Shown here in pieces: positions 1 to 64,000 of a DNA stretch of 64,000 nt. Location of the stretch: assembly GCF_003149185.1 (NCBI RefSeq), contig NZ_QGDO01000005.1:186001-250000 (forward strand), in the 5' to 3' direction. Position numbers and translations under genes: made by a program. Source of the stretch: Sediminitomix flava. GTDB lineage: Bacteria > Bacteroidota > Bacteroidia > Cytophagales > Flammeovirgaceae. The notes below the pieces were generated by a model. That model saw only the letters and a list, made by a program, of their open reading frames with translations, did not search any database and was not told the DNA's origin. Every line of letters starts with the position of its first letter. Within the stretch, counting starts at the first letter, position 1.

Positions 1-1
1 T

Positions 2-3000
2 TTTGGAGATGGAAATACTTCTGTTGTAACCAATAGAAATCCATTCACACATCAATACACAGCAGCAGGTACTTATACGATATCTTTAACTGCCGTAACG
101 GAAAGAAATTGTGCGACTATTTTACAAAAAGATGTTGAAGTACATGAATTTCCAAACTTAGCTATCGAATCGAATTTTACTGAAGGAAGTGATTTTAGAA
201 AAATTATTTGTGAAGGGAGTGGGACAATCTCACCAAGAGCAGGAAGTGCTTTGAATGCAAATTTTGATTATTTGTGGACAATTCAACAAGTTAATGGAGG
301 AGCAGCAAATGTCAGTGTAGGAAATACTTTCAACACACACTCTTTTGATGTAAATGCGGTTAGCTACGATTCGGGTTCAAGATTTCTTGAAGTAGGTTTT
401 GATTTGGTGGTAATTGATACCTCTGAAAATTCTAATTGTACAATAACCTTAAGTGATTCAGTATATATTTATAGAGATCCAGATATTTTATTTGCGGACT
501 CAATTGGGGTTTCTGACTGTGATACATCTTATACCATCATGCCGCTTGGTACAGAAGTCGTTAATGGCTATACCTATCAATGGAGTAATGTACCTGGTAG
601 TATGTCAGGAGGAGTAGTTACATCTGGATCTTCCAATAATCAGGATTATTATACTGAGGTAACGAGTTTTGACCCAGATAGTGCACATGCTCAAATGCGA
701 TATGCTCTTAGGGTAAGAAATGATGGAAGTTTTAAAGGAATAAATACGGGTTGTGATGATAGAGATTCAGTAACAGTACACTTTTTCCGTACACCAGAAA
801 TTACAAATCAAGACTCATTGTTCTGTGCTCTTGTGAATGACACCTTACAGTTTACACCATTTGATACAGAAAATATTGTTGATTTCACAAATGTATGGTC
901 AGAAACAACTGCGCCAACTGGAGGTGCAGTGGATTATTTAGATTTGAATGTTCAGAACCTAGAGATTGAACCTACCGCATTTGATAACAGTAGTACAAAA
1001 ATTACAGGTAGCCTAACACTTCTTTCAACAAATAGTCTTTCTCCAACTTGTACTGATTCTGAAACTTATGATTATACAATTTACAGAAAACCAGATATCA
1101 ATCTCACCGAAATGAAAGCTGGTGGAAGTTGTAGTTTGGAAGCTGAATTAAAACCTTTTGGAAATGAAGCAATAGACTATGACTATACTTGGTCTTTGGT
1201 CTCAGCTGTAGGAGGTACGGTCAGTGTTCAGAATAATTTGACAGACCAAGACTTGACTATTCAAGTAGATAATTTTGATTCTTTATCTTCAATTGTTCAA
1301 GTAAGATGCAAGCTAGTTGCAGTACACAAAGAAAGTATGACTTGTGCAGACTCTTCTGAAATAACAGTAGAGTTTTATAGAACACCTATTACAGATCTTA
1401 ATCATATCAGTAGATCACCACTTTGCGAAGATGGTTCGATAGATGTTTCACCAAGTGAAGCTACAGTAAATGGGTTTGTGTATGAATGGACAGTTACTGA
1501 CATTTTTTCTTCCCCAACTGATGGGGCAGGAGAGACAATAAGTATCAGTGATACTTCTATCTATGAACCAACAATTAGTAATCCTACATTTTTAGCAAAT
1601 AGCTCACTTACAACAGTACAGCTTAATTTGAAGGTCAGCAATCTTGCAAACCCAACTTGTTTTACTCAAGATACACTTTCACTCACATTCTATGTCAATC
1701 CAGACCCTGCATTAAATGTAGTAACAACCGAAGATACATTAAGAGTAGGTACAGGGCAGAAAGTGTATAGGTTGGTTAATGATCAAGCGACTGTTCAGTT
1801 TGAAGATCAATCTACTCATCAGGCTCCAGGAATAAATATTAATGCAATTAATTGGGACTTTGGTGATGGGAATAATCTGTTTGCTCAAACGCCATTAGCT
1901 ACAGTCACTAGTAATTACATAAATCAATACGGAGAGACTGTAATTTCGCTTACTGCAATTGACGATAGAGCTTGTCAAGATTCTGTACAAACAAGAATTT
2001 ATCTTGCTCCTGAGCCAATTATTGACCCTGTTCAAATTACAAATGTTTGTATCGGAGATTCTACTCAGTTTAGTGTATTGGTTGATTATGCGATTGATTC
2101 ATTAGAAAATAGAACAGATAACCAATTTGATTGGGATTTTGGTGACGGTACTGGCTGGCAAATGAATTTAGGAGAAAGTCCAACTCATTATTATGCAACA
2201 CCTGATAATTTAAACGATACAACTTTTACGGCAACTCTTAGAGTAACAAGTAGATATGGTACAACATCTACCAGAACCTTTGATGTTGATCTTTTGAGAA
2301 CGCCTTATTTTGATGATTATGAAATAGTCTACAATGGAGATTCGTGTTCCAATGATTTTACTGCTTTCCCATTGGGACAGTCGGATATAAATACTGGAGT
2401 TTTTAACTATTCTTGGGTTGCAACAAATGTGACCGGAACAGATGGAAATACTCCTTTAGATGCTTTAGTAGCAGACCCTACAAATGAAGATCAGAATGCC
2501 AACGTAGGTTTTGCTCTCCCTAGCAACATTTTCGGGCAAAATGAAACTAGGGTGGTTTTGACTTATGAGTTGACGATGGCCAATGTTCAAGACTCGTTGA
2601 ATTGTATAGCAGTTCTAGATACCTCTATGACTTTTTATAGAACTCCAGTATACCTAAATGATTCAATTACTAGAGCTAACTTCTGTGATCTTGAAGTAGA
2701 TATTAAACCTTTAGGAGATTCCATCACAATTGCTCATGGAGCAGGGTTTAATTACCAATGGTCTATTGTTGATGGAAGTTTAACTGGAGCGAGTATTTCT
2801 GAAGCAGACTTTTTAATTCAATCTGGTTTAGCGACTCAGCTAAATAATCAAAATGTCAATTTATCAATCAGTAATACCATTTTTGCGAATGGAGAATCTG
2901 AGATATTCCTTCAAGTTCGTTCTGAGATAGAAAATACATTTAGGACTTCTTGTCAAGATTCAAAAATCTATGATGTGTATTTCTATCGTACGCCTGAGAT

Positions 3001-6000
3001 TGATTTTACAGATGATCTAACAGCTTGTGGTGATGAAATAAATATTGCACCACTTGGAGCTGAACTTGTAAATGGCTTTAGTTATTTATGGCAAATTACA
3101 AGTTTCGATGGTTTTGATGGTACGCCATCTATCACGGCAGGGAATGATACACTTCAAAATCTGAACTTTAGTATTTCGAATTCAGATTTCATTTCTGATA
3201 CTTCAGTCATTGATTTAGATTTTAGATTAAGTGTTGCTCATCCTGTAGATGTAAGTGATTCAAGTTGTTTGGTTACCAAAGATACCTTAGTAAAGTTTTA
3301 TCGTACACCAATTGTTGACCTTACTTATCAGAAAGTAGCCAACGATACCTGTGCTCAGATAGCAACCCTTTTCCCTTTGGAAGACACAGTAAAAGGCTTT
3401 ATTTATGAATGGTCATTAGTATCAGAAAATAGAGGTCATATCACGCTTCCTTCAGACTTGAGTGCTAGAGAACTATTGATTGAAGTAGATTCTTTTGCAA
3501 TGGGAGAAGTAGATATTGAAGCAACCTTCAAATTAAAAGTTTGGAATTCGGAGTCTGTAAGCTGTGTAGATAGTTCGACTGTAGATATTCGTTTTTATAG
3601 AACACCAGAGACTATGGTGATGACCACAGGTAGTACTTGTGATCAAGATGTGATGTTTACATCTGCGAATGAAACTTTAATGAATGCTGATTATGTATGG
3701 AATCAGTTAGCTTTATCGGGTGGTACGGTTAATATCATGGGAGATTCTACTAGGGAGCTTCAAGTAATGGTAGATGATTATTCTGATGGAAGTACACAGA
3801 TTGATGTTACATATGAAGTTGCAATTATCAATACGCTAGTAGCCAATGATTGTGATGACTATGATACATTAAGCTATACTTTTTACCGACCGCCTTTAAT
3901 TGACCTAACTATTGAAAGAGATTCTTGTGATGGGCAGATAGTTTTTAAATCATTTGGTGACGAAACGATTGCAGGTTTTGATTATCAGTGGAGTATTGAC
4001 AGTTTGAGAGGCGGTAGTGTTCAGAATTCAGATTTGTCTCTTCAAAATTTAAGTGTTTCGCCAAATTTATATGATAGTCTTTCGCATTCAATAGAAGTTT
4101 TCTTAAGTCTTGAAGTTGAAAATATAGCATCTGGTTGTACAAATATTCAAGATACATCTGTCGTGCTAAAACGAATCCCGAATGCTTTTACTAGCGCTGA
4201 TAATCAGAATACTTGTGCTAGTGATACACTTTCATTCTCTGCTGATGAAAGTGATAATAGTGGATTTGTGTATGATTGGTCAAGAATCCAATTGGAAGAC
4301 AATCTTAATCAACCTAAAACGACTATTTACGAGAGTAATCGGAATTCATATGAGTTGGATTTATCTTATGACAATAATCTTTTTAGTGGAGAAGAATTAT
4401 TCGTTGAAGGACTTTATGAGATTAACATTCAAAATAGCTTATCAGATAGTTGTGTATCTGTCGATACTGTAAATGCTAGATTTTATAGAATACCAGAAAC
4501 AGGTTTGTCATTTGCATGGGATAATTCAGATTCATGTGCACAGGAGTTGACGATTACTCCGATGGAAAATAAGGTTAGTGGATTTATTTACTCATGGAGT
4601 ATTGTAGAAGTAGATAGTGGAAGTGTAGATACACTTTGGATAAATGATGATTATGAATTAGAAGTCTCTGTAGACTCTTACAATACTGGAGAATCTATTA
4701 TAGAAGCTTCAATAGAGGTTGAAATCACCAATAGCCTGAGTGGGAGTTGTACTGTAAAAGATACGATTGATATTGTATTCTATAGACCTCCTTTTATAGT
4801 TGCAACAGTAGATTCTCTTGCCTGTACATCTGAGTTTACTTTACATTCAACACCTGAAGAAGTTTCAGGTTTTAATTATACTTGGTCTCAAACATCTGTC
4901 AATGGTGGTTCTGTTTCGATGGGAGTAACCGACAAAGATAGTCTAGTTGTGAATGTGACTTCTTTTGATTCAGCGAGTACATTTGTAGATGTAGTTTATC
5001 AATTGGATGTGATGCATGATTCTGTAAATGCATGTCCAATTACAGAGAATTATGCCGTTAGATTTTATAGAACACCTCAACTTTTCTACAACATTGCTCA
5101 AGACAGTTGTTCAGATACAGCAGCTTTAAATCCAATATCCAATGAAGTTATTTCGGGTTATAATTTTACTTGGTCAAAAACAAATACTATTGGAGGACAA
5201 GTTTCAACTGCTGATTCAACAAGTCAAATTTTGAATCTCAATCTCTCTAATTTTGATTCACTTTCGCATAAAGTAACTGTAGACTATCATTTAGATATAG
5301 AAAATCCTGATCAAAATAGTTGTTCAATTGCTCATGATACTACAGTTGTATTCTATAGAACACCAAGTGTAGTTTTTGCTACAGATAGTTTATTTAGTTG
5401 TGCAGATAGTTCGTTAGTAGCGAGTGTTCAAGAAGACTCAATAGGAGGATTTGATTACACTTGGAGGCAAATATCAATTCAATCGGATCAGTCTGTTGTT
5501 TCTCAGCAAATCAATCAGAATTCATTATCTGATTATGAGCTTCAAACTACTTTTGCAAATGTAGATTTCCCTTCTGACGCGGCTCGTATGATTTTCGGTT
5601 ATGAGTTGAGTGTAGAAAACGCTGAATCTACTAGTTGTGCAAACTTAGATACTATCAATTTTGTTTATTACCGAATCCCAGACTTTGATCTTACGGTAAC
5701 AAGAGCAGGAAATGATAGCTGTGCGTCTATGGCGACATTCCAAGCCGATGAAGCTCAAGTAAACGGTTTCAATTATCAGTGGACAGTACTAGATACCACA
5801 GGTGGAGCTGTAAGCGTGGTCAATAACCTTACAGATTATAATCTAGATGTTGCTTTGGATTCATTTGCTATAGGTAGTTCTGAGGTGGAAGTAGAAGTAG
5901 AACTAATAGTGGGTAATTCATTTACCACAAATTGTACTCAAAGAGATACCCTATCGGTTATTTTCTATCGAACACCTGATTTGGTTTTAAATTTAGATCA

Positions 6001-9000
6001 GTCAGCTTGTTCTGAACACTTTGTATTGAATATCACTGAAGAGTCAGTTGGTGGATTTAATTATGAGTGGGATGTGATAAATGTCTTAGGTGGAAGTGTA
6101 AGTTATACTAACTATCTTGATGATAGTTTAGCTGTTTCAGTGGATTCATTTGCAAATGGTAGCTCGTTTATCGACGTGTCAGTTGAATTGGATGTAGAAA
6201 ATGCGAACTCAACGTCATGTCAAGATACCACATCAACGATGGTGAGAATTCACCGTACACCAGTTGCAAATATTCAATTAGATTTATTGGATTGTGCCCA
6301 ATCATCTCAAGTAGATGCGATAGGCGGAGAAACAGTTAGTGGATATACTTATTTATGGACGTTAATTGATGATGAAGGAGGTAGTGTTCAAATCACAAAT
6401 CCAACAGGTGAAGTAACTGATATTAGGGTGCAATCCTTTGATTCATTGTCCTTTGATATTGATGTTTCTGTAGCCTTATCAATTACCAATACAGATAATC
6501 CAAGTTGTATCGATCTTGATACATTGACTTTCAAATTCTATAGAACACCAGATGCTTCTATCAGTGCAGATAGTTTGTTTGCTTGTTCAGATGGACAAAT
6601 TCAAGTTTCGCCAACAGAACTAGCAAATGATAGTCTGATTTATATTTGGTCAGTAGGCACAGTAGTAAGTGATCAAGGAGATAATTTGGCTATTCAACAT
6701 AATGGATTGAACAGCTATCAATTCTCATCAAGTTTTGTAAATGCGACATTCTCTGGTCAAGCAACCGTAGCATATGCAAAAGTTGGATTAGATGTTCAGA
6801 ATACCTCTTTAACAAGCTGTTTGGATACAGATTCTGCAGTCTTGACTTACTACAGAATCCCAAAAGTTGAAGCCAAAGCAACACCAATGGTCTCTTGTAC
6901 TGAAGGCGTTGAATTTACTTTGGATGAGGATTCAATAGGTAACTTTAATTACTATTGGAAACAAGAAAGTGTAACAGGTGGTACAGTGACCGCATTAGGC
7001 GATAGTTCTGATTGGAATTTTGAAGTATTAGCTTCAAGCTTTGATAGCGGAAGTCATCAGATAGAGCTTACTTACAGTGTCTTAGTTGTAAATAATAATT
7101 CAACCACATGCTCAGAAACAGATACAATCACCTATATCATAGAACGAGCTCCGCACATAGATTTATTTGTGTCAGCACATAACTGTGAGGATGATATATC
7201 CTTAAATGCAATCAACGCTGAAGGAATTACTGGCTTTGAATATACTTGGACAAAACTGACAGAAACAGGAGGAGCGGTAACTAATACAGATACAACTTCA
7301 GCAAACCTCAATGTGATGCTAGATCGTTTTGATAATACAGCTCATAAGCTAGAGGCAGATTATGAAGTAAGGGTGTCAAATCCAGATTTAGCACTTTGTG
7401 ATGAGGTATCGGATACTACAGTTGTATTCTATAGAATCCCAGAAGCTGAGATAGCTAATTCTACTTATTCGAATTGTGCAGATAACGTAATTAGTTTAAG
7501 TGCCGTAGAAGATTCTGTAGGTGGATTTAATTATCGTTGGGAGGAAATCGCAATGAACACAGATGCAGGTAGTTTGACTGCTTTAAGTTCAGTAAGTGAT
7601 ACCTCTAACTACGAGCTTTCTTTAAATATGACTAATGTAGATTTTCCAGTTACGACTTCTACAGTGAGTGTGACTTATGTACTTCATATTGAAAATTCTG
7701 AGTCAGGAAGTTGCACTGATTCAGATACTGTCTCAGTGAACTTTTACCGTACCCCTAATGCCGATTTAGCATTTACAAGAACTGCAAATGATAGTTGTAG
7801 TAATAGTTTATTACTAGCTCCAACTGAAGCACAGGTGACAGGTTTCAACTATAAATGGAGAACCCTTTCAGTAAATGGTGGTACAATTAGTTTAGATACT
7901 CTTTTGAGTGGTTACGAATTAGAAGTTACGTCTTCGTCTTTTGATAATGGAAGTGCTCAAATCACTGCACAATTTGAAATATTAGTTCAAAATAGTGCTG
8001 ATACTTTATGTGCTGATCGTGATACGATTTCTGTGAATTTATATAGAACTCCAGAGGTAGTTTATTCTAAAATTGGAGATGATTGTGATGATGAAATAGA
8101 CCTATTTGCTAACTCTGAAAGCATATCCGATTTCAATTATACTTGGACATTGCAAACGTCTACAGGAGGAACATATCAAACCTCTGCTTTGACGAGCGAT
8201 AGTTTGAATATTGAAACGCTCACATTTGATAATGGTAGTTCGCAAATCGATTTGACATATAATTTAAGAGTAGAAAATGCGCTATCTACCAATTGTTGGG
8301 TAGATACCTTGGTTAGCGAGTCGATTTTTAGAATCCCAGAAATTGATTTTGCTTTGAATCTAGATTCTTGTGATCTGTTAGCAGAAATTGATGCAATTCA
8401 ATCTGAAAATATTTCGGGATATACTTATCAGTGGAGAGTCTTGAATAGCGTAGGTGGTTCTGTAGCTATAAATGATAGTACTTTAGAAGATATTGATCTA
8501 AGTGTTACAAATTTTGATTCTCTTTCTCATAAAATCATTACAAACCTAGAAGTACAGGTTCGTAATGCTAATCAAATGACCTGTGCTGATTTGGATACGA
8601 TTGAGGTTATATTCCATCGTTCACCTTCGGCTCAGATTCTTGCTGTACAAAGAGATACTTGTGCAGGTAATGAATTAGCGTTAAGACCTATCGAAAGTGA
8701 AAATTCAGGATTTATTTATCAATGGTCAAGATCGGATGTTAGGGTTGATACAGGGACAGCTCCGGCAGTATCAATGCAAGCTGCCACAAATGCATATAAC
8801 CAGAGTTTTATTATTCAGAATAGTGACTTTACAGGGCAAACGACAACAGCTGCCTTTGCTGCATTCCTAAATGTGGAAAACACAGAAAGTAGTAATTGTA
8901 GTAGTACTGATTCTGTAATCCTAACTTTCTATAGAATTCCTGAAGTTGATTTGGTCTCAAGTTATGTAGGTAATGATAGCTGTTCCGATCAGATTAATAT

Positions 9001-12000
9001 TCGTCCACAAGAAATTGAGATTTCTAATTTTGAATATTCATGGAGTAAAATAGAAGAAGAAGGTGGAAGTGTAAGTGAGTTTACTAATCTTGATGTATAT
9101 CAATTAGGTGTAGATGTAAATACGTTCAATGTAGGGAGTTCTGTAGTGCGTGCCAGATATGAATTAATGGTGCGAAATGAATCAGATTTGACCTGTAGTG
9201 CTAGAGATACGATAGATGTTTTCTTCTACAGAACACCAGATATTTTAGCGCAATCTGATCTTCAAACCTGTGAACAAGCTGTTGTTCTAACCTCAAATAC
9301 TGAAAACGTAGTTGGTTTTGAATACCAGTGGAACTTGGAAAGTATAAGTGGTGGTAGTCTACAATTAGGGAATACAAGCTATGATAGTTTGGAAGTAAGC
9401 AGTCCATCATTTGATAATGGTAACCACTTTATAGATGCTCGTTTTAAAGTGGTATCTGAAAATGAAGTAACAGCATGTCAAGATAGTAGTGAAGTTGATA
9501 TTAGAATTCATAGAGTCCCTTCTATCAATTTCGATATCACAAAAGCCGATTGTGATGAAAATGCTGTAATCACATCGTTCGGATCGGAATTGATTGCTGG
9601 ATTCGATTACGAATGGGATATTTTAGATGATGATGGTGGACAAGTTTCAATCGATAATTCGGCAGCTCAAGATGTTAGATTTATAGTAAACTACTATGAT
9701 TCATTGAATGCTAAAATTGACCTAGATTTTAGGTTGACAGTAGAAAATAATGATTCTCCAGATTGTGAAGATATTCAAGATTCAACGCTTACATTCTATC
9801 GTACACCGAAGGCAACATTGGCTTTTGATAGTTTGACCAGTTGTATGAATATGCTTTCAATCAGTGCTGTGGAGGATTCTATTCCTGATTTCAACTACGC
9901 TTGGTCTATTCAGTCTCTTAATTCGGATGGAGAGAATTCAAGTATTTCTATTGAAAATTCAGACTTGAATCAGTATAACTTAGATATTCTAGTGGATAGT
10001 GCTGGTTTCCCTGCGAGTGCCTCTTGGGTTTCAATGGATGTGATGTTGAATGTTGAGAATAGTTTTAGTTCAACTTGTAGTGATTTGGACTCTGCTCAAT
10101 TGATTTTCTACAGACAACCAAAAGTTGAGTTAGCATCAGCATATATTGGAGGGGATTCATGTTCTTCACATATTTCAATTTTCCCTCAAGAAGACAGTGT
10201 TGGAGGGTTTACTTACACTTGGAGGAATATTTCTACTACTGGAGGAAATATCGTGACGGATCATTTAAATACAGCACATACACTCGAAGTTGAAGCGATA
10301 TCGTTCAATGGTAATGAAACTGAAATTCATGCACAGTTTGAGTTAGTTGTACAGAATAGTTCTTCAACTACTTGTAGTGCTTCAGATGTGATCGATATTT
10401 ATTTCTACAAAACACCGACCTTATCTTTTAGCCAAAACAATCAGTATTGTTCCTCTGATAACATTTTGGTGTCGCCAGTAGAAGATGAAAACGAAAACTA
10501 TAATTACACTTGGGACGTTGTGAGTCTTACCGATCAAAATGGAAATACATATAGCTTTGACCAAGTTTCTGACCTCAATGATTATCAACTTGGCTTGGTC
10601 TTCAATAGCTTCCCTCAAGAAGTAAGTGAACTAGATGCTGTTTTAGTTCTAAGTGTTGAAAATAGTTTGAATACTCAGTGTCAAGTTTTTGATACGCTTC
10701 AATTCTCAATTTTAAGATCTCCAGAAGTGAACTTGATGGTAGAATACACGCCTTCATGTTTGGATGAAACAATGAGAATTACTCCTGATATCGACTTTGT
10801 AGAGGATTATAATTATACGTGGGAGTTAGATACAGCTTATGATGATCTAGGTAATAGTATTATTCCTGTTACATCCGATTTACAAGGAAAGTATTTAGAA
10901 GTATCAAGACCTTCTACAATTGATATGTCAGCTGTAAGTTTTACAGCAGTGTATAGAGTCTCAATCGAGAATACATCTACAAATACGTGTATAAGCTCAG
11001 ATACAATCAGTTTGAGATTTGATAGGGCTGCCGATATAAGTTTAGCAGTAGCTGATACTTTATCATGTTCTGATGAAGTTTTAAGCCTTAGAGTAAATGA
11101 AAGTAGAGTAGATCGCTATAGTTTTGACTGGTATGTAGAACAGGTTTTATCAAATACTTCAGAGGTAGGAACAGTTGATCACACTTTAGATTCTCAAGAT
11201 AGAACGATTCAGTTAGATAAGCCTAGTTTCCCATACGGTTCAAGTTATTTGAACATCGATTTGAGAGCCGAATCACATAACCTCGAAAATGACAGTTGTT
11301 CAATAGGGGCTTATTATTCAGCGATCATGATCAGAAAACCAAGCTTTGAAAACTTGAGTGAGACAATTGCTGATTGTGGACTTCAAACATTGATCAAACC
11401 ATTTGGAGATGAAAGCATTGCGGGGTATGAGAATTCATGGTCAATTCAAAGTAGTTCTGGCTTAAGTATTAATCCTACATTGGATTCTACTCAAGTAAAT
11501 ATGATGGATCTTAGCTTTGGCATTACAGAAGCTGATTTTTCTACGGGAAGTCACAAAGCTGAAATTACATTTGCGCTGACTACAGCAAACAATAGTATTG
11601 ATAGTCTTTCATGTGTTGATTCAGTACAATATACTTCCGTATTTTATAGAACACCATCAATTGCTTTTGAACCTGAATATCTGAGTAGCGATAGTTGTTC
11701 GAATCAAATCAGTATTAATTCTAGCTCAGAAGATATTTCAGGTTTTAATTATACTTGGGTGAAAGTGGAGGAAGAAGGTGGAAGTGTAAGTGTCTCAAAT
11801 GATATGACTAAAGAAGTAGAGATTACTGTTGATAATTTTGAGGCAAGCTCTTCAGTGATAGAAGTACTTATGAGGTTGGATGTTGAAAACTCAGAATCGA
11901 CATCGTGTACTACTTCAGATACAATTAGAGTTCGATTGTTCAGAGACCCAAGCGCTCAAATTGTGATTGCAAGTGCAGCTGATTGTAATGATCAAATTAC

Positions 12001-15000
12001 TTTTACTCCACAAAGTGATATGATTGAAGGAATTGCGTATAACTGGACTGAAAATGAAATAGTAGGAGGACAAATTAATACGACAGGGCAAGGAACGTCA
12101 TTTGAAGCAGATATAATTTCATTTGATAGTGCTTCTCATAAAATAGATTTTGAGGTGACACTCACAACTCAAAATACGAACTCCAATTCATGTAGTAATA
12201 CTGAGACAGTATCCTATACATTCTACAGAACTCCAGAGATTAATTTTGCTGTAGTAGAAGGAGATTGTGAGGAAACAAAAATCATTAATCCTTTTGGTTC
12301 AGAAGTAATGATGGGTTACGATTACTCTTGGAGTATTAGCTCGCAAAGTGGAGGTACAATTCAGTTATCTAGTACAAGTTCAGAAAGTATCTCGGTGAAT
12401 GTTAATCAGTTCAATTCGAATAGTCATGTAATTGATGCGATCATCAGACTTGAAGTTCAGAACAGTGAATCAACTACATGTTCTGACATAGAAGAGATTT
12501 CTATCCAATTTAACAGAACACCTTCTGTTACCTTAAATTCTGATGAGAGAATTGTTTGTGAGGATGATCAAATAACTCTCGGTCTTGATGAAGATGTATT
12601 AAATGGTTTCGATTATCAATGGGTACAAGTCAACTTGAGTACAGACACAGCAGGTGTAACTAGCTTAAATAATACGGATTTGAGTTTACCTAGTATTGAC
12701 CTATCTAATCCGGTTTTCCCGATGGGAGCAGCCATTGTAACAAGTACTTATGAATTACAGGTATTGAATGAAAATTCTACTTCTTGTTTGGCATCTGATA
12801 CAATCACAGTTTCTTTCGCAAGGACTCCAACAGTGGAATTGATAGAAGTTGAAAATAACTTCTGCTCGGTAGCAGCAGTACCAATTTTCCCAATAGAGGA
12901 CGAAGATGTACGAGGCTACACTTATCAATGGCGTAAAGTTGTTGCTAGAACTGATCAAGGAGATGATGTAACTCTTCTTGAAGAAGGCCTAAATGAGAAA
13001 CAATTATTCGTAAGCTTTGATGATGAACTTTCTAGTAATATTAGTGAGATTACTGCTACTTATGAATTATTAGTTTTCAATTCATATTTACCTTCTTGTC
13101 AAGCATCAGAGCAAATTACCTTCACCATTCAAAGAGCAGGAGCTGTATCGATTATTGAAGATGAAGATTCAATTTGTGGGCAAACAAGTTACTCATTTAC
13201 ACCTGGTGAAAACATGCCAGAAAACTATAGTTTTGAGTGGACTAAAGTTGAAGAATCGACAGATTTGAATACTGAAACAAATTGGGTTTCTAAAACTAGT
13301 TTAGCAAATAATGCAATCCAAATAGATATCGATAGTTTCCCAACAGGAACAGCGCAAATTACAGCATCTTATAGCTTAATGGTATCTAGAAATGGAAATG
13401 CGATGTGTGTAACTGATTCAGTATATACACGAACGTTCATCAGAGAGCCTAATGCCTTCATAAATAATGAATATCAAATATGTTATAGTGATTCAATAAC
13501 CTTGGTTCCTTTAGGAATGGAGGAGGTTTCTAATTTCTCTTATCGTTGGACGCAAATACAAGGATTTGAAGATAATGATGGTTTAGAGCATATCATTTCA
13601 TATTCAGACACGCTATCTGAAACTTCAAATATTTTACTGACCAGTCCTGAGTTTCCAGATAATGTATATACGCTAACCACAAGGTATCAACTTGAGATAT
13701 GGAATAACTTTAGTCCTAACTGTAAGCAAACATTAGAAACTGATGTAGTCTTCTATAGACTTCCTGAATTTGTAGTGGCTGATACAACTTCTATCTGTGA
13801 AGGCGAAGGAATCACCCTTTCGATGATTGACAATACGCTTTCGGGCTTTATTGCTAATTGGGATATTGTAGATGTGAAAGGTGGAAGTATAAATTCTATA
13901 TCTAATCTTTCTCGTAACCAAATTTCAGTATCTGAAAATGCATTTAGTTCAGAAAGTGATAGTATTAAAATCTCATTAATAGCGAGTATTTCCCACCAAG
14001 AAAATACTAGTTGTATTGAACAAAAAGAGGTGGAAGTCTATATCATAAAAACTCCAGAAGTAGTCCTAAGTATAACAGACAACTGTGAAGATACAGCAGT
14101 TTTATTTGATGCAAGTGAAAGTCTGCTTTATGATAAACCACATCGTTTCTATTGGAGTATTGATCTAGGTAATGTATGGAATGAAACAACTGAACCATAT
14201 TTTGAATCAACATTCAATCAAGCAGGAGATCAAGAAGTGTGGTTAAGAATAGAAAATGAGACAGGTTGTAGTTCTGATATTTTCAAACAGCAATTCTATG
14301 TTAATCCAACGCCAGAACCTTTATTTAGTATCGAGAACACTTGTTTAGGAGTTGAAAGCAGATTAGTTAATTCTTCTACAATAAGTAATAATACACCATT
14401 GACCTATTCTTGGGAAGTCAGAAAAGATAGTATGTTGGTTTACACAACTGATGAATCTGAACCAGTTTTAAATCTAGAAGAGGCAGGGAATTATGAAGTA
14501 GTTCTTTATGCCATTTCCGAATTAGGATGTCGAGATTCATTAACTAAGAATTATGAAGTATATCCACTTCCAGTAGTTCAAATTTCCGAAGACAAGTATA
14601 TCTGTGAAGGCGATGCAATCAATCTAAATGTGAGTGGAGGGGAGGTATATCATTGGAGTACTGAAGAAGAAGGAGAGGAGATCGTAGTTTCACCAACAGA
14701 AGATACCTATTACTATGTTGAGGTAACGGATGAAAATGGCTGTATTTCTACTGACTCTGTCAAAGTTTCAGTAATTCCTAGAGTACCATTAGAATCAAAA
14801 ATCAGGTCATGTGTGGGTGAGGTTGTCACCTTAGATGCTCGAATTATGAACTATGATGGATTAGTTCAAACCTATGAATGGTCTACAGGAGCAACTACAC
14901 CATATATAGATGTTACAGAGTCAGGAATCTACACGGTACAAAGTATGGTAGAACATGCTAGTGGAGTATCTTGTATGAATACTTTAGATATCAATGTGAA

Positions 15001-15547
15001 GTTTAATCAAGCTCCACCAAAAACACTTGAGGCAGATACAGTCTACTGTTTTGAATTTGGAGATGTCATGACTTTATCTGCAGCCGAGGGCGATGACTTT
15101 ACATACTATTGGCATGATACAGGCGAAACAACACGAACTGTTGAGAGAAGAGGTTCGGGTACGTATTCGGTGACGGTTGTAGACGAATCAGATACGACTT
15201 TCTGTACGATGACCGATACGATTTCTGTTCAAGAGATTTGTCCACCAAGGGTTTACTTACCAAATGCCTTCACTCCAAATAATGATGGGCTAAATGATGT
15301 ATTTATTTTAAAGACAGCATACGCATTAAATATCACCTTAAAAATATTTAATAGATGGGGTGAAGAAATCTTCTTTATGAATTATGAAAACTCAGAAGAA
15401 GCCAATGAAGAAGGCAATGCTTGGGATGGAAAAAATGGAAGTAAAGAAATGCCAGCAGGTACTTACAATTACATCATAATGTATGAAAGTGAACTTGAAC
15501 GGGGTAAAATGTTGACGGAATATGGTCAGATAACTTTAATACGTTAA
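2..15547 (+). CDS. Giant multi-module secreted protein with T9SS type B C-terminal sorting domain (5' end outside window)
   Basis: The frame is open from base 2 to the stop at 15547, giving 5181 visible residues; the true start lies upstream. The first residues form a PKD-type FGDG motif, and two more PKD-like segments with FGDG lie near nt 1855-2300. The rest is a string of more than 40 modules of about 95-105 residues. Each has an early Cys (often DSC), a G-F-x-Y-x-W motif, often GG(S/T/A)V, a late Cys (commonly after NS-x-S) and a closing strand like FYRTP. The last 100 residues (nt about 15240-15544) contain LPNAFTPNNDGLNDVF and an NRWGE...WDGK core. This matches the gliding-motility-associated C-terminal domain (CHU_C family), the T9SS type B signal. 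Known for the family: export through the outer membrane and surface attachment or release. Inferred: a surface adhesin or matrix fibre. No enzymatic domain is visible. Confidence 0.9.
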   Translation, partial: FGDGNTSVVTNRNPFTHQYTAAGTYTISLTAVTERNCATILQKDVEVHEFPNLAIESNFTEGSDFRKIICEGSGTISPRAGSALNANFDYLWTIQQVNGGAANVSVGNTFNTHSFDVNAVSYDSGSRFLEVGFDLVVIDTSENSNCTITLSDSVYIYRDPDILFADSIGVSDCDTSYTIMPLGTEVVNGYTYQWSNVPGSMSGGVVTSGSSNNQDYYTEVTSFDPDSAHAQMRYALRVRNDGSFKGINTGCDDRDSVTVHFFRTPEITNQDSLFCALVNDTLQFTPFDTENIVDFTNVWSETTAPTGGAVDYLDLNVQNLEIEPTAFDNSSTKITGSLTLLSTNSLSPTCTDSETYDYTIYRKPDINLTEMKAGGSCSLEAELKPFGNEAIDYDYTWSLVSAVGGTVSVQNNLTDQDLTIQVDNFDSLSSIVQVRCKLVAVHKESMTCADSSEITVEFYRTPITDLNHISRSPLCEDGSIDVSPSEATVNGFVYEWTVTDIFSSPTDGAGETISISDTSIYEPTISNPTFLANSSLTTVQLNLKVSNLANPTCFTQDTLSLTFYVNPDPALNVVTTEDTLRVGTGQKVYRLVNDQATVQFEDQSTHQAPGININAINWDFGDGNNLFAQTPLATVTSNYINQYGETVISLTAIDDRACQDSVQTRIYLAPEPIIDPVQITNVCIGDSTQFSVLVDYAIDSLENRTDNQFDWDFGDGTGWQMNLGESPTHYYATPDNLNDTTFTATLRVTSRYGTTSTRTFDVDLLRTPYFDDYEIVYNGDSCSNDFTAFPLGQSDINTGVFNYSWVATNVTGTDGNTPLDALVADPTNEDQNANVGFALPSNIFGQNETRVVLTYELTMANVQDSLNCIAVLDTSMTFYRTPVYLNDSITRANFCDLEVDIKPLGDSITIAHGAGFNYQWSIVDGSLTGASISEADFLIQSGLATQLNNQNVNLSISNTIFANGESEIFLQVRSEIENTFRTSCQDSKIYDVYFYRTPEIDFTDDLTACGDEINIAPLGAELVNGFSYLWQITSFDGFDGTPSITAGNDTLQNLNFSISNSDFISDTSVIDLDFRLSVAHPVDVSDSSCLVTKDTLVKFYRTPIVDLTYQKVANDTCAQIATLFPLEDTVKGFIYEWSLVSENRGHITLPSDLSARELLIEVDSFAMGEVDIEATFKLKVWNSESVSCVDSSTVDIRFYRTPETMVMTTGSTCDQDVMFTSANETLMNADYVWNQLALSGGTVNIMGDSTRELQVMVDDYSDGSTQIDVTYEVAIINTLVANDCDDYDTLSYTFYRPPLIDLTIERDSCDGQIVFKSFGDETIAGFDYQWSIDSLRGGSVQNSDLSLQNLSVSPNLYDSLSHSIEVFLSLEVENIASGCTNIQDTSVVLKRIPNAFTSADNQNTCASDTLSFSADESDNSGFVYDWSRIQLEDNLNQPKTTIYESNRNSYELDLSYDNNLFSGEELFVEGLYEINIQNSLSDSCVSVDTVNARFYRIPETGLSFAWDNSDSCAQELTITPMENKVSGFIYSWSIVEVDSGSVDTLWINDDYELEVSVDSYNTGESIIEASIEVEITNSLSGSCTVKDTIDIVFYRPPFIVATVDSLACTSEFTLHSTPEEVSGFNYTWSQTSVNGGSVSMGVTDKDSLVVNVTSFDSASTFVDVVYQLDVMHDSVNACPITENYAVRFYRTPQLFYNIAQDSCSDTAALNPISNEVISGYNFTWSKTNTIGGQVSTADSTSQILNLNLSNFDSLSHKVTVDYHLDIENPDQNSCSIAHDTTVVFYRTPSVVFATDSLFSCADSSLVASVQEDSIGGFDYTWRQISIQSDQSVVSQQINQNSLSDYELQTTFANVDFPSDAARMIFGYELSVENAESTSCANLDTINFVYYRIPDFDLTVTRAGNDSCASMATFQADEAQVNGFNYQWTVLDTTGGAVSVVNNLTDYNLDVALDSFAIGSSEVEVEVELIVGNSFTTNCTQRDTLSVIFYRTPDLVLNLDQSACSEHFVLNITEESVGGFNYEWDVINVLGGSVSYTNYLDDSLAVSVDSFANGSSFIDVSVELDVENANSTSCQDTTSTMVRIHRTPVANIQLDLLDCAQSSQVDAIGGETVSGYTYLWTLIDDEGGSVQITNPTGEVTDIRVQSFDSLSFDIDVSVALSITNTDNPSCIDLDTLTFKFYRTPDASISADSLFACSDGQIQVSPTELANDSLIYIWSVGTVVSDQGDNLAIQHNGLNSYQFSSSFVNATFSGQATVAYAKVGLDVQNTSLTSCLDTDSAVLTYYRIPKVEAKATPMVSCTEGVEFTLDEDSIGNFNYYWKQESVTGGTVTALGDSSDWNFEVLASSFDSGSHQIELTYSVLVVNNNSTTCSETDTITYIIERAPHIDLFVSAHNCEDDISLNAINAEGITGFEYTWTKLTETGGAVTNTDTTSANLNVMLDRFDNTAHKLEADYEVRVSNPDLALCDEVSDTTVVFYRIPEAEIANSTYSNCADNVISLSAVEDSVGGFNYRWEEIAMNTDAGSLTALSSVSDTSNYELSLNMTNVDFPVTTSTVSVTYVLHIENSESGSCTDSDTVSVNFYRTPNADLAFTRTANDSCSNSLLLAPTEAQVTGFNYKWRTLSVNGGTISLDTLLSGYELEVTSSSFDNGSAQITAQFEILVQNSADTLCADRDTISVNLYRTPEVVYSKIGDDCDDEIDLFANSESISDFNYTWTLQTSTGGTYQTSALTSDSLNIETLTFDNGSSQIDLTYNLRVENALSTNCWVDTLVSESIFRIPEIDFALNLDSCDLLAEIDAIQSENISGYTYQWRVLNSVGGSVAINDSTLEDIDLSVTNFDSLSHKIITNLEVQVRNANQMTCADLDTIEVIFHRSPSAQILAVQRDTCAGNELALRPIESENSGFIYQWSRSDVRVDTGTAPAVSMQAATNAYNQSFIIQNSDFTGQTTTAAFAAFLNVENTESSNCSSTDSVILTFYRIPEVDLVSSYVGNDSCSDQINIRPQEIEISNFEYSWSKIEEEGGSVSEFTNLDVYQLGVDVNTFNVGSSVVRARYELMVRNESDLTCSARDTIDVFFYRTPDILAQSDLQTCEQAVVLTSNTENVVGFEYQWNLESISGGSLQLGNTSYDSLEVSSPSFDNGNHFIDARFKVVSENEVTACQDSSEVDIRIHRVPSINFDITKADCDENAVITSFGSELIAGFDYEWDILDDDGGQVSIDNSAAQDVRFIVNYYDSLNAKIDLDFRLTVENNDSPDCEDIQDSTLTFYRTPKATLAFDSLTSCMNMLSISAVEDSIPDFNYAWSIQSLNSDGENSSISIENSDLNQYNLDILVDSAGFPASASWVSMDVMLNVENSFSSTCSDLDSAQLIFYRQPKVELASAYIGGDSCSSHISIFPQEDSVGGFTYTWRNISTTGGNIVTDHLNTAHTLEVEAISFNGNETEIHAQFELVVQNSSSTTCSASDVIDIYFYKTPTLSFSQNNQYCSSDNILVSPVEDENENYNYTWDVVSLTDQNGNTYSFDQVSDLNDYQLGLVFNSFPQEVSELDAVLVLSVENSLNTQCQVFDTLQFSILRSPEVNLMVEYTPSCLDETMRITPDIDFVEDYNYTWELDTAYDDLGNSIIPVTSDLQGKYLEVSRPSTIDMSAVSFTAVYRVSIENTSTNTCISSDTISLRFDRAADISLAVADTLSCSDEVLSLRVNESRVDRYSFDWYVEQVLSNTSEVGTVDHTLDSQDRTIQLDKPSFPYGSSYLNIDLRAESHNLENDSCSIGAYYSAIMIRKPSFENLSETIADCGLQTLIKPFGDESIAGYENSWSIQSSSGLSINPTLDSTQVNMMDLSFGITEADFSTGSHKAEITFALTTANNSIDSLSCVDSVQYTSVFYRTPSIAFEPEYLSSDSCSNQISINSSSEDISGFNYTWVKVEEEGGSVSVSNDMTKEVEITVDNFEASSSVIEVLMRLDVENSESTSCTTSDTIRVRLFRDPSAQIVIASAADCNDQITFTPQSDMIEGIAYNWTENEIVGGQINTTGQGTSFEADIISFDSASHKIDFEVTLTTQNTNSNSCSNTETVSYTFYRTPEINFAVVEGDCEETKIINPFGSEVMMGYDYSWSISSQSGGTIQLSSTSSESISVNVNQFNSNSHVIDAIIRLEVQNSESTTCSDIEEISIQFNRTPSVTLNSDERIVCEDDQITLGLDEDVLNGFDYQWVQVNLSTDTAGVTSLNNTDLSLPSIDLSNPVFPMGAAIVTSTYELQVLNENSTSCLASDTITVSFARTPTVELIEVENNFCSVAAVPIFPIEDEDVRGYTYQWRKVVARTDQGDDVTLLEEGLNEKQLFVSFDDELSSNISEITATYELLVFNSYLPSCQASEQITFTIQRAGAVSIIEDEDSICGQTSYSFTPGENMPENYSFEWTKVEESTDLNTETNWVSKTSLANNAIQIDIDSFPTGTAQITASYSLMVSRNGNAMCVTDSVYTRTFIREPNAFINNEYQICYSDSITLVPLGMEEVSNFSYRWTQIQGFEDNDGLEHIISYSDTLSETSNILLTSPEFPDNVYTLTTRYQLEIWNNFSPNCKQTLETDVVFYRLPEFVVADTTSICEGEGITLSMIDNTLSGFIANWDIVDVKGGSINSISNLSRNQISVSENAFSSESDSIKISLIASISHQENTSCIEQKEVEVYIIKTPEVVLSITDNCEDTAVLFDASESLLYDKPHRFYWSIDLGNVWNETTEPYFESTFNQAGDQEVWLRIENETGCSSDIFKQQFYVNPTPEPLFSIENTCLGVESRLVNSSTISNNTPLTYSWEVRKDSMLVYTTDESEPVLNLEEAGNYEVVLYAISELGCRDSLTKNYEVYPLPVVQISEDKYICEGDAINLNVSGGEVYHWSTEEEGEEIVVSPTEDTYYYVEVTDENGCISTDSVKVSVIPRVPLESKIRSCVGEVVTLDARIMNYDGLVQTYEWSTGATTPYIDVTESGIYTVQSMVEHASGVSCMNTLDINVKFNQAPPKTLEADTVYCFEFGDVMTLSAAEGDDFTYYWHDTGETTRTVERRGSGTYSVTVVDESDTTFCTMTDTISVQEICPPRVYLPNAFTPNNDGLNDVFILKTAYALNITLKIFNRWGEEIFFMNYENSEEANEEGNAWDGKNGSKEMPAGTYNYIIMYESELERGKMLTEYGQITLIR
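3296..10105 (+). repeat. Higher-order tandem repeat: four-module blocks of about 1185 nt inside the giant gene
   Basis: I used the first codon of the FYRTP-like boundary as a phase marker. Equivalent modules start at 3296, 4481, 5666, 6848, 7742, 8927 and 10106. The intervals are 1185, 1185, 1182, 894, 1185 and 1179 nt, all multiples of three. Each full block has four successive module types. The first carries a lengthened NDSC or NDTC start, the second is short, and the third contains FDSLSHK-like sequence. The fourth is a longer module whose GGxV motif is replaced by an insertion. The 894-nt block lacks one of the first two types. Beyond 10106 the order becomes irregular. The copies are diverged at the DNA level, so this is an old amplification rather than a recent exact one. 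Confidence 0.8.
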
Positions 15548-15620
15548 AAGATCATACTCTATCTTAATCTAAAGTAACTTAACTATAAGTAGGATTAAGT
15601 TAGGAAAGACTTTTTCTTAA

Positions 15621-15699
15621 GTAATGTATTGGGAGGGAATTTGAACAAAAGATCATAATATCAAAATGTCTTTTGACTAATTTCCTCCCAAATCATTAC
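15621..15699. repeat. Long imperfect inverted repeat between giant gene and WG-repeat gene
   Basis: Three nested complementary segments lie around a short AT loop. GTAATG pairs with CATTAC (15621-15626 with 15694-15699). TTGGGAGGGAATT (from 15629) pairs with AATTTCCTCCCAA with one G.U wobble. CAAAAGA pairs with TCTTTTG. No T tract follows on either strand, so it is not a typical intrinsic terminator. It ends 13 nt before the start codon at 15713. It could be an mRNA 3' end stabiliser, a translation-controlling 5' UTR hairpin or a small palindromic element. Confidence 0.6.
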
Positions 15700-15712
15700 T
15701 CTAATTATAGTT

Positions 15713-17083
15713 ATGACCCAGAAACTAATACTTTCCTTTTTACTTAGTTTTTCTGTGCACAGTCTATTTGCACAGCATTTACAAGTATTTACTGAAGACT
15801 ACAAAAAGTTTGGATACCTACATCGACAAACTGAAGAAATTGTCAAAAAGGCAAAATATGATATTGCTTTAGAATTTGAAGGAAGAGTAGCGAGAGTCGT
15901 AAAAAATGGGAAATGGGGTTTAGTAGATGAAAAAGGTAAAACGATAGTAAAACCTAAGTATGATTATATCAGTAAGTTTAATGAATTTGATGTAGCTAAA
16001 GTCTGTAAAGGCTGTGATGAATATGGATTGGGTGGACTTTGGGGACTCTTAGATAAAGAAGGAATTCTGATCACACCACCATTTTTTGAATACATTTCTG
16101 AGTATAATAACGATGGGATTGCAATTGTTTGCAAAGGAGGATTCTTAAAAGAAGAACAAAAACTAGATTACGCTCCTTTAATATCTTTTGAGGAACCTGT
16201 ATTGATTTTAGCTAGAAAAGATGGGAAAGTTTTTGAAGAAGAACCTTGGAGTTGGGCTACTTCAACCAATGCAAATGAAAGTATTGAGCTTTTTAATCTT
16301 TATCCTTATGCATATCGGAAAGAGGGGCATTGGGGATTAATTGATCGTGATGGTCATTATGTGACAGGTCTTATTTATGATATGATAGGACATTTACCTT
16401 CGGCTGAATATATTTCTCCAGAAAAATCAATCATTAAAGTTTGTACAGCATGTGAAGTTCTAGTGAGAGAATCTTATGGTAAAGTGCATGATTATTTTGA
16501 AGATAGTTGGATTGGAGGGAAACAAGGGTATATAGATTTTGAAGGTAAGGAAGTTATCCCATTGGAATATGGTTATATAAAAGAAGTCGTAGCAGATAAA
16601 AAATACTTGTTGGTCTCAGATGAGAACCGAAGACATATTATAGACGAACAAAGGCATTTAAATTATTGGACAGGTAAAGGAAAGGTAGCCTTAATTGAGA
16701 AAAATACAGGCAAAAAAATCATTCCTTTTAAGTATAACATGATTGAGGTATTTATCTATAATGAATCGATGCAGTATATAGTGGGGTACGTAGATAGAGA
16801 AAAGGAAATAGAGTTTTATGGAGTACTAGATAAGTCAGGTAAAGAGATTATTCCACCTAGTGAAGAATATCAAGAAATCATTCCTGTGACAAATGATATT
16901 TTTATCACTGTAAAAAAAGATAACCTATCTGAAAAGTATGGTCTAATTAATCTTAATATAAGCGAAACACTTACGCCTCAATTTATGGATTATGAATTAG
17001 CCTTTGATGGAGAGACAATTAAAGGCATAGAATTCTATGATCGGAACAAGCAGAAGAAAGTATATAAAATTCATTCCCTTTAG
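15713..17083 (+). CDS. Secreted WG-repeat (KWG beta-propeller-like) protein
   Basis: The product has 456 residues and starts with a signal peptide ending near FAQH (about residue 21). Several repeats of the WG type are visible, with cores such as KWGLVDEKGK, LWGLLDKEG, HWGLIDRDG and YGVLDKSGKEIIPP, each followed by an xYDxI-like segment. These are the hallmarks of the WG_beta_rep family, thought to form propeller-like folds. The molecular function of this family is unknown. The protein should act in the periplasm or outside the cell. The gene follows the giant gene in the same direction after 165 nt containing a long hairpin, so co-transcription is possible but unproven. No catalytic motif is seen. 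Confidence 0.85.
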   Translation: MTQKLILSFLLSFSVHSLFAQHLQVFTEDYKKFGYLHRQTEEIVKKAKYDIALEFEGRVARVVKNGKWGLVDEKGKTIVKPKYDYISKFNEFDVAKVCKGCDEYGLGGLWGLLDKEGILITPPFFEYISEYNNDGIAIVCKGGFLKEEQKLDYAPLISFEEPVLILARKDGKVFEEEPWSWATSTNANESIELFNLYPYAYRKEGHWGLIDRDGHYVTGLIYDMIGHLPSAEYISPEKSIIKVCTACEVLVRESYGKVHDYFEDSWIGGKQGYIDFEGKEVIPLEYGYIKEVVADKKYLLVSDENRRHIIDEQRHLNYWTGKGKVALIEKNTGKKIIPFKYNMIEVFIYNESMQYIVGYVDREKEIEFYGVLDKSGKEIIPPSEEYQEIIPVTNDIFITVKKDNLSEKYGLINLNISETLTPQFMDYELAFDGETIKGIEFYDRNKQKKVYKIHSL

Positions 17084-17221
17084 AGTTTTGACAAATTAAT
17101 TTCAAATCATAATTTGAATACCTAAAATTTTTCTACTATTTCAAAACAATTTTTAAGCTTTCTACTTTTATAAGCTGAAAGTTATCTTACATATTACTTA
17201 AAATTAAAACTATTCAAAATT

Positions 17222-17854
17222 ATGTCATTGATTAACAAACCTGCACCAAAGTTTACAGCTCCTGCAGTAATTAATGGAGACGAGATCGTTGAAGATTTTT
17301 CTTTAGAGCAATACATTGGAAAGAATGAAGTGATTTTCTTCTTCTACCCAAAAGATTTCACTTTTGTATGTCCAACTGAAATCCTTGCTTTCCAAGAGAA
17401 AATCGAAGAGTTTGAGAAAAGAGGTGTAAAGGTTGTGGGTTGTTCTACTGACACTGAAGAGTCTCACTTGGCATGGTTGATGACTCCTAAAAACCAAGGT
17501 GGAATCGAAGGTGTAAAATACCCAATCGTAGCAGATACAGCTAAAACTATCTCTATGGCATATGATGTATTGGCAGGTGACTACGTTGAAGATGAGAACG
17601 GTCAAATCCAATTCGAAGGTGTTGCTCCAATTGCTTACAGAGGAACTTTCTTGATTGACAAAAAAGGTATGGTTCGTCATTTCGTAATCAATGACCTTCC
17701 ATTAGGTAGAAACATTGACGAGGCTCTAAGAATGGTTGAAGCACTTCAATTCGTAGAAGAGCACGGTGATGTTTGTCCTGCAAACTGGGAAGAAGGTAAA
17801 GATGCAATGAAACCTACAAGAGAAGGTGTTGCTGATTACTTATCAAATCACTAA
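17222..17854 (+). CDS. Typical 2-Cys peroxiredoxin (AhpC/Prx1 type)
   Basis: The 210-residue length is right for the Prx1/AhpC group. The peroxidatic cysteine is Cys50 in FTFVCPTE, and the resolving cysteine is about residue 185 in GDVCPANW. The conserved Arg of the active site lies in the segment ending AYRGTFLID. These enzymes reduce hydrogen peroxide and organic peroxides in the cytoplasm, using thioredoxin or a dedicated reductase as electron donor. No ahpF-like partner is adjacent, so thioredoxin is the likelier reductant (inference). The gene looks monocistronic, with 138 nt of AT-rich upstream DNA and a strong terminator immediately downstream. Confidence 0.97.
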   Translation: MSLINKPAPKFTAPAVINGDEIVEDFSLEQYIGKNEVIFFFYPKDFTFVCPTEILAFQEKIEEFEKRGVKVVGCSTDTEESHLAWLMTPKNQGGIEGVKYPIVADTAKTISMAYDVLAGDYVEDENGQIQFEGVAPIAYRGTFLIDKKGMVRHFVINDLPLGRNIDEALRMVEALQFVEEHGDVCPANWEEGKDAMKPTREGVADYLSNH

Positions 17855-17873
17855 GCATAATCGAAAAGATTAA

Positions 17874-17912
17874 AAAAGGGATTGAAACAACAGTTTCAAT
17901 CCCTTTTCTTTT
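17874..17912. terminator. Bidirectional intrinsic terminator
   Basis: A perfect 15-bp stem (AAAAGGGATTGAAAC and its complement, 17874-17888 with 17893-17907) has a 4-nt loop. It is flanked by A-rich and T-rich runs, so it can serve both the peroxiredoxin gene and the convergent DoxX gene. Confidence 0.93.
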
Positions 17913-17927
17913 TCAGTAAACTGAATT

Positions 17928-18320
17928 TTAAGCCACTGATTCTAATTCTTTTTTTACTTCACTTTTTCCGAAAACTGCTCTATCCAAAAAATATGAAGTG
18001 AATAAAAGAATTAAAGCTACAATTGCTCCGCCTTGTTCTCCATCACCAATCATGATATGAGCTGCTGCGGCAAGAGTGAAGTTAAAGAAAAAGCCTGCAT
18101 AAGCCCATTCTTTAAGTGTAGTCGACAATTTTGTCCAAATAGCAACTAAGCCTAGAATCTTAGCTGCAGCTAAAGGATAAATAATGTATGTAGGGAAGCC
18201 GAAGCTTTCAAATGCTTTTGTTATTTCTGCATTGTTGAAAATATACATCCCTGCAGACATCAACATCAAAGCTGTAAGTAATCCTGTAGAAACGTAGTAT
18301 CCTATTTTTTTAGCTTTCAT
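17928..18320 (-). CDS. DoxX-like small membrane protein
   Basis: The protein has 130 residues and four predicted membrane segments. The first is at about residues 8-28. A segment near residues 45-62 carries YPLAAAKILGLVAI, the next begins near WAYAGFFFNF, and the last is near IVALILLFTSYFL. The AAAKILG and AYAGFFF stretches fit the DoxX-like family (Pfam DoxX_2 type). The family is widespread and its function poorly defined; some relatives are linked to redox stress. The gene points toward the peroxiredoxin gene and shares its terminator. Two palindrome-like sites sit just upstream of the start codon. The next gene upstream, a glycosyltransferase, ends 79 nt away on the same strand, so read-through is possible. 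Confidence 0.85.
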   Translation of the reverse strand: MKAKKIGYYVSTGLLTALMLMSAGMYIFNNAEITKAFESFGFPTYIIYPLAAAKILGLVAIWTKLSTTLKEWAYAGFFFNFTLAAAAHIMIGDGEQGGAIVALILLFTSYFLDRAVFGKSEVKKELESVA

Positions 18321-18336
18321 AGTATCGATATTTAAA

Positions 18337-18378
18337 TTACATGTAAAACAAATTTAAGTAAAATTATATTACAAGTAA
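18337..18378. promoter_or_regulatory. Paired palindrome-like sites upstream of DoxX gene
   Basis: TTACATGTAA (18337-18346) is a perfect 10-bp palindrome. TTACAAGTAA (18369-18378) is the same motif with one change, 32 nt away, about three helical turns. Both lie within 60 nt of the DoxX start codon. The arrangement suggests an operator for a dimeric regulator, but no regulator gene is adjacent. Confidence 0.35.
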
Positions 18379-18399
18379 AATAAAATAGCGTATTATTAT

Positions 18400-19044
18400 T
18401 TAAGATTGAATTAATGAATTAACCAATTGCTTGTATTTAGGGAATTTATTGAGGTCATTCTCATTGTCTAGATCAGATAGGGGAGGTAGGGTTGAAAATG
18501 TTAGGTTTAGTTCTTTAAAATCATTTAATGTGTCTTTAAACACACTAGATGTACTCCATTTTTTTCCTTCAAAAATTTGAGGATGTATTTCTTTTAATGC
18601 CAATAGGTAGTAACCACCATCTTCAGCAGGACCAATAGTTACATCAGATTTTTCTAAAAAATTATAAGAATTAATTAAGATTTCACCTGTAATATCAGGA
18701 CAGTCACTACCAATGATTCCTACTTTTTTATATCCGAGATTTAAACATTCTTGAAAGGCAGTCATCATTTTTACACCTAGGTCTCCAGTCTGCTGAAGTT
18801 GCTTTTTTACATTAATTTGATCCCATAAATCGTTAGAAACAATCTGGTCTTGATAGTAAATGAAAATATCTGCTTCCAAGTTTCTTACAGCTTCTAGTGT
18901 ATCTTTGAGAAGTTCTTTATATACCTCAACAGCTAAGTCATAACCTATAGTTTTACCTAACCTTGTCTTGACTTTTCTTTCGATTGGTTCTTTTACGAAA
19001 ATGATTAAAGCATTCTCAGATTGTTTTTTTTCGTTAGTGATCAT
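18400..19044 (-). CDS. TIGR04282-family glycosyltransferase (DUF2064, CofC/GT-A like)
   Basis: I place the start at the ATG at 19044; a TTG 21 nt further upstream is possible but less likely. The product has 214 residues. It has the FVKEP...K-x-R-L-G nucleotide-binding start, the GSDCPDI segment typical of the family, and PAEDGGYYLLAL. These match the family annotated as arsenosugar-biosynthesis-type glycosyltransferase or DUF2064, which has a GT-A nucleotidyltransferase-like fold. The real sugar donor and acceptor here are unknown. No radical SAM or arsenic genes are adjacent, so an arsenosugar role is not supported by context. It is probably cytoplasmic. Confidence 0.85.
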   Translation of the reverse strand: MITNEKKQSENALIIFVKEPIERKVKTRLGKTIGYDLAVEVYKELLKDTLEAVRNLEADIFIYYQDQIVSNDLWDQINVKKQLQQTGDLGVKMMTAFQECLNLGYKKVGIIGSDCPDITGEILINSYNFLEKSDVTIGPAEDGGYYLLALKEIHPQIFEGKKWSTSSVFKDTLNDFKELNLTFSTLPPLSDLDNENDLNKFPKYKQLVNSLIQS

Positions 19045-19167
19045 AAAATAAAAACAAGTACTCAAAATTAATGTTGTATTATTCTACAGCTATCTCTGGA
19101 ATAGGTCTGAATTTTTATATAATTTAACACAGTAGCTAAATTTTTAGAAATCAAACTAACATTGCTC

Positions 19168-20505
19168 ATGGAAAAGATCGATGTACCTCAGTTAAATGTC
19201 CCTCGAATAGTAATTATCGGCGCTGGTTTTGCTGGTATTCAGCTTATCAAAAGATTGAAAAATAAAGACGTTCAAATCGTCCTTTTTGATCGAAATAACT
19301 ATCATACCTTTCAACCTCTTTTATATCAAGTGGCTACGGCAGGTTTAGAACCTGATGCGATTTCATTTCCGGTGAGAAAAATTTTCAAAAAGTACAAAAA
19401 TGTATTTTTTAGAATGGGAACTGTACAAAGAGTAGTCGCTGAAGAAAACAAAATCTTAACAGATATTGGTGAGCTAGATTATGATTACTTGGTAGTAGCT
19501 ACTGGTTCTAGGACAAACTTTTTTGGATTAGATGATGTACAGGCAAATAGCATGTCAATGAAAACTGTTGCTCAATCTCTTGATCTAAGAAGTGCAATGC
19601 TTCAAAATTTTGAACAAGCACTGCTTACTAAGAATTTGGAGGAACGTGAAAAACTGATGAATTTCGTGATTGTAGGTGGGGGACCAACGGGAGTTGAGTT
19701 AGCTGGTGCTCTAGGAGAGTTGAAAAATCACATCTTACCATTAGATTACCCAGAGCTAGATGTTAGAAGAATGCAAATTCATTTAATTGAAGCAAGTTCG
19801 AGACTTTTGCCAGCGTTGAGTAAAAAATCATCCGAGAAATCTATCGGTTATCTGAAAGAATTAGGTGTAAATGTCTGGACAAATACTGCTGTTATCAATT
19901 TTGACGGTGAAGTAGTCGTTACTAAGGGAGAGAAATCAAGTCAAATTCTTTCTAAGAATGTAATATGGTCTGCAGGTGTTGAAGGGAACCCTATCAAGGG
20001 TGTAGATGATGCTATGCAACCTTCTAAGCGAATCAAAGTAAATGAATTCAATCAATTGGAAGAATTCGAAAATGTATTTGCTATAGGTGATATTGCTTTT
20101 ATGCCTCAAAAAGATTTTCCAAGAGGACATCCAATGGTAGCACCTGTTGCTATACAACAAGGAAATTTATTGGCTAAAAATATTATAAAACTAGTTAATA
20201 AAGACGGTAAGCTAAAGCCTTTCAAATATCGTGATAAAGGAAGTATGGCTACTATTGGTAAAAATAGAGCTGTAGTAGAAATTGGTAAAATGAAATACCA
20301 AGGAGCTTTTGCATGGTTTGTGTGGATGTTTGTACATATCATGTCTTTGGTAGGAATGAGAAACAAGGCTGTAGTTTTGATTAACTGGACGTGGAATTAT
20401 ATCAATTACGATAGAGGGAATCGCTTAATCATAAGAAAACATAAACGTGTAGATTCAAGTCGGCAACAATCCGAAAAATTAAATGATCTAGATGAAATTA
20501 TATAA
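19168..20505 (+). CDS. ndh: Type II NADH dehydrogenase (NDH-2 family, FAD-dependent)
   Basis: The product has 445 residues from the ATG at 19168. An FAD-binding Rossmann motif (GAGFAGIQLIKRL) lies at about residues 20-35. It is followed by FDRNNYHTFQPLLYQVATAGL, characteristic of NDH-2. A second nucleotide-binding motif (VGGGPTGVELAGALGE) lies in the middle, and an FAIGDIA FAD motif is present. The C-terminal part has an aromatic membrane-anchoring segment (FAWFVWMFVHIMSLVG). Such enzymes oxidise NADH and reduce quinone at the inner face of the membrane without pumping ions. The gene stands alone and ends in a strong terminator. Assignment to the family is firm; quinone specificity is not visible. 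Confidence 0.93.
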   Translation: MEKIDVPQLNVPRIVIIGAGFAGIQLIKRLKNKDVQIVLFDRNNYHTFQPLLYQVATAGLEPDAISFPVRKIFKKYKNVFFRMGTVQRVVAEENKILTDIGELDYDYLVVATGSRTNFFGLDDVQANSMSMKTVAQSLDLRSAMLQNFEQALLTKNLEEREKLMNFVIVGGGPTGVELAGALGELKNHILPLDYPELDVRRMQIHLIEASSRLLPALSKKSSEKSIGYLKELGVNVWTNTAVINFDGEVVVTKGEKSSQILSKNVIWSAGVEGNPIKGVDDAMQPSKRIKVNEFNQLEEFENVFAIGDIAFMPQKDFPRGHPMVAPVAIQQGNLLAKNIIKLVNKDGKLKPFKYRDKGSMATIGKNRAVVEIGKMKYQGAFAWFVWMFVHIMSLVGMRNKAVVLINWTWNYINYDRGNRLIIRKHKRVDSSRQQSEKLNDLDEII

Positions 20506-20510
20506 ATATA

Positions 20511-20547
20511 AAAGTGACTGGTATCGAATTTACCAGTCACTTTTTTT
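20511..20547 (+). terminator. Intrinsic terminator after NDH-2 gene
   Basis: A 13-bp stem (AAAGTGACTGGTA, 20511-20523, with its complement at 20531-20543) has a 7-nt loop and is followed by a T run. Confidence 0.9.
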
Positions 20548-20774
20548 ATCCTTTTGATTTAATAAAAGTAGAGTTAAGGAACCTAGAAAAGGTACAGATT
20601 TAAAGTTTTATCTACTTTTTATAAAAATACCTTACCCAAAATTTGGAAAATAGTATGCATGCATAATAAATTAGAGTTTATAAGTGTTCCTTTTACAATA
20701 AAATAAAAAGAATACGATTTAACTAATTACTTATTGAATAAACCTAGATAACAACTATAAACAACCATAGAACT
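20548..20774. other. etfBA upstream region with stem-loop and 12-bp palindrome
   Basis: AAAAGTAGA at 20564-20572 pairs perfectly with TCTACTTTT at 20611-20619, enclosing a smaller ACCT/AGGT pair. TATGCATGCATA (20654-20665) is a perfect 12-bp palindrome. Either could be a regulatory site for etfBA. No clear TAnnTTTG promoter was found. Confidence 0.35.
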
Positions 20775-21506
20775 ATGAAAATTTTAGTATGTATAAGCCA
20801 CGTACCAGATACAACAACTAAAATAAAATTTGTTGACAATAAACTAGACACTAAAGATGTACAATTCATCATTGGCCCTTATGATGATTTTGCATTGGCT
20901 AGAGCAGTAGAAATTGCTGCAGAAAAAGGTGGTACTGTAACAGCACTTAATGTTGGTACTGCAGAAACTGAACCGACAATCAGAAAAGCACTTGCTATTG
21001 GCGCTAATGATGCCATTCGTGTAGATGCAGAACCTACAGATGCAATGTTTGTAGCTAAGCAAATTGTAGCAGTAGCAAAAGAAGGTAATTACGATATGAT
21101 CTTGATGGGTCGAGAATCATCAGATTTTAATGGTGGTATCGTACACGGCCTTGTTGCTGAAATGTTAGATATTCCTTCTATTGCTCCATGTATGAAGTTA
21201 GAGCTTGATGGAGACAAAGCTAAAGTAGATCGTGAAATTGAAGGTGGAAAAGAAGAATTAACAGTATCCCTACCGTTTGTAGCTGGATGTCAAGAACCTA
21301 TTGCAGAATGGAAAATTCCTAACATGAGAGGAATTATGATGGCTCGTAAAAAGCCATTGAATGTAATTCCAGCAGCAGAGGTAGCGAATTCAATTAGCTA
21401 TGAAAGCTTTGAATTACCAGCAGAAAAAGCAGGCTGTAAAATGGTAGAAGCAGATAAGCTTGATGAGCTTGTTACTCTTCTTAAAGAAGAAGCTAAAGTA
21501 TTCTAA
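20775..21506 (+). CDS. etfB: Electron transfer flavoprotein beta subunit
   Basis: The product has 243 residues and starts MKILVCISHVPDTTTKIKF. The EtfB/FixA family segment DVQFIIGPYDDFALARAVE is present, as is the nucleotide-binding stretch ILMGRESSDFNGG. EtfB binds AMP and forms a heterodimer with EtfA. The pair carries electrons from acyl-CoA and other dehydrogenases to the quinone pool through ETF-quinone oxidoreductase. The gene lies 58 nt upstream of etfA in the same direction, an arrangement typical of an etfBA operon. Confidence 0.96.
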   Translation: MKILVCISHVPDTTTKIKFVDNKLDTKDVQFIIGPYDDFALARAVEIAAEKGGTVTALNVGTAETEPTIRKALAIGANDAIRVDAEPTDAMFVAKQIVAVAKEGNYDMILMGRESSDFNGGIVHGLVAEMLDIPSIAPCMKLELDGDKAKVDREIEGGKEELTVSLPFVAGCQEPIAEWKIPNMRGIMMARKKPLNVIPAAEVANSISYESFELPAEKAGCKMVEADKLDELVTLLKEEAKVF

Positions 21507-21564
21507 AATTAGCTTTAAACACAATTCAATTAATTATTTCTTAGATCTAAAAACTTAAATATAT

Positions 21565-22521
21565 ATGTCTGTATTAGTCTTTGTAGAAACGGATGGAGGA
21601 AGTGTAAAGAAATCTTCTCTAGAAGCAATCGTGTATGGTTCTAAAGTGGGTGAAGTAACTGTAGCTGCTATGGGTACTATCTCAAACGATGAACTTGCAG
21701 GATTAGGAAAATATGGTGCTACAAAAGTAATTCACGCAGATGATACGCAGCTTGATAATGGTGTCATTCAAGCGACTGCATCTTTTATAGCTCAAGCAGC
21801 AGAAAAAGCGGCTTGTAACACAGTTGTAATGGCTCGCTCTTCATTAGTTGATGCCATTGCTTCAAGAGTAGCAGTGAAAACTGATAGTGCAATCGTAACA
21901 AATATTGTAAGTGTTCCTGATACGTCTAATGGATTTGCCGTTAAAAGAGGTATCTATACAGGTAAAGCTTTTGCTACTGTAAATGTGAATGCAGAGAAAA
22001 AAGTATTGACAATCGCTAAAAATGCTGTTGCTGTTGAAGAAGTTGGCGGAGGAGATGCTACCGTAGAGTCATTCTCGACAGCTTACGGAGCCAATGATTT
22101 TGGAGTGGAAAGAGTTTCTGTTCATAAAGCTGAAGGAGATGTCCTACTTCCAGAAGCAGATAGAGTAGTTTCTGCAGGTAGAGGATTGAAAGGTCCTGAG
22201 AATTGGGGTATGATTGAAGACCTTGCTCAAACTTTAGGAGCAGCTACGGCTTGTTCTAAACCAGTATCTGATATGGATTGGAGACCTCACCACGAACACG
22301 TTGGACAAACAGGTATTAAAGTAGCTCCTACTTTGTACATTGCAGTTGGTATTTCTGGAGCAATTCAGCACTTGGCTGGAGTAAATTCTTCTAAAGTGAT
22401 TGTTGCTATCAACAAAGACCCAGAAGCACCATTCTTCAAAGCTGCAGATTATGGTGTTGTTGGAGATGCGTTTGAAGTTGTTCCAAAGTTGAATGAACTT
22501 CTAAAACAAAACCAGAACTAA
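21565..22521 (+). CDS. etfA: Electron transfer flavoprotein alpha subunit
   Basis: The product has 318 residues. The N-terminal domain is EtfB-like. The C-terminal FAD domain shows AGRGLKGPENW, ACSKPVSDMDW, GQTGIKVAPTLYIAVGISGAIQHLAG and INKDPEAPFFKAADYGVVGD, the signature region of EtfA/FixB that binds FAD. It works with the EtfB product encoded just upstream. An intrinsic terminator follows 24 nt after the stop codon. Confidence 0.97.
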   Translation: MSVLVFVETDGGSVKKSSLEAIVYGSKVGEVTVAAMGTISNDELAGLGKYGATKVIHADDTQLDNGVIQATASFIAQAAEKAACNTVVMARSSLVDAIASRVAVKTDSAIVTNIVSVPDTSNGFAVKRGIYTGKAFATVNVNAEKKVLTIAKNAVAVEEVGGGDATVESFSTAYGANDFGVERVSVHKAEGDVLLPEADRVVSAGRGLKGPENWGMIEDLAQTLGAATACSKPVSDMDWRPHHEHVGQTGIKVAPTLYIAVGISGAIQHLAGVNSSKVIVAINKDPEAPFFKAADYGVVGDAFEVVPKLNELLKQNQN

Positions 22522-22545
22522 TTTCAGATTCATTTTTAAGCATAA

Positions 22546-22583
22546 AAAAACCTCTATCGAGAAATCGATTAGAGGTTTTTCTT
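22546..22583 (+). terminator. Intrinsic terminator after etfA
   Basis: The stem pairs AAAAACCTCTA-TCGA with TCGA-TTAGAGGTTTTT with a single bulge and a GAAA loop. A T-rich tail follows. Confidence 0.88.
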
Positions 22584-22619
22584 TATGGAATATGTCCCGT
22601 CCAGAAATAAAGATATACG

Positions 22620-22627
22620 ATAAAAGA
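22620..22627. repeat. Target site duplication, left copy
   Basis: ATAAAAGA directly abuts the left end of the IS element and is repeated exactly at 23448-23455. Confidence 0.88.
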
Positions 22628-23447
22628 GGTAGTGAGCTATAATTAAGGATTTAGGGATAGATTGTAATTAGCAATAAAATATTTAATCGCTAAATGATGA
22701 TATTTAAACTTCTTAGAAAAAGATAAACTTTTTCGAACTAGCCTACTCACCCTTTTCCTCAAACTGCAGTTCAATCGTTCTACATGATTTGTTTCTCTTT
22801 TAGTATCACATGTTTCATGAATCTCTACGGGCAATATCTTTTGATAAGCTGGATAATGATCTGAGTAGACCTTTATTTTACTTCTAAGGTTCTTCGGTAT
22901 AAACTTCCATAGTTTTTTGACCATGTTGGCTTTACGAGTACCAAGCTTCAGACTCACAACTTGTCTTGTTTTTCGATCTAGAAGTATCCAAACCCAACAT
23001 TTATTCGTTTTTTAAAACTCCACATTTCATCTACTTCTAGTACTCTTGGCGTACTTACAAGCTTGGGATTCTTTTGTAAACTGCAATTCAAATGTTTAGG
23101 TATCTTTGCCAATTCTTGATTGATAAATAGCCTAAGCCAAGACAAGCTCACATTCGTTGCTCTGGCAATTCCTCGTTGGCTAACTCTTTCTAAAAGTAAG
23201 CGTCTGATAATAGCTTTGGTTTCTTCGCTTACATAATGGTTATTATGCTCTACAAATTGCCTTTTGCAGCTTTTACATTTATAATTTTGCTTTTTCTTAG
23301 TATGAATTAAACCATTTTTGACAATATCATTGCTATTACAACTTGGACAAGATAGATATTTAGAATTAGGCATAGTAAAATACGTTTTCTATTCTAAACA
23401 CATTTGAATCCTTTTACATCTTATATCCTTAAAATTAAATCACTACC
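22628..23447. mobile_element. IS1-family insertion sequence, 820 bp, structurally intact
   Basis: The ends are imperfect inverted repeats. The left end is GGTAGTGAGCTATAATTAAG (22628-22647). The right end read inward is GGTAGTGATTTAATTTTAAG (23447-23428). About 20 of the first 26 bases match, including the outermost eight. An identical 8-bp duplication (ATAAAAGA) flanks the element, in the range normal for IS1. It carries one transposase locus in two overlapping phases on the minus strand. It sits in the gap between the etfA terminator and the 3' end of the MscS gene and interrupts no recognisable gene. Intact ends and an exact duplication point to a recent insertion. Confidence 0.92.
22643..23373 (-). 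CDS. IS1-family transposase made by -1 frameshift (243 aa fusion)
   Basis: The upstream phase (23373-22978, 131 codons) encodes a zinc-finger start (CPSC...CKSC), a helix-turn-helix region and VDEMWSF with the first catalytic Asp. The downstream phase ends at 22643 and supplies VWILLDRKTRQVV, YSDHYPAY (second Asp) and HVERLNCSLRKR (catalytic Glu). The joining point is a run of six A read as AAA AAA (23013-23008). A -1 slip there gives WSFKK followed by TNKCWVWILLDRK, which restores the usual IS1 order. IS1 InsA/InsB is known to use -1 slippage on an A-rich site. The inferred fusion has 243 residues, normal for the family. The unshifted product stops at 22978 and may act as a repressor, as InsA does. 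A true inactivating frameshift is the alternative. Confidence 0.85.
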
Positions 23448-23455
23448 ATAAAAGA
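23448..23455. repeat. Target site duplication, right copy
   Basis: ATAAAAGA follows the right end of the IS element and matches 22620-22627 exactly. Confidence 0.88.
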
Positions 23456-23487
23456 ATCTAATTAGTGATAGATTATTAATAGGTAAT

Positions 23488-25932
23488 TTATTTAACCCCA
23501 TCATCTTTATCTTGTATAATATGCAAATCCCTTTGAGGAAATGGTATTGAAATTTTTGCTTCATTTAATGCATCATAAATCATAAAGACAACCTCACTTT
23601 TGATAATGACCCAACGGTCATAATTTCCTGTCCAAAATAGAAGTCTAAAATCAAGGGAGCTTTCGCCAAGATCGTTGAATAAAACGAGAGGTTTTGGCTC
23701 TTGTAAGATGTCAGGGTGTTCATTGAGAATACCTGTTAGAATGTCTTTTACATTATAAACATCAGAACCGTAAGCAACTCCAGAAAAGATTTCAATACGT
23801 CTCTTCTGATCGGATAAAGTCCAGTTAATTAATTCATTGGAGATTAGGTTGGCATTTGGGACAACGACTTCTGCTCCGTCAAATGTTCTGATATTACTAG
23901 AACGAATCCCCATAGACTCTACATTTCCGATTAGGTTATTGACCTCTACGGTATCACCTATTTGAATAGGTCTTTCAAATAAAAGTACAATCCCAGAAAC
24001 AAAGTTGCTGACAATGTTTTGCAGACCAAAACCAATACCTACAGAGAATGCACTTATTATAATGGTGAGTTGATCTAGAGGCATTCCGACAGCACTAATA
24101 GCAAGTAGAATTCCAGCCGTAATCAAACTGAATTTAACAGTAGCAGAGATAATTCTTGGAACCCCTTTTTTAAGTTTAAGTCTATCTAAAATATCGTCTT
24201 CTAAAATTGCTTTGACTAAATCTGAGACCTTCACAGAAAGCCAAATGATGAAGAAAAAGAGTAGGACATTCCAAATACTAAAGCTTGTTGTGCCTAGAGA
24301 GATGTTAAAACCAAATACCGAAGTGAATAATTGTTTAGCAGTATCATTAATTCTTAGGATTTGAAGAATGTAGGTAAACCAAAGAAAAGAAGTAATGAAC
24401 AATATGATGACCTCTATATTCTTCTTCAGAAACTTTGTTCTTTTTCTGATAAAATGTGACTTTTTACAAAAGCTACTTTCAATACCGTATTGAAGAAGGC
24501 CGACAGTAAGCATTGTAAAAATGATTAATAATAAACCTACTAGAGTGTTTGTAATAGAAATATCAATTGATACATCTGCAAGTACTAAATGCCCTGTGAA
24601 ATTGGCGAGGATACCTATTGATGCAGCAATTATATGAAATAGAATGATAAATCGGACAAACTGATTAAATGCTTTACTCGTAATTTCACTGATGTCTAGT
24701 TTTTTGTAGAGCGTAGACATCAAAAATAGCTCTATGATACCCATCGCTAAAATAGTAAGGCGATGTATAGCCGTTGATGGAGCAAAAATATAATTACTAA
24801 ATCTTAGAAGAATAAGAACTGCATAGGCTATTAAATAGATTTTACCTCTTTTGTTTGATACGTGAGCAACGATATCAAGTATTGGGATTGTTAGAATGAT
24901 TATACTTATATCTATGAGAATTGGAGGGCGATCACTAAAAAAGAAACCTGAAGTAAATATGGCAATGATTACGGCTATGCTCAAAGGTCTTTTTAAAATG
25001 ATAGCAGTAGAACGTTGATATACATTCTGATGGGATAAGACCTCAAAATCACTTTTTTTATTTAGATAAATGAATAGTATAATGAGTAGAGTAAGGTAAA
25101 GACCAAATAGAAGAACCCTAAGAGAATTACTTTGATAAAAATGATTGATGATAAGTAAGTTGTTCCGTTTGAAAGTTTTTAAAGTACTTATAAAATCCCA
25201 TTGGGATGGTTCCATATAGCTAAGTCCAAATAAGGAAGGGTGCGTTTGATTTAAGAGTTTCTCCTGTCTTTGTTTATTTATCGTATTGATCTCAGATAAT
25301 AAGTCATCAACTTTGAAGTAGTATAGTTTTAAATTTTTAAGTGAAGCAAAGCATATTGTTTTTCTTTCTAGAATTAGGTTACTCACACTATCTGAAAGTT
25401 GAATCATCTCATTGATCGTAAGGCTATAAAGTGAATCGGTATATACAGAGTCGGTAAGATTACTGGTGTTCATCCATAATTTATATTCCGTATTTACAGC
25501 TTTACCTTTAGTGGATAAGTCTGAAATGTTACTTTGTATATTACTGACTTCTTTATCTAGAATATCTTTATAACCATTCCAAAAAGCTTTTTTATCGTTG
25601 AGTTCTCTCGATAACAAACTGTCCAAATTGACTTTTTTCTCAATTGATAGCAGTGTATCTATTACAGCCAAAATAGAATCTGACTTTATCTTATCCTTTT
25701 CGATTCTTTCTACAGGGATAAGAGATTTACTAATTTTATTGAGTTTTATAGTTGTTTGAAGAGAGGTAGAAATAACTTTTTCTACTGGAATTGTCAAGGT
25801 TTTAGTAGAATCGACAGGAACTAATAGTTCTTCCGTAATCTGAGCTTGGGCTTTATTTGAAAATATAAAAAGTCCAAAGATGATTAAACTAAAGAAGAAG
25901 TTCTTTTTTATGTATTTCGAAGTATTGTTCAC
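23488..25932 (-). CDS. Large mechanosensitive channel of the MscS family
   Basis: The product has 814 residues and starts at a GTG; no in-frame ATG precedes the signal peptide (cleavage near KAQAQ). Residues about 35-240 form a periplasmic, coiled-coil-rich domain. About ten membrane segments follow. The MscS core contains VGIGFGLQNIVSNFVSG (pore-lining helix), LLFERPIQIGDTVEV and RSSNIRTFDGAEVVVPNA. The long N-terminal part resembles the MscK/MscM-type channels, which open when membrane tension rises and release solutes during osmotic downshock. It lies in the inner membrane. The gene stands alone, and the IS1 element is inserted 40 nt beyond its stop codon. No terminator of its own is evident, so the insertion may have altered its 3' end. 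Confidence 0.92.
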   Translation of the reverse strand: MNNTSKYIKKNFFFSLIIFGLFIFSNKAQAQITEELLVPVDSTKTLTIPVEKVISTSLQTTIKLNKISKSLIPVERIEKDKIKSDSILAVIDTLLSIEKKVNLDSLLSRELNDKKAFWNGYKDILDKEVSNIQSNISDLSTKGKAVNTEYKLWMNTSNLTDSVYTDSLYSLTINEMIQLSDSVSNLILERKTICFASLKNLKLYYFKVDDLLSEINTINKQRQEKLLNQTHPSLFGLSYMEPSQWDFISTLKTFKRNNLLIINHFYQSNSLRVLLFGLYLTLLIILFIYLNKKSDFEVLSHQNVYQRSTAIILKRPLSIAVIIAIFTSGFFFSDRPPILIDISIIILTIPILDIVAHVSNKRGKIYLIAYAVLILLRFSNYIFAPSTAIHRLTILAMGIIELFLMSTLYKKLDISEITSKAFNQFVRFIILFHIIAASIGILANFTGHLVLADVSIDISITNTLVGLLLIIFTMLTVGLLQYGIESSFCKKSHFIRKRTKFLKKNIEVIILFITSFLWFTYILQILRINDTAKQLFTSVFGFNISLGTTSFSIWNVLLFFFIIWLSVKVSDLVKAILEDDILDRLKLKKGVPRIISATVKFSLITAGILLAISAVGMPLDQLTIIISAFSVGIGFGLQNIVSNFVSGIVLLFERPIQIGDTVEVNNLIGNVESMGIRSSNIRTFDGAEVVVPNANLISNELINWTLSDQKRRIEIFSGVAYGSDVYNVKDILTGILNEHPDILQEPKPLVLFNDLGESSLDFRLLFWTGNYDRWVIIKSEVVFMIYDALNEAKISIPFPQRDLHIIQDKDDGVK

Positions 25933-26151
25933 TTTTATAATCAGGTGAGTTGGTAGATTTGAAATTGGTTTTATAGAAAGTTAAAGTTATTCTCCGAAAA
26001 GAGGTAGCCTAAACTTTATTCCACTTTTCAAATAAATGAATTGGTCTAAATCAACTAGTTAAAGTCCATTTATATTATTCTGAGTCCTCTACGTTTGATA
26101 TAATTCTGCTTTCCTCTTTATTTGTAAATAAAACTTTTAGGATATAAAAAG

Positions 26152-26475
26152 ATGATTGCAAAGACTCCTGAACCACCTTATTACGCTGTTATTTTTACAA
26201 ATACAATCAATGAAAACCTTGAAGGTTATGCAGATACAGCTACACGAATGGTAGAATTGGCTGAAGAACAAGAAGGATTTTTAGGCTTTGAGTCAGCTAG
26301 AGATGGAATAGGAATTTCAGTTTCTTATTGGAAAGATTTGGAATCGATCAGATTGTGGAAAGCAAACTCAGAACATTTATTTGCCCAAGAAAAAGGAAAA
26401 TCAGAATGGTATAAATCTTATACAACTCGAATCGCAAAAGTTGAAAGAGAATATAGTTTTGATTCAGGTGTTTAG
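26152..26475 (+). CDS. ABM (antibiotic biosynthesis monooxygenase) domain protein
   Basis: The 107-residue product is a single dimeric alpha-beta barrel domain of the ABM type. It shows YYAVIFTN, then MVELAEEQEGFLGFESAR, then SVSYWKDLESIRLWKANSEHLFAQ. The family includes cofactor-free monooxygenases and heme-degrading enzymes, but most members are uncharacterised. No substrate can be assigned. It is cytoplasmic, with no signal peptide. It lies 219 nt from the divergent MscS gene and 103 nt upstream of ggt. Confidence 0.85.
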   Translation: MIAKTPEPPYYAVIFTNTINENLEGYADTATRMVELAEEQEGFLGFESARDGIGISVSYWKDLESIRLWKANSEHLFAQEKGKSEWYKSYTTRIAKVEREYSFDSGV

Positions 26476-26578
26476 TATCACTTTTTTACTGTAAGATTAT
26501 ATTATTTTTATCTCATTTCTTAACTTATAAAAGTGTCGAATTTTTCGGCTCATACTAACTACTTACCAATTCAATTTT

Positions 26579-28285
26579 ATGCTTACTACAAAACTAATCC
26601 GAAAGGCATTTCTTTTGTCTTTCCTATTTACAATTTCATTTTCTTCATTTTCCCAAGACAGAATTGCGAGCAATAAGTTTGCTACTCGATCTGAAGTAAT
26701 TGCTAAAAATGGAATGGCAGCCACATCTCATCCTTTAGCGACTCAAGTGGCTCTCGATATTTTAAAAAAAGGAGGAAACGCCATTGACGCTGCTATTGCT
26801 GCCAATGCTACCCTCGGACTGATGGAACCAACAGGTTGTGGTATTGGAGGGGATATTTTTGCAATTGTATGGTCAGTCGATGATCAGAAATTGTTTGGAC
26901 TAAACGGAAGTGGAAGAACTCCTGCAAAACTGAATTTGGACTACTTTGCAAGTAATGAACTTAACAAAATCCCTGCTTTTGGACCTTTACCTGTTACAGT
27001 TCCAGGAGCTGTAGATGGTTGGTTTGAGCTCCATAATAAATTTGGGGCATTAAAAATGAAAGAAATTCTTTCACCTGCAATTGCATATGCTCGTGAAGGT
27101 TTTCCAGTGACAGAGTTGATCGGTTATTATTTAAATAGATCAGCTAGGTATTTTAAGAAGTATCCAAATTTTGAAGAAATCTACATGCCTAATGGAAAGG
27201 CTTTAGAAAAAGGGTCGTTCTTTAAAAATCCATATTTGGCAGATACCTATGAGAAAATAGCCAAAGGTGGAAGGGATGCTTTTTATAAAGGAGAAATAGC
27301 GGAGACGATAGCCTCTTTTATACAAGAACAAGGTGGTTTCTTGAGTGTTGAAGATCTGGCTAATCACAAATCGGAGTGGGTTGAGCCAATTTCTACAAAT
27401 TATAGAGGTTACGATGTTTGGGAATTACCTCCAAATGGACAGGGAACGGCAGCACTTCAAATTTTGAATTTGATGGAAGCTTATGACGTCAGAGCTATGG
27501 GGTTTGGAAGCACGGAATATGTCCACCATTTTGTAGAAGCAAAGAAGTTGGCATTTGAAGATAGAGCTAAATATTATGCAGACCCCGCTTTTAATGACTT
27601 GCCAATTGAGCAACTCATATCTAAAGAATATGCAGACGAGCGAAGAGAGCTGATCAATCCTGACCGAGCTGCTAGAAGAGTAGACGCAGGGAAACTTAGA
27701 GATGGAGATACGATTTATTTGACTGTTGCAGACAAGTTCGGAAATATGGTTTCTTTGATTCAGAGTAATTACAGAGGTATGGGCTCGGGCATGGTTCCTC
27801 CAAAATTAGGATTTATGTTGCAAGATAGAGGTGAATTATTCTCTTTGGAAGAAGGGCATATGAATGTATTTGAACCAAATAAACGACCATTTCATACCAT
27901 TATACCTGCTTTTATCACTAAAGATGGAAAGCCTTGGGTGAGTTTTGGATTGATGGGAGGAGGAATGCAGCCGCAAGGTCATGCGCAAGTAGTCATGAAT
28001 ATGATTGATTTTGATATGAACCTTCAAGAAGCAGGAGATGCCCCTCGAATTAGGCACACAGGTTCATCTGAACCAACAGGAGAGGTCATGACAGATGGAG
28101 GAACTGTGGTTCTAGAATCGGGATTTGATTATGATACCATCCGAGAATTAATGTTGAAAGGACATAAAGTGAAATTTGGTTTAGGAGGATACGGAGGATT
28201 CCAAGCCATTCTTTATGATGAAGAGACAGGAGTCTATTATGGTGCTTCAGAGTCAAGAAAAGATGGGCAAGCAGCCGGTTTTTAG
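26579..28285 (+). CDS. ggt: Gamma-glutamyltransferase / glutathione hydrolase family
   Basis: The 568-residue precursor has a signal peptide ending near FSSFSQD. It carries the family hallmarks ATSHPLATQVALDILKKGGN, DAAIAANATLGLMEPTGCGI and GGDIFA. The self-cleaving catalytic Thr is expected in DTIYLTVADKFG, where classic enzymes have TTHxSV. The first Thr is kept, but the second Thr and the His are replaced by Ile and Tyr. SNYRGMGSGMVPP and GLMGGGMQPQGHAQV follow in the small subunit. These enzymes cleave gamma-glutamyl bonds of glutathione or similar compounds in the periplasm. The changed motif places this in a divergent subgroup whose substrate may differ. The gene is followed by the trp regulatory region. 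Confidence 0.9.
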   Translation: MLTTKLIRKAFLLSFLFTISFSSFSQDRIASNKFATRSEVIAKNGMAATSHPLATQVALDILKKGGNAIDAAIAANATLGLMEPTGCGIGGDIFAIVWSVDDQKLFGLNGSGRTPAKLNLDYFASNELNKIPAFGPLPVTVPGAVDGWFELHNKFGALKMKEILSPAIAYAREGFPVTELIGYYLNRSARYFKKYPNFEEIYMPNGKALEKGSFFKNPYLADTYEKIAKGGRDAFYKGEIAETIASFIQEQGGFLSVEDLANHKSEWVEPISTNYRGYDVWELPPNGQGTAALQILNLMEAYDVRAMGFGSTEYVHHFVEAKKLAFEDRAKYYADPAFNDLPIEQLISKEYADERRELINPDRAARRVDAGKLRDGDTIYLTVADKFGNMVSLIQSNYRGMGSGMVPPKLGFMLQDRGELFSLEEGHMNVFEPNKRPFHTIIPAFITKDGKPWVSFGLMGGGMQPQGHAQVVMNMIDFDMNLQEAGDAPRIRHTGSSEPTGEVMTDGGTVVLESGFDYDTIRELMLKGHKVKFGLGGYGGFQAILYDEETGVYYGASESRKDGQAAGF

Positions 28286-28324
28286 GTTATAATTAAATTT
28301 TTTCAGAAAAAAATAATTCAATTT

Positions 28325-28355
28325 TTTGATGAAATATAAATCTTTTCTACTTTAG
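28325..28355 (+). promoter_or_regulatory. Candidate Bacteroidota-type promoter of the trp operon
   Basis: TTTG (28325-28328), 19 nt, then TACTTTAG (28348-28355) fits the TTTG/TAnnTTTG pattern of the main sigma factor in this phylum, with one deviation. Transcription would then start about 28358-28362, at or next to the leader ATG. Confidence 0.45.
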
Positions 28356-28359
28356 CAGC

Positions 28360-28422
28360 ATGAAATTTAATAACATCCATATCGCAAACTATTTTTGGTG
28401 GCACTCAGCAATACTAGCATGA
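28360..28422 (+). CDS. trpL: trp operon leader peptide
   Basis: This is a 20-codon reading frame whose product begins MKFNNIHIAN and ends YFWWHSAILA, with a TGA stop at 28420-28422. Two adjacent Trp codons (28396-28401) lie just before one strand of the first hairpin. The peptide has no other likely purpose than to sense charged tRNA-Trp. The predicted promoter places the transcript start very near its ATG, so the mRNA could be nearly leaderless (inference). Confidence 0.88.
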   Translation: MKFNNIHIANYFWWHSAILA

Positions 28423-28507
28423 GTGAACAGGATGTTATTGTCCAAATTTAGAGTCTAAATATAATAGATATATAGAAGGCCAACTGTTCACTCAGTTGGC
28501 CTTTTTT
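28369..28507 (+). promoter_or_regulatory. Transcription attenuator of the trp operon
   Basis: There are three exclusive pairings. Region 1:2 combines AATAACATCC (28369-28378) with GGATGTTATT (28430-28439), and CACTCA (28402-28407) with TGAGTG (28420-28425). The 2:3 antiterminator pairs TGAGTGAACAG (28420-28430) with CTGTTCACTCA (28484-28494), perfect over 11 bp. The 3:4 terminator pairs 28476-28486 with 28493-28503. Stalling at the Trp codons would cover region 1 and free region 2 for the antiterminator. Termination at the TGA would cover region 2 and allow the terminator. This is the classical enteric-type logic. Confidence 0.9.
28476..28507 (+). terminator. Attenuator terminator hairpin upstream of trpE
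   Basis: A perfect 11-bp stem (AAGGCCAACTG with CAGTTGGCCTT) has a 6-nt loop and runs into TTTTTT (28502-28507). It lies 28 nt before the trpE start codon. Confidence 0.92.
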
Positions 28508-28535
28508 GTTTTACATTTCATTGCAATTTACATAT

Positions 28536-29960
28536 ATGAGTTCATTCAATTTACGTTCCAACTATCGATACATGCTGGCAGACACGATTACGCCTGTCAG
28601 CTTGTATTTAAAATTAAGAGATCGATTTGCTAATTCGATTTTGCTAGAAAGTTCTGATTATCATGGTACTGAAAATAGCTTTTCATACATCTGTGCAGAT
28701 CCGATGGCAAGTTTCAAAGTCCAGAATGGAGATGTGGAATTTTCATTTCCTGACGGACAGAAAGTAAATCGTCAACTAGAAAAGCCTTCAGATGCAGTCA
28801 TGCATCTGAATACTTTTCTGAATAGTTTTTCAGATTGCTCAGAGCAAGATTTACCAGAAGATAAGCAAGGGAAGTTTATCACCAACGGTCTTTTTGGGTA
28901 TATGGGTTTTGATGCTGTTCAGTATTATGAAGACATAAAATTTGAGAATGAAGATCGAGATGAGATTCCTCAAATATATTACAATGTCTATCGGTATGTG
29001 ATTGCTATTGACCATTTCCATAACGAGCTTTATATTTTGGAACATCATTATGGCGAAGATAAAGAAAGCCGATTAGATGAGATTGCAGAATTGATCAACT
29101 CTCAAAATGTTCCAACATTTGGTTTTAACAGAACAGGAGAGGAAACTTCCAACTTTGAAGACAAAGAATTTTTGGAAGTACTGAAAAAAGGAAAAGAACA
29201 TTGTTATCGTGGAGATGTATTCCAGATCGTTCTTTCAAGAAGATTCGCAACAGCATTCCAAGGCGACGAATTTAATGTCTACCGAGCACTACGTTCCATT
29301 AACCCTTCCCCATATCTTTTCTACTTCGATTACGGCAGCTTCAAAATCTTTGGTTCCTCACCAGAAGCCCAAATCGTTCTCAATAATCAACAAGCCACTA
29401 TCTACCCAATTGCTGGGACTTTCCGAAGAACAGGAAATGATACCGCAGATGCAGAATTAGCACAAAAACTCCTTGAAGATCCTAAAGAAAATGCAGAGCA
29501 TGTGATGCTTGTAGATCTAGCTCGAAATGATTTGAGCAGGAATGGAGAACAAGTAAAAGTAGAAGTCTACAAAGAAATTCAATATTACTCTCACGTTATT
29601 CACTTAGTATCTAAAGTTTCTGCAAAGCTGACGGATGAAACTGTGCCCGTACAGGTAGTTGCTGATACATTCCCTGCAGGTACATTATCTGGAGCACCAA
29701 AATATAAAGCCATGGAATTGATTGATCGTTATGAGAATGGAAGTCGTTCTTATTACGGTGGTGCGATTGGTTTTATGGGCTTCAATGGCGATTTCAACCA
29801 TGCAATTATGATTAGATCATTCTTAAGCAAAAATAACCATTTGCAATACCAAGCAGGAGCAGGAGTTGTCGCGAAGTCATCTGAAGAGAGTGAGCTTCAA
29901 GAAGTGCATAACAAGTTAGCTGCCTTAAGAACGGCAATGAATTTGGCAGAAAAGATGTAA
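28536..29960 (+). CDS. trpE: Anthranilate synthase component I
   Basis: I choose the ATG at 28536; upstream codons in frame overlap the attenuator terminator. The product has 474 residues. The chorismate-binding domain shows GDVFQIVLSRRF, PSPYLFYFD, GSSPEAQI, PIAGTFRRTGNDTADAE, ENAEHVMLVDLARNDLSR, FPAGTLSGAPK and YYGGAIGFMGFNGD. The enzyme makes anthranilate from chorismate using ammonia supplied by TrpG. The family is typically feedback-inhibited by tryptophan. It is the first large gene of the operon, 21 nt before trpG. Confidence 0.97.
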   Translation: MSSFNLRSNYRYMLADTITPVSLYLKLRDRFANSILLESSDYHGTENSFSYICADPMASFKVQNGDVEFSFPDGQKVNRQLEKPSDAVMHLNTFLNSFSDCSEQDLPEDKQGKFITNGLFGYMGFDAVQYYEDIKFENEDRDEIPQIYYNVYRYVIAIDHFHNELYILEHHYGEDKESRLDEIAELINSQNVPTFGFNRTGEETSNFEDKEFLEVLKKGKEHCYRGDVFQIVLSRRFATAFQGDEFNVYRALRSINPSPYLFYFDYGSFKIFGSSPEAQIVLNNQQATIYPIAGTFRRTGNDTADAELAQKLLEDPKENAEHVMLVDLARNDLSRNGEQVKVEVYKEIQYYSHVIHLVSKVSAKLTDETVPVQVVADTFPAGTLSGAPKYKAMELIDRYENGSRSYYGGAIGFMGFNGDFNHAIMIRSFLSKNNHLQYQAGAGVVAKSSEESELQEVHNKLAALRTAMNLAEKM

Positions 29961-29981
29961 GGATATTCAAAAGAGAAGACG

Positions 29982-30563
29982 ATGAAAAGATTGAAAATAT
30001 TGGTGTTGGACAACTACGATTCATTTGTATATAATCTAGTACATATCCTTAGAGAATTGGGACAAGAGCCCGATGTCATTCGTAACGATAAAATTTCTTT
30101 AGAAGAAGTTGCGAAGTACGATAAAATTCTACTTTCTCCAGGTCCAGGAATTCCTTCTGAAGCGGGAATTATGCCTGAATTGATCAAGAAGTATGGTTCA
30201 AGTAAAAGCATTTTAGGAGTTTGCCTTGGTCATCAAGCGATTGGTGAAGCTTTTGGAGCTGATTTGATCAATATGAAAGATGTACTTCACGGAATTCAAG
30301 GTGTGGCTACACAAACTGATACTAGAGATACAGTTTTCTTTGAGGGGGCAAAAGATGCTTTTGAGATCGCACATTATCATTCTTGGGCAATTGAAAGAGC
30401 TTCATTGGAAGGAACAGATTTGTTACTGACAGCCGTAGATAAAGACGGACAGGTAATGGCCGTAAAGCACAAAGATTATGATGTAAGAGGAGTGCAATTT
30501 CACCCAGAATCAGTATTGACAGAAGGTGGGAAACAAATGATCAAGAATTGGTTAGAAAACTAA
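29982..30563 (+). CDS. trpG: Anthranilate synthase component II (glutamine amidotransferase)
   Basis: The product has 193 residues. The class I amidotransferase motifs are LDNYDSFVYNL at the start, LSPGPGIPSEAG, the nucleophile Cys in GVCLGHQAIGE, and the His and Glu of the triad in VRGVQFHPESVLTE. It hydrolyses glutamine and channels ammonia to TrpE. It is a separate gene, not fused to trpE or trpD. Spacing to both neighbours is 21 and 33 nt, consistent with one transcript. Confidence 0.97.
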   Translation: MKRLKILVLDNYDSFVYNLVHILRELGQEPDVIRNDKISLEEVAKYDKILLSPGPGIPSEAGIMPELIKKYGSSKSILGVCLGHQAIGEAFGADLINMKDVLHGIQGVATQTDTRDTVFFEGAKDAFEIAHYHSWAIERASLEGTDLLLTAVDKDGQVMAVKHKDYDVRGVQFHPESVLTEGGKQMIKNWLEN

Positions 30564-30596
30564 TCCATTATTTTTTATCCTTAAAACTCAAATACA

Positions 30597-31589
30597 ATGA
30601 AAAAGATATTAAATCAACTCTTCGAACATAAATCCTTAGATCGAGCTACAGCCAAAGAAGTATTGATGAATTTGGCAAAAGGAGCTTATAACCAAAGTCA
30701 AATGGCTGCTTTCTTGACAGTTTATTCTATGCGTAGCATTACTGTAGAGGAATTGACAGGTTTTAGAGATGCCATGCTAGAGCTTTGTGTAAAAGTTGAA
30801 ATAGATGAATACAATGCCATTGACCTTTGTGGTACAGGTGGTGACGGAAAAGATACATTCAATATTTCTACTTTGGCTTCTTTCATAACGGCAGGAGCAG
30901 GGCAGAATGTTGCTAAACATGGAAACTCATCGGTTTCGTCAGTTTGTGGTTCTTCGAATGTATTAGCTCATTTTGGGTATGAGTTTACAAATGATATCGG
31001 TACAATAAAAAGAAGTTTGGATGATGCAGGAATTTGTTTCTTGCATGCACCACTTTTCCACCCAGCTATGAAAAACGTAGCTCCAATTCGTAAAGAGTTA
31101 GGTGTAAAAACATTCTTCAATATGCTTGGGCCAATGGTTAACCCTGCATTTCCGAAAAGACAATTAGTAGGTGTTTTTAACTTAGAACTCGCCCGACTTT
31201 ACGGTTATCTTTATCAGCAAACAGATAAGCAATTTGTTATTCTTCATTCATTGGATGGTTATGATGAAATTTCTTTGACAGGAGATTTTAAGATGATTAA
31301 CAATGAAACAGAAACCATCCTTTCTCCAAAAGATATTGGAATGCCAAAAGTGACCGAACAAGAATTATTTGGAGGTGATACAGTGGAAGAAGCTGCGGGC
31401 ATTTTCAAATCTATTTTGGAGGGTAAAGGAACAGACGCTCAAAATAGTGCAGTTATCGCCAATGCAGGTCTTGCGATCAGCACAGGAAAAGGAATTTCAA
31501 TTGCAGAAGGAATTGAGCAAGCTAAAGAGTCGCTTTTCTCAGGAAAGGCAAATGAGAAATTTGAAACATTGATCAGTATCAAAGCATAA
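30597..31589 (+). CDS. trpD: Anthranilate phosphoribosyltransferase
   Basis: The product has 330 residues. The family motifs are DLCGTGGDGKDTFNIST (phosphoribosyl-pyrophosphate site), AKHGNSSVSSVCGSSNVL, and the segment LHAPLFHPAMKNVAPIRKELG followed by FFNMLGPMVNP. It transfers the phosphoribosyl group of PRPP to anthranilate. It sits third in the operon, with trpC beginning 11 nt after its stop. Confidence 0.97.
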   Translation: MKKILNQLFEHKSLDRATAKEVLMNLAKGAYNQSQMAAFLTVYSMRSITVEELTGFRDAMLELCVKVEIDEYNAIDLCGTGGDGKDTFNISTLASFITAGAGQNVAKHGNSSVSSVCGSSNVLAHFGYEFTNDIGTIKRSLDDAGICFLHAPLFHPAMKNVAPIRKELGVKTFFNMLGPMVNPAFPKRQLVGVFNLELARLYGYLYQQTDKQFVILHSLDGYDEISLTGDFKMINNETETILSPKDIGMPKVTEQELFGGDTVEEAAGIFKSILEGKGTDAQNSAVIANAGLAISTGKGISIAEGIEQAKESLFSGKANEKFETLISIKA

Positions 31590-31599
31590 ATCATAGCAA

Positions 31600-32382
31600 A
31601 TGGACATCTTAGAAAAAATCATAGCACGAAAAGAAGTCGAAGTAGCTGAAGCAAAAGCTAGAGTTTCCGTTTCTCAGTTAGAGCATCGCCCGATGTTTGA
31701 TAAAGCACCGTTTTCTGCAACGAAGTGGCTTCGTAATCCGAATAAAACAGGAATTATTGCTGAATTCAAAAGACGTTCACCATCTAAAGGGCTGATCAAT
31801 GGAGAAAGTCGAGTAGTTGATGTTGCCGAAGGTTACTTGAAAGCTGGAGTTTCTGCCATGTCTGTACTTACAGATACAGATTTCTTTGGTGGTACTTTCG
31901 ATGATCTTTGTGCTGCTAGAACTGTAGTAGACTGCCCAATTCTTCGCAAAGATTTCATGATTGATGAATATCAGATTTTAGAGGCAAAGTCTTTCGGTGC
32001 TGATATTATTTTATTGATTGCTGCAGCTATTTCTCCTCAAAGATTGAAAGAGTTAGCTCAGTTTGCTCAGAACCTAGGTATGGAAACATTACTCGAAGTT
32101 CATGATGAACAGGAATTGAATACACACTTCAATCCATACATTAATTTGGTTGGAGTAAACAACCGAAACCTTAAAACATTTGAGGTAAGTGTGGAGACTT
32201 CTATTCGTTTGGCAGAGTTGATTCCTAATAATTGTGTGAAGATTTCTGAGAGTGGAATTAGTGATCCGAAGACAATTAAAGAGTTGAAAAAGTACGGTTA
32301 TCAAGGGTTTTTGATTGGTGAAAACTTTATGAAAACCAATGATCCTGCTGCTGCAATTGCTGAATTTGTGAAAGAGCTCTAA
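31600..32382 (+). CDS. trpC: Indole-3-glycerol phosphate synthase
   Basis: The product has 260 residues and a TIM-barrel fold. Catalytic segments are IAEFKRRSPSKG (Lys and Glu), SVLTDTDFFGG, ILRKDFMIDEYQI, LEVHDEQE, GVNNRNLKTFEV and ISESGISD. It closes the indole ring from carboxyphenylamino-deoxyribulose phosphate. The gene is not fused to trpF, which starts 4 nt after its stop, so the two are probably translationally coupled. Confidence 0.97.
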   Translation: MDILEKIIARKEVEVAEAKARVSVSQLEHRPMFDKAPFSATKWLRNPNKTGIIAEFKRRSPSKGLINGESRVVDVAEGYLKAGVSAMSVLTDTDFFGGTFDDLCAARTVVDCPILRKDFMIDEYQILEAKSFGADIILLIAAAISPQRLKELAQFAQNLGMETLLEVHDEQELNTHFNPYINLVGVNNRNLKTFEVSVETSIRLAELIPNNCVKISESGISDPKTIKELKKYGYQGFLIGENFMKTNDPAAAIAEFVKEL

Positions 32383-32385
32383 GTC

Positions 32386-33021
32386 ATGAAATGGAAAGTA
32401 TGCGGAATGCGAGAAACAGCAAATATTGAAGCTGTTCTTGCACTTGAGCCAGATTACATGGGCTTTATTTTCTATCCTCCTTCCCCTCGTTTTGTAGGAG
32501 ATGATTTAGATGAAAATTTGCTAAAGAATGATTTTCCGAAATCCACCAAGAAAGTTGGTGTTTTTGTAAACGCTTCAGAGGCTGAAATTCGACAAGAAAT
32601 CCAAAAGTATGCTTTGGATGTTATACAGTTACACGGAAGTGAATCACCAGAACTGTGTAAGGCTTTTCAAAATGAAGTTGAGGTTATTAAAGTTTTCGGT
32701 TTAGGAAAAGATGATTTTGATTTTTCTCAACTGAATGAATACGAAAATGTAGTCGACTTTTTCCTATTTGATACACAAAGCAAAAAGCATGGTGGCACAG
32801 GGAAAACTTTCGATTGGAATCTTCTTAATGAATATCAAAGCAAGAAACCATATTTTCTCAGTGGCGGTATTGCTATAGATAATGTTCAGAAGTTAGAGGA
32901 AATCAACATTCCAAAAGCATTTGCACTGGATGTCAATAGCAAGTTTGAAATAACTCCAGCAATGAAGAATGTAGACCTTCTTGCTGAATTAAAAATTGAA
33001 ATCAAGAAACTCAAAATATAA
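32386..33021 (+). CDS. trpF: Phosphoribosylanthranilate isomerase
   Basis: The product has 211 residues and a small TIM barrel. The conserved catalytic Cys is in WKVCGMRE near the N-terminus. GFIFYPPSPRFV, VFVN, QLHGSESPE, FLFDTQSKKHGGTGKTFDW (catalytic Asp) and FLSGGI follow. It converts phosphoribosylanthranilate to the ribulose form used by TrpC. trpB starts 10 nt downstream. Confidence 0.97.
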   Translation: MKWKVCGMRETANIEAVLALEPDYMGFIFYPPSPRFVGDDLDENLLKNDFPKSTKKVGVFVNASEAEIRQEIQKYALDVIQLHGSESPELCKAFQNEVEVIKVFGLGKDDFDFSQLNEYENVVDFFLFDTQSKKHGGTGKTFDWNLLNEYQSKKPYFLSGGIAIDNVQKLEEINIPKAFALDVNSKFEITPAMKNVDLLAELKIEIKKLKI

Positions 33022-33030
33022 GAATCAGTC

Positions 33031-34212
33031 ATGAGCTATCAAGTTGACGATAAAGGATATTACGGACGTTTTGGTGGAGCATTTGTTCCAGAAATGTTGC
33101 ACCCAAATGTTGAAGAACTCAAAGCCAATTATTTGAAAATTATGGAATCTCCTGAGTTTAGAAAGGAGTTTGACCAATTATTGAAAGATTATGTTGGGCG
33201 ACCAACACCATTATATAAAGCAGAACGACTTTCTGAAAAATATGGTGCTAAAATCTATTTAAAGAGAGAAGATTTGTGTCATACAGGTGCTCATAAAGTA
33301 AATAATACGATAGGGCAGATATTAGTAGCCAAGGCCTTGGGCAAAAAGAAGATTATTGCGGAAACAGGAGCGGGGCAGCATGGGGTAGCTACAGCAACTG
33401 TTTGTGCACTTATGGGAATGCCATGTATCGTGTATATGGGAGAAATAGATATGGCGCGCCAAAAGCCAAACGTAGAACGTATGCGTATTTTGGGGGCTGA
33501 AGTTCGACCAGCTACAAGTGGTAGTAAGACTTTAAAAGATGCTACAAATGAGGCACTTCGTCACTGGATTCAAGACCCGGACGGAACACACTATATTATT
33601 GGTTCTGTGGTAGGTCCTCACCCTTATCCTGATATGGTAGCAAAATTCCAGTCGGTTATTTCTGAAGAAATCAAGAAACAATTGTTGGAAAAAGAAGGTA
33701 CAGAAAACCCTGATTATGTGATTGCATGTGTGGGTGGTGGTAGTAATGCTGCTGGTGCTTTCTATCATTATTTGGATGAAAAAGACGTTCAACTTGTAGC
33801 AGTAGAAGCTGCTGGGCATGGTGTTGATTCAGGAGAAACAGCAGCAACAACTGCTTTGGGTTCATTCGGAGTTTTACACGGAAATAGAACACTAGTCATG
33901 CAAACTGAAGATGGGCAAGTAGTAGAACCTTATTCAATTTCTGCAGGTTTGGACTATCCTGGTATCGGACCAATGCATGCACATTTGTTTGAATCGGGAA
34001 GAGGAGTTTTCTTGAATGCAACTGATACGGAAGCGATGGAAGCAGGCGTACAGCTTTCAAAAATGGAAGGAATTATTCCAGCTGTAGAATCTTCACACGC
34101 ATTGGCTGCACTTGATAAAATGGACTTGAAACCAAGCGATGTAGTTGTAATCAACCTTTCTGGTAGAGGGGATAAAGATTTGGAGACTTACATCAAATGG
34201 GGGAAATACTAA
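33031..34212 (+). CDS. trpB: Tryptophan synthase beta subunit
   Basis: The product has 393 residues, the length of the TrpB1 type that normally works with TrpA. PLP-binding Lys lies in [26 protein letters not shown], the phosphate-binding [13 protein letters not shown], and [13 protein letters not shown] plus [10 protein letters not shown] are present. It condenses indole with serine. It is the last gene of the operon; a strong terminator follows within 50 nt and no trpA is found here. Either trpA is encoded elsewhere or indole comes from another source. Confidence 0.97.
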
Positions 34213-34258
34213 GATTGCATAACAACAAATTAGCGATATAGAATCTTCGGATTCTTTG

Positions 34259-34288
34259 AGCCACAGTAGTTTACTGTGGCTTTTTTTT
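34259..34288 (+). terminator. Intrinsic terminator ending the trp operon
   Basis: A 10-bp stem (AGCCACAGTA, 34259-34268, with TACTGTGGCT) has a 3-nt loop and is followed by a T run. Confidence 0.93.
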
Positions 34289-34666
34289 ATCTCTTAGATT
34301 CTAATTTTAAATACTGTAACTAACCAATTTTCAGTAATTTATTTATTTCGGGAGACTTAATTGTAATATTTTGTTGTTGATAGGTGTAGTATAAATTAAG
34401 GATTTTAAGATACTCTAAGTCTAAAAGATGATTGATTCTGTAAATAATCAGAAAGGATGTGAAAATACGCAAATTAGATAATAGGGGTCATTATTTACAA
34501 TGTTATTGACTATTATTTTTGTGTGATTAAAGTAATTAGTTAATACTCTAAAGATTGATGAATACTTTAAATCAGTAAACAGCTAGACTGATTTTAATCT
34601 ATGGAGATACTATTTACTTTGAATTCATTTTCAATCAATTATACACTACAAACAAATTACACTATT
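34289..34666. other. Intergenic region upstream of carbonic anhydrase
   Basis: This is a 378-nt AT-rich stretch without a convincing reading frame. TATTTTTG at 34514-34521 matches the TAnnTTTG promoter element, but no good upstream TTTG partner is seen. Weak short inverted repeats only; no riboswitch-like structure is recognised. Confidence 0.3.
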
Positions 34667-35296
34667 ATGGATATTGATAAAATCTTCGTCAACAATCAAG
34701 AGTGGGTTCAAAGTAAGCTTGATCTCGATAAAAACTATTTTGATGATTTGGCAAAAGGTCAACAGCCTGAAATATTATATATAGGTTGTTCAGATAGTCG
34801 TGTAACTGCCGAAGACATGATGGGAGCTGGACCAGGTGAAGTATTTGTTCATAGAAATATTGCAAATATGGTATCCAACCTTGATTTAAGTGCGATGTCT
34901 GTAATTAATTATGCTGTAGATCATTTAGGGGTTAAGCATATTGTAATTTGTGGACATACAAATTGTGGTGGAGTAAAAGCAGCTATGGACTCTCAAGATT
35001 TGGGTTTATTGAATTCTTGGTTGAGAAATATCCGTGATGTGTATCGTATCCATAAAAAAGAGCTGAATGCAATTGAGGATGAAGATAAAAGATATGACCG
35101 TTTGGTTGAGCTGAATGTCCAAGAACAATGTATAAATGTAATGAAGTTGGCGGCTGTTCAATTGGCTTATCGTAAAAAGAAAATCTCAGTTCACGGTTGG
35201 GTCTTTGATATAAGAACAGGTAAAATTATTGATCTGGGTATCAATATGGATGAAGTTCTTGAAGGAATAATGGAAATTTACAGATTAGAAGAATAG
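34667..35296 (+). CDS. Beta-class carbonic anhydrase
   Basis: I choose the ATG at 34667; the frame is open 66 nt further upstream, but that part is not family-like. The product has 209 residues. Zinc ligands are visible as Cys in YIGCSDSRV (with the Asp/Arg dyad) and His and Cys in CGHTNCGGV. FVHRNIANMV and HGWVFDIRTGKI are further family segments. It interconverts CO2 and bicarbonate in the cytoplasm, supplying bicarbonate for carboxylations and pH balance. The gene is monocistronic with its own terminator. Confidence 0.95.
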   Translation: MDIDKIFVNNQEWVQSKLDLDKNYFDDLAKGQQPEILYIGCSDSRVTAEDMMGAGPGEVFVHRNIANMVSNLDLSAMSVINYAVDHLGVKHIVICGHTNCGGVKAAMDSQDLGLLNSWLRNIRDVYRIHKKELNAIEDEDKRYDRLVELNVQEQCINVMKLAAVQLAYRKKKISVHGWVFDIRTGKIIDLGINMDEVLEGIMEIYRLEE

Positions 35297-35305
35297 TTTA
35301 TATAT

Positions 35306-35337
35306 AAGGCTCTTTAAAATTTAAGGAGCCTTTTTTA
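35306..35337 (+). terminator. Intrinsic terminator after carbonic anhydrase
   Basis: AAGGCTCTTTAA pairs with TTAAGGAGCCTT, containing one G.U pair, and is followed by a T run. Confidence 0.85.
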
Positions 35338-35430
35338 TTTCATGAAGTTTAAAACTTACTCATGAATTACTTTTACTAGAAGTAATTTTAGCCCATTCCT
35401 CTTCCTTTTTTTAAATCACTGTTTTTCCTA

Positions 35431-35467
35431 TTTCAATCAAATATCTATGATTTGATATTTATTGAAA
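35431..35467. repeat. Inverted repeat upstream of AGCS symporter gene
   Basis: TTTCAATCAAATATC is mirrored by GATATTTATTGAAA with one extra base. An alternative inner dyad ATCAAAT/ATTTGAT also exists. It lies 86 nt before the symporter start and may be an operator or 5' UTR hairpin. Confidence 0.35.
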
Positions 35468-35552
35468 TATTATAAAATATTAAAATATTGTTTCAAGACT
35501 AAAGAGATTGTAATTTTAAATCTTTTGAGAATTCGCGATGGAATAATATAAT

Positions 35553-36974
35553 ATGGATTTAAAGGGAATGATACTATTAGCTACTACACAATCAACATTC
35601 ATAGAAAAAGCTCTTTCTAGTTTTAGTAATGCCATGTGGGGACCTGCACTTCTGGTACTATTACTGGGTGGAGGTTTTTATTTTTTGATGATTTCAAAAT
35701 TTCTACCTTTCAGATACTTAAAACATGCTATTGATGTATTAAGAGGGAAATATGATGACCCGAATGAAGAGGGTGAGTTAAACCATTATGAAACACTTTC
35801 TGGAGCTATTGCAGCAACAGTTGGCTTAGGAAACATTAGTGGCGTAGCCATCGCAATTATTATGGGTGGTCCAGGTGCGTTGTTTTGGATGTGGATTTCA
35901 GCAATTGTAGGTAGTGCGACCAAGTTCTTTACTTGTACGCTTTCCATTATGTACAGGGGAAAGGATGACGAAGGAAATGTACAGGGAGGACCTATGTATG
36001 TGATAATGGAAGGACTTGGTAAGAAGTGGAAGCCTCTAGCTGTTATTTTTTCGTTGGCAGGGATGATCGGTACAACTCCAGCATTCCAATCTAATCAGTT
36101 GACTCAAATTGTGTATGAGGTAGTTGTTCCTCAGACTTATACAGGTGAAGTGTGGGTACCTAAACTAATTATTTCTTTAGTTATCTTATCTATAGTAGCC
36201 CTTGTTATCTTAGGAGGTATTCAAAGAATTGGAAATATAGCGGGTAAGCTTGTACCTGTAATGGTTTTAGTTTATTCAATTAGTGTTATTTATATCATCT
36301 TAAGTAATTATGAGCAAATCATTCCTTGTTTTGAATTGATTTTTTCTGATGCCTTTTCTGGTGAAGCAGTTCTTGGAGGAGCTATCGGTCAAGTTATAAT
36401 TATTGGAGCAAGACGAGCAGCATTTTCAAATGAAGCAGGACTAGGTACGGCTCCAATGATGCATGGTGCAGCCAAAACAAGTGAACCTGTTCGTGAGGGC
36501 TTGATAGCAATGCTGGGACCTATCATTGACACAGTAATTGTTTGTACAATGACAGCTCTTGCGATTCTAATAACGGGAGTTTGGAAAGATGGAAGCGGAA
36601 ACGGTATTGAAGTTACAGCTCTCGCATTTGAATCAGGTATTCCTTACGTAGGAAAGTATATTCTTTTATTTGCTGTTGTGACTTTCTCTATGACTACATT
36701 ATTTACGATGTCATACTACGGAACAAAATGTACAGGTTTTGTTTTTGGAGCAAAATATCAGAAGTACTACAATTGGTTTTATTGTGCGATTATAATTATT
36801 GCAGCATTGATCCCATTGGATGTCTTGATCAACTTGATTGATGGAATGTATGCTGTGATGGCTTGGCCAACCATGATTTCAACTATTCTACTCTCTAAAA
36901 CTGTTATTGAAGCAGCGAAAGCCTATTTCAAGAAATATGAGAAAGAGGACGAAAAACTCGTTGATATTTCTTAA
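35553..36974 (+). CDS. Alanine or glycine:cation symporter (AGCS family)
   Basis: The product has 473 residues and about eleven membrane segments. AGCS-type signatures are LSGAIAATVGLGNISGVAIA near residue 85, GGPGALFWMWISAIVGSATKF, GGPMYVIMEGLG and ARRAAFSNEAGLGTAPMMHGAAKTSEP. Members take up alanine or glycine with sodium or protons across the inner membrane. The exact substrate cannot be read from sequence. A small orphan gene follows 33 nt downstream and may be co-transcribed. Confidence 0.93.
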   Translation: MDLKGMILLATTQSTFIEKALSSFSNAMWGPALLVLLLGGGFYFLMISKFLPFRYLKHAIDVLRGKYDDPNEEGELNHYETLSGAIAATVGLGNISGVAIAIIMGGPGALFWMWISAIVGSATKFFTCTLSIMYRGKDDEGNVQGGPMYVIMEGLGKKWKPLAVIFSLAGMIGTTPAFQSNQLTQIVYEVVVPQTYTGEVWVPKLIISLVILSIVALVILGGIQRIGNIAGKLVPVMVLVYSISVIYIILSNYEQIIPCFELIFSDAFSGEAVLGGAIGQVIIIGARRAAFSNEAGLGTAPMMHGAAKTSEPVREGLIAMLGPIIDTVIVCTMTALAILITGVWKDGSGNGIEVTALAFESGIPYVGKYILLFAVVTFSMTTLFTMSYYGTKCTGFVFGAKYQKYYNWFYCAIIIIAALIPLDVLINLIDGMYAVMAWPTMISTILLSKTVIEAAKAYFKKYEKEDEKLVDIS

Positions 36975-37007
36975 TCTTGCGGCGATACTAAACTGTATAA
37001 TGATAAG

Positions 37008-37268
37008 ATGGTAAGCAAAGATCAGGAAAACTGCTATGTATTAGAGTTTTGGGAAGATGATATTGAAGAAGGTCTTGAAGATAAAAAAGAGTTCGGGCTC
37101 TTATTGAGAGACTTTAGTTTTGAGTATCGACTAATGAAAGAACTTTTGACCAAAGTAGAATACCCGAATTTGGCAGAAGATATTTTAGATAAGTACCAAA
37201 AGAAGGATTTTAAGATAGTTTCATCCTACGATATGGGAAATCGAATTTCTTTTACGATTACCATTTAA
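37008..37268 (+). CDS. Small acidic protein of unknown function (86 aa)
   Basis: I do not recognise this protein. It is acidic, soluble and lacks a signal peptide or membrane segment. An N-terminal cluster reads EFWEDDIEEGLEDKKEF, and a helical middle is followed by a C-terminal strand-like part ending in RISFTITI. It starts 33 nt after the symporter stop codon and is followed at once by a terminator, so it likely ends that transcript. A role connected with the transporter is only a positional guess. Confidence 0.65.
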   Translation: MVSKDQENCYVLEFWEDDIEEGLEDKKEFGLLLRDFSFEYRLMKELLTKVEYPNLAEDILDKYQKKDFKIVSSYDMGNRISFTITI

Positions 37269-37274
37269 AATTTT

Positions 37275-37312
37275 ATAGCCTTTCTTCAAATTATGAGGAA
37301 AGGCTATTTTTT
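37275..37312 (+). terminator. Intrinsic terminator
   Basis: ATAGCCTTTCTTC pairs with GAGGAAAGGCTAT, with one wobble and a 6-nt loop, followed by a T-rich run. It ends the AGCS transcript and lies only 44 nt before the SDR start codon. Confidence 0.88.
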
Positions 37313-37355
37313 ATGTCTATTTTTTCTTAACCCCAATTATCAACTCATTCTAACC

Positions 37356-38195
37356 ATGAAACTTTCTACTAAAGAAAAAAATAGATTATTAAATAAATAT
37401 GGAAAATGGGCCGTAGTTACTGGCGCATCATCTGGAATTGGTCTTGAACTAAGTAATCTTTTAGCCAGTGCAGGTTTCAATTTAGTCTTGAATTCTAGGT
37501 ATTTCGATAAACTTGAAATATTGGCTAATGGCCTAATGAAAAAATATAATACAGAAGTCAAGATTGTGGCTAAAGATGTGTCAGAGGAGTTTAGTATAGA
37601 TGCTATTTTAGCAGCTTGTGAAGGGCTTGAGGTTGGTTTACTTATTCAATCTGCTGGTTTTGGTACTTCTGGGAAGTTGATTCACTCAGACCTTAAAAAG
37701 GAATTAAATATGCTTCAAGTAAACTGTGCTGCAGTCTTAAAGCTTAATTATCACTTCGCCAAAAGATTTGCTGAAGAAAGGAGAGGGGGAATTATATTAT
37801 TAAGTTCTTTGGTAAGCTTTCAAGGAGTTCCTTTAGCTTCAAATTATGCTGCAAGTAAAGCATATGTTCAATCATTAGCTGAAGGATTATCTTATGAAAT
37901 GAAAGACCATAATGTGGACGTTTTAGCAGCTGCACCTGGGCCCGTTAAAACACCATTCTCAGAACGAGCAGATATGAAAATGAATATGGCACTTTCCACG
38001 AGTATGATTGGAGTTCCTATACTCAAAGCTTTAGGTAGAAAAAGTACTGTACTTCCTGGTTTACTCACAAAACTGCTCATTTACTCTCTTGATTTTTTAC
38101 CGCGTTGGGCGAGAGTTCGAGTGATGAAGTCTATAATGGGTAAAATGACGGAACATCAGAACATCTTTGAAAACACTTCAGATCATCTACATTAA
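37356..38195 (+). CDS. SDR-family NAD(P)-dependent oxidoreductase
   Basis: I choose the ATG at 37356 because upstream codons overlap the preceding terminator. The product has 279 residues. It has the cofactor motif TGASSGIG near residue 22, an NAG-like QSAGFG, and the catalytic Ser in LLSSLVSF with YAASKAYVQ (Tyr-x3-Lys). APGPVKTPFSERA follows. The sequence resembles the DltE/YqjQ-like branch of SDRs acting on lipids or hydroxyketones. The substrate is unknown. The C-terminal region is hydrophobic and basic, suggesting membrane association. Confidence 0.9.
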   Translation: MKLSTKEKNRLLNKYGKWAVVTGASSGIGLELSNLLASAGFNLVLNSRYFDKLEILANGLMKKYNTEVKIVAKDVSEEFSIDAILAACEGLEVGLLIQSAGFGTSGKLIHSDLKKELNMLQVNCAAVLKLNYHFAKRFAEERRGGIILLSSLVSFQGVPLASNYAASKAYVQSLAEGLSYEMKDHNVDVLAAAPGPVKTPFSERADMKMNMALSTSMIGVPILKALGRKSTVLPGLLTKLLIYSLDFLPRWARVRVMKSIMGKMTEHQNIFENTSDHLH

Positions 38196-38269
38196 ATCCT
38201 TTGCATAATTCTAGTAATTGTCTATTTATTTTATAATTTTATTAGAATAAAATATAATAATACTAGAAG

Positions 38270-38827
38270 ATGGAGCCAAAGCCAAAATCATATTGTCAAG
38301 CTGTAGCTTTGATGAAAGAAGATGATGTAAATAGATTTTACCATGATCATGAGTATGGATTTCCTTTAGAATCGGATAATGAGTTGTTTGGTAGATTGAT
38401 TTTAGAGATAAATCAAGCAGGACTCTCTTGGACAACAATTTTGAATAAAAAAGAGAATTTCTATGAGGCTTATGATCAATATGAGATTGAAGTTGTAGCA
38501 AATTACTCAGAAGGAGATAGAGAAAGGCTTCTATCTGATAAGGGAATAATTAGGAATAAACTAAAAGTCAATGCAGCTATTCATAATGCAAATGTGATTT
38601 TGGGATTACAAAAAGAACATGGTTCATTTAAAAATTGGCTAGACTTGAATCACCCAAAGACAAAAGAAGAGTGGGTGAAATTATTTAAAAAGACATTCAA
38701 GTTTACAGGAGGTGAGATTACTAATGAATTTCTGATGAGTACAGGATATTTAAAAGGAGCTCACGATAAAGATTGTCCTGTATATCATGAAATATTGAAA
38801 TTAAACCCTAAGTGGGCGTCTGAATAA
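38270..38827 (+). CDS. tag: DNA-3-methyladenine glycosylase I (Tag family)
   Basis: The product has 185 residues. The family motif appears as YHDHEYGFPLESDNELFGRL, and INQAGLSWTTILNKKENF follows. The zinc site is retained: an N-terminal Cys, the His of YHDHEYG, and H-x3-C in GAHDKDC. The enzyme removes 3-methyladenine from alkylated DNA. Some catalytic-pocket residues differ from E. coli Tag, so the substrate range may be shifted. It is a stand-alone gene with a bidirectional terminator behind it. Confidence 0.9.
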   Translation: MEPKPKSYCQAVALMKEDDVNRFYHDHEYGFPLESDNELFGRLILEINQAGLSWTTILNKKENFYEAYDQYEIEVVANYSEGDRERLLSDKGIIRNKLKVNAAIHNANVILGLQKEHGSFKNWLDLNHPKTKEEWVKLFKKTFKFTGGEITNEFLMSTGYLKGAHDKDCPVYHEILKLNPKWASE

Positions 38828-38851
38828 ATGATGATCTAGGAATTAAATAAC

Positions 38852-38889
38852 AGAGTCCTTTAAATTATTCATTAAAAGGACTCTTTTTT
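38852..38889. terminator. Bidirectional intrinsic terminator
   Basis: AGAGTCCTTT pairs with AAAGGACTCT around an AT loop and is followed by a T run. It can serve the tag gene and, in the other direction, the small convergent gene whose stop is adjacent. Confidence 0.88.
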
Positions 38890-38890
38890 A

Positions 38891-39154
38891 TTATCTAACA
38901 AGTTGAATATGCCCATCACTCAATTCAATTGGATGATATATAGAGTGGGCAATAATTTGTTTTTCTTCTGGATCTTTAATTAGATCACGACTTATAATTT
39001 CACTTTGTAGTGTATGGATATATGCTTGTTTTATTATATTCCATCCTTTATCTGCTACTAAGTAATTGAATCGATCAACTAATTTTTGAGCGCTTTCTGT
39101 GGAAAACTTCTCTTTAAATTCTACGGTTTTTCTTTCGATTATATCAAGTGCCAT
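38891..39154 (-). CDS. Small protein of unknown function (87 aa)
   Basis: I do not recognise a family. The likely start is the ATG at 39154, giving MALDIIERKTVEF; the frame is also open 90 nt upstream to a GTG at 39244. The product is mixed alpha-helical, with DKGWNIIKQAYIHTLQSEIISR in the middle and a strand-rich end (IELSDGHIQLVR). It has no signal peptide or membrane segment. It is convergent with tag and shares the terminator. Confidence 0.6.
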   Translation of the reverse strand: MALDIIERKTVEFKEKFSTESAQKLVDRFNYLVADKGWNIIKQAYIHTLQSEIISRDLIKDPEEKQIIAHSIYHPIELSDGHIQLVR

Positions 39155-39494
39155 GTTGTTTTGATTTAAAAAGTGAAACAATGAAATGGCCTCAAGTGAA
39201 GGGAGTACATTTTTTTGTCTATACTGACCACATCCTTCAACCACCGTGGCTCTTTTGCTCGGTTGGTATCTTTAAAGATTCTTGATGCTATTGCAAATTT
39301 GAAGCTTTAGATCTTCTTTATCAAATAAAAGTTAATAAAGTTTAATTGTTAGACTGAAATTTATTGAGATATCCTTTTAAAACGGAGAATAGAATCTTTT
39401 GTTTTAGAATCTGAAAAACAATAACAAATATTTTTTTAATCTTTTATGACTATAAAAATAGTTTTATAACTACAAAAGTAATTATATTGCAGTC
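39155..39494. other. Divergent intergenic region upstream of BlaI-type regulator
   Basis: This is a 340-nt AT-rich stretch between the divergent small gene and blaI-like gene. Its clearest content is the double dyad at 39449-39482. The part next to the minus-strand gene (39155-39244) is open in that gene's frame and could be an N-terminal extension. Confidence 0.4.
39449..39482. promoter_or_regulatory. Putative double operator for the BlaI-type repressor
   Basis: ACTATAAAAATAGT (39449-39462) is a perfect dyad, and ACTACAAAAGTAAT (39469-39482) is the same dyad with one mismatch. Their centres are 20 nt apart, two helical turns, and 13-46 nt before the start codon. BlaI/MecI repressors bind such TA-rich dyads and usually control their own operon. 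Confidence 0.6.
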
Positions 39495-39875
39495 ATGAAA
39501 GAATTGACAAAGGCAGAAGAACAAATTATGCAATATGTATGGAAGCTTGAAAAAGCATATCTAAAAGATATTGTAGCCCAATTTCCAGAGCCTAAACCAG
39601 CATATACGACTATCTCAACTGTGATTCGTGTGTTGACTAAAAAAGGTTTCTTGGGATTTAATACTTACGGTAAGGTAAATGAATATTATCCTTTGGTGTC
39701 GAAAAAGGAATATTTTGGATCACATTTCAAAGGAATAGTCAAGTCATTTTTTAATGGTTCTTTATCGGGTTTTGCTTCTTTTTTTACAGAGAGTGAAGAT
39801 TTAAGTATTTCTGAACTTGAGGAAATTAAAAGAATGGTTGAAGATAAAATAGATCAAAAGAAAAAAACAAAATGA
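39495..39875 (+). CDS. BlaI/MecI/CopY-family transcriptional repressor
   Basis: The product has 126 residues. The winged helix-turn-helix at the N-terminus shows LTKAEEQIMQYVWKLEKAYLKDIV and YTTISTVIRVLTKKGFL, as in BlaI and MecI. The C-terminal half is a dimerisation helix region. In known systems the repressor is inactivated by proteolysis triggered by an M56 membrane peptidase. Here that peptidase is encoded by the next gene, which overlaps by 4 nt (ATGA), so the two are translationally coupled. A double dyad just upstream suggests autoregulation. Confidence 0.93.
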   Translation: MKELTKAEEQIMQYVWKLEKAYLKDIVAQFPEPKPAYTTISTVIRVLTKKGFLGFNTYGKVNEYYPLVSKKEYFGSHFKGIVKSFFNGSLSGFASFFTESEDLSISELEEIKRMVEDKIDQKKKTK

Positions 39876-41182
39876 TCGAGTTTTTACACTTTCTATGGAA
39901 GTCGAGTGTATTGATGACCATACCATATCTATTTTTTCGTGTACTCTTCCAGAAGGCTACTTTCCATCAGTTAAATAGAGGGATTCTTTATTTGATTCTG
40001 ATAAGTTCAATTCTTGGACCACTAGTATCTTTTGATATTCCTATTGAAGATAATTTAAAGAAATATACATTATGGATAGAAGATTTTGAGAAAATCGAAA
40101 ATTCTCAAAATATAGATGTATTAGAAGTGTCACAAGCAATGTCGTTTGAATGGAGTACACTGCTATTTGTCATCTATATATTTGGTGTGATATTGTTTTT
40201 AATAAGGTTTATAATTCAATTTAGACAGTTGATTTCGATCAGAAGTTCAGCTTTAAAGACAGAAATTAAAGGAAATACCTTTTATTTAACAAATCACCCT
40301 TCTGCCCCTTTCTCTTTCTTTCATTGGATTTTTTTACCGTCCAATTATAAGTCAATAGATGGTATTAAGTCTATTATTACACATGAACAAGCTCATGTCC
40401 GACAGCTCCACTCTTTTGATAGCATCTTACTAGAATGTTATACCATTTTGTTTTGGTGTAACCCTTTTGCTTTTGTCCTTAAAAATTCTTTCAACATTCT
40501 TCATGAATATTTAGCAGATCAAAAGGTGCTTTCAAGAAATGAGTCGGAGGTTAATTATTTAAAATTAATGCTTTCACAGGTAGAGAATAAACATTTATTA
40601 CTCAGTAAAAACTTTGGAAGCAAACTTAAAAAGCGAGTACAAATGATTCAGAATAATAAAAGCTCAAGACTAAAACAATTTAGCTATCTACTTTTTATTC
40701 CTTTACTAGGTATACTTATTCAAGCTATTTCTATAGAGAATTCAAGCTTTGATAATGAACCAAGTATCGTCCCATTAAAAATGGAAAAGGTAGAAGTATC
40801 TTCTCATTTTGGTATGCGTTTTCATCCTATTTCAAAGAAAAAACTAATGCACAAGGGTATTGATTTTAGGGCGAAAATTGGAACTCCAGTTGTAGCTACA
40901 GCAAATGGGAGAGTTATATTAAAAGAGTTTAAAGGGAAAGGTATTGGACATGGTCGTCAGATTATTATCGGTCACGATCAAACTTATAAGACTTCATATA
41001 GTCAGCTTTCAGGCTTTAATGTAGAGGTAGGAGATTACGTTTCTAAAGGAGATGTGATTGGCTTTGTAGGTTCTTCAGGAAATTCAACTGGTCCACATTT
41101 GCATTATGAGGTGATAAAAGCAGGAGAACAAGTTGATCCTGTAGATTACTTTGTATTAAATAATGAGTCAAAAGAGAAATAA
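39872..41182 (+). CDS. M56 (BlaR1-type) sensor peptidase fused to M23 endopeptidase
   Basis: The product has 436 residues. Residues 1-125 hold three membrane segments. The M56 zinc site is HEQAH at 171-175 with HEYLAD at 211-216. A fourth membrane segment follows near 270-288. The periplasmic C-terminus (about 300-430) is an M23/LytM domain with HKGIDF at 327-332 and HLHYE at 409-413, so its zinc and catalytic residues are intact. M56 proteins cleave the partner repressor after sensing a signal. M23 domains cut peptidoglycan cross-links. The fusion suggests that the sensor part binds or cleaves cell-wall peptides. In BlaR1 the equivalent position holds a penicillin-binding domain. Confidence 0.9.
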   Translation: MIEFLHFLWKSSVLMTIPYLFFRVLFQKATFHQLNRGILYLILISSILGPLVSFDIPIEDNLKKYTLWIEDFEKIENSQNIDVLEVSQAMSFEWSTLLFVIYIFGVILFLIRFIIQFRQLISIRSSALKTEIKGNTFYLTNHPSAPFSFFHWIFLPSNYKSIDGIKSIITHEQAHVRQLHSFDSILLECYTILFWCNPFAFVLKNSFNILHEYLADQKVLSRNESEVNYLKLMLSQVENKHLLLSKNFGSKLKKRVQMIQNNKSSRLKQFSYLLFIPLLGILIQAISIENSSFDNEPSIVPLKMEKVEVSSHFGMRFHPISKKKLMHKGIDFRAKIGTPVVATANGRVILKEFKGKGIGHGRQIIIGHDQTYKTSYSQLSGFNVEVGDYVSKGDVIGFVGSSGNSTGPHLHYEVIKAGEQVDPVDYFVLNNESKEK

Positions 41183-41253
41183 TTTATAACTCTGAAATAC
41201 CTTTTCGTAGTATTCAGATTTTGAGTGAATTAAACCACATAATTCGATTAGAG

Positions 41254-41287
41254 AAGCTAAAAGCATTCGTGCTTTTAGCTTTTTTTA
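41254..41287 (+). terminator. Intrinsic terminator after the M56/M23 gene
   Basis: AAGCTAAAAGCA pairs perfectly with TGCTTTTAGCTT around a TTCG tetraloop and is followed by a T run. Confidence 0.93.
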
Positions 41288-41384
41288 ATGTCCAAATTAG
41301 ATTTTATTAATAAATCAATTCCCACTCTTTAGCCTTCCCTTACGTCTTTTAAAGTGATTAGATGATAGACCTAAATATCCCTAC

Positions 41385-41819
41385 ATGATCAAAAATATAA
41401 AACTACAAACCATTATTCTTTTAACCATTTTCGGTTTAAGTAGCCTGTTTATTAATGAGTCATTTGCTCAAAGTAAGTCACAACTAAAAAAAGAGAGTAT
41501 TCTCAGTAAAAAGAAGTGGACTGTAACTGACGTGAGCAGAAAGAAGTTGGGTAAAGCCAAAAAAATGGATGATTTCCCGATTGAGATAGGGAATGAATTA
41601 AATTTTTCCATCGACAAGAAAATGGGATGGAAAAATAACAATCATGATTACCTCGCTGGAAAATGGGTGCTAGATCGTAAACATCTTTACATTATCCATG
41701 ATGAACGATCATTGAATAATAGATTAGTCTCTGTAAAATATAAAGTTGTGAAACTGAAAGACAACAAAATTGTCTTGAAGAGACTGACAAAACCAAAAGG
41801 AAAGATAAAACTGATTTAA
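41385..41819 (+). CDS. Small secreted, lysine-rich, lipocalin-like protein
   Basis: The 144-residue product has a signal peptide ending near ESFAQS (about residue 29). The rest is very basic and strand-rich: KKWTVTDVSRKKLGKAKK, LNFSIDKKMGWKNN, GKWVLDRKHLYIIHDE and VSVKYKVVKLKDNKIVLKRL. The pattern of short strands with a GKW turn resembles small lipocalin-like domains of Bacteroidota, but I cannot assign a function. It lies 35 nt upstream of the LpoB-like gene and is probably co-transcribed with it. It could contribute to the same envelope process. Confidence 0.7.
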   Translation: MIKNIKLQTIILLTIFGLSSLFINESFAQSKSQLKKESILSKKKWTVTDVSRKKLGKAKKMDDFPIEIGNELNFSIDKKMGWKNNNHDYLAGKWVLDRKHLYIIHDERSLNNRLVSVKYKVVKLKDNKIVLKRLTKPKGKIKLI

Positions 41820-41854
41820 ATTTTTAATTCGAATACTTTTAAACTAACAAACAA

Positions 41855-42439
41855 ATGAAAAACCTATTGTGGACGAGCCTTTTAGTTTTCATCATCGCAT
41901 TTACAACGGGCTGTTCTAGAAAAATTACGAGAGTTGCCCCAGATCAACAAATTGATATTAGTGGCAGATGGAATGATATTGATTCCAAGCAAGTTGCTGA
42001 AGAGATGAGTGCTGATGTACTAAGCAAGCCATGGTATAGACGATTTGAAGAAACTCATAATCGTCCTCCTGTAGTTATTGTCGGAAGTGTCGTTAATAAA
42101 AGCCATGAACACATTTCTTCTGATAACTTCATTAAAGATATCGAAAGAGAATTGATTAATTCTGGACAAGTGAGAATCGTTCAAAATGCTTTATTCAGAG
42201 AGAAATTGAGAGAAGAAAAGAAGCAACAACAAACGAATTCTAGTCCTGAAACAAGAGCCAAATTAGCTTCAGAACTAGGAGCAGATTACATGTTGGTTGG
42301 AATAATCAATTCAACTGTAGATGCTTATAAAAAAGAGAAGGTAGTTAATTATAAAGTCAATCTTGAAATGAATGATCTTGAATCAACTGAGATTGTATGG
42401 ATTGGTGACAAAGAAATTAAAAAGTATATAAAGAACTAA
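41855..42439 (+). CDS. LpoB-like lipoprotein (penicillin-binding protein activator family)
   Basis: The product has 194 residues. A lipobox reads FTTGC, so the mature protein starts at Cys20 and is lipid-anchored. DISGRWNDIDSKQVAEEM is typical of this family. PPVVIVGSVVNKSHEHISS, FIKDIERELINSGQVRIV and LGADYMLVGIINS match the LpoB/FlgO-like fold. In enteric bacteria LpoB is an outer-membrane lipoprotein that stimulates PBP1b. In Bacteroidota the partner is not established. A COG3014-type gene follows, a frequent neighbour of this family. Confidence 0.88.
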   Translation: MKNLLWTSLLVFIIAFTTGCSRKITRVAPDQQIDISGRWNDIDSKQVAEEMSADVLSKPWYRRFEETHNRPPVVIVGSVVNKSHEHISSDNFIKDIERELINSGQVRIVQNALFREKLREEKKQQQTNSSPETRAKLASELGADYMLVGIINSTVDAYKKEKVVNYKVNLEMNDLESTEIVWIGDKEIKKYIKN

Positions 42440-42497
42440 CACCCAATTATTCTTGGGGGAAGATAAAAATCTGTTATCAGATCTTTCAACCAGTTAT

Positions 42498-42530
42498 ACC
42501 CCTAAGGCTTTGCTTTAGGGGTTTTTATTT
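42498..42530 (+). terminator. Intrinsic terminator-like hairpin between LpoB-like and COG3014 genes
   Basis: CCCCTAAG pairs with CTTTAGGGG around a short loop and is followed by TTTTTATTTT. It ends only about 18 nt before the next start codon. It may act as a full terminator or as an attenuator with read-through. Confidence 0.82.
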
Positions 42531-42547
42531 TGCAGACAAACAAGCTT

Positions 42548-43936
42548 ATGAAATTCTATACCGCCTTCATTGCTGTACTAATATTTGCTTTTACATCTTG
42601 TAGTTTACCTAGTTTCTATCAAAAAAATTATGAGTTAAATAAGGCTATTGAAACACAAAATTATAGTGCAGCCGATGAGTTTATGAAAGCTCATGAGAAA
42701 AAAGATGCCAATGGTAGAAATAGGTTTTTGTATTATGTAAATGCTGGAACTGTTGCTTCTCTAGCAGGGAAATATGAGGAAAGTAATACCTATTTTGAGA
42801 AAGCATATATTTTTATTGAGGATGAAAGAAAGCAATTTTTAGAGCAAGGAGCAGCCCTTTTACTAAACCCTAACCTTTCGACCTATTTTGGGGAAGATCA
42901 TGAAGTTTTAATGATTCATTATTACAAGGCTCTTAATTATGTACATCTAGGAGATTATGAAAAGGCATTAGTAGAGTGTAGAAGGTTGGATTTGAGATTG
43001 CAAGCATTAAGTGACAAATACAAATCAGATAAAAAGTATAAAAAAGATGCTTTCATTCATACTTTGATGGGCTTAATCTATGATGCGAATAATGATTATA
43101 ATAATGCCTTTATTGCTTACCGAAATGCTTATCTGATTTATGAAAATGAATATAAAGAGCTTTTTAAGCTATCAGCGCCTCTTCAATTAAAGAAAGATTT
43201 AGTACGTACCGCTGACCTCGGTGGACTTTGGACGGAAAGAGATGAGTATATACAAGAGTTCGGGATAGAATATGAAAGACCTTCTGCTGATGAGGCTAAT
43301 GCAATAGTCATATGGAATAATGGATTGGGGCCTGTCAAACAGGAATGGGGACTTAATTTTGCGATTGTTCATAATGGAAATGGTTGGGTCTCTTTTGTAA
43401 ATAAACAACATGGGATGTCATTTCCTTTTTATATCGGGAACAATGACTTGAGAGCTGTGACTTGGGTGAAGGCTGTATTTCCTAGATATGTTGTAAGACC
43501 AAATCAATTTACGAGTGCTGAAGTGATTGCTGATTCAGAAGAATACCCATTGGAGCTAGCCCAAAATATTAATGCAATTTCAAACAAGGTTTTAAGTGAA
43601 CGAATGGCTTTAGAAATGGGGAAATCACTTTTCAGAACTGCTATGAAACAAGCAGCAGCCTATAAAGTTGGACAGAAAAGAGAGGGCCTAGGAACGCTTA
43701 TGAGTATTGTAGGGAATGCAAGTGAAAGTGCAGATACAAGAAACTGGCAAACCTTACCTGCGTCAATTTCATATACAAGAGTACCAGTTTCGGATTCAGA
43801 TTCTTCTTTTATTGTACGTATGAAAAATGCAGAAGGAAGAAATGAGAATAAAAAAATTGATATAAAACTGAACAAAGGTCAAACTAAAATTGTTTCTATA
43901 AATACCTTACAAACAAGGAATAATAAATTGCAATAA
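42548..43936 (+). CDS. COG3014-type lipoprotein with TPR-like repeats
   Basis: I choose the ATG at 42548, directly before a lipoprotein signal (FAFTSC; mature N-terminus Cys18). The product has 462 residues. TPR-like helices are visible, for example YYVNAGTVASLAGKYEESNTYFEKAY and HYYKALNYVHLGDYEKALVECRRL. The C-terminal half is strand-rich (IVIWNNGLGPVKQE, GNDLRAVTWVKAVFPRY). The family is annotated only as COG3014; it often accompanies LpoB-like genes. It is likely anchored in the outer membrane facing the periplasm. Function is unknown; a part in cell-wall synthesis is inferred from context. Confidence 0.83.
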   Translation: MKFYTAFIAVLIFAFTSCSLPSFYQKNYELNKAIETQNYSAADEFMKAHEKKDANGRNRFLYYVNAGTVASLAGKYEESNTYFEKAYIFIEDERKQFLEQGAALLLNPNLSTYFGEDHEVLMIHYYKALNYVHLGDYEKALVECRRLDLRLQALSDKYKSDKKYKKDAFIHTLMGLIYDANNDYNNAFIAYRNAYLIYENEYKELFKLSAPLQLKKDLVRTADLGGLWTERDEYIQEFGIEYERPSADEANAIVIWNNGLGPVKQEWGLNFAIVHNGNGWVSFVNKQHGMSFPFYIGNNDLRAVTWVKAVFPRYVVRPNQFTSAEVIADSEEYPLELAQNINAISNKVLSERMALEMGKSLFRTAMKQAAAYKVGQKREGLGTLMSIVGNASESADTRNWQTLPASISYTRVPVSDSDSSFIVRMKNAEGRNENKKIDIKLNKGQTKIVSINTLQTRNNKLQ

Positions 43937-43957
43937 ACCACACTTGTTATTATATAT

Positions 43958-43990
43958 AAAGTCGGAAGAACCCCAACCTTTCGACTTTTT
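43958..43990 (+). terminator. Intrinsic terminator after COG3014-type gene
   Basis: AAAGTCGGAAG pairs with CTTTCGACTTT (one wobble) with a 9-nt loop and is followed by TTTTTCC. Confidence 0.8.
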
Positions 43991-44000
43991 CCTTAACAAA

Positions 44001-44034
44001 AAAGCCAAAGTAAACATAAATTTACTTTGGCTTT
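44001..44034 (-). terminator. Intrinsic terminator of the MuiA-like gene
   Basis: AAAGCCAAAGTAAA pairs perfectly with TTTACTTTGGCTTT with a 6-nt loop. The A run on its plus-strand left side becomes the T tract for the minus-strand gene. Confidence 0.9.
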
Positions 44035-44056
44035 ATTGATAAAAGGAATTTCAAAT

Positions 44057-45694
44057 CTATAAATTGATTTTCTCTTTCTTAGGATACTTGATCGTATATG
44101 AAAGTGTTAACTCCTTAGTTTCATTAGGTGCTAACTCTATGTTCCATATGACAGAACCATTACCAAAAAGTTCTCCTTCAGATAGCTCTTTTACTTCAAT
44201 CTCAATGTTTTTATCAGATGATAAAGGAATCTGATCAATCACTTTAGAATTAATAGGGAATGACTTCGTGTTCTTCATCGAAATTTTATAGGTAAATGTC
44301 TGTTTGATGTATGAACCTACTGACTGTTTAGCTGTGTAAACATTTACTTTTTCTCGTTGTACTTTTATAGAAGGATCAACTCCAAATGAAACCTCCAATG
44401 TATCTAAAAACTGAGCAGTATTAATGTCAGTCTGTCCCATAAATGAGTTTTCGACATAAACATTTGCCTTCCCATTCATCAATTCAGAAACATTTTCATC
44501 TGTGATAAGAGCGACTAAATACACTTTATCGCTCAACTTCGGAATGCATTGATATTCGTACTCAGCATCAAATTCTTTTTGGAAAAACTGGATAGTATTT
44601 GAGCTTTTTTGAGACTTAAAAGATTGTTTTGCTCCAACGGCATATTCTTTTGCTGTCTGCTGATTATTGATAAGAGTTTTACTTGCTAATTTGAAGTCAG
44701 GTTCTTCATCAAGCGCTGGTTCGTACACTACTACCTCATCTAAAGATTCTGAATCTTCCATAAAGAAATCTATTTCAATCTCTTCTTCTAGTACTTCTTC
44801 ATCGGGCACAGCTACGACTTTTGGTAGGGTACTTACGAAGTTCAAATATTGAGGGTAGAGTTGAGGCATTCCAGCATAAGTTTCTGTATCGGCACTAGAA
44901 AGTGTTAGATCAATATTTTTCCAATCTATACTTGTCCATTGATAAACTTCAGCTTTATAAGTGAATGCGAGTGGTTTTTGAGTGTCAGTAAAACGAATAT
45001 CATAAGTTGGTACCCAAGCAGAATTCTCTACTAAATAGCTAAGCTCAATTTTACTATTCTTCCCGATTTTTCCTTCAACTTCAACACTTACTTCATAAGA
45101 AGGTGTGTAAGTTTGCTTGTATAAATCATTGTACTGATCAATTAATCGAGTAAGTTCAGATTGAAGTTTATCTCTGTTTTTTTCTCTAGTAAGTAGGTCA
45201 AGTTTGGTCTTGCTGATCTCGTTAAAGTAAATCTTACTAAGAGACTGATAATCGGCAGGGCTAATTGTAGCATCAGTACCTTTTATATTTTTATTCGTTT
45301 TTAAGAACTCCAATTGATCTTTTAGGATACTGATATGTGTTTTTTCTAGCGCAATTTTATCTCTAGCTTCTTCCAATTTTACAGTTAAGGCTTCAGCTTC
45401 TTTCGTTTTTTCAACCTCATTTAAATGGTCAAATTTGCTTTGAACTTTTAAAACCATGAATGAGCCATCTTCTTTCACTCGGATACTCTTTTCTTTTAAG
45501 TTTGGAGAAAGTCCTTTAAAAATTAATGTTGTCTTTTCATTTTTAAGGCTAAATGAACCTTTTCTCAATACTTGTGCTCCATTGAAATATACTGTAGAAG
45601 ATGAAATTGGAGCATCTACGATCAATTCATTTTGAGAAAAACCATAGAAAGGCAATAAACAAAGAATACTTGAGAGGTAAAAAATATATTTCAT
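44057..45694 (-). CDS. MuiA-like / DUF4139 domain secreted protein
   Basis: The product has 545 residues with a signal peptide ending near YGFSQ (about residue 21). An N-terminal DUF4140-type domain shows ISSSTVYFNGAQVLRKGSF. A coiled coil spans roughly residues 85-190. The C-terminal DUF4139 domain has SYLVENSAWVPTYDIRF, followed by KNIDLTLSSADTETYAGMPQ and ending in NETKELTLSYTIKYPK. The family is called mucoidy inhibitor MuiA-like; its biochemical role is not known. An acidic, low-complexity loop (EEEIEIDFFMEDSESLDEV) lies near residue 305. The gene is monocistronic. Confidence 0.88.
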   Translation of the reverse strand: MKYIFYLSSILCLLPFYGFSQNELIVDAPISSSTVYFNGAQVLRKGSFSLKNEKTTLIFKGLSPNLKEKSIRVKEDGSFMVLKVQSKFDHLNEVEKTKEAEALTVKLEEARDKIALEKTHISILKDQLEFLKTNKNIKGTDATISPADYQSLSKIYFNEISKTKLDLLTREKNRDKLQSELTRLIDQYNDLYKQTYTPSYEVSVEVEGKIGKNSKIELSYLVENSAWVPTYDIRFTDTQKPLAFTYKAEVYQWTSIDWKNIDLTLSSADTETYAGMPQLYPQYLNFVSTLPKVVAVPDEEVLEEEIEIDFFMEDSESLDEVVVYEPALDEEPDFKLASKTLINNQQTAKEYAVGAKQSFKSQKSSNTIQFFQKEFDAEYEYQCIPKLSDKVYLVALITDENVSELMNGKANVYVENSFMGQTDINTAQFLDTLEVSFGVDPSIKVQREKVNVYTAKQSVGSYIKQTFTYKISMKNTKSFPINSKVIDQIPLSSDKNIEIEVKELSEGELFGNGSVIWNIELAPNETKELTLSYTIKYPKKEKINL

Positions 45695-45881
45695 AGTATC
45701 GGTGGTTTTATTCTTTTAAAGTTTGATGTTCTAACTTGATCCTAGTTTTTGTAAATTTAAAACCCTATTTCAAAAATGATGCTAAATACTTTTTTACTTA
45801 AATTTTATCGGGTATTGAATGTTAAATTGATAACATTTTCCCTCCAATGAGATTAGAGAAGAAAGATAAATTTAATGATAC

Positions 45882-46760
45882 ATGTACGACTATTGGCAAA
45901 CTTTTCTGAATGGTTATATTGGTTATTTTAACTATTTATGGACCTCGATCACAGAACCTTCTTTTTACAATTATTTTTATGCTTTAATAGTAATTTCACT
46001 TTTAGTATTCTCATTAGAAATCTTAAAACCTTGGAGAGAAAATCAACCTAAGTTTCGAAAAGATTTTTGGTTAGATTTCTTCTATATGATTTTTAATTTT
46101 TTCCTTTTCTCTCTGCTGATTTATAATGCAAGTTCTGATGTAGTTGTAAAGGCTTTCAATGACTCTTTAGCTAATATTGGTATCTCTAATTTGGTATTTA
46201 TAAGTTTAGAGAATTTACCTTATTGGTTAATTTTATTGATCGGGTTTGCTCTAAGGGATTTTATCCAATGGAACGTACACCGTTTATTACATCGGGTATC
46301 ATGGCTTTGGGAGTTTCATAAATTACATCATTCGGTTAAGGAAATGGGTTTTGCTGCTCATTTAAGGTATCATTGGATGGAAACTGTTGTTTATAGAACA
46401 ATCGAGTATATTCCATTAGCACTTATTGGAATTGGTCTTTATGATTTTTTCTACATTCATATTTTCACCATAATGATTGGTCATCTAAACCATGCTAATA
46501 TCAATATTAATTATGGTCCGCTGAGGTATATTTTTAATTCTCCTCAAATGCATATTTGGCACCACGCTCAGTCGTTGCCAGGCAATTATAAGACAGGAGT
46601 GAATTTTGGGATTACTCTAAGTATTTGGGACTATCTATTCAAGACGGATTACATTCCTTATCCAGGACAAAATATTGAACTTGGTTTTGATGGAGATGAG
46701 AAGTATCCGAAGACTTTTCTGAAGCAAATTACTTCTGGGTTTTCAAAGAGTCGGAAGTAG
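45882..46760 (+). CDS. Sterol desaturase / fatty acid hydroxylase family protein
   Basis: The product has 292 residues and several membrane segments. The eight-histidine di-iron motifs are present: HRLLHR, HKLHHS and, near the C-terminus, HIWHH, with HLNHAN between. Enzymes of this family use two irons and oxygen to hydroxylate or desaturate lipids in the membrane. The substrate cannot be inferred; Bacteroidota make hydroxylated fatty acids and sphingolipids, which are possible targets. The 3' end overlaps the convergent flippase-like gene by 32 nt. Confidence 0.9.
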   Translation: MYDYWQTFLNGYIGYFNYLWTSITEPSFYNYFYALIVISLLVFSLEILKPWRENQPKFRKDFWLDFFYMIFNFFLFSLLIYNASSDVVVKAFNDSLANIGISNLVFISLENLPYWLILLIGFALRDFIQWNVHRLLHRVSWLWEFHKLHHSVKEMGFAAHLRYHWMETVVYRTIEYIPLALIGIGLYDFFYIHIFTIMIGHLNHANININYGPLRYIFNSPQMHIWHHAQSLPGNYKTGVNFGITLSIWDYLFKTDYIPYPGQNIELGFDGDEKYPKTFLKQITSGFSKSRK

Positions 46761-47685
46761 TTGATTTATGTATCTGAAACTCTTCTATCAGGTATATAAA
46801 GATGCCTAGAAGGGCAGGTGTGAATATATTGATAATCCAGATGATGAATGTAGCTTGGAAGATGATATTTGCTTCTACTCCATAGTTACTAAAGAAAATA
46901 TGAGCACTTGCTTCTCTTACACCTAAATCACCAATAGCATTTAGCGCAGGTACAAAACTCTTTGAAACAAACACAAGAGCGATTCCAATCATCAGTGTTG
47001 AAATTGAGTTTTGAACATCTAAAAAATAGAAGATGAAAAGATATTGAATACTAAATATTGTATATCTCAGAAATGCTAATAAAATATTTCTACCAATTGT
47101 TTTTGACGAATATTGAATAAGAAAATCAGTGAATTTAAACTTCCGTTTTTTCTTGATAACTAAAAATGAAACAAGTATAAGTATAGTTATTAGAATGATA
47201 GAGATGAAATAAGTATACTTTGTCCATGAATTGAAATATAGAAAAGCAGCGCAAAGCCCAACACACAAAGTTGGTATACTCATCAAGGTATTGTTTACTA
47301 TCGTTGGTCCAGTTGTTTTAAGTTTTTGACTATTCTTACTAAGGTATTTTCCTTTTCCTATTATATCCCCGATAATTCGCCCTGAAAAAAAAGATAAAGC
47401 AACAGATTGAAGTGTACCCTTAAAAACTTCTTTAAAAGAAATGTTCAAATGTAATTGTGCAAGTAAGTACCAACGAAGTGATTCAATTAACCAATTAATA
47501 GGAACTAGTAAGACTGATATAGCCAAAAAGGTAAGATTTGTATGTTTTGGAAGGCTGAAAAGTTCTTCAGAGTTTAGCTTATCCTTAAATACATAAATCA
47601 TGAATATACAGCTCAAAACAAAGCTGATTTGACTGAATATTTTGAAAAAAGGAATTTTATTGGTCTTATAATGACCCTCGGACAT
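46729..47685 (-). CDS. Flippase-like membrane protein (LPG synthase TM-domain family)
   Basis: I choose the ATG at 47685; the frame opens 18 nt earlier with TTG. The product has 318 residues with about eight membrane segments. Family features are NWLIESLRWYLLAQ, followed by SFKEVFKGTLQSVALSFFSGRIIGD and later KSFVPALNAIGDLGVREASA. It corresponds to the membrane half of MprF-like proteins (UPF0104 family) without the synthase domain. It is probably a lipid or glycolipid translocase in the inner membrane. The substrate is unknown. Confidence 0.83.
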   Translation of the reverse strand: MSEGHYKTNKIPFFKIFSQISFVLSCIFMIYVFKDKLNSEELFSLPKHTNLTFLAISVLLVPINWLIESLRWYLLAQLHLNISFKEVFKGTLQSVALSFFSGRIIGDIIGKGKYLSKNSQKLKTTGPTIVNNTLMSIPTLCVGLCAAFLYFNSWTKYTYFISIILITILILVSFLVIKKKRKFKFTDFLIQYSSKTIGRNILLAFLRYTIFSIQYLFIFYFLDVQNSISTLMIGIALVFVSKSFVPALNAIGDLGVREASAHIFFSNYGVEANIIFQATFIIWIINIFTPALLGIFIYLIEEFQIHKSTTSDSLKTQK

Positions 47686-47805
47686 AAAAAATCGCTTAAG
47701 CAATATGGAATTTGGCTACTATTTTTTACAAATAAATTATAACTTATATACAATCAGATATTGTATTTTTTATCTTTAAAGATCAAAACACAATTATAGG
47801 GATAT

Positions 47806-49170
47806 ATGCTTAAAAATATAATTTTTTTCTTTTCAGCTATTTTTTTTATTTCAGCATGTAGCTCAGTTGAAATGTTTAATGAGGAAAAGCCATATACTTT
47901 ATTGCTAGGAAGGTATCGTTATGTGGAAGAAATAAAATCATTGCAACGATCTTTAGAGCAAGAAGATATCAATACTTTTGTCTACACAGAACATAATGAA
48001 ACTTCTGGACAATGGTTTCTTCTTTTTACAGGAGCATTTTCTTCAAAAGATAAATTAATTAACCTCAAGCAGGATTTAGAAGAGAAGTACGGCTTTAAAG
48101 GTATTAAACTTGAAGACTACAGTGGTGTTTCTAAATTTCAGAAAGTAGATTTAAATAAAGCTCAGAAAAAATATCTATCAAAAGTAAAAAATAAAAATTC
48201 AGAAACGTCATTTAATCATATACCTTTAATTAATGGGTACCGAATTCAAAATGTTAGTTATATCAATTTTAGAGATGATTTTGATGTCTTAAAAACTACA
48301 AGTGTAAAAGTGATCCGTCCGAGGTATTGGTTTGGAATTCCCTTTAAGTCAATCTCGACATATTTGAATTCATTTACGGAAGTAACCTACGAGCATTGTT
48401 TGACACACGAAATGTTTAAAATAACGATTTTGGGTAAAAAACACGATGATTCCCGACTCACTAAGTTCTTAAGGGAAAGTGTTTGGGAAGGAAGAGAGCG
48501 CAATGTGACGCAAGTATTTCTTGAAAAAGATGAATCTGTTTGGGATTTTCAAAGTTTGAACTCTTATCAAAAATTAGAATTATCAAGAATGTGGGAAAGA
48601 GAGAATTATACATTCTTTGTTTCTGAAATACATTCACCTAGTCAGCTAACTAAAAAATGGAACCAAGTTTCATCTTCATCATCTACTTACACTAACTCAC
48701 CTTTGTTCAATAATTTAAATTTAATGTCTTCTTTTTCTAGTCAAGATATTTTTATGACAGATATTTCTTTTGTGAAAAAATATAGAAAAAAAGAGAGTGA
48801 AGTATTAAATGGCGTTTATCAGATTAAATATGGTTTCTTTGATAAAGAAAAAGGTGCTTGGGAAGCGAAGTATTACTTTTTGAATGATATTGAATCTGCA
48901 AAAAAATCGTATAATCTTCTTTATTCTGATAGTGAAGTCAACAGCGTCTATGAAAATTTGGAAACATCATTTGGTAAAGCTCAACTGAGGTATATCAAGG
49001 TTTTGACTCCTCACACCAATATTTATCAATTGAAGGCAAATGAGCTTCAGTTTGTCATAAACAATATAGTAGGGGAGGTGAGTAATAAGAAAAAAGCCCT
49101 TCTATCTAAAGAAGAGCTTTTAATGATTTATCATTTATATTTTAACCCTTTAAAAGAAAAGGTCTTATAA
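47806..49170 (+). CDS. Lipoprotein with N-terminal SPOR-like domain, otherwise unknown
   Basis: The 454-residue precursor has a lipobox (FISAC; mature N-terminus Cys18). Residues about 28-105 look like a SPOR-type repeat fold (YTLLLGRYRYVEEIKSLQ, FLLFTGAFSSKDKLINLK), which in other proteins binds denuded peptidoglycan. The remaining 340 residues are strand-rich and not recognised. The SPOR assignment rests on pattern only. The last 6 nt overlap the convergent S41 protease gene. It is expected in the cell envelope. Confidence 0.65.
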   Translation: MLKNIIFFFSAIFFISACSSVEMFNEEKPYTLLLGRYRYVEEIKSLQRSLEQEDINTFVYTEHNETSGQWFLLFTGAFSSKDKLINLKQDLEEKYGFKGIKLEDYSGVSKFQKVDLNKAQKKYLSKVKNKNSETSFNHIPLINGYRIQNVSYINFRDDFDVLKTTSVKVIRPRYWFGIPFKSISTYLNSFTEVTYEHCLTHEMFKITILGKKHDDSRLTKFLRESVWEGRERNVTQVFLEKDESVWDFQSLNSYQKLELSRMWERENYTFFVSEIHSPSQLTKKWNQVSSSSSTYTNSPLFNNLNLMSSFSSQDIFMTDISFVKKYRKKESEVLNGVYQIKYGFFDKEKGAWEAKYYFLNDIESAKKSYNLLYSDSEVNSVYENLETSFGKAQLRYIKVLTPHTNIYQLKANELQFVINNIVGEVSNKKKALLSKEELLMIYHLYFNPLKEKVL

Positions 49171-50757
49171 TTCTTGATTTGTGATCAGCTCTTGAAGCTT
49201 TGGCCAGTTATTCATAGCTTCATTGATGTAATTGTCTGTTTCAGATTTTACTTTATAGTAACCTTGCGTATTCCACTGTACATCACCAATAGTACTTTTG
49301 ATCGTATTTTTGTAAAGTGCCTTTTGGTTTTGAGCAATCTTTACAGAATGTGACAGACTTTTATCTTTTATATAGCTAATAAAGTTATCGTAAATGCGAT
49401 TCGAAATTGTAAAAGTGTTACTGAATTCTTGAAGATTCATCTCATCAAAATCAGCCTTGTGATTAGAGATATATTTGATCGCGAAATCTCTGAAAAGATC
49501 TTTCTGAAGCAGTTCAAAATATAGTGCTGAATAGTCAATCTTTTCTTTAATCTCAATGTCAGGAACAATTCCTCCTCCTCCTAAAACTGTTCTACCAGAT
49601 TCAGTATGGTAAACCTGAAGACTATCTGATTTTACTTCACCTAGAGCTTGTTCATAGTTGCCTCCTTCGTAAGGTTTCTGAATTGAACGTCCACTTGGTG
49701 TATAATATCTAGAAATGGTTAACCTTAATAGTGCGCCATCTTCTAGTTCTAGCTGTCTTTGGACTAATCCTTTTCCAAATGATCTTTTTCCAACTATCAA
49801 GGCTCTATCATAATCTTGAAGTGCACCAGCTACAATCTCAGAAGCCGAAGCTGAGTATTGATTGATCAAGACGATCAGCTTTCCTTCTTTAAATGCTCCA
49901 TTTGAGGTGGAGTAATCTTTGCTGTCAAAGTCTTTGTATTTTCCTTTTGTTTTGACGATTAATTTTCCTTCATCCAAAAATTCATCTACTATTTTGACTG
50001 CATGACTCAAATACCCGCCACCATTATCTCTTAAATCTAGAACGAGCTGCGTCATTCCTTCTTCTTTGAGTTGATCTAGGCTTGATTTAAATTCTTGATA
50101 AGTAGAGCTACCGAATTTATTGATACGAATGTAACCACTTTTCGAATCAAGCATAAAAGCAGCATCTACGGCAGGGGTCGGAACGTGTCCTCTAGTGATT
50201 GCATAATTAATCAGAGAATCGACGCCATACCTTTTTACTTTAAGATTAACGATGGTTCCTTTCTTACCTCTTAACTTTTTAACCAATTCATTTGAAGCTT
50301 TTCCTGTTCCTGCAATGAGAGAAGTATCGGCATAAATAAGTTGGTCTCCAGCCTTGATTCCTGCTTGAGATGAAGGTCCATCTTTCAGTACATTTACAAC
50401 TTTGATGGTGTCTTTCAATAAGCGGAATTCTACTCCGATTCCTTCAAAACCTTCATCAAGGTGAGAATTAACAATCTCAGAATTTTTAGGTGCAATGTAA
50501 GATGTATGTGGATCTAGTTCTTCTAAAATACGATTGATTGCTAGTTCTGATAAGTGATCTGCATTTACTGAATCAACATAAAACTGATCAATGTATTGAA
50601 GTATGTGATCTAGCTTTTCTGAATGTTGTGAAAAACTATTAGGTCTAGAATCCCTATATATGAATTTCCCAAGCCACATTCCTGCACAAATACAAAGTGC
50701 AACTATGATTGGGAGATAAATATTCTTCAATTTATTTTGATCATCTCTAGTTTCCAT
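49165..50757 (-). CDS. S41 C-terminal processing protease (CtpA/Prc family)
   Basis: I choose the ATG at 50757. The product has 530 residues with one N-terminal membrane anchor. The PDZ domain (about residues 100-180) shows GFEGIGVEF and PSSQAGIKAGDQLI. The catalytic domain has LDLRDNGGGYLSHAV. The active Ser lies in QYSASASEIVAGAL, and the general-base Lys lies in RSFGKGLVQ about 25 residues later. These periplasmic serine proteases trim or degrade envelope proteins. The gene lies 33 nt behind the HesB-like gene on the same strand. Confidence 0.95.
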   Translation of the reverse strand: METRDDQNKLKNIYLPIIVALCICAGMWLGKFIYRDSRPNSFSQHSEKLDHILQYIDQFYVDSVNADHLSELAINRILEELDPHTSYIAPKNSEIVNSHLDEGFEGIGVEFRLLKDTIKVVNVLKDGPSSQAGIKAGDQLIYADTSLIAGTGKASNELVKKLRGKKGTIVNLKVKRYGVDSLINYAITRGHVPTPAVDAAFMLDSKSGYIRINKFGSSTYQEFKSSLDQLKEEGMTQLVLDLRDNGGGYLSHAVKIVDEFLDEGKLIVKTKGKYKDFDSKDYSTSNGAFKEGKLIVLINQYSASASEIVAGALQDYDRALIVGKRSFGKGLVQRQLELEDGALLRLTISRYYTPSGRSIQKPYEGGNYEQALGEVKSDSLQVYHTESGRTVLGGGGIVPDIEIKEKIDYSALYFELLQKDLFRDFAIKYISNHKADFDEMNLQEFSNTFTISNRIYDNFISYIKDKSLSHSVKIAQNQKALYKNTIKSTIGDVQWNTQGYYKVKSETDNYINEAMNNWPKLQELITNQEL

Positions 50758-50790
50758 ATACAAGTTTTAGGGCAATTCTAAGTGTACCAA

Positions 50791-51084
50791 TTATTTTTTA
50801 TTGAAGATAAAGCCGCGTTCATCAACTCTTTCTTCAAAATCAATTTCAAGATCCAAGAGGTACATTAAATGTTTTTTATCAACCAATACCTTAATCGAAT
50901 TGATTTCATAGATTTCATCATCATCTTTTTTTGTATCAAATCCGATAAAGAATCCTGCGCCACCACAGCCACTGCCTCTCATTCCAACTCTGAATTGGTA
51001 GTCTTCAGGTATGCTTTTGTTTTGCATAATATCTTGAATCTCCTTTGAAGCTTTGTCTGTAATTGATAGTGGTAATAATTTCAT
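50791..51084 (-). CDS. HesB/IscA-like protein lacking the C-terminal CxC
   Basis: The product has 97 residues. The A-type iron-sulfur carrier fold is recognisable: ITDKASKEIQDIM at the start, RVGMRGSGCGGAGF in the middle, LVDKKHLMYLLDLEIDF and a final ERGFIFN. The first conserved cysteine is Cys40. It is the only Cys in the protein, so the usual C-terminal C-G-C pair that binds iron or a cluster is missing. A cluster-carrier role is therefore uncertain. It lies between ispE and the S41 gene in an apparent operon. Confidence 0.82.
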   Translation of the reverse strand: MKLLPLSITDKASKEIQDIMQNKSIPEDYQFRVGMRGSGCGGAGFFIGFDTKKDDDEIYEINSIKVLVDKKHLMYLLDLEIDFEERVDERGFIFNKK

Positions 51085-51170
51085 TATAATTTCCTTTTTT
51101 AGTTTAAACCCTCTAATCTTCTACCTTGTTTATGATTAATAAACTTTACCTATCTAAAAAGAAAATAAAA

Positions 51171-51980
51171 TTACTGCAATTTTCCTTTCCAAGTAATGTA
51201 ATCTTTAGGGAAGTCTACTTCAGTTTCTTCTTTGAAGATTCCATAATAGGTAGAACCTGAGCCTGTCATAGAAACGTATTCAGCTCCAGCTTGTCTTAAT
51301 TGATTAGAAATTGTTTCGAAAACTGGATATTTTTTAACAAGTCCATCTTCGAAATCATTTTTAATCTTTCCTTGCCATTCCTCTATTGGGGAATTCTCAA
51401 GAATCTCTTTAGTCTGATGTAATGACACTTTTGGAATGACGCCACTGTAGGCTTCTTTTGTAGAAATATGAATATTTGGATAAACTAAAACGATAAATTT
51501 ACCGCTTAAATTTAACTTGATATCTTCAAATATTTCACCTCTGCCTAAAACCCATTTTGGTTTATTTTTAATAAAGAATGGGCAATCACTACCCAATTCG
51601 GCAGCATAAGTTTCTAATTGCTGATCTGAAATACCGAGTTCGAAAATTTGATTAATCAGTTTCAGACAAAAAGAGGCATCGGCCGAACCTCCACCAAGAC
51701 CTGCTCCAATTGGTATTCTTTTATCTAAATGGATTTTTACAGGAGATATATCGTAATCTGCTGCAATCAAATCATATGCTTTTTCGCAAAGATTTTTCCC
51801 TCCGTCAGTAGGAATGTGTATCCCAGATGAAGTAAACTGAAATTCATTACTTTTAATGATTTCAAGGTTTTCTTCCCATTCAACAGGGTAAAAACACGAT
51901 TCTATATTATGAAATCCGTCTTCTCTCTTAGATACGATATTTAAGCCAATATTGATTTTGGCATTTGGAAAAACGATCAT
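51171..51980 (-). CDS. ispE: 4-diphosphocytidyl-2-C-methyl-D-erythritol kinase
   Basis: The product has 269 residues. GHMP kinase motifs are visible: FPNAKINIGLNI at the N-terminus, the ATP loop PIGAGLGGGSADAS and the C-terminal SMTGSGSTYYGIF. It phosphorylates CDP-methylerythritol in the MEP route to isoprenoids, so this organism uses the MEP pathway. It begins 10 nt after the small MetS-like gene on the same strand, which suggests read-through from the transporter genes. Confidence 0.97.
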   Translation of the reverse strand: MIVFPNAKINIGLNIVSKREDGFHNIESCFYPVEWEENLEIIKSNEFQFTSSGIHIPTDGGKNLCEKAYDLIAADYDISPVKIHLDKRIPIGAGLGGGSADASFCLKLINQIFELGISDQQLETYAAELGSDCPFFIKNKPKWVLGRGEIFEDIKLNLSGKFIVLVYPNIHISTKEAYSGVIPKVSLHQTKEILENSPIEEWQGKIKNDFEDGLVKKYPVFETISNQLRQAGAEYVSMTGSGSTYYGIFKEETEVDFPKDYITWKGKLQ

Positions 51981-51990
51981 TTGTTAGTGT

Positions 51991-52104
51991 TTAATCAGAT
52001 TGTTTTTTGCGTTCGTTTTTAATCGCTTTTGAAAGGAAGTATAGGAAACTTCCTACTACTGACCCAAAGATCAGTATCATGCTAATAATTGATGATGTAG
52101 ACAT
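51991..52104 (-). CDS. MetS-like small subunit of NSS transporter (37 aa)
   Basis: This short frame starts at the ATG at 52104, 19 nt after the stop of the NSS transporter gene, and ends 10 nt before ispE. The peptide begins MSTSSIISMILIFGSVVGSF and continues with LYFLSKAIKNERKKQSD. It thus has one membrane span with a charged, basic tail on the cytoplasmic side. Small proteins of this form accompany NSS transporters; in Corynebacterium the MetS subunit is required by the MetP methionine importer. By position and shape it is the likely accessory subunit here. The family call rests on recall, not a search. Confidence 0.8.
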   Translation of the reverse strand: MSTSSIISMILIFGSVVGSFLYFLSKAIKNERKKQSD

Positions 52105-52123
52105 ACAAAAGTAGTTTAAAAAT

Positions 52124-53638
52124 TTAATTTATGACCTTTTCAGCTTCTTTCTTGTGTACAAATTTCTTGTAGAGTAGATTGTTTAGAATTATGCCCAAGC
52201 CAAAAACAATAACCCATTGTGTTAGAATCGTGGCATTACTGTATACATCAAAAACATTCCAGTTACCTTCTTCATCAAACCATGGATATTTACTGTAGCC
52301 TTGTGACATCCACCACCAAAGTAGGGTGAAACCTAGAGGTATGATAAGGTAAATTGTGAATCTGAAGAATGTGCTGTTTAATTTTACTTCTGAGTCAACA
52401 TCTATAAATTCTTTTTTGAAAAGGGAAATTCCATAACGATGAACAGCAAAAGCAATAGCCATTCCTGAAATAATGAGTCCTAATCCCCAAACCCAATCTT
52501 GGTTGGCAAAGAAGTCTAATGAATAAGCGGAAGGTAGCCCCATTACCATACAAATTCCAATCACAATCACAGTAGCCTTTTTTCGATCAAAGCCTAAATC
52601 ATCTAACATTTTGATAAACATTTCGATCATTGTGAGTAAAGAACTGAAGGCTGCAAAGAAAAATGCTAAAAAGAAGAAGACCGAAAGAAAATCTCCACCG
52701 GGGAATTGATTAAACAGTTTTGGGATAATGGTAAAGGTTAGTGCAAAATTTCCACTTTGTAAAAATGCAAGAGCCTCCTGATCACTTGAGGCAAGTGCAA
52801 AAACAGAAGGGATAATAGCCATGCCAGCAATCAATGATGCCGTATTATTTCCAAACCCACTGATGAAAATATTTAAACTGACATCTTCATTTTTTCTTGA
52901 ATAAGACGAAATTGTAAGCATCAATCCCCATCCTGCACCAGTTGACCATGCAGACTGAGTGACTGCTTCAATCCAAACCGTAGGGTTTTTAAACAAAGAA
53001 GTATCGATTTGATACATGTATTCAAGACCATGAATTCCATTTCCAATGTTGACTGCAATTAAGCCGATCAATATTAGCATTCCGAATAGGGTAGGGATAA
53101 GTATTTTATTTGCTTTTTCTAAGCCTTCTTGAACTCCTCTGTAAAGAACTACACCTGCTACAATCAATGCGATTATATGTAAAATTACAGTACTGATATT
53201 TTCACTAGAGATGTCACTCCAGAAATGTTGTAAAAACTGAGGGTCACTTTGTAATGATTCATTTATTGAAATCGTTCCTACTAGATTTTGTGTGGCAAGA
53301 AATAAATAACGAAGTCCCCAAGCAGTGACCACAGAATAGTAAAATGTGATCCCTAGCGTACAAACGGCAATAAAAAAGCCTAACCAAGTATATTTTTTTC
53401 CAGCAGCTTGTGCATAAGAACTAACAACACCGCCTTTAAATTTTTTACCAATCGAAAATTCGGAAAGTAGAATTGGGATAGACCAGATGAGAAGAAAAAA
53501 TATCCATAAAACAATAAATGTACCTCCATACTGACCTGCTAGTCTTGGGAATCTCCATAAGTTTCCTGCTCCGACAGCCATTCCCAAAGATGCTAATATC
53601 AGTCCCCAACGACTGCTGAATTCTTGTGTTTTGTTCAT
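52124..53638 (-). CDS. Sodium-dependent transporter of the NSS (neurotransmitter:sodium symporter) family
   Basis: The product has 504 residues and about twelve membrane segments. The first helix carries WGLILASLGMAVGAGNLWRF, the NSS sodium- and substrate-binding signature. GGTFIVLWIFFLLIWSIPIL and TQSAWSTGAGWGLMLT are further family segments. NSS proteins import amino acids with sodium across the inner membrane. A MetS-like small subunit encoded directly behind suggests a MetPS-like methionine or neutral amino acid importer, but the substrate is not proven. Upstream lies the MoxR terminator. Confidence 0.94.
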   Translation of the reverse strand: MNKTQEFSSRWGLILASLGMAVGAGNLWRFPRLAGQYGGTFIVLWIFFLLIWSIPILLSEFSIGKKFKGGVVSSYAQAAGKKYTWLGFFIAVCTLGITFYYSVVTAWGLRYLFLATQNLVGTISINESLQSDPQFLQHFWSDISSENISTVILHIIALIVAGVVLYRGVQEGLEKANKILIPTLFGMLILIGLIAVNIGNGIHGLEYMYQIDTSLFKNPTVWIEAVTQSAWSTGAGWGLMLTISSYSRKNEDVSLNIFISGFGNNTASLIAGMAIIPSVFALASSDQEALAFLQSGNFALTFTIIPKLFNQFPGGDFLSVFFFLAFFFAAFSSLLTMIEMFIKMLDDLGFDRKKATVIVIGICMVMGLPSAYSLDFFANQDWVWGLGLIISGMAIAFAVHRYGISLFKKEFIDVDSEVKLNSTFFRFTIYLIIPLGFTLLWWWMSQGYSKYPWFDEEGNWNVFDVYSNATILTQWVIVFGLGIILNNLLYKKFVHKKEAEKVIN

Positions 53639-53700
53639 AGTTAGTGGTTAAAAGAATGCTATTGATTGGTTTTAGTTTAGTTATTTCAATAGCTATAAAA

Positions 53701-53731
53701 ATAAAAGAAAGGCAGGATTTCTCCTGCCTAA
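53701..53731 (-). terminator. Intrinsic terminator of the MoxR gene
   Basis: AGGCAGGA pairs with TCCTGCCT around a 4-nt loop. On the minus strand it is followed by TTTCTTTTATTTTT. Confidence 0.87.
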
Positions 53732-53754
53732 ATATGAGATGAATGTAAAACGAA

Positions 53755-54723
53755 TTACATCAATTCTTTAATCAATTGTTCTATGCTTAAACCTTCTGCT
53801 TCAGCCTTAAAGTTTCTTACAATTCTATGTCTAAGAATAGGAGTGGCAACACTTTGTACGTCTTCAATGTCTGGGCTATATCTGCCATTTAAAAGTGCGT
53901 GGCATTTCGCTCCTAAAACTAAGAATTGTGATGCTCTTGGCCCTGCTCCCCATTCCAAATATTTATTTGTAGTTTCTGGAGAGTGAGGTGTATTTGGTCT
54001 TGTTTTATTGACCAATTTTACGGCATATTCAATGACGTTATCTGCAACAGGTACTTTCTTAACTAACTGCTGGAAATAAATAATTTCCTCTTTGCTAATT
54101 ACTTTGTTACAGGTAGGTCTAAAGTTTTCTGTAGTCTTTTTAACAATCTCGACCTCCTCGTCATAAGAAGGGTAGTCCAATTGAATATTGAACATGAAGC
54201 GGTCTAATTGAGCTTCAGGTAGAGGGTAAGTACCTTCTTGTTCAATAGGGTTTTGAGTGGCTAGAACGAAAAATGGACGATCTAATTCATAATGTTTTCC
54301 TGCGATTGTCACCGCATATTCTTGCATTGCTTCCAAAAGAGCTGCTTGAGTCTTAGGAGGAGTACGGTTGATCTCATCTGCTAAAATGATATTAGAGAAA
54401 ATAGGACCTTTTACAAAATGAAATCTTCTTTCATTGTCCATAGTCTCTGAACCTAGAATATCAGAAGGCATTAAGTCTGGTGTAAATTGAATTCTATTAA
54501 AGTCTAAATCCAGAACATTAGAAATCGTTTGTATTAAAAGCGTCTTTGCAAGACCTGGAACACCGACCAAAAGACAGTGTCCTTGACAGAAAATTGAAGT
54601 GATTACAAGATGAACAACTTCGTCTTGGCCAACAATAACTTGACTTATTTCTTCTTTTAATTTCTTATAAGCGATATGTAGAGCATCTGCTGCTTCTTTA
54701 TCTGACTGAAAGTTAATTGACAT
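53755..54723 (-). CDS. MoxR-family AAA+ ATPase
   Basis: The product has 322 residues. Walker A appears as GVPGLAKT, Walker B as IILADEINR. TPPKTQAALLEAMQE and FVLATQNPIEQEGTYPLPEAQLDRF are MoxR signatures. MoxR ATPases act as chaperones that help insert cofactors or assemble complexes, often with a von Willebrand type A protein and DUF58 partner. No such partner is adjacent here. It lies downstream of the SurA-type isomerase genes, separated by a terminator. Confidence 0.95.
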   Translation of the reverse strand: MSINFQSDKEAADALHIAYKKLKEEISQVIVGQDEVVHLVITSIFCQGHCLLVGVPGLAKTLLIQTISNVLDLDFNRIQFTPDLMPSDILGSETMDNERRFHFVKGPIFSNIILADEINRTPPKTQAALLEAMQEYAVTIAGKHYELDRPFFVLATQNPIEQEGTYPLPEAQLDRFMFNIQLDYPSYDEEVEIVKKTTENFRPTCNKVISKEEIIYFQQLVKKVPVADNVIEYAVKLVNKTRPNTPHSPETTNKYLEWGAGPRASQFLVLGAKCHALLNGRYSPDIEDVQSVATPILRHRIVRNFKAEAEGLSIEQLIKELM

Positions 54724-54881
54724 TGAAAGCTTAATTAAGGGATTGAACTCAATTCAGGATACACGACTTTTTTAGCCTGTAATTCTATAAAAATATAGTT
54801 AATAATCTAAGTCTCAAAAATGATTGTGCTTTGTTTCCTCTATTCTTGAGTAAAAGATTATCCTTCACATTGTTTTTGTAC

Positions 54882-54920
54882 AAAAAAAGCGTTTCCTATT
54901 CTAAAATAAGAAACGCCTTT
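54882..54920 (-). terminator. Intrinsic terminator of the isomerase operon
   Basis: GCGTTTCTTATT pairs with AATAGGAAACGC (minus-strand reading, one wobble) with a 4-nt loop. It is followed by a T run on the minus strand. Confidence 0.88.
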
Positions 54921-54940
54921 TAATTTGAAAAGAAACTTGT

Positions 54941-56299
54941 TTATAAGTCTTTTAACAAATCACATTCTAAATATTCAGGGTCGATGTCAATAAATACATC
55001 ATTTCTAGCTGACTTTAACCATTCTTGGAAAATTTCACCTTTTCGGTTATTCAAAGTCGCTGAATGAAGCTTTTGGTAATCGTCTTTTAAGTTAGCCGAG
55101 TGAGGCTTTTTATAATCTTTGTAGTAGATCATTCTCACGGCTTGACTTCCATCTTCCAAACGGTAACGAGCAGGAGTAGAATAACTATCAATGCTCATTG
55201 TATCAATTGTAAAGAAAATCACAGGGTCTAGTTGATCTGTTGCCACCCAAGCACTACCTGTTGTTTGATCAGAGAATAGTCCACCGTTACCACGAGTAGC
55301 TTGATCGTCAGAGAAGTCTTTAGCTGCTTGTTCAAATGTGATACTATCAGCAACCAATAAATTTCTTACGCTATCCATTTCAGCTTCAGCTCTTTTGATG
55401 TCATCGTTATTTGGTTGTGGCCTTACCAAGATATGACGAGAATGGAATCTGTTACCTCTTCTTTCTAATAATTGAATTAAGTGAAATCCAAATTCAGATT
55501 TGATGGGATCTGCAATTTCACCAGGCTCAATAGTTAGTGCAACTTCTTCAAATTCAGGGACTAGCTCACCTCTACCATGCCATCCTAAGTCTCCACCTTG
55601 ACGAGCCGAACCATAATCTTCAGAATAAAGCTTTGCTAAATCTTCAAACTTTTCTCCTTTTTCTATTCTTTCTTTTATGGCATCAAGCTTTTGTCTTGCT
55701 TTTTCATTTTCAACATCACTCACTGTCGGCTCAATGATAATTTGTCCAACAATGGCTTCTCCAGCCAAAAATGGAATACTATCTCTAGGAATTGTATTAT
55801 AATATTCTTCCACTTGTTTAGGAGTGATTCGTACTCCATTAATAATCTGACCTTGCATGGTCTGAACAAGTGTTTGCTCTCTTACTTCTTCTCTAAGTTC
55901 TTCTTCAAGTTCAGTTACAGTTGTTCCAAGTACTTCTTCTAGCTTTTCTTCAGAACCGTATTGCATGACCATATAGCGCATTCTTTGCTCCATTTGGCCA
56001 TCAATTTGACCTGCATCAACTTCAACTGAGTCAATTTCAGCTTTAGCAAGCATTACTTTATTAATAACGAGTTGCTCAAGAATCTGACATTTTGAGTCTG
56101 ATTCAGAACCTCTAACTTGTCCATTCATCAACATTTGCTGATAAGAATTCTCCACTTCTGAAAGTAGGATAATATGATTATCAACTCTCGCAACAATCTT
56201 ATCTACGACTACCGCATCCGATTGAGCAAAGGAGCTAAAAGGTAAAGCACCCATTAACAGTCCAAAAAATAGGCATTTAATTAATCTCATATATTTCAT
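54941..56299 (-). CDS. surA: SurA-type periplasmic peptidyl-prolyl isomerase/chaperone
   Basis: I choose the ATG at 56299; another lies at 56290. The product has 452 residues with a signal peptide ending near SSFAQS. The N-terminal chaperone domain shows VDKIVARVDNHIILLSEVE. Two parvulin domains follow. The first has GDLGWHGRGELVPEFEEVA and FGFHLIQLLE. The second has RHILVRPQ, GNGGLFSD and a divergent active site. SurA carries unfolded outer-membrane proteins through the periplasm. The start overlaps the end of the upstream isomerase-like gene by 23 nt, indicating coupling. Confidence 0.9.
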   Translation of the reverse strand: MKYMRLIKCLFFGLLMGALPFSSFAQSDAVVVDKIVARVDNHIILLSEVENSYQQMLMNGQVRGSESDSKCQILEQLVINKVMLAKAEIDSVEVDAGQIDGQMEQRMRYMVMQYGSEEKLEEVLGTTVTELEEELREEVREQTLVQTMQGQIINGVRITPKQVEEYYNTIPRDSIPFLAGEAIVGQIIIEPTVSDVENEKARQKLDAIKERIEKGEKFEDLAKLYSEDYGSARQGGDLGWHGRGELVPEFEEVALTIEPGEIADPIKSEFGFHLIQLLERRGNRFHSRHILVRPQPNNDDIKRAEAEMDSVRNLLVADSITFEQAAKDFSDDQATRGNGGLFSDQTTGSAWVATDQLDPVIFFTIDTMSIDSYSTPARYRLEDGSQAVRMIYYKDYKKPHSANLKDDYQKLHSATLNNRKGEIFQEWLKSARNDVFIDIDPEYLECDLLKDL

Positions 56300-57149
56300 A
56301 GTCTTTATTCGCTTCAGCTTTTTCAAATGTGTTTTTCAACAAGTTTTTACGAAGATCTGTTTTTCGTTTGTATAAAAGCACTTCTTTGATCTTATTTTCA
56401 ACAAAAGACATAGGAGAGTCTTCATCTTGAATTTTGTATTCATCTATTAAGAAGAAATACGTGAAATCTTCGTCTTCAGCCTCCCAAAGCTTTTTTCGTT
56501 TCAATGCTGTCGTAAGTTTACCTACTTCATTATTGAAAGGAGTATTGAAAATTATTTCATCTAGTTCTACCCAAGTGTTTCGATCTAAATGAACCTGGTC
56601 TCCGTAAGTGAAAGCCAAAGATCGTAATTTTTCAACATCTTCTTCTTTATCTGATAAAAGAAATGGTTTAACTCGTTTGATCCCAGGAGTACCTTTAGGG
56701 AACTTCAAGAAAATACCTCTGACGATATTAGTTCGAAGTAAAAAATTATCCTTGTTTGTTTCGTAAAAATCTTGAATCTGCTCTTGAGAAATAACGGTAT
56801 CCATGTTTTGAGAAACATATTGTTTTTCAAAAGCATAAATCATTAATTGATCTCTGTAATCTTCTACTTTCAAATCAATTTTTTCAAAGTCGATGGTTTC
56901 TGAGTTCTTTGCTTGCTCAACGACCAACTGATTTTGAACCCATTTTTCAATATATTTTTTACGAAGTGAGTTACTGTCTGAAGCAACCGTGCCTTCCAAA
57001 ATTTTGTCTAATTCAGATTGATAAAGGTAATGATCACCAACTCTTGCAACGGTGATTTCATCCTCATTTTCAGTGTCAAAAATAGAACTAACTTGTTCAC
57101 AAGCCCCGAACAAGAAAGCTGGTATTAAAAAGATAAATGCCTTTTTCAT
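56277..57149 (-). CDS. SurA/PpiC-like lipoprotein without a clear parvulin domain
   Basis: The product has 290 residues with a lipobox (FLFGAC; mature N-terminus Cys17). VARVGDHYLYQSELDKIL and KKYIEKWVQNQLVVEQAK resemble the N-terminal chaperone region of SurA/PpiC proteins. The stretch YETNKDNFLLRTNIVRGIFLKFPK is like the start of a parvulin domain, but the catalytic part is not recognisable. It probably holds outer-membrane proteins in the periplasm, anchored to a membrane. It is the first gene of the operon with surA. Confidence 0.78.
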   Translation of the reverse strand: MKKAFIFLIPAFLFGACEQVSSIFDTENEDEITVARVGDHYLYQSELDKILEGTVASDSNSLRKKYIEKWVQNQLVVEQAKNSETIDFEKIDLKVEDYRDQLMIYAFEKQYVSQNMDTVISQEQIQDFYETNKDNFLLRTNIVRGIFLKFPKGTPGIKRVKPFLLSDKEEDVEKLRSLAFTYGDQVHLDRNTWVELDEIIFNTPFNNEVGKLTTALKRKKLWEAEDEDFTYFFLIDEYKIQDEDSPMSFVENKIKEVLLYKRKTDLRKNLLKNTFEKAEANKDYEIYEIN

Positions 57150-57480
57150 ATATGAGATTATGGCTAATTAGAATACAAATCTAAAGAAGCCTTTACAAAC
57201 TGATACCGCAAAGAAGATTTTTTGACGCCTTTTTGATTTTTTTAACAATGATTTCAGTCTTTCTTCAAAATCGTTTAACACTATTTTCTTAGTTGAATTG
57301 AACTCTTGTAGTGCTTTAAGTATAAAATAAGAATATTTAAATTTTACTTGTTTAGAAAAGAACAAGCTGCTTAAGCTTTAATGTTATTAACTCGGAACTT
57401 TCAGATCAGCTTGGGAAATATTTTTGAAAATGTGTTAGATTTCAAGCATGATTTATTAAATGTAATGAATCAGTTTTTTT
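57150..57480. other. Divergent intergenic region between isomerase operon and esterase gene
   Basis: This is 331 nt of AT-rich DNA. Short frames on both strands exist but lack family features and start contexts. I see no strong dyad, promoter match or structured RNA. It should hold the two divergent promoters. Confidence 0.4.
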
Positions 57481-58452
57481 ATGAAAATAAATATGAAAAT
57501 GAGAAAGCTATTAGTAGCAGGATTGATGTTTGGAAGCCTACTTTCTTCTTGTTCACCAGAAAAGAAAGCGGAACAAGCTGAAGAACAAATTCTTAATGTT
57601 GCAGGAGGAAGAATCGAAAGATTAGAAAACTTCGATTCTAAGTATATTACACCAAGAAATGTAGATGTTTGGCTACCAGATAATTATTCTGATAGTAAGA
57701 AATATGCAGTTCTTTATATGCATGATGGTCAGATGCTTTTTGATTCTACAACGACTTGGAATAAACAAGAATGGAAAGTTGATGAAGTGGTAAGTGATTT
57801 GCTTAAAAAAGGGACAATTAAAGATTGTATTGTCGTAGGAGTATGGAATATTCAAGCTGAGAGACATTCGGATTATTTTCCTCAAAAGCCTTTTGAAGCA
57901 TTAGGACAAACGGTTAAAGATTCCTTGATCAGTAAAGCGAAAAGAAGTGAAAATACTCACCTGTTCTCTACTACAGTGAATTCTGATAATTATTTGAAGT
58001 TCTTAGTGAAAGAATTAAAGCCTTATATCGATTCTCATTATTCTGTTAAAACAGATATGGAGAATACAGTAGTAGCAGGCTCTAGTATGGGCGGATTAAT
58101 ATCAATGTATGCAATCTGCGAATACCCGCAAGTATTTAGTGGAGCCGCTTGTATTTCTACGCATTGGCCAGGAATTATGCCATCGGCTGATAATCCTGTT
58201 CCTGCAAAATTTATGGAGTATCTAGATGCGAATTTACCAGACCCTACTAATCACAAGATTTATTTTGATTATGGTACAGCAACTTTAGATCAATATTATG
58301 AGCCTTACCAGTTAGAAGCTGATAAAATTATGGAGAAACATGGTTTTAACAGTAGTAATTGGGAGACTAGAAAATTTGAAGGAGAAAACCATTCTGAGAA
58401 TGCTTGGAATAAAAGGTTACACATTCCTGTAACTTTCTTATTGAATAAATAA
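57481..58452 (+). CDS. Esterase-type alpha/beta hydrolase lipoprotein
   Basis: The product has 323 residues; in-frame ATGs at 57493 and 57499 are alternative starts. A lipobox reads LLSSC. The fold matches the putative esterase family (esterase D/enterochelin esterase-like). Evidence is NVDVWLPDNY, YAVLYMHDGQMLFD, the nucleophile elbow GSSMGG and a C-terminal EGENHSENAW with the catalytic His. It probably hydrolyses an ester or acyl sugar in the periplasm or on the surface. The substrate is unknown. The gene is monocistronic. Confidence 0.88.
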   Translation: MKINMKMRKLLVAGLMFGSLLSSCSPEKKAEQAEEQILNVAGGRIERLENFDSKYITPRNVDVWLPDNYSDSKKYAVLYMHDGQMLFDSTTTWNKQEWKVDEVVSDLLKKGTIKDCIVVGVWNIQAERHSDYFPQKPFEALGQTVKDSLISKAKRSENTHLFSTTVNSDNYLKFLVKELKPYIDSHYSVKTDMENTVVAGSSMGGLISMYAICEYPQVFSGAACISTHWPGIMPSADNPVPAKFMEYLDANLPDPTNHKIYFDYGTATLDQYYEPYQLEADKIMEKHGFNSSNWETRKFEGENHSENAWNKRLHIPVTFLLNK

Positions 58453-58480
58453 GAAAGCTCTAAGCACATTTATAAAGCAA

Positions 58481-58515
58481 AAAAGTCATCCTAATCTACT
58501 TAGGATGACTTTTTC
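58481..58515. terminator. Bidirectional intrinsic terminator
   Basis: AAAAGTCATCCTAA pairs perfectly with TTAGGATGACTTTT around a 5-nt loop. It lies between the convergent esterase and pseudouridine synthase genes. Confidence 0.92.
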
Positions 58516-58516
58516 A

Positions 58517-59518
58517 TTATATTTTTCTTTTGAAGAATTTCAAGTTTACGATCTCTTGTTCATTTAAGAATCTCCAATTACCGCGTGGTAAATCTTTCTT
58601 TGTTAATCCTGCAAAAGCTGTACGGTCTAGCTTTTCCACTACATACCCAAAGTGTTCAAAAATTCTACGAACAATACGATTTCTACCAGAGTGAAGTTCT
58701 ATACCGATTTCCTTCTTGTCTGGAGTTAAGATAGAGAAACCATCAATATCAACAGCACCATCTTCTAATACAAACTGTCTATGAATGATCTTTTCATGAT
58801 CTTCATCTTTAAGTGGTTTGTTTAGCGTAACATAATATACTTTCTGAGTATTTCCAGAAGGATGAGCTAATTGTTTTGCTAGTTCACCATCATTAGTGAA
58901 AAGAAGAAGTCCAGTTGTGTTTCTATCTAATCTTCCAACAGGGTAAATACGAGATTCACCTGCATTTTTCACCAAAGACATTACTGTCTTACGCTCTTTA
59001 GGATCTTTAGTAGTCGTGATAAATCCTTTTGGTTTGTTGAGAAGGACATAAGTCAGTTTTTCCTTCTTCAAAACTTTATTCTGATGTTTTACAGTGTCAT
59101 TTGGTTTTACTTTATAACCAAGTTCGGTAACTACTTTACCGTTCACTGTAATTTCTCCATTCTGAATTAAAACATCAGCTTCACGTCTTGAACATACACC
59201 TGAATTGGAAATGTATTTGTTCAATCTGATTTCTGCAGATGTTTCTTTATTCTGCTCCTGATTTTTCTTTTTCTGAATTTCTCTGATTTTTTTGAAATCG
59301 TAATCAGGAGAATTTTGCTTCTTCTCATCAGCAGGAGAATGTGGTCGCATCAAGTTTTTGTCATCAACGTGCTTTTGTCTAGAAGCTTTTCGATCGTTGA
59401 TGCGTCTTTCACGAGATTTTTCTTGTTTCTGTCTTCTTAATGCTTCCTTTTTATTTTTAGGAGTATTTGTCGGGATAAGACTATTATTTTTTCCCGCAAC
59501 TATTCTTTTTTTTCTCAT
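58517..59518 (-). CDS. RluB/RsuA-family 23S or 16S rRNA pseudouridine synthase
   Basis: I choose the ATG at 59518, giving 333 residues. The first 95 residues are lysine- and arginine-rich and low in complexity (RRQKQEKSRERRINDRKASR), an extension likely to contact rRNA. An S4 domain follows (IRLNKYISNSGVCSRREADVLI). The synthase domain has the catalytic Asp in PVGRLDRNTTGLLLFTNDG, and HSGRNRIVRRIFEHFGY near the end. It converts a uridine in rRNA to pseudouridine; the closest described group is RluB, but RsuA or RluF cannot be excluded. Confidence 0.92.
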   Translation of the reverse strand: MRKKRIVAGKNNSLIPTNTPKNKKEALRRQKQEKSRERRINDRKASRQKHVDDKNLMRPHSPADEKKQNSPDYDFKKIREIQKKKNQEQNKETSAEIRLNKYISNSGVCSRREADVLIQNGEITVNGKVVTELGYKVKPNDTVKHQNKVLKKEKLTYVLLNKPKGFITTTKDPKERKTVMSLVKNAGESRIYPVGRLDRNTTGLLLFTNDGELAKQLAHPSGNTQKVYYVTLNKPLKDEDHEKIIHRQFVLEDGAVDIDGFSILTPDKKEIGIELHSGRNRIVRRIFEHFGYVVEKLDRTAFAGLTKKDLPRGNWRFLNEQEIVNLKFFKRKI

Positions 59519-59671
59519 AATTAAATGATTTAGGGGTACTTCACAGCAGCCCAAACCCAAAATATCGGACACAATCCGTTCCTAGTATAGTTATAAGAAA
59601 CTAATTATGTAACGAAATAGCCCGCAAATGTATGCCATTTTTATTGAAAAAAGAAGCAATAGATAAAGTTG

Positions 59672-60031
59672 TTAAATCAAATTATTGATCTCGGCAGCGA
59701 CAACTTCTTTAATCTCTGAAGATGAGTTGACTAGGTTGTCAATCATGGGGGAGAAGTCTTTTGTTAATATGCCTCCATTTTTTAAGGCCTCAAGTTGTAG
59801 AAGCATAGAATTAAAATCGGAAACATTGATGTAGGCAATGCTTGACTTTAACTTATGTGCATAGTGAGAAACTTGTTTGATGTCGCCAGTATCGTATGCT
59901 TCTTTAATATTTAAGGACAATTCTCCTAGACTTTTATGAATCAGTTCTAGAAGTTTTAATGATAGATTTTTATCATTAGAGGTTACCTCATATAAAGGTG
60001 AAAAATCGACGTCTATCGTGTTGATTTTCAT
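59672..60031 (-). CDS. HPt (histidine phosphotransfer) domain protein
   Basis: The product has 119 residues and is predicted to be a four-helix bundle. The phosphorylation site reads YAHKLKSSIAYIN, with the expected His-x-Leu-Lys-(S/G) pattern at about residue 68. HPt proteins relay phosphate between receiver domains of hybrid histidine kinases and response regulators. No kinase or response regulator is encoded nearby, so the partners are elsewhere. It is cytoplasmic and stands alone. Confidence 0.88.
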   Translation of the reverse strand: MKINTIDVDFSPLYEVTSNDKNLSLKLLELIHKSLGELSLNIKEAYDTGDIKQVSHYAHKLKSSIAYINVSDFNSMLLQLEALKNGGILTKDFSPMIDNLVNSSSEIKEVVAAEINNLI

Positions 60032-60155
60032 GGGGTAAAAAGTGGTAGTGTTGGTTTTGTTACAATATATTGAGTCCAGTGACCCTAGTTTGTTTTAAAT
60101 TAAAGAAGTTTTATTTGATTCACAAATTAATACAAGCAATTCTAGAAATGTTCTT

Positions 60156-60500
60156 TTAGAACTCATTTAAGCCAAGAAATGCTAATAGGGTTTCTAAGAA
60201 TTGTTCAAAATTTTCTGGGTAGTCATCAGTACCTTCAGATTGAAATTTGAAATCATGAATTTTGGCACTTACAGACCAATAAGCTCCTTCGCCCTCAACA
60301 TTAACGTATTGTTTGTCCCATTTCAAGCCAGTCAAGTATCTGAAGAAAAATTCCCATTCTTCTGCAAGAGGAGAGATAACGTTTTCAGTTTTATTTCCCT
60401 CACTGATTTTTGTGAAATGAATAAGTTGCTCTTTGTTTTTAAGAACAATTGAGGTGCCATCTTCGGCAGCCAAAACAATGTGTAGATAAAGATTTTGCAT
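60156..60500 (-). CDS. Unknown small protein downstream of tRNA cluster (114 aa)
   Basis: I do not recognise a family. It starts MQNLYLHIVLAAEDG and ends FEQFLETLLAFLGLNEF; the mix is strand-rich at the start with a helical end. There is no signal peptide. Its ATG at 60500 lies only 8 nt after the T tract of the tRNA terminator. It may therefore be expressed by read-through from the tRNA promoter; no room for a separate promoter remains unless it overlaps the terminator or tRNAs. Confidence 0.7.
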   Translation of the reverse strand: MQNLYLHIVLAAEDGTSIVLKNKEQLIHFTKISEGNKTENVISPLAEEWEFFFRYLTGLKWDKQYVNVEGEGAYWSVSAKIHDFKFQSEGTDDYPENFEQFLETLLAFLGLNEF

Positions 60501-60508
60501 AACGGAAA

Positions 60509-60546
60509 TAAAAAAAGCCGTTTACAAAATAAAATGCAAACGGCTT
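60509..60546 (-). terminator. Intrinsic terminator of the tRNA cluster
   Basis: AAGCCGTTTGC pairs with GTAAACGGCTT (minus-strand reading) around an AT loop and is followed by TTTTTT. Confidence 0.88.
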
Positions 60547-60549
60547 GTG

Positions 60550-60623
60550 TAGCGAAGACGGGAGTTGAACCCGTGACCTCAGGGTTATGAATCCTGCGCT
60601 CTAACCAACTGAGCTACCTCGCC
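60550..60623 (-). tRNA. tRNA-Met (CAU anticodon), type A, copy 1
   Basis: 74 nt with a full cloverleaf: acceptor GGCGAGG with CTTCGCT, D arm, anticodon loop TTCATAA (CAT), T arm ACGGG/CCCGT and discriminator A. The 3' CCA is not encoded. It lacks the CGCGGGG-like acceptor and GGG/CCC anticodon stem of initiators, so elongator Met is likeliest; tRNA-Ile2 (CAU) cannot be excluded. Confidence 0.9.
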
Positions 60624-60652
60624 ATAAATTTGAGAACGAAAATAAAATATTG

Positions 60653-60726
60653 TAGCGAGAACGAGAGTTGAACTCGTGACCTCCGGGTTATGAATCCGAC
60701 GCTCTAACCAACTGAGCTACCTCGCC
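60653..60726 (-). tRNA. tRNA-Met (CAU anticodon), type B, copy 1
   Basis: 74 nt, same acceptor 5' strand and D arm as type A. It differs in the anticodon stem (TCGGA/CCCGG instead of CAGGA/CCCTG), the T stem (ACGAG/CTCGT) and the acceptor 3' strand (TCTCGCT). The T-stem changes are compensatory. Anticodon CAT; CCA not encoded. Confidence 0.88.
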
Positions 60727-60753
60727 AAAAATATGAGAACAAAAATAAAATAG

Positions 60754-60827
60754 TAGCGAAGACGGGAGTTGAACCCGTGACCTCAGGGTTATGAATCCTG
60801 CGCTCTAACCAACTGAGCTACCTCGCC
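60754..60827 (-). tRNA. tRNA-Met (CAU anticodon), type A, copy 2
   Basis: Identical to the tRNA at 60550-60623. The 29-nt spacer behind it is also identical to that between the first pair. Confidence 0.9.
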
Positions 60828-60856
60828 ATAAATTTGAGAACGAAAATAAAATATTG

Positions 60857-60930
60857 TAGCGAGAACGAGAGTTGAACTCGTGACCTCCGGGTTATGAATC
60901 CGACGCTCTAACCAACTGAGCTACCTCGCC
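60857..60930 (-). tRNA. tRNA-Met (CAU anticodon), type B, copy 2
   Basis: Identical to the tRNA at 60653-60726. It is the first gene transcribed in the cluster. Confidence 0.88.
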
Positions 60931-61034
60931 ATATTAAAATAATGCAATTGTGATGAAGTTGATGCTGATCTAAGAATTGTATTATTTTCTAACACTAACG
61001 CCCTAAAAAGCGTCCCCTTATCAAAATCGCGGTG

Positions 61035-61066
61035 CAAATATGAAGGCTTAAATTTAAATTTACAAA
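61035..61066 (-). promoter_or_regulatory. Candidate promoter of the tRNA cluster
   Basis: On the minus strand TTTG (61066-61063), 20 nt, then CATATTTG (61042-61035) resembles TTTG/TAnnTTTG. Transcription would begin near 61030, about 100 nt before the first tRNA. Confidence 0.45.
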
Positions 61067-61173
61067 TCTTCGACCTAAAAAAATGATAAAATAATTGAAC
61101 CTTGTTCCTTTAATCATTTCTTCTAAATTGCATTAGTACAAACGTTAAGTTGATACTAAAATCTGCATTTTTT

Positions 61174-61557
61174 ATGTCAAAATTTAAATATGAAGCTGAA
61201 TTTGAAGTAAATGCACCTGTGGGAATGTTGTTCCCATATTTGTCTACTCGTAGTGGATTGGGTGATTGGTTTGCAGATAAAGTTGAAGTTCTTCCTGATA
61301 AAAAAACTTTTATTTTTACTTGGGAAGAAGATGAACGAAAAGCTAAACAAACCTTATTGAAGGCGGATTCTCATGTGAAATTTGAATTTGAAGAAGAGGA
61401 AGACCCTTCTTTTTTTGAGTTTCATCTAGATTTTAGTGAAATGACCCAAACCTGTTTTATCCGTGTTGTCGATTATTCTGATATGGATGACTTGGCCGAA
61501 CTTGGCGAATTATGGTCAAATTATATTGATAAGCTAAAAACTATAGTAGGAGCCTAA
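61174..61557 (+). CDS. START-like domain protein
   Basis: I choose the ATG at 61174, giving 127 residues. FKYEAEFEVNAPVGMLFPYLSTRSGLGDWFAD at the start and the helix LAELGELWSNYIDKLKTIVGA at the end match the small START-like (SRPBCC superfamily) proteins found across Bacteroidota. It also has FEFHLDFSEM and many acidic residues. Such proteins have a hydrophobic pocket for a small ligand; the function is not known. It is cytoplasmic and is encoded between the tRNA cluster (divergent) and mgtE. Confidence 0.85.
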   Translation: MSKFKYEAEFEVNAPVGMLFPYLSTRSGLGDWFADKVEVLPDKKTFIFTWEEDERKAKQTLLKADSHVKFEFEEEEDPSFFEFHLDFSEMTQTCFIRVVDYSDMDDLAELGELWSNYIDKLKTIVGA

Positions 61558-61632
61558 AATAGTTTACTTTTATTCAATTTAAATCAACATTTAATTTCTA
61601 TTTTTGCAACCACAATATTGTTTTCATTACAT

Positions 61633-61659
61633 CCTGACTTTTTAGTCAGGTTTTTTTTT
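61633..61659 (+). terminator. Intrinsic terminator between START-like gene and mgtE
   Basis: CCTGACT pairs with AGTCAGG around a 4-nt loop and runs into nine T. A TAnnTTTG-like element (61599-61606) lies just upstream, so a short leader transcript is conceivable. Confidence 0.88.
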
Positions 61660-61729
61660 GATTTTTAGAAGAGATGTGAACGCTGAGTAAAAGCTAAAAC
61701 GAATAGTAGGGTAGACTAATAGTATAGTT

Positions 61730-63079
61730 ATGGTATTTGAACACAATAAGAAATATATCCAGCAATTTTCTCGTGCGATAGAGGAGCAAGAGAATGCTTA
61801 CCTAGTATCTGAGATGGAGTCGTTGCACTCTGCGGATATAGCCCAGATTCTATACCAACTCAATACCGCTGAAAGTAAATACATCATTGATTTATTGACA
61901 GCAGAAAGAGCGGCAGATGTACTAAGTGAAATAGAAGAAGATCTTCGTAATGAATTTCTTAAAAACTTCACTGGGGAGGAGTTAGCAAGCTTCATGGATC
62001 ATATGGATTCAGATGATGCTGCCGATATGCTAAATGAGTTGTCAGTTAAAGAACGTGAGGAGGTACTTTCATCAATGGACAACCGAGAAAGAGCCAATTA
62101 TATTTTGGAACTCTTGAACTATGATGATGATTGTGCGGGTGGTTTGATGGCAAAAGAACTTGTTAAGGCAAATGTGAATTGGACGGTACAGAGAAGTATT
62201 GAAGAAATTCGACGTCAAGCCAAAAAAGTTGAAAAAATCCACACTCTTTATGTTGTCGATGATTACGATGTGCTATTAGGTAGAGTTTCCCTTAAAGAAA
62301 TGATCTTAGCTGAAGATGATACGCTTATAAGAGATATTTATGTACCTGAAATTGCAATGGTTCATACCTATCAAGACGAAGAAGAGGTGGCAGAACTCAT
62401 GCAGAAATATGACTTGGAGGTCATTCCTGTTATCAATATTCAAGGTAAGCTACTTGGAAGAATTACAATTGATGATATTGTCGATGTAATTACAGAGCAA
62501 GCTGAAATTGATCAGCAAATGATGTCGGGTATCTCTGATAACATTGAAGAAAGTGATGATATAGCAACTATTGTAAAAGGACGATTGCCGTGGCTGCTTG
62601 TTGGGGTACTTGGAGGATTGATCAATGCTCAATTCATGGGCTTATTTGAAGATTCTTTAGCTGTTATTCCAATATTGGCTGTTTTTATTCCTTTGATTGC
62701 AGCAACAGGAGGAAACGTAGGGATTCAATCTTCAACTTTGGTGGTACAAGCCTTGGCTAATTCAAATATTCAAGATTCGAACTGGGAGCGTTTTATGAAA
62801 GTAACAAGTGTTGCTTTTATTAATGGTTTATTGATTGGTGGTTTAGTTTTCTTATTTGTGTTTGTATTTTTTGGAGAACTAAAACTATCATTAGTCGTAT
62901 CTATCGCCTTATTTACTGTAGTAATGATTGCATCTTTAATGGGATCAATCACTCCATTAGTATTAGATAAATTTGATATAAACCCTGCATTAGCTTCAGG
63001 GCCATTTATCACTACAACAAATGACTTAATAGGTATTGCTGTCTACTTTTTCGTAGCTCGTATGTTGTTGAATATCTAG
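61730..63079 (+). CDS. mgtE: Magnesium transporter MgtE
   Basis: The product has 449 residues, the normal length. The N-terminal helical domain shows HSADIAQILYQLN and FMDHMDSDDAADMLNELS. Two CBS domains follow (about residues 135-255), with HTLYVVDDYDVLLGRVSL and IPVINIQGKLLGRITIDDIVD. The membrane domain has five segments with PILAVFIPLIAATGGNVGIQ and GSITPLVLDKFDINPALASG, the ion-conducting region. MgtE imports Mg2+ in the inner membrane and is gated by Mg2+ bound to the cytosolic domains. The last 54 nt overlap the convergent oxidoreductase gene. Confidence 0.96.
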   Translation: MVFEHNKKYIQQFSRAIEEQENAYLVSEMESLHSADIAQILYQLNTAESKYIIDLLTAERAADVLSEIEEDLRNEFLKNFTGEELASFMDHMDSDDAADMLNELSVKEREEVLSSMDNRERANYILELLNYDDDCAGGLMAKELVKANVNWTVQRSIEEIRRQAKKVEKIHTLYVVDDYDVLLGRVSLKEMILAEDDTLIRDIYVPEIAMVHTYQDEEEVAELMQKYDLEVIPVINIQGKLLGRITIDDIVDVITEQAEIDQQMMSGISDNIEESDDIATIVKGRLPWLLVGVLGGLINAQFMGLFEDSLAVIPILAVFIPLIAATGGNVGIQSSTLVVQALANSNIQDSNWERFMKVTSVAFINGLLIGGLVFLFVFVFFGELKLSLVVSIALFTVVMIASLMGSITPLVLDKFDINPALASGPFITTTNDLIGIAVYFFVARMLLNI

Positions 63080-64000
63080 AAATTCAGAACGGAATTCATT
63101 TCCATGTGTTAGACTAATTATATTTTCAAATACTCTTTGGGGCAATATTTTAATAGCTCTTAGGCTCAGATTCGTTACGGTATTTTGTCCTAATAGCTTT
63201 TGGAAATGTTGCCCTATTTTTAGTCTTGTTTTAAAGGACTTTCTCCATTTTTCTTGATATGAGTTCTCAGTGTAAAGATCTTTTTTATGTAGAGCATCAG
63301 CAAGTAATTTAGCCGAATGAATTGCCATGGCCATTCCATTACCACAAAGAGGGGCTATACTCCCCGCTGAATCACCCAAAAAATAGATTCCATTTTCAAC
63401 ACTAGATTTGGCAGAAAAGCTCACATTTTGAACTGTAAGTGGAGTTTTGAAAAGTGAAGTACTATTATCTAAAATTGATTTCAGTTCTGGGTTTTCTTTT
63501 AATACTACTTCCTCTAATTCACGAATAGAATTTGAAGCTTTTAACTTGTTTTGATGTACCAAATAGCAAAAGTTAAACTTACCGTCTTCTATTTGAGAAA
63601 TACCAGCATAGCCACCTCTAAAATTGTGTAGTGAAATGAGGTTGCTAGGAATCTCTAAGTTTGAGGAAAGGTGATATTTGATGCCAACGAAAGGAGACTT
63701 AATTTCAAAGGCTTTTCTATTTAAAAGACGGTCAAAAATAGACTTTCTTCCTGCTGCAATAATAGAGATATTAGTCTTAAAAGTTTGAGTCTTGTGTGTT
63801 AGCTCAAATTGATTATCAACTTTTTTGATGTTATCAATCTTACAATTTGTAAGAATTGGTATATGAAGTTCTAACGCCCTTCGATATAGTAATTCTTCTA
63901 GTAAATATCGGCTAATTCCAATGGCACCTAAGGGTAATTTAGATTTTAGTTTTATACCATTTATACCGCTTACTTGTAGCCTATCGATGATTGGAAGTTC
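63026..64000 (-). CDS. FAD-dependent oxidoreductase, geranylgeranyl-reductase-like (5' end outside window)
   Basis: The frame is open from base 64000 to the stop at 63026, giving 324 visible residues; the N-terminal FAD motif lies outside. Visible features are PLGAIGISRYLLEELLYRRA, SIIAAGRKSIFDRL, FRGGYAGISQIEDGKFN and the second FAD motif FLGDSAGSIAPLCGNGMAMA. This belongs to the PHBH-fold flavoproteins that include geranylgeranyl reductases and halogenase-like enzymes. In Bacteroidota similar genes often sit beside a type III polyketide synthase and a methyltransferase; here that part is outside the window. The substrate is unknown. Confidence 0.85.
   Translation of the reverse strand, partial: ELPIIDRLQVSGINGIKLKSKLPLGAIGISRYLLEELLYRRALELHIPILTNCKIDNIKKVDNQFELTHKTQTFKTNISIIAAGRKSIFDRLLNRKAFEIKSPFVGIKYHLSSNLEIPSNLISLHNFRGGYAGISQIEDGKFNFCYLVHQNKLKASNSIRELEEVVLKENPELKSILDNSTSLFKTPLTVQNVSFSAKSSVENGIYFLGDSAGSIAPLCGNGMAMAIHSAKLLADALHKKDLYTENSYQEKWRKSFKTRLKIGQHFQKLLGQNTVTNLSLRAIKILPQRVFENIISLTHGNEFRSEFLDIQQHTSYEKVDSNTY

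What the first reader, a model, noticed from the sequence alone, without database searches (positions are those of the whole stretch)
3296..10106. Giant gene grew by duplication of a four-module block of 395 residues
Boundaries of equivalent modules recur at 1185, 1185, 1182, 894, 1185 and 1179 nt. Module types follow a fixed order (NDSC-start, short, FDSLSHK-type, long GG-less) through six blocks, one of which lacks a module. The unit of amplification is therefore a four-domain block, not a single domain. This may reflect a physical repeat of the fibre. Such super-periodicity is not obvious from single-domain annotation.
Basis: seen in the sequence. Interest (0 to 1): 0.75.

Follow-up and report, generated by a model that had tools for sequence, protein, structure and literature searches.

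The report
Surface fibre grown by block duplication
A giant bacterial surface protein of 6,844 amino acids lengthened by copying blocks of four immunoglobulin-like modules at a time, while its relatives in a sister genus copy blocks of five, so the block size is a trace of how the gene recombined and not a fixed building unit of the fibre.

Summary
The modules are 94-105 residues each. Identity is 32-34% at lags of 4, 8, 12, 16 and 20 modules and about 25% at all others (0 of 20,000 label permutations reach this). An ungapped offset of 395 residues gives 20.3% identity, 12 SD above the mean. The nearest relative sits at the same block position for 21-22 of 23 modules.

The gene encodes a 6,844-residue type B T9SS cargo (PKD-rich start, 43 Ig-like modules in no Pfam family, CHU_C end). 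A PorP/SprF gene lies 33 nt upstream. Best reading: a SprB-like surface adhesin or stalk.

The 'physical fibre repeat' idea is not supported. Flammeovirga orthologues have a five-module period. One carries a 1,512-bp, 98.4%-identical five-module duplication broken at module linkers. Paralogues in the same genome use units of two (600 bp) and three (918 bp). Block size is lineage-specific, probably inherited through unequal recombination at linkers. The process is known (titin, nebulin); the family and the 5-to-4 change are new.

The parts
2..15547 (+). Giant gene, 3' three quarters. The whole ORF is 6,844 aa; its ATG lies 4,987 nt before the window (contig C5:181013)
   Evidence: one open frame with signal-peptide-like start MKKNFLYIFFILLLFANHNESFAQ. 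C-terminal TIGR04131 / CHU_C
482..1702 (+). Modules M01-M04, N-terminal modules outside the block array
   Evidence: cluster with modules of Flammeovirga and of genome G003
1703..2305 (+). Two PKD domains inserted in the module array
   Evidence: PF18911 matches in this stretch
2648..4180 (+). Modules M07-M11: one copy of the Flammeovirga-type five-module block (T1-T2-T3-T4-T5 in order)
   Evidence: HMM assignments with margins 17, 43, 11, 12, 6 bits; 0 of 5,000 order shuffles
3311..4495 (+). Block 1, modules M09 A (3311-3607), M10 B-position (3608-3895), M11 C (3896-4180), M12 D (4181-4495)
4496..5680 (+). Block 2, modules M13-M16 (A 4496-4792, B 4793-5077, C 5078-5365, D 5366-5680)
5681..6862 (+). 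Block 3, modules M17-M20
   Evidence: closest to block 5
6863..7756 (+). Block 4, three modules: M21 (A/B intermediate, 6863-7153), M22 C, M23 D
7757..8941 (+). Block 5, modules M24-M27
8942..10120 (+). Block 6, modules M28-M31
10121..10417 (+). Module M32, type A, start of an incomplete block, followed by non-block modules M33-M36 (10418-11656)
   Evidence: 107.8 bits to A, 62.5 to the next class
11657..12829 (+).
   Evidence: best profile A, B, C, D in order (92.0, 69.5, 95.0, 65.2 bits)
12830..14056 (+). Modules M41-M44, C-terminal non-block modules
15257..15544 (+). T9SS type B C-terminal sorting domain (CHU_C / TIGR04131)
   Evidence: C5:201257-201544

Best explanation
The gene encodes a giant type B T9SS cargo, held at the cell surface by its own PorP/SprF-type outer-membrane partner, and most likely works as a SprB-like adhesin or long stalk. 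Its shaft is a string of about 43 Ig-like modules, each with one conserved cysteine pair. The shaft grew by in-frame tandem duplication of several whole modules at once, with crossovers in the DNA that encodes the conserved F-Y-R-x-P linker between modules. An ancestral five-module block is kept and still being copied in Flammeovirga. In the lineage of this genome one copy of it remains (M07-M11), and a four-module block that overlaps it (A-B-C-D) was copied instead. Seven complete or near-complete copies survive, one of which has lost a module. Later events reuse the existing period because unequal recombination pairs modules at the same block position, which are the most alike. Shown: period 4, the extra block, period 5 in Flammeovirga, a recent five-module duplication with both breakpoints in the linker, units of 2 and 3 in paralogues, the PorP/SprF neighbour. 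Inferred: unequal homologous recombination as the agent, the pairing bias, the direction 5 to 4, surface location, adhesive function.
For: Period 4. Block histories partly agree across the four module classes (mean matrix correlation 0.30, 35 of 5,000 permutations), and blocks 3 and 5 are sisters in concatenated trees (91/96 and 94/98), as expected if whole blocks were copied. Flammeovirga period 5: lag-5 pairwise score 179-191 against 60-82 at other lags up to 9. Recent events: G002 carries 1,512 bp, five modules, at 98.4% nt identity, single in its relative G012 (86% nt identity across the gene); both breakpoints fall at the F-[YF]-R-x-[PA] motif. G010 has three and G017 two copies of a different five-module unit (1,539 bp, 75-82%), again bounded at the motif. 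Paralogues in the same genome: two-module unit of 600 bp, about 88% nt; three-module unit of 918 bp, 94-96%. One five-module block in this gene; 0 of 5,000 shuffles. Type B CTD. PorP/SprF gene 33 nt upstream (E = 2.7e-53), also next to the orthologues in G002 and G003 and to one paralogue. SprF binds SprB in F. johnsoniae (PMC9143113). Fold: models of one block (pLDDT 85) and one module (pLDDT 87) are all-beta; block matches are cadherin-like tandems.
Against: The old four-module duplications have almost no DNA-level trace, so their breakpoints cannot be seen and the mechanism is read across from younger events in relatives. The B module of block 1 does not group with other B modules. No adhesive domain was identified, and no T9SS dependence, localisation or adhesion was tested. 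The direction 5 to 4 rests on shared module types in three lineages; the support in G003 is weaker (24 of 5,000).
Confidence: 0.8

Rival explanations
1. The four-module period is a structural unit of the fibre (one turn, or one binding repeat) and selection keeps the block size at four, as titin super-repeats match the thick filament.
For: The four classes are distinct and keep their order in seven blocks. Titin gives a precedent (PMC10665226).
Against: Orthologues have a period of five and paralogues two and three. One block of this gene lacks a module, and stretches M01-M08, M33-M36 and M41-M44 do not follow the period.
Confidence: 0.12
2. Modules multiplied one at a time, and position-specific selection or gene conversion later made every fourth module alike.
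For: Some single-module changes exist (block 4 lacks one; M32 stands alone). Gene conversion among copies cannot be excluded for blocks 3 and 5.
Against: The four classes share class-specific lengths (D 104-105 residues, A 99, B and C 94-96), block histories partly agree across classes (35 of 5,000), and whole duplications of several modules are directly seen in relatives.
Confidence: 0.06
3. A refinement of the best explanation: a higher-order doubling, in which blocks 2-3 were copied together as an eight-module unit to give blocks 4-5, after which block 4 lost a module.
For: Blocks 3 and 5 are close in all four classes (residuals +8.3, +5.4, +6.5, +6.3; 91/96). Blocks 2 and 4 pair in C and D (+8.6, +5.0). 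The two-block offset of 692 residues is almost as strong as 395.
Against: The 2-4 grouping is not resolved in trees.
Confidence: 0.35

Closest known systems
Titin / connectin A-band super-repeats (PMC10665226) and nebulin seven-domain units (PMC1553488)
   Same: Domains copied in blocks; domains at the same block position are the closest relatives; growth in the middle of the array.
   Different: Eukaryotic sarcomere proteins with no sequence relation shown. In titin the super-repeat is tied to thick-filament periodicity; here the block size differs between orthologues.
SprB of Flavobacterium johnsoniae with its PorP-like partner SprF (PMC9143113)
   Same: Giant type B T9SS cargo; PorP/SprF-family gene next to it.
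   Different: The repeat module here matches no Pfam family, SprB repeat included, and no role in gliding was tested.
Periscope proteins and fibrillar adhesins (PMC8201768, PMC8286594)
   Same: Surface stalks of tandem folded domains whose number varies between related strains.
   Different: In periscope proteins near-identical repeats vary in number; here neighbouring modules share only about 26% identity and multi-module blocks vary.
Orthologous giant proteins of Flammeovirga (sp. OC4, EKP202, SJP92, F. aprica, F. pacifica)
   Same: Same N-terminal region and module family; PorP/SprF neighbour in G002, the one genome of that genus checked.
   Different: Five-module instead of four-module period; 31-42 recognised modules instead of 43.

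Membership tests
Type B T9SS cargo (TIGR04131 / PF13585 CHU_C) | C-terminal type B sorting domain above curated cut-off | tested here: met
   TIGR04131 45.8 bits against cut-off 35; CHU_C 64 bits against 27
Type B T9SS cargo (TIGR04131 / PF13585 CHU_C) | N-terminal Sec signal peptide | tested here: inconclusive
   Read from sequence only: MKKNFLYIFFILLLFANHNESFAQ has the expected form; no predictor was run
SprB-type adhesin with PorP/SprF partner | Adjacent PorP/SprF-family gene | tested here: met
   358-aa protein 33 nt upstream, PF11751 E = 2.7e-53
SprB-type adhesin with PorP/SprF partner | SprB repeat (Pfam) in the shaft | tested here: not met
   No Pfam family with a credible match in the module array
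SprB-type adhesin with PorP/SprF partner | Surface display and role in gliding | not testable with these tools
   Needs mutants and microscopy
Known Ig-like / PKD stalk families in Pfam | Module matches a curated family above cut-off | tested here: not met
   21 modules scanned singly: best E 0.0026, unrelated families, none in more than 2 modules
Ig-like beta-sandwich fold | Seven-strand all-beta fold similar to solved Ig or cadherin domains | tested here: inconclusive
   Seven strands, pLDDT 87. Best single-module PDB hit E 6.4e-3 with TM about 0.43; cadherin hits up to TM 0.65; block hits to protocadherins E 7e-11 but TM about 0.29
Domain super-repeat (block-duplicated array) | Same-position modules are closest relatives | tested here: met
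[quoted passage not shown]
   32-34% identity between blocks in this gene. The paralogue on contig C3 (about 849-859 kb) does reach about 82% for its 200-residue unit

The most novel reading that the evidence does not exclude
Block size in these bacterial giant fibres is a heritable, self-templating trait: once a block of n modules exists, unequal recombination at the inter-module linker keeps copying n modules (5 in Flammeovirga at least twice, at different phases; 4 here; 3 and 2 in paralogues), and a lineage can switch n by starting from a different, overlapping frame of the same ancestral modules.
Probability: 0.5. Interest if true: 0.6.

Novelty: new variant of a known kind. Interest (0 to 1): 0.45.

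Why it matters
Growth of repeat proteins by blocks is known mainly from eukaryotes, where it is often read as matching a physical period. Here one bacterial gene family offers orthologues with different block sizes, paralogues with others, and duplications young enough (98% identity) to see their breakpoints. That makes the question 'does recombination or structure set the super-repeat length?' directly testable, and the present evidence favours recombination. It also defines an undescribed Ig-like module family which, in the genomes sampled, is strongly matched only in one bacterial family, that of Flammeovirga.

Tried and rejected
1) M21 as a clean A/B fusion left by a deletion: quarter-by-quarter scoring gave no A-to-B switch, only an intermediate; HMM and joint tree put it nearest B. 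Left open.
2) One-to-one matching of own and Flammeovirga modules by best reciprocal score: too noisy (21-43% identity everywhere), only fragments. Replaced by type profiles.
3) Self-comparison at DNA level: three short hits, no block-length match, so the block structure is visible only in protein.
4) Lag analysis of the whole own gene without placing the missing module: signal smeared to 28%. It must be indexed by block position.
5) Naming the organism by a genome-contig scan with the window's own protein: no relative found. A second scan with Flammeovirga N termini gave genus names for relatives. The window genome itself remains unnamed.
6) Repeating twist of a block: the tools give no coordinates, so it was not measured.
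7) PDB by sequence: no match.
Full report
WHAT IT IS. The finding lies inside one open reading frame that enters the window from the left. With 4,987 nt fetched from upstream on the same contig, the gene encodes 6,844 residues. It has a signal-peptide-like start, a PKD-rich N-terminal part, 43 modules of 94-116 residues interrupted by two PKD domains, a few further PKD/Ig-like domains and a type B T9SS C-terminal domain. In an alignment of 21 modules two cysteines, a Trp and the final Pro of the terminal F-Y-R-x-P motif are invariant. No Pfam family recognises the modules. No solved structure matches by sequence. Predicted models are all-beta, seven strands for a single module, pLDDT 87 alone and 85 as a block of four, with weak single-domain similarity to Ig and cadherin domains and tandem similarity to cadherins. 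I read them as an undescribed Ig-like stalk module; the exact fold family is inconclusive.

Modules 9-32, indexed by block position with the missing module of block 4 placed, show 32-34% identity at lags 4, 8, 12, 16 and 20 and 21.6-27.2% at all other lags. Shuffling class labels within blocks never reproduced the difference in 20,000 trials, and 21 of 23 modules have their nearest relative at the same block position. Pairwise alignments that do not depend on the multiple alignment give the same answer, 22 of 23. In the tree A, C and D are each one side of a branch among the classed modules; B is not, because M10 falls outside.

Leave-one-out profiles of the four classes extend the array: M32 is a clear A, and M37-M40 (11657-12829) read A, B, C, D in order. 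Between them and at both ends lie modules that do not follow the period. Block distances partly agree across the four classes (mean correlation 0.30, 35 of 5,000 permutations), as expected if blocks were copied whole. Blocks 3 and 5 are close in all four classes and sisters in concatenated trees, although block 4 lies between them. With the weaker 2-4 pairing this suggests an eight-module event, but 2-4 is not resolved. The module lost from block 4 is probably an A, because M21 scores best as B (79.5 against 70.6 bits), but M21 is intermediate.

RELATIVES SETTLE THE INTERPRETATION. The module profile finds strong relatives in 10 of the 17 other sampled genomes of the same family: nine of one genus and one of another. 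A named scan shows the genus to be Flammeovirga. Outside the family only weak matches appear, and none at E <= 1e-6 among 147 other genomes drawn from the phylum. The N-terminal 418 residues align at 36-38% identity to the window protein, and a PorP/SprF gene precedes the gene in the window genome, in G002 and in G003, so I treat them as orthologues. In Flammeovirga the period is five modules, not four, and the joint tree shows lag-5 groups there ({3,8,13,18}, {9,14}, {10,15}, {6,11,16}, {7,12}), while the window's A, C and D classes are nearly confined to the window gene. G002 carries a tandem copy of 1,512 bp, exactly five modules, at 98.4% nucleotide identity. Its relative G012, 86% identical across the gene, has one copy, and both junctions lie at the F-[YF]-R-x-[PA] codons. 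G010 and G017 carry three and two copies of another five-module unit of 1,539 bp, bounded at the same motif but out of phase with the unit in G002 (module lengths). In the window's own genome one paralogue is built of a 600-bp two-module unit (about 88% identity, about seven copies) and another of a 918-bp three-module unit (94-96%). Units of 2, 3, 4 and 5 modules thus occur in one domain family.

THE SWITCH FROM FIVE TO FOUR. Profiles of the five Flammeovirga positions (T1-T5) assign M07, M08, M09, M10 and M11 of the window gene to T1, T2, T3, T4 and T5 in order; no shuffle of module order in 5,000 does as well. G003 shows T2-T3-T4-T5 at its modules 4-7 and T1-T2-T3-T4 at 8-11 (24 of 5,000 shuffles for the T1-T5 run that starts at module 8). 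This also explains why M10 is an odd B: it is a T4 module. The direction is inferred.

HOW IT MOST LIKELY WORKS. Shown: a type B T9SS cargo next to a PorP/SprF-family gene. In Flavobacterium johnsoniae SprF binds SprB, and PorP-like proteins are proposed to anchor type B cargo (PMC9143113). Inferred: the protein is a surface-anchored adhesin or stalk, its length set by module number. Shown in relatives and inferred here: growth by tandem duplication with junctions in the linker codons. Inferred: the period perpetuates itself because same-position modules are most alike and pair preferentially.

COMPARISON. Duplication of several domains at a time is the common mode in domain-repeat proteins (PMC1553488), and titin's A-band is a detailed case of super-repeats with position-specific similarity (PMC10665226). 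In bacteria, periscope proteins vary by near-identical repeats (PMC8201768), and CHU_C-anchored fibrillar adhesins are recognised in Bacteroidetes (PMC8286594). The process here is of a known kind. The module family and the change of block size between orthologues are, as far as the searches of open-licence papers went, not described.

VERDICT. Observation confirmed; block-wise growth supported; fibre-geometry reading not supported. Interest 0.45.

Noticed in passing
L010:9903-10979 (contig C5:179903-180979), 33 nt upstream of the giant gene, outside the window: PorP/SprF-family outer-membrane protein gene in apparent operon with the giant gene; the same arrangement next to the orthologues in G002 and G003 and the C3 paralogue.
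   Followed up: yes
L063:2631-13076 (contig C3:848631-859076): Paralogous giant gene (3,481 aa) with about seven copies of a 600-bp two-module unit at about 88% nucleotide identity, preceded by its own PorP/SprF gene; a candidate variable-length protein.
   Followed up: partly
L064 (start of contig C2, minus strand) and L062 (start of contig C3, plus strand): Two open frames that run off contig ends inside a 918-bp three-module repeat (94-96% identity); probably one giant gene broken by the assembly at the repeat.
   Followed up: partly
1703-2305: Two PKD domains sit inside the module array between M04 and M06, so the shaft is not uniform.
   Followed up: no
15713-17083: Downstream gene encodes a 456-aa protein of WG repeats (PF14903).
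   Followed up: no
18400-19065 (minus strand): TIGR04282-family arsenosugar biosynthesis glycosyltransferase gene.
   Followed up: no
G000:C3:655103-657079 and C1:1787979-1790972: Further large ORFs (4,089 and 1,353 aa) with Big_9 repeats and type B CTDs; the genome has ten type B CTD matches over the curated cut-off.
   Followed up: no
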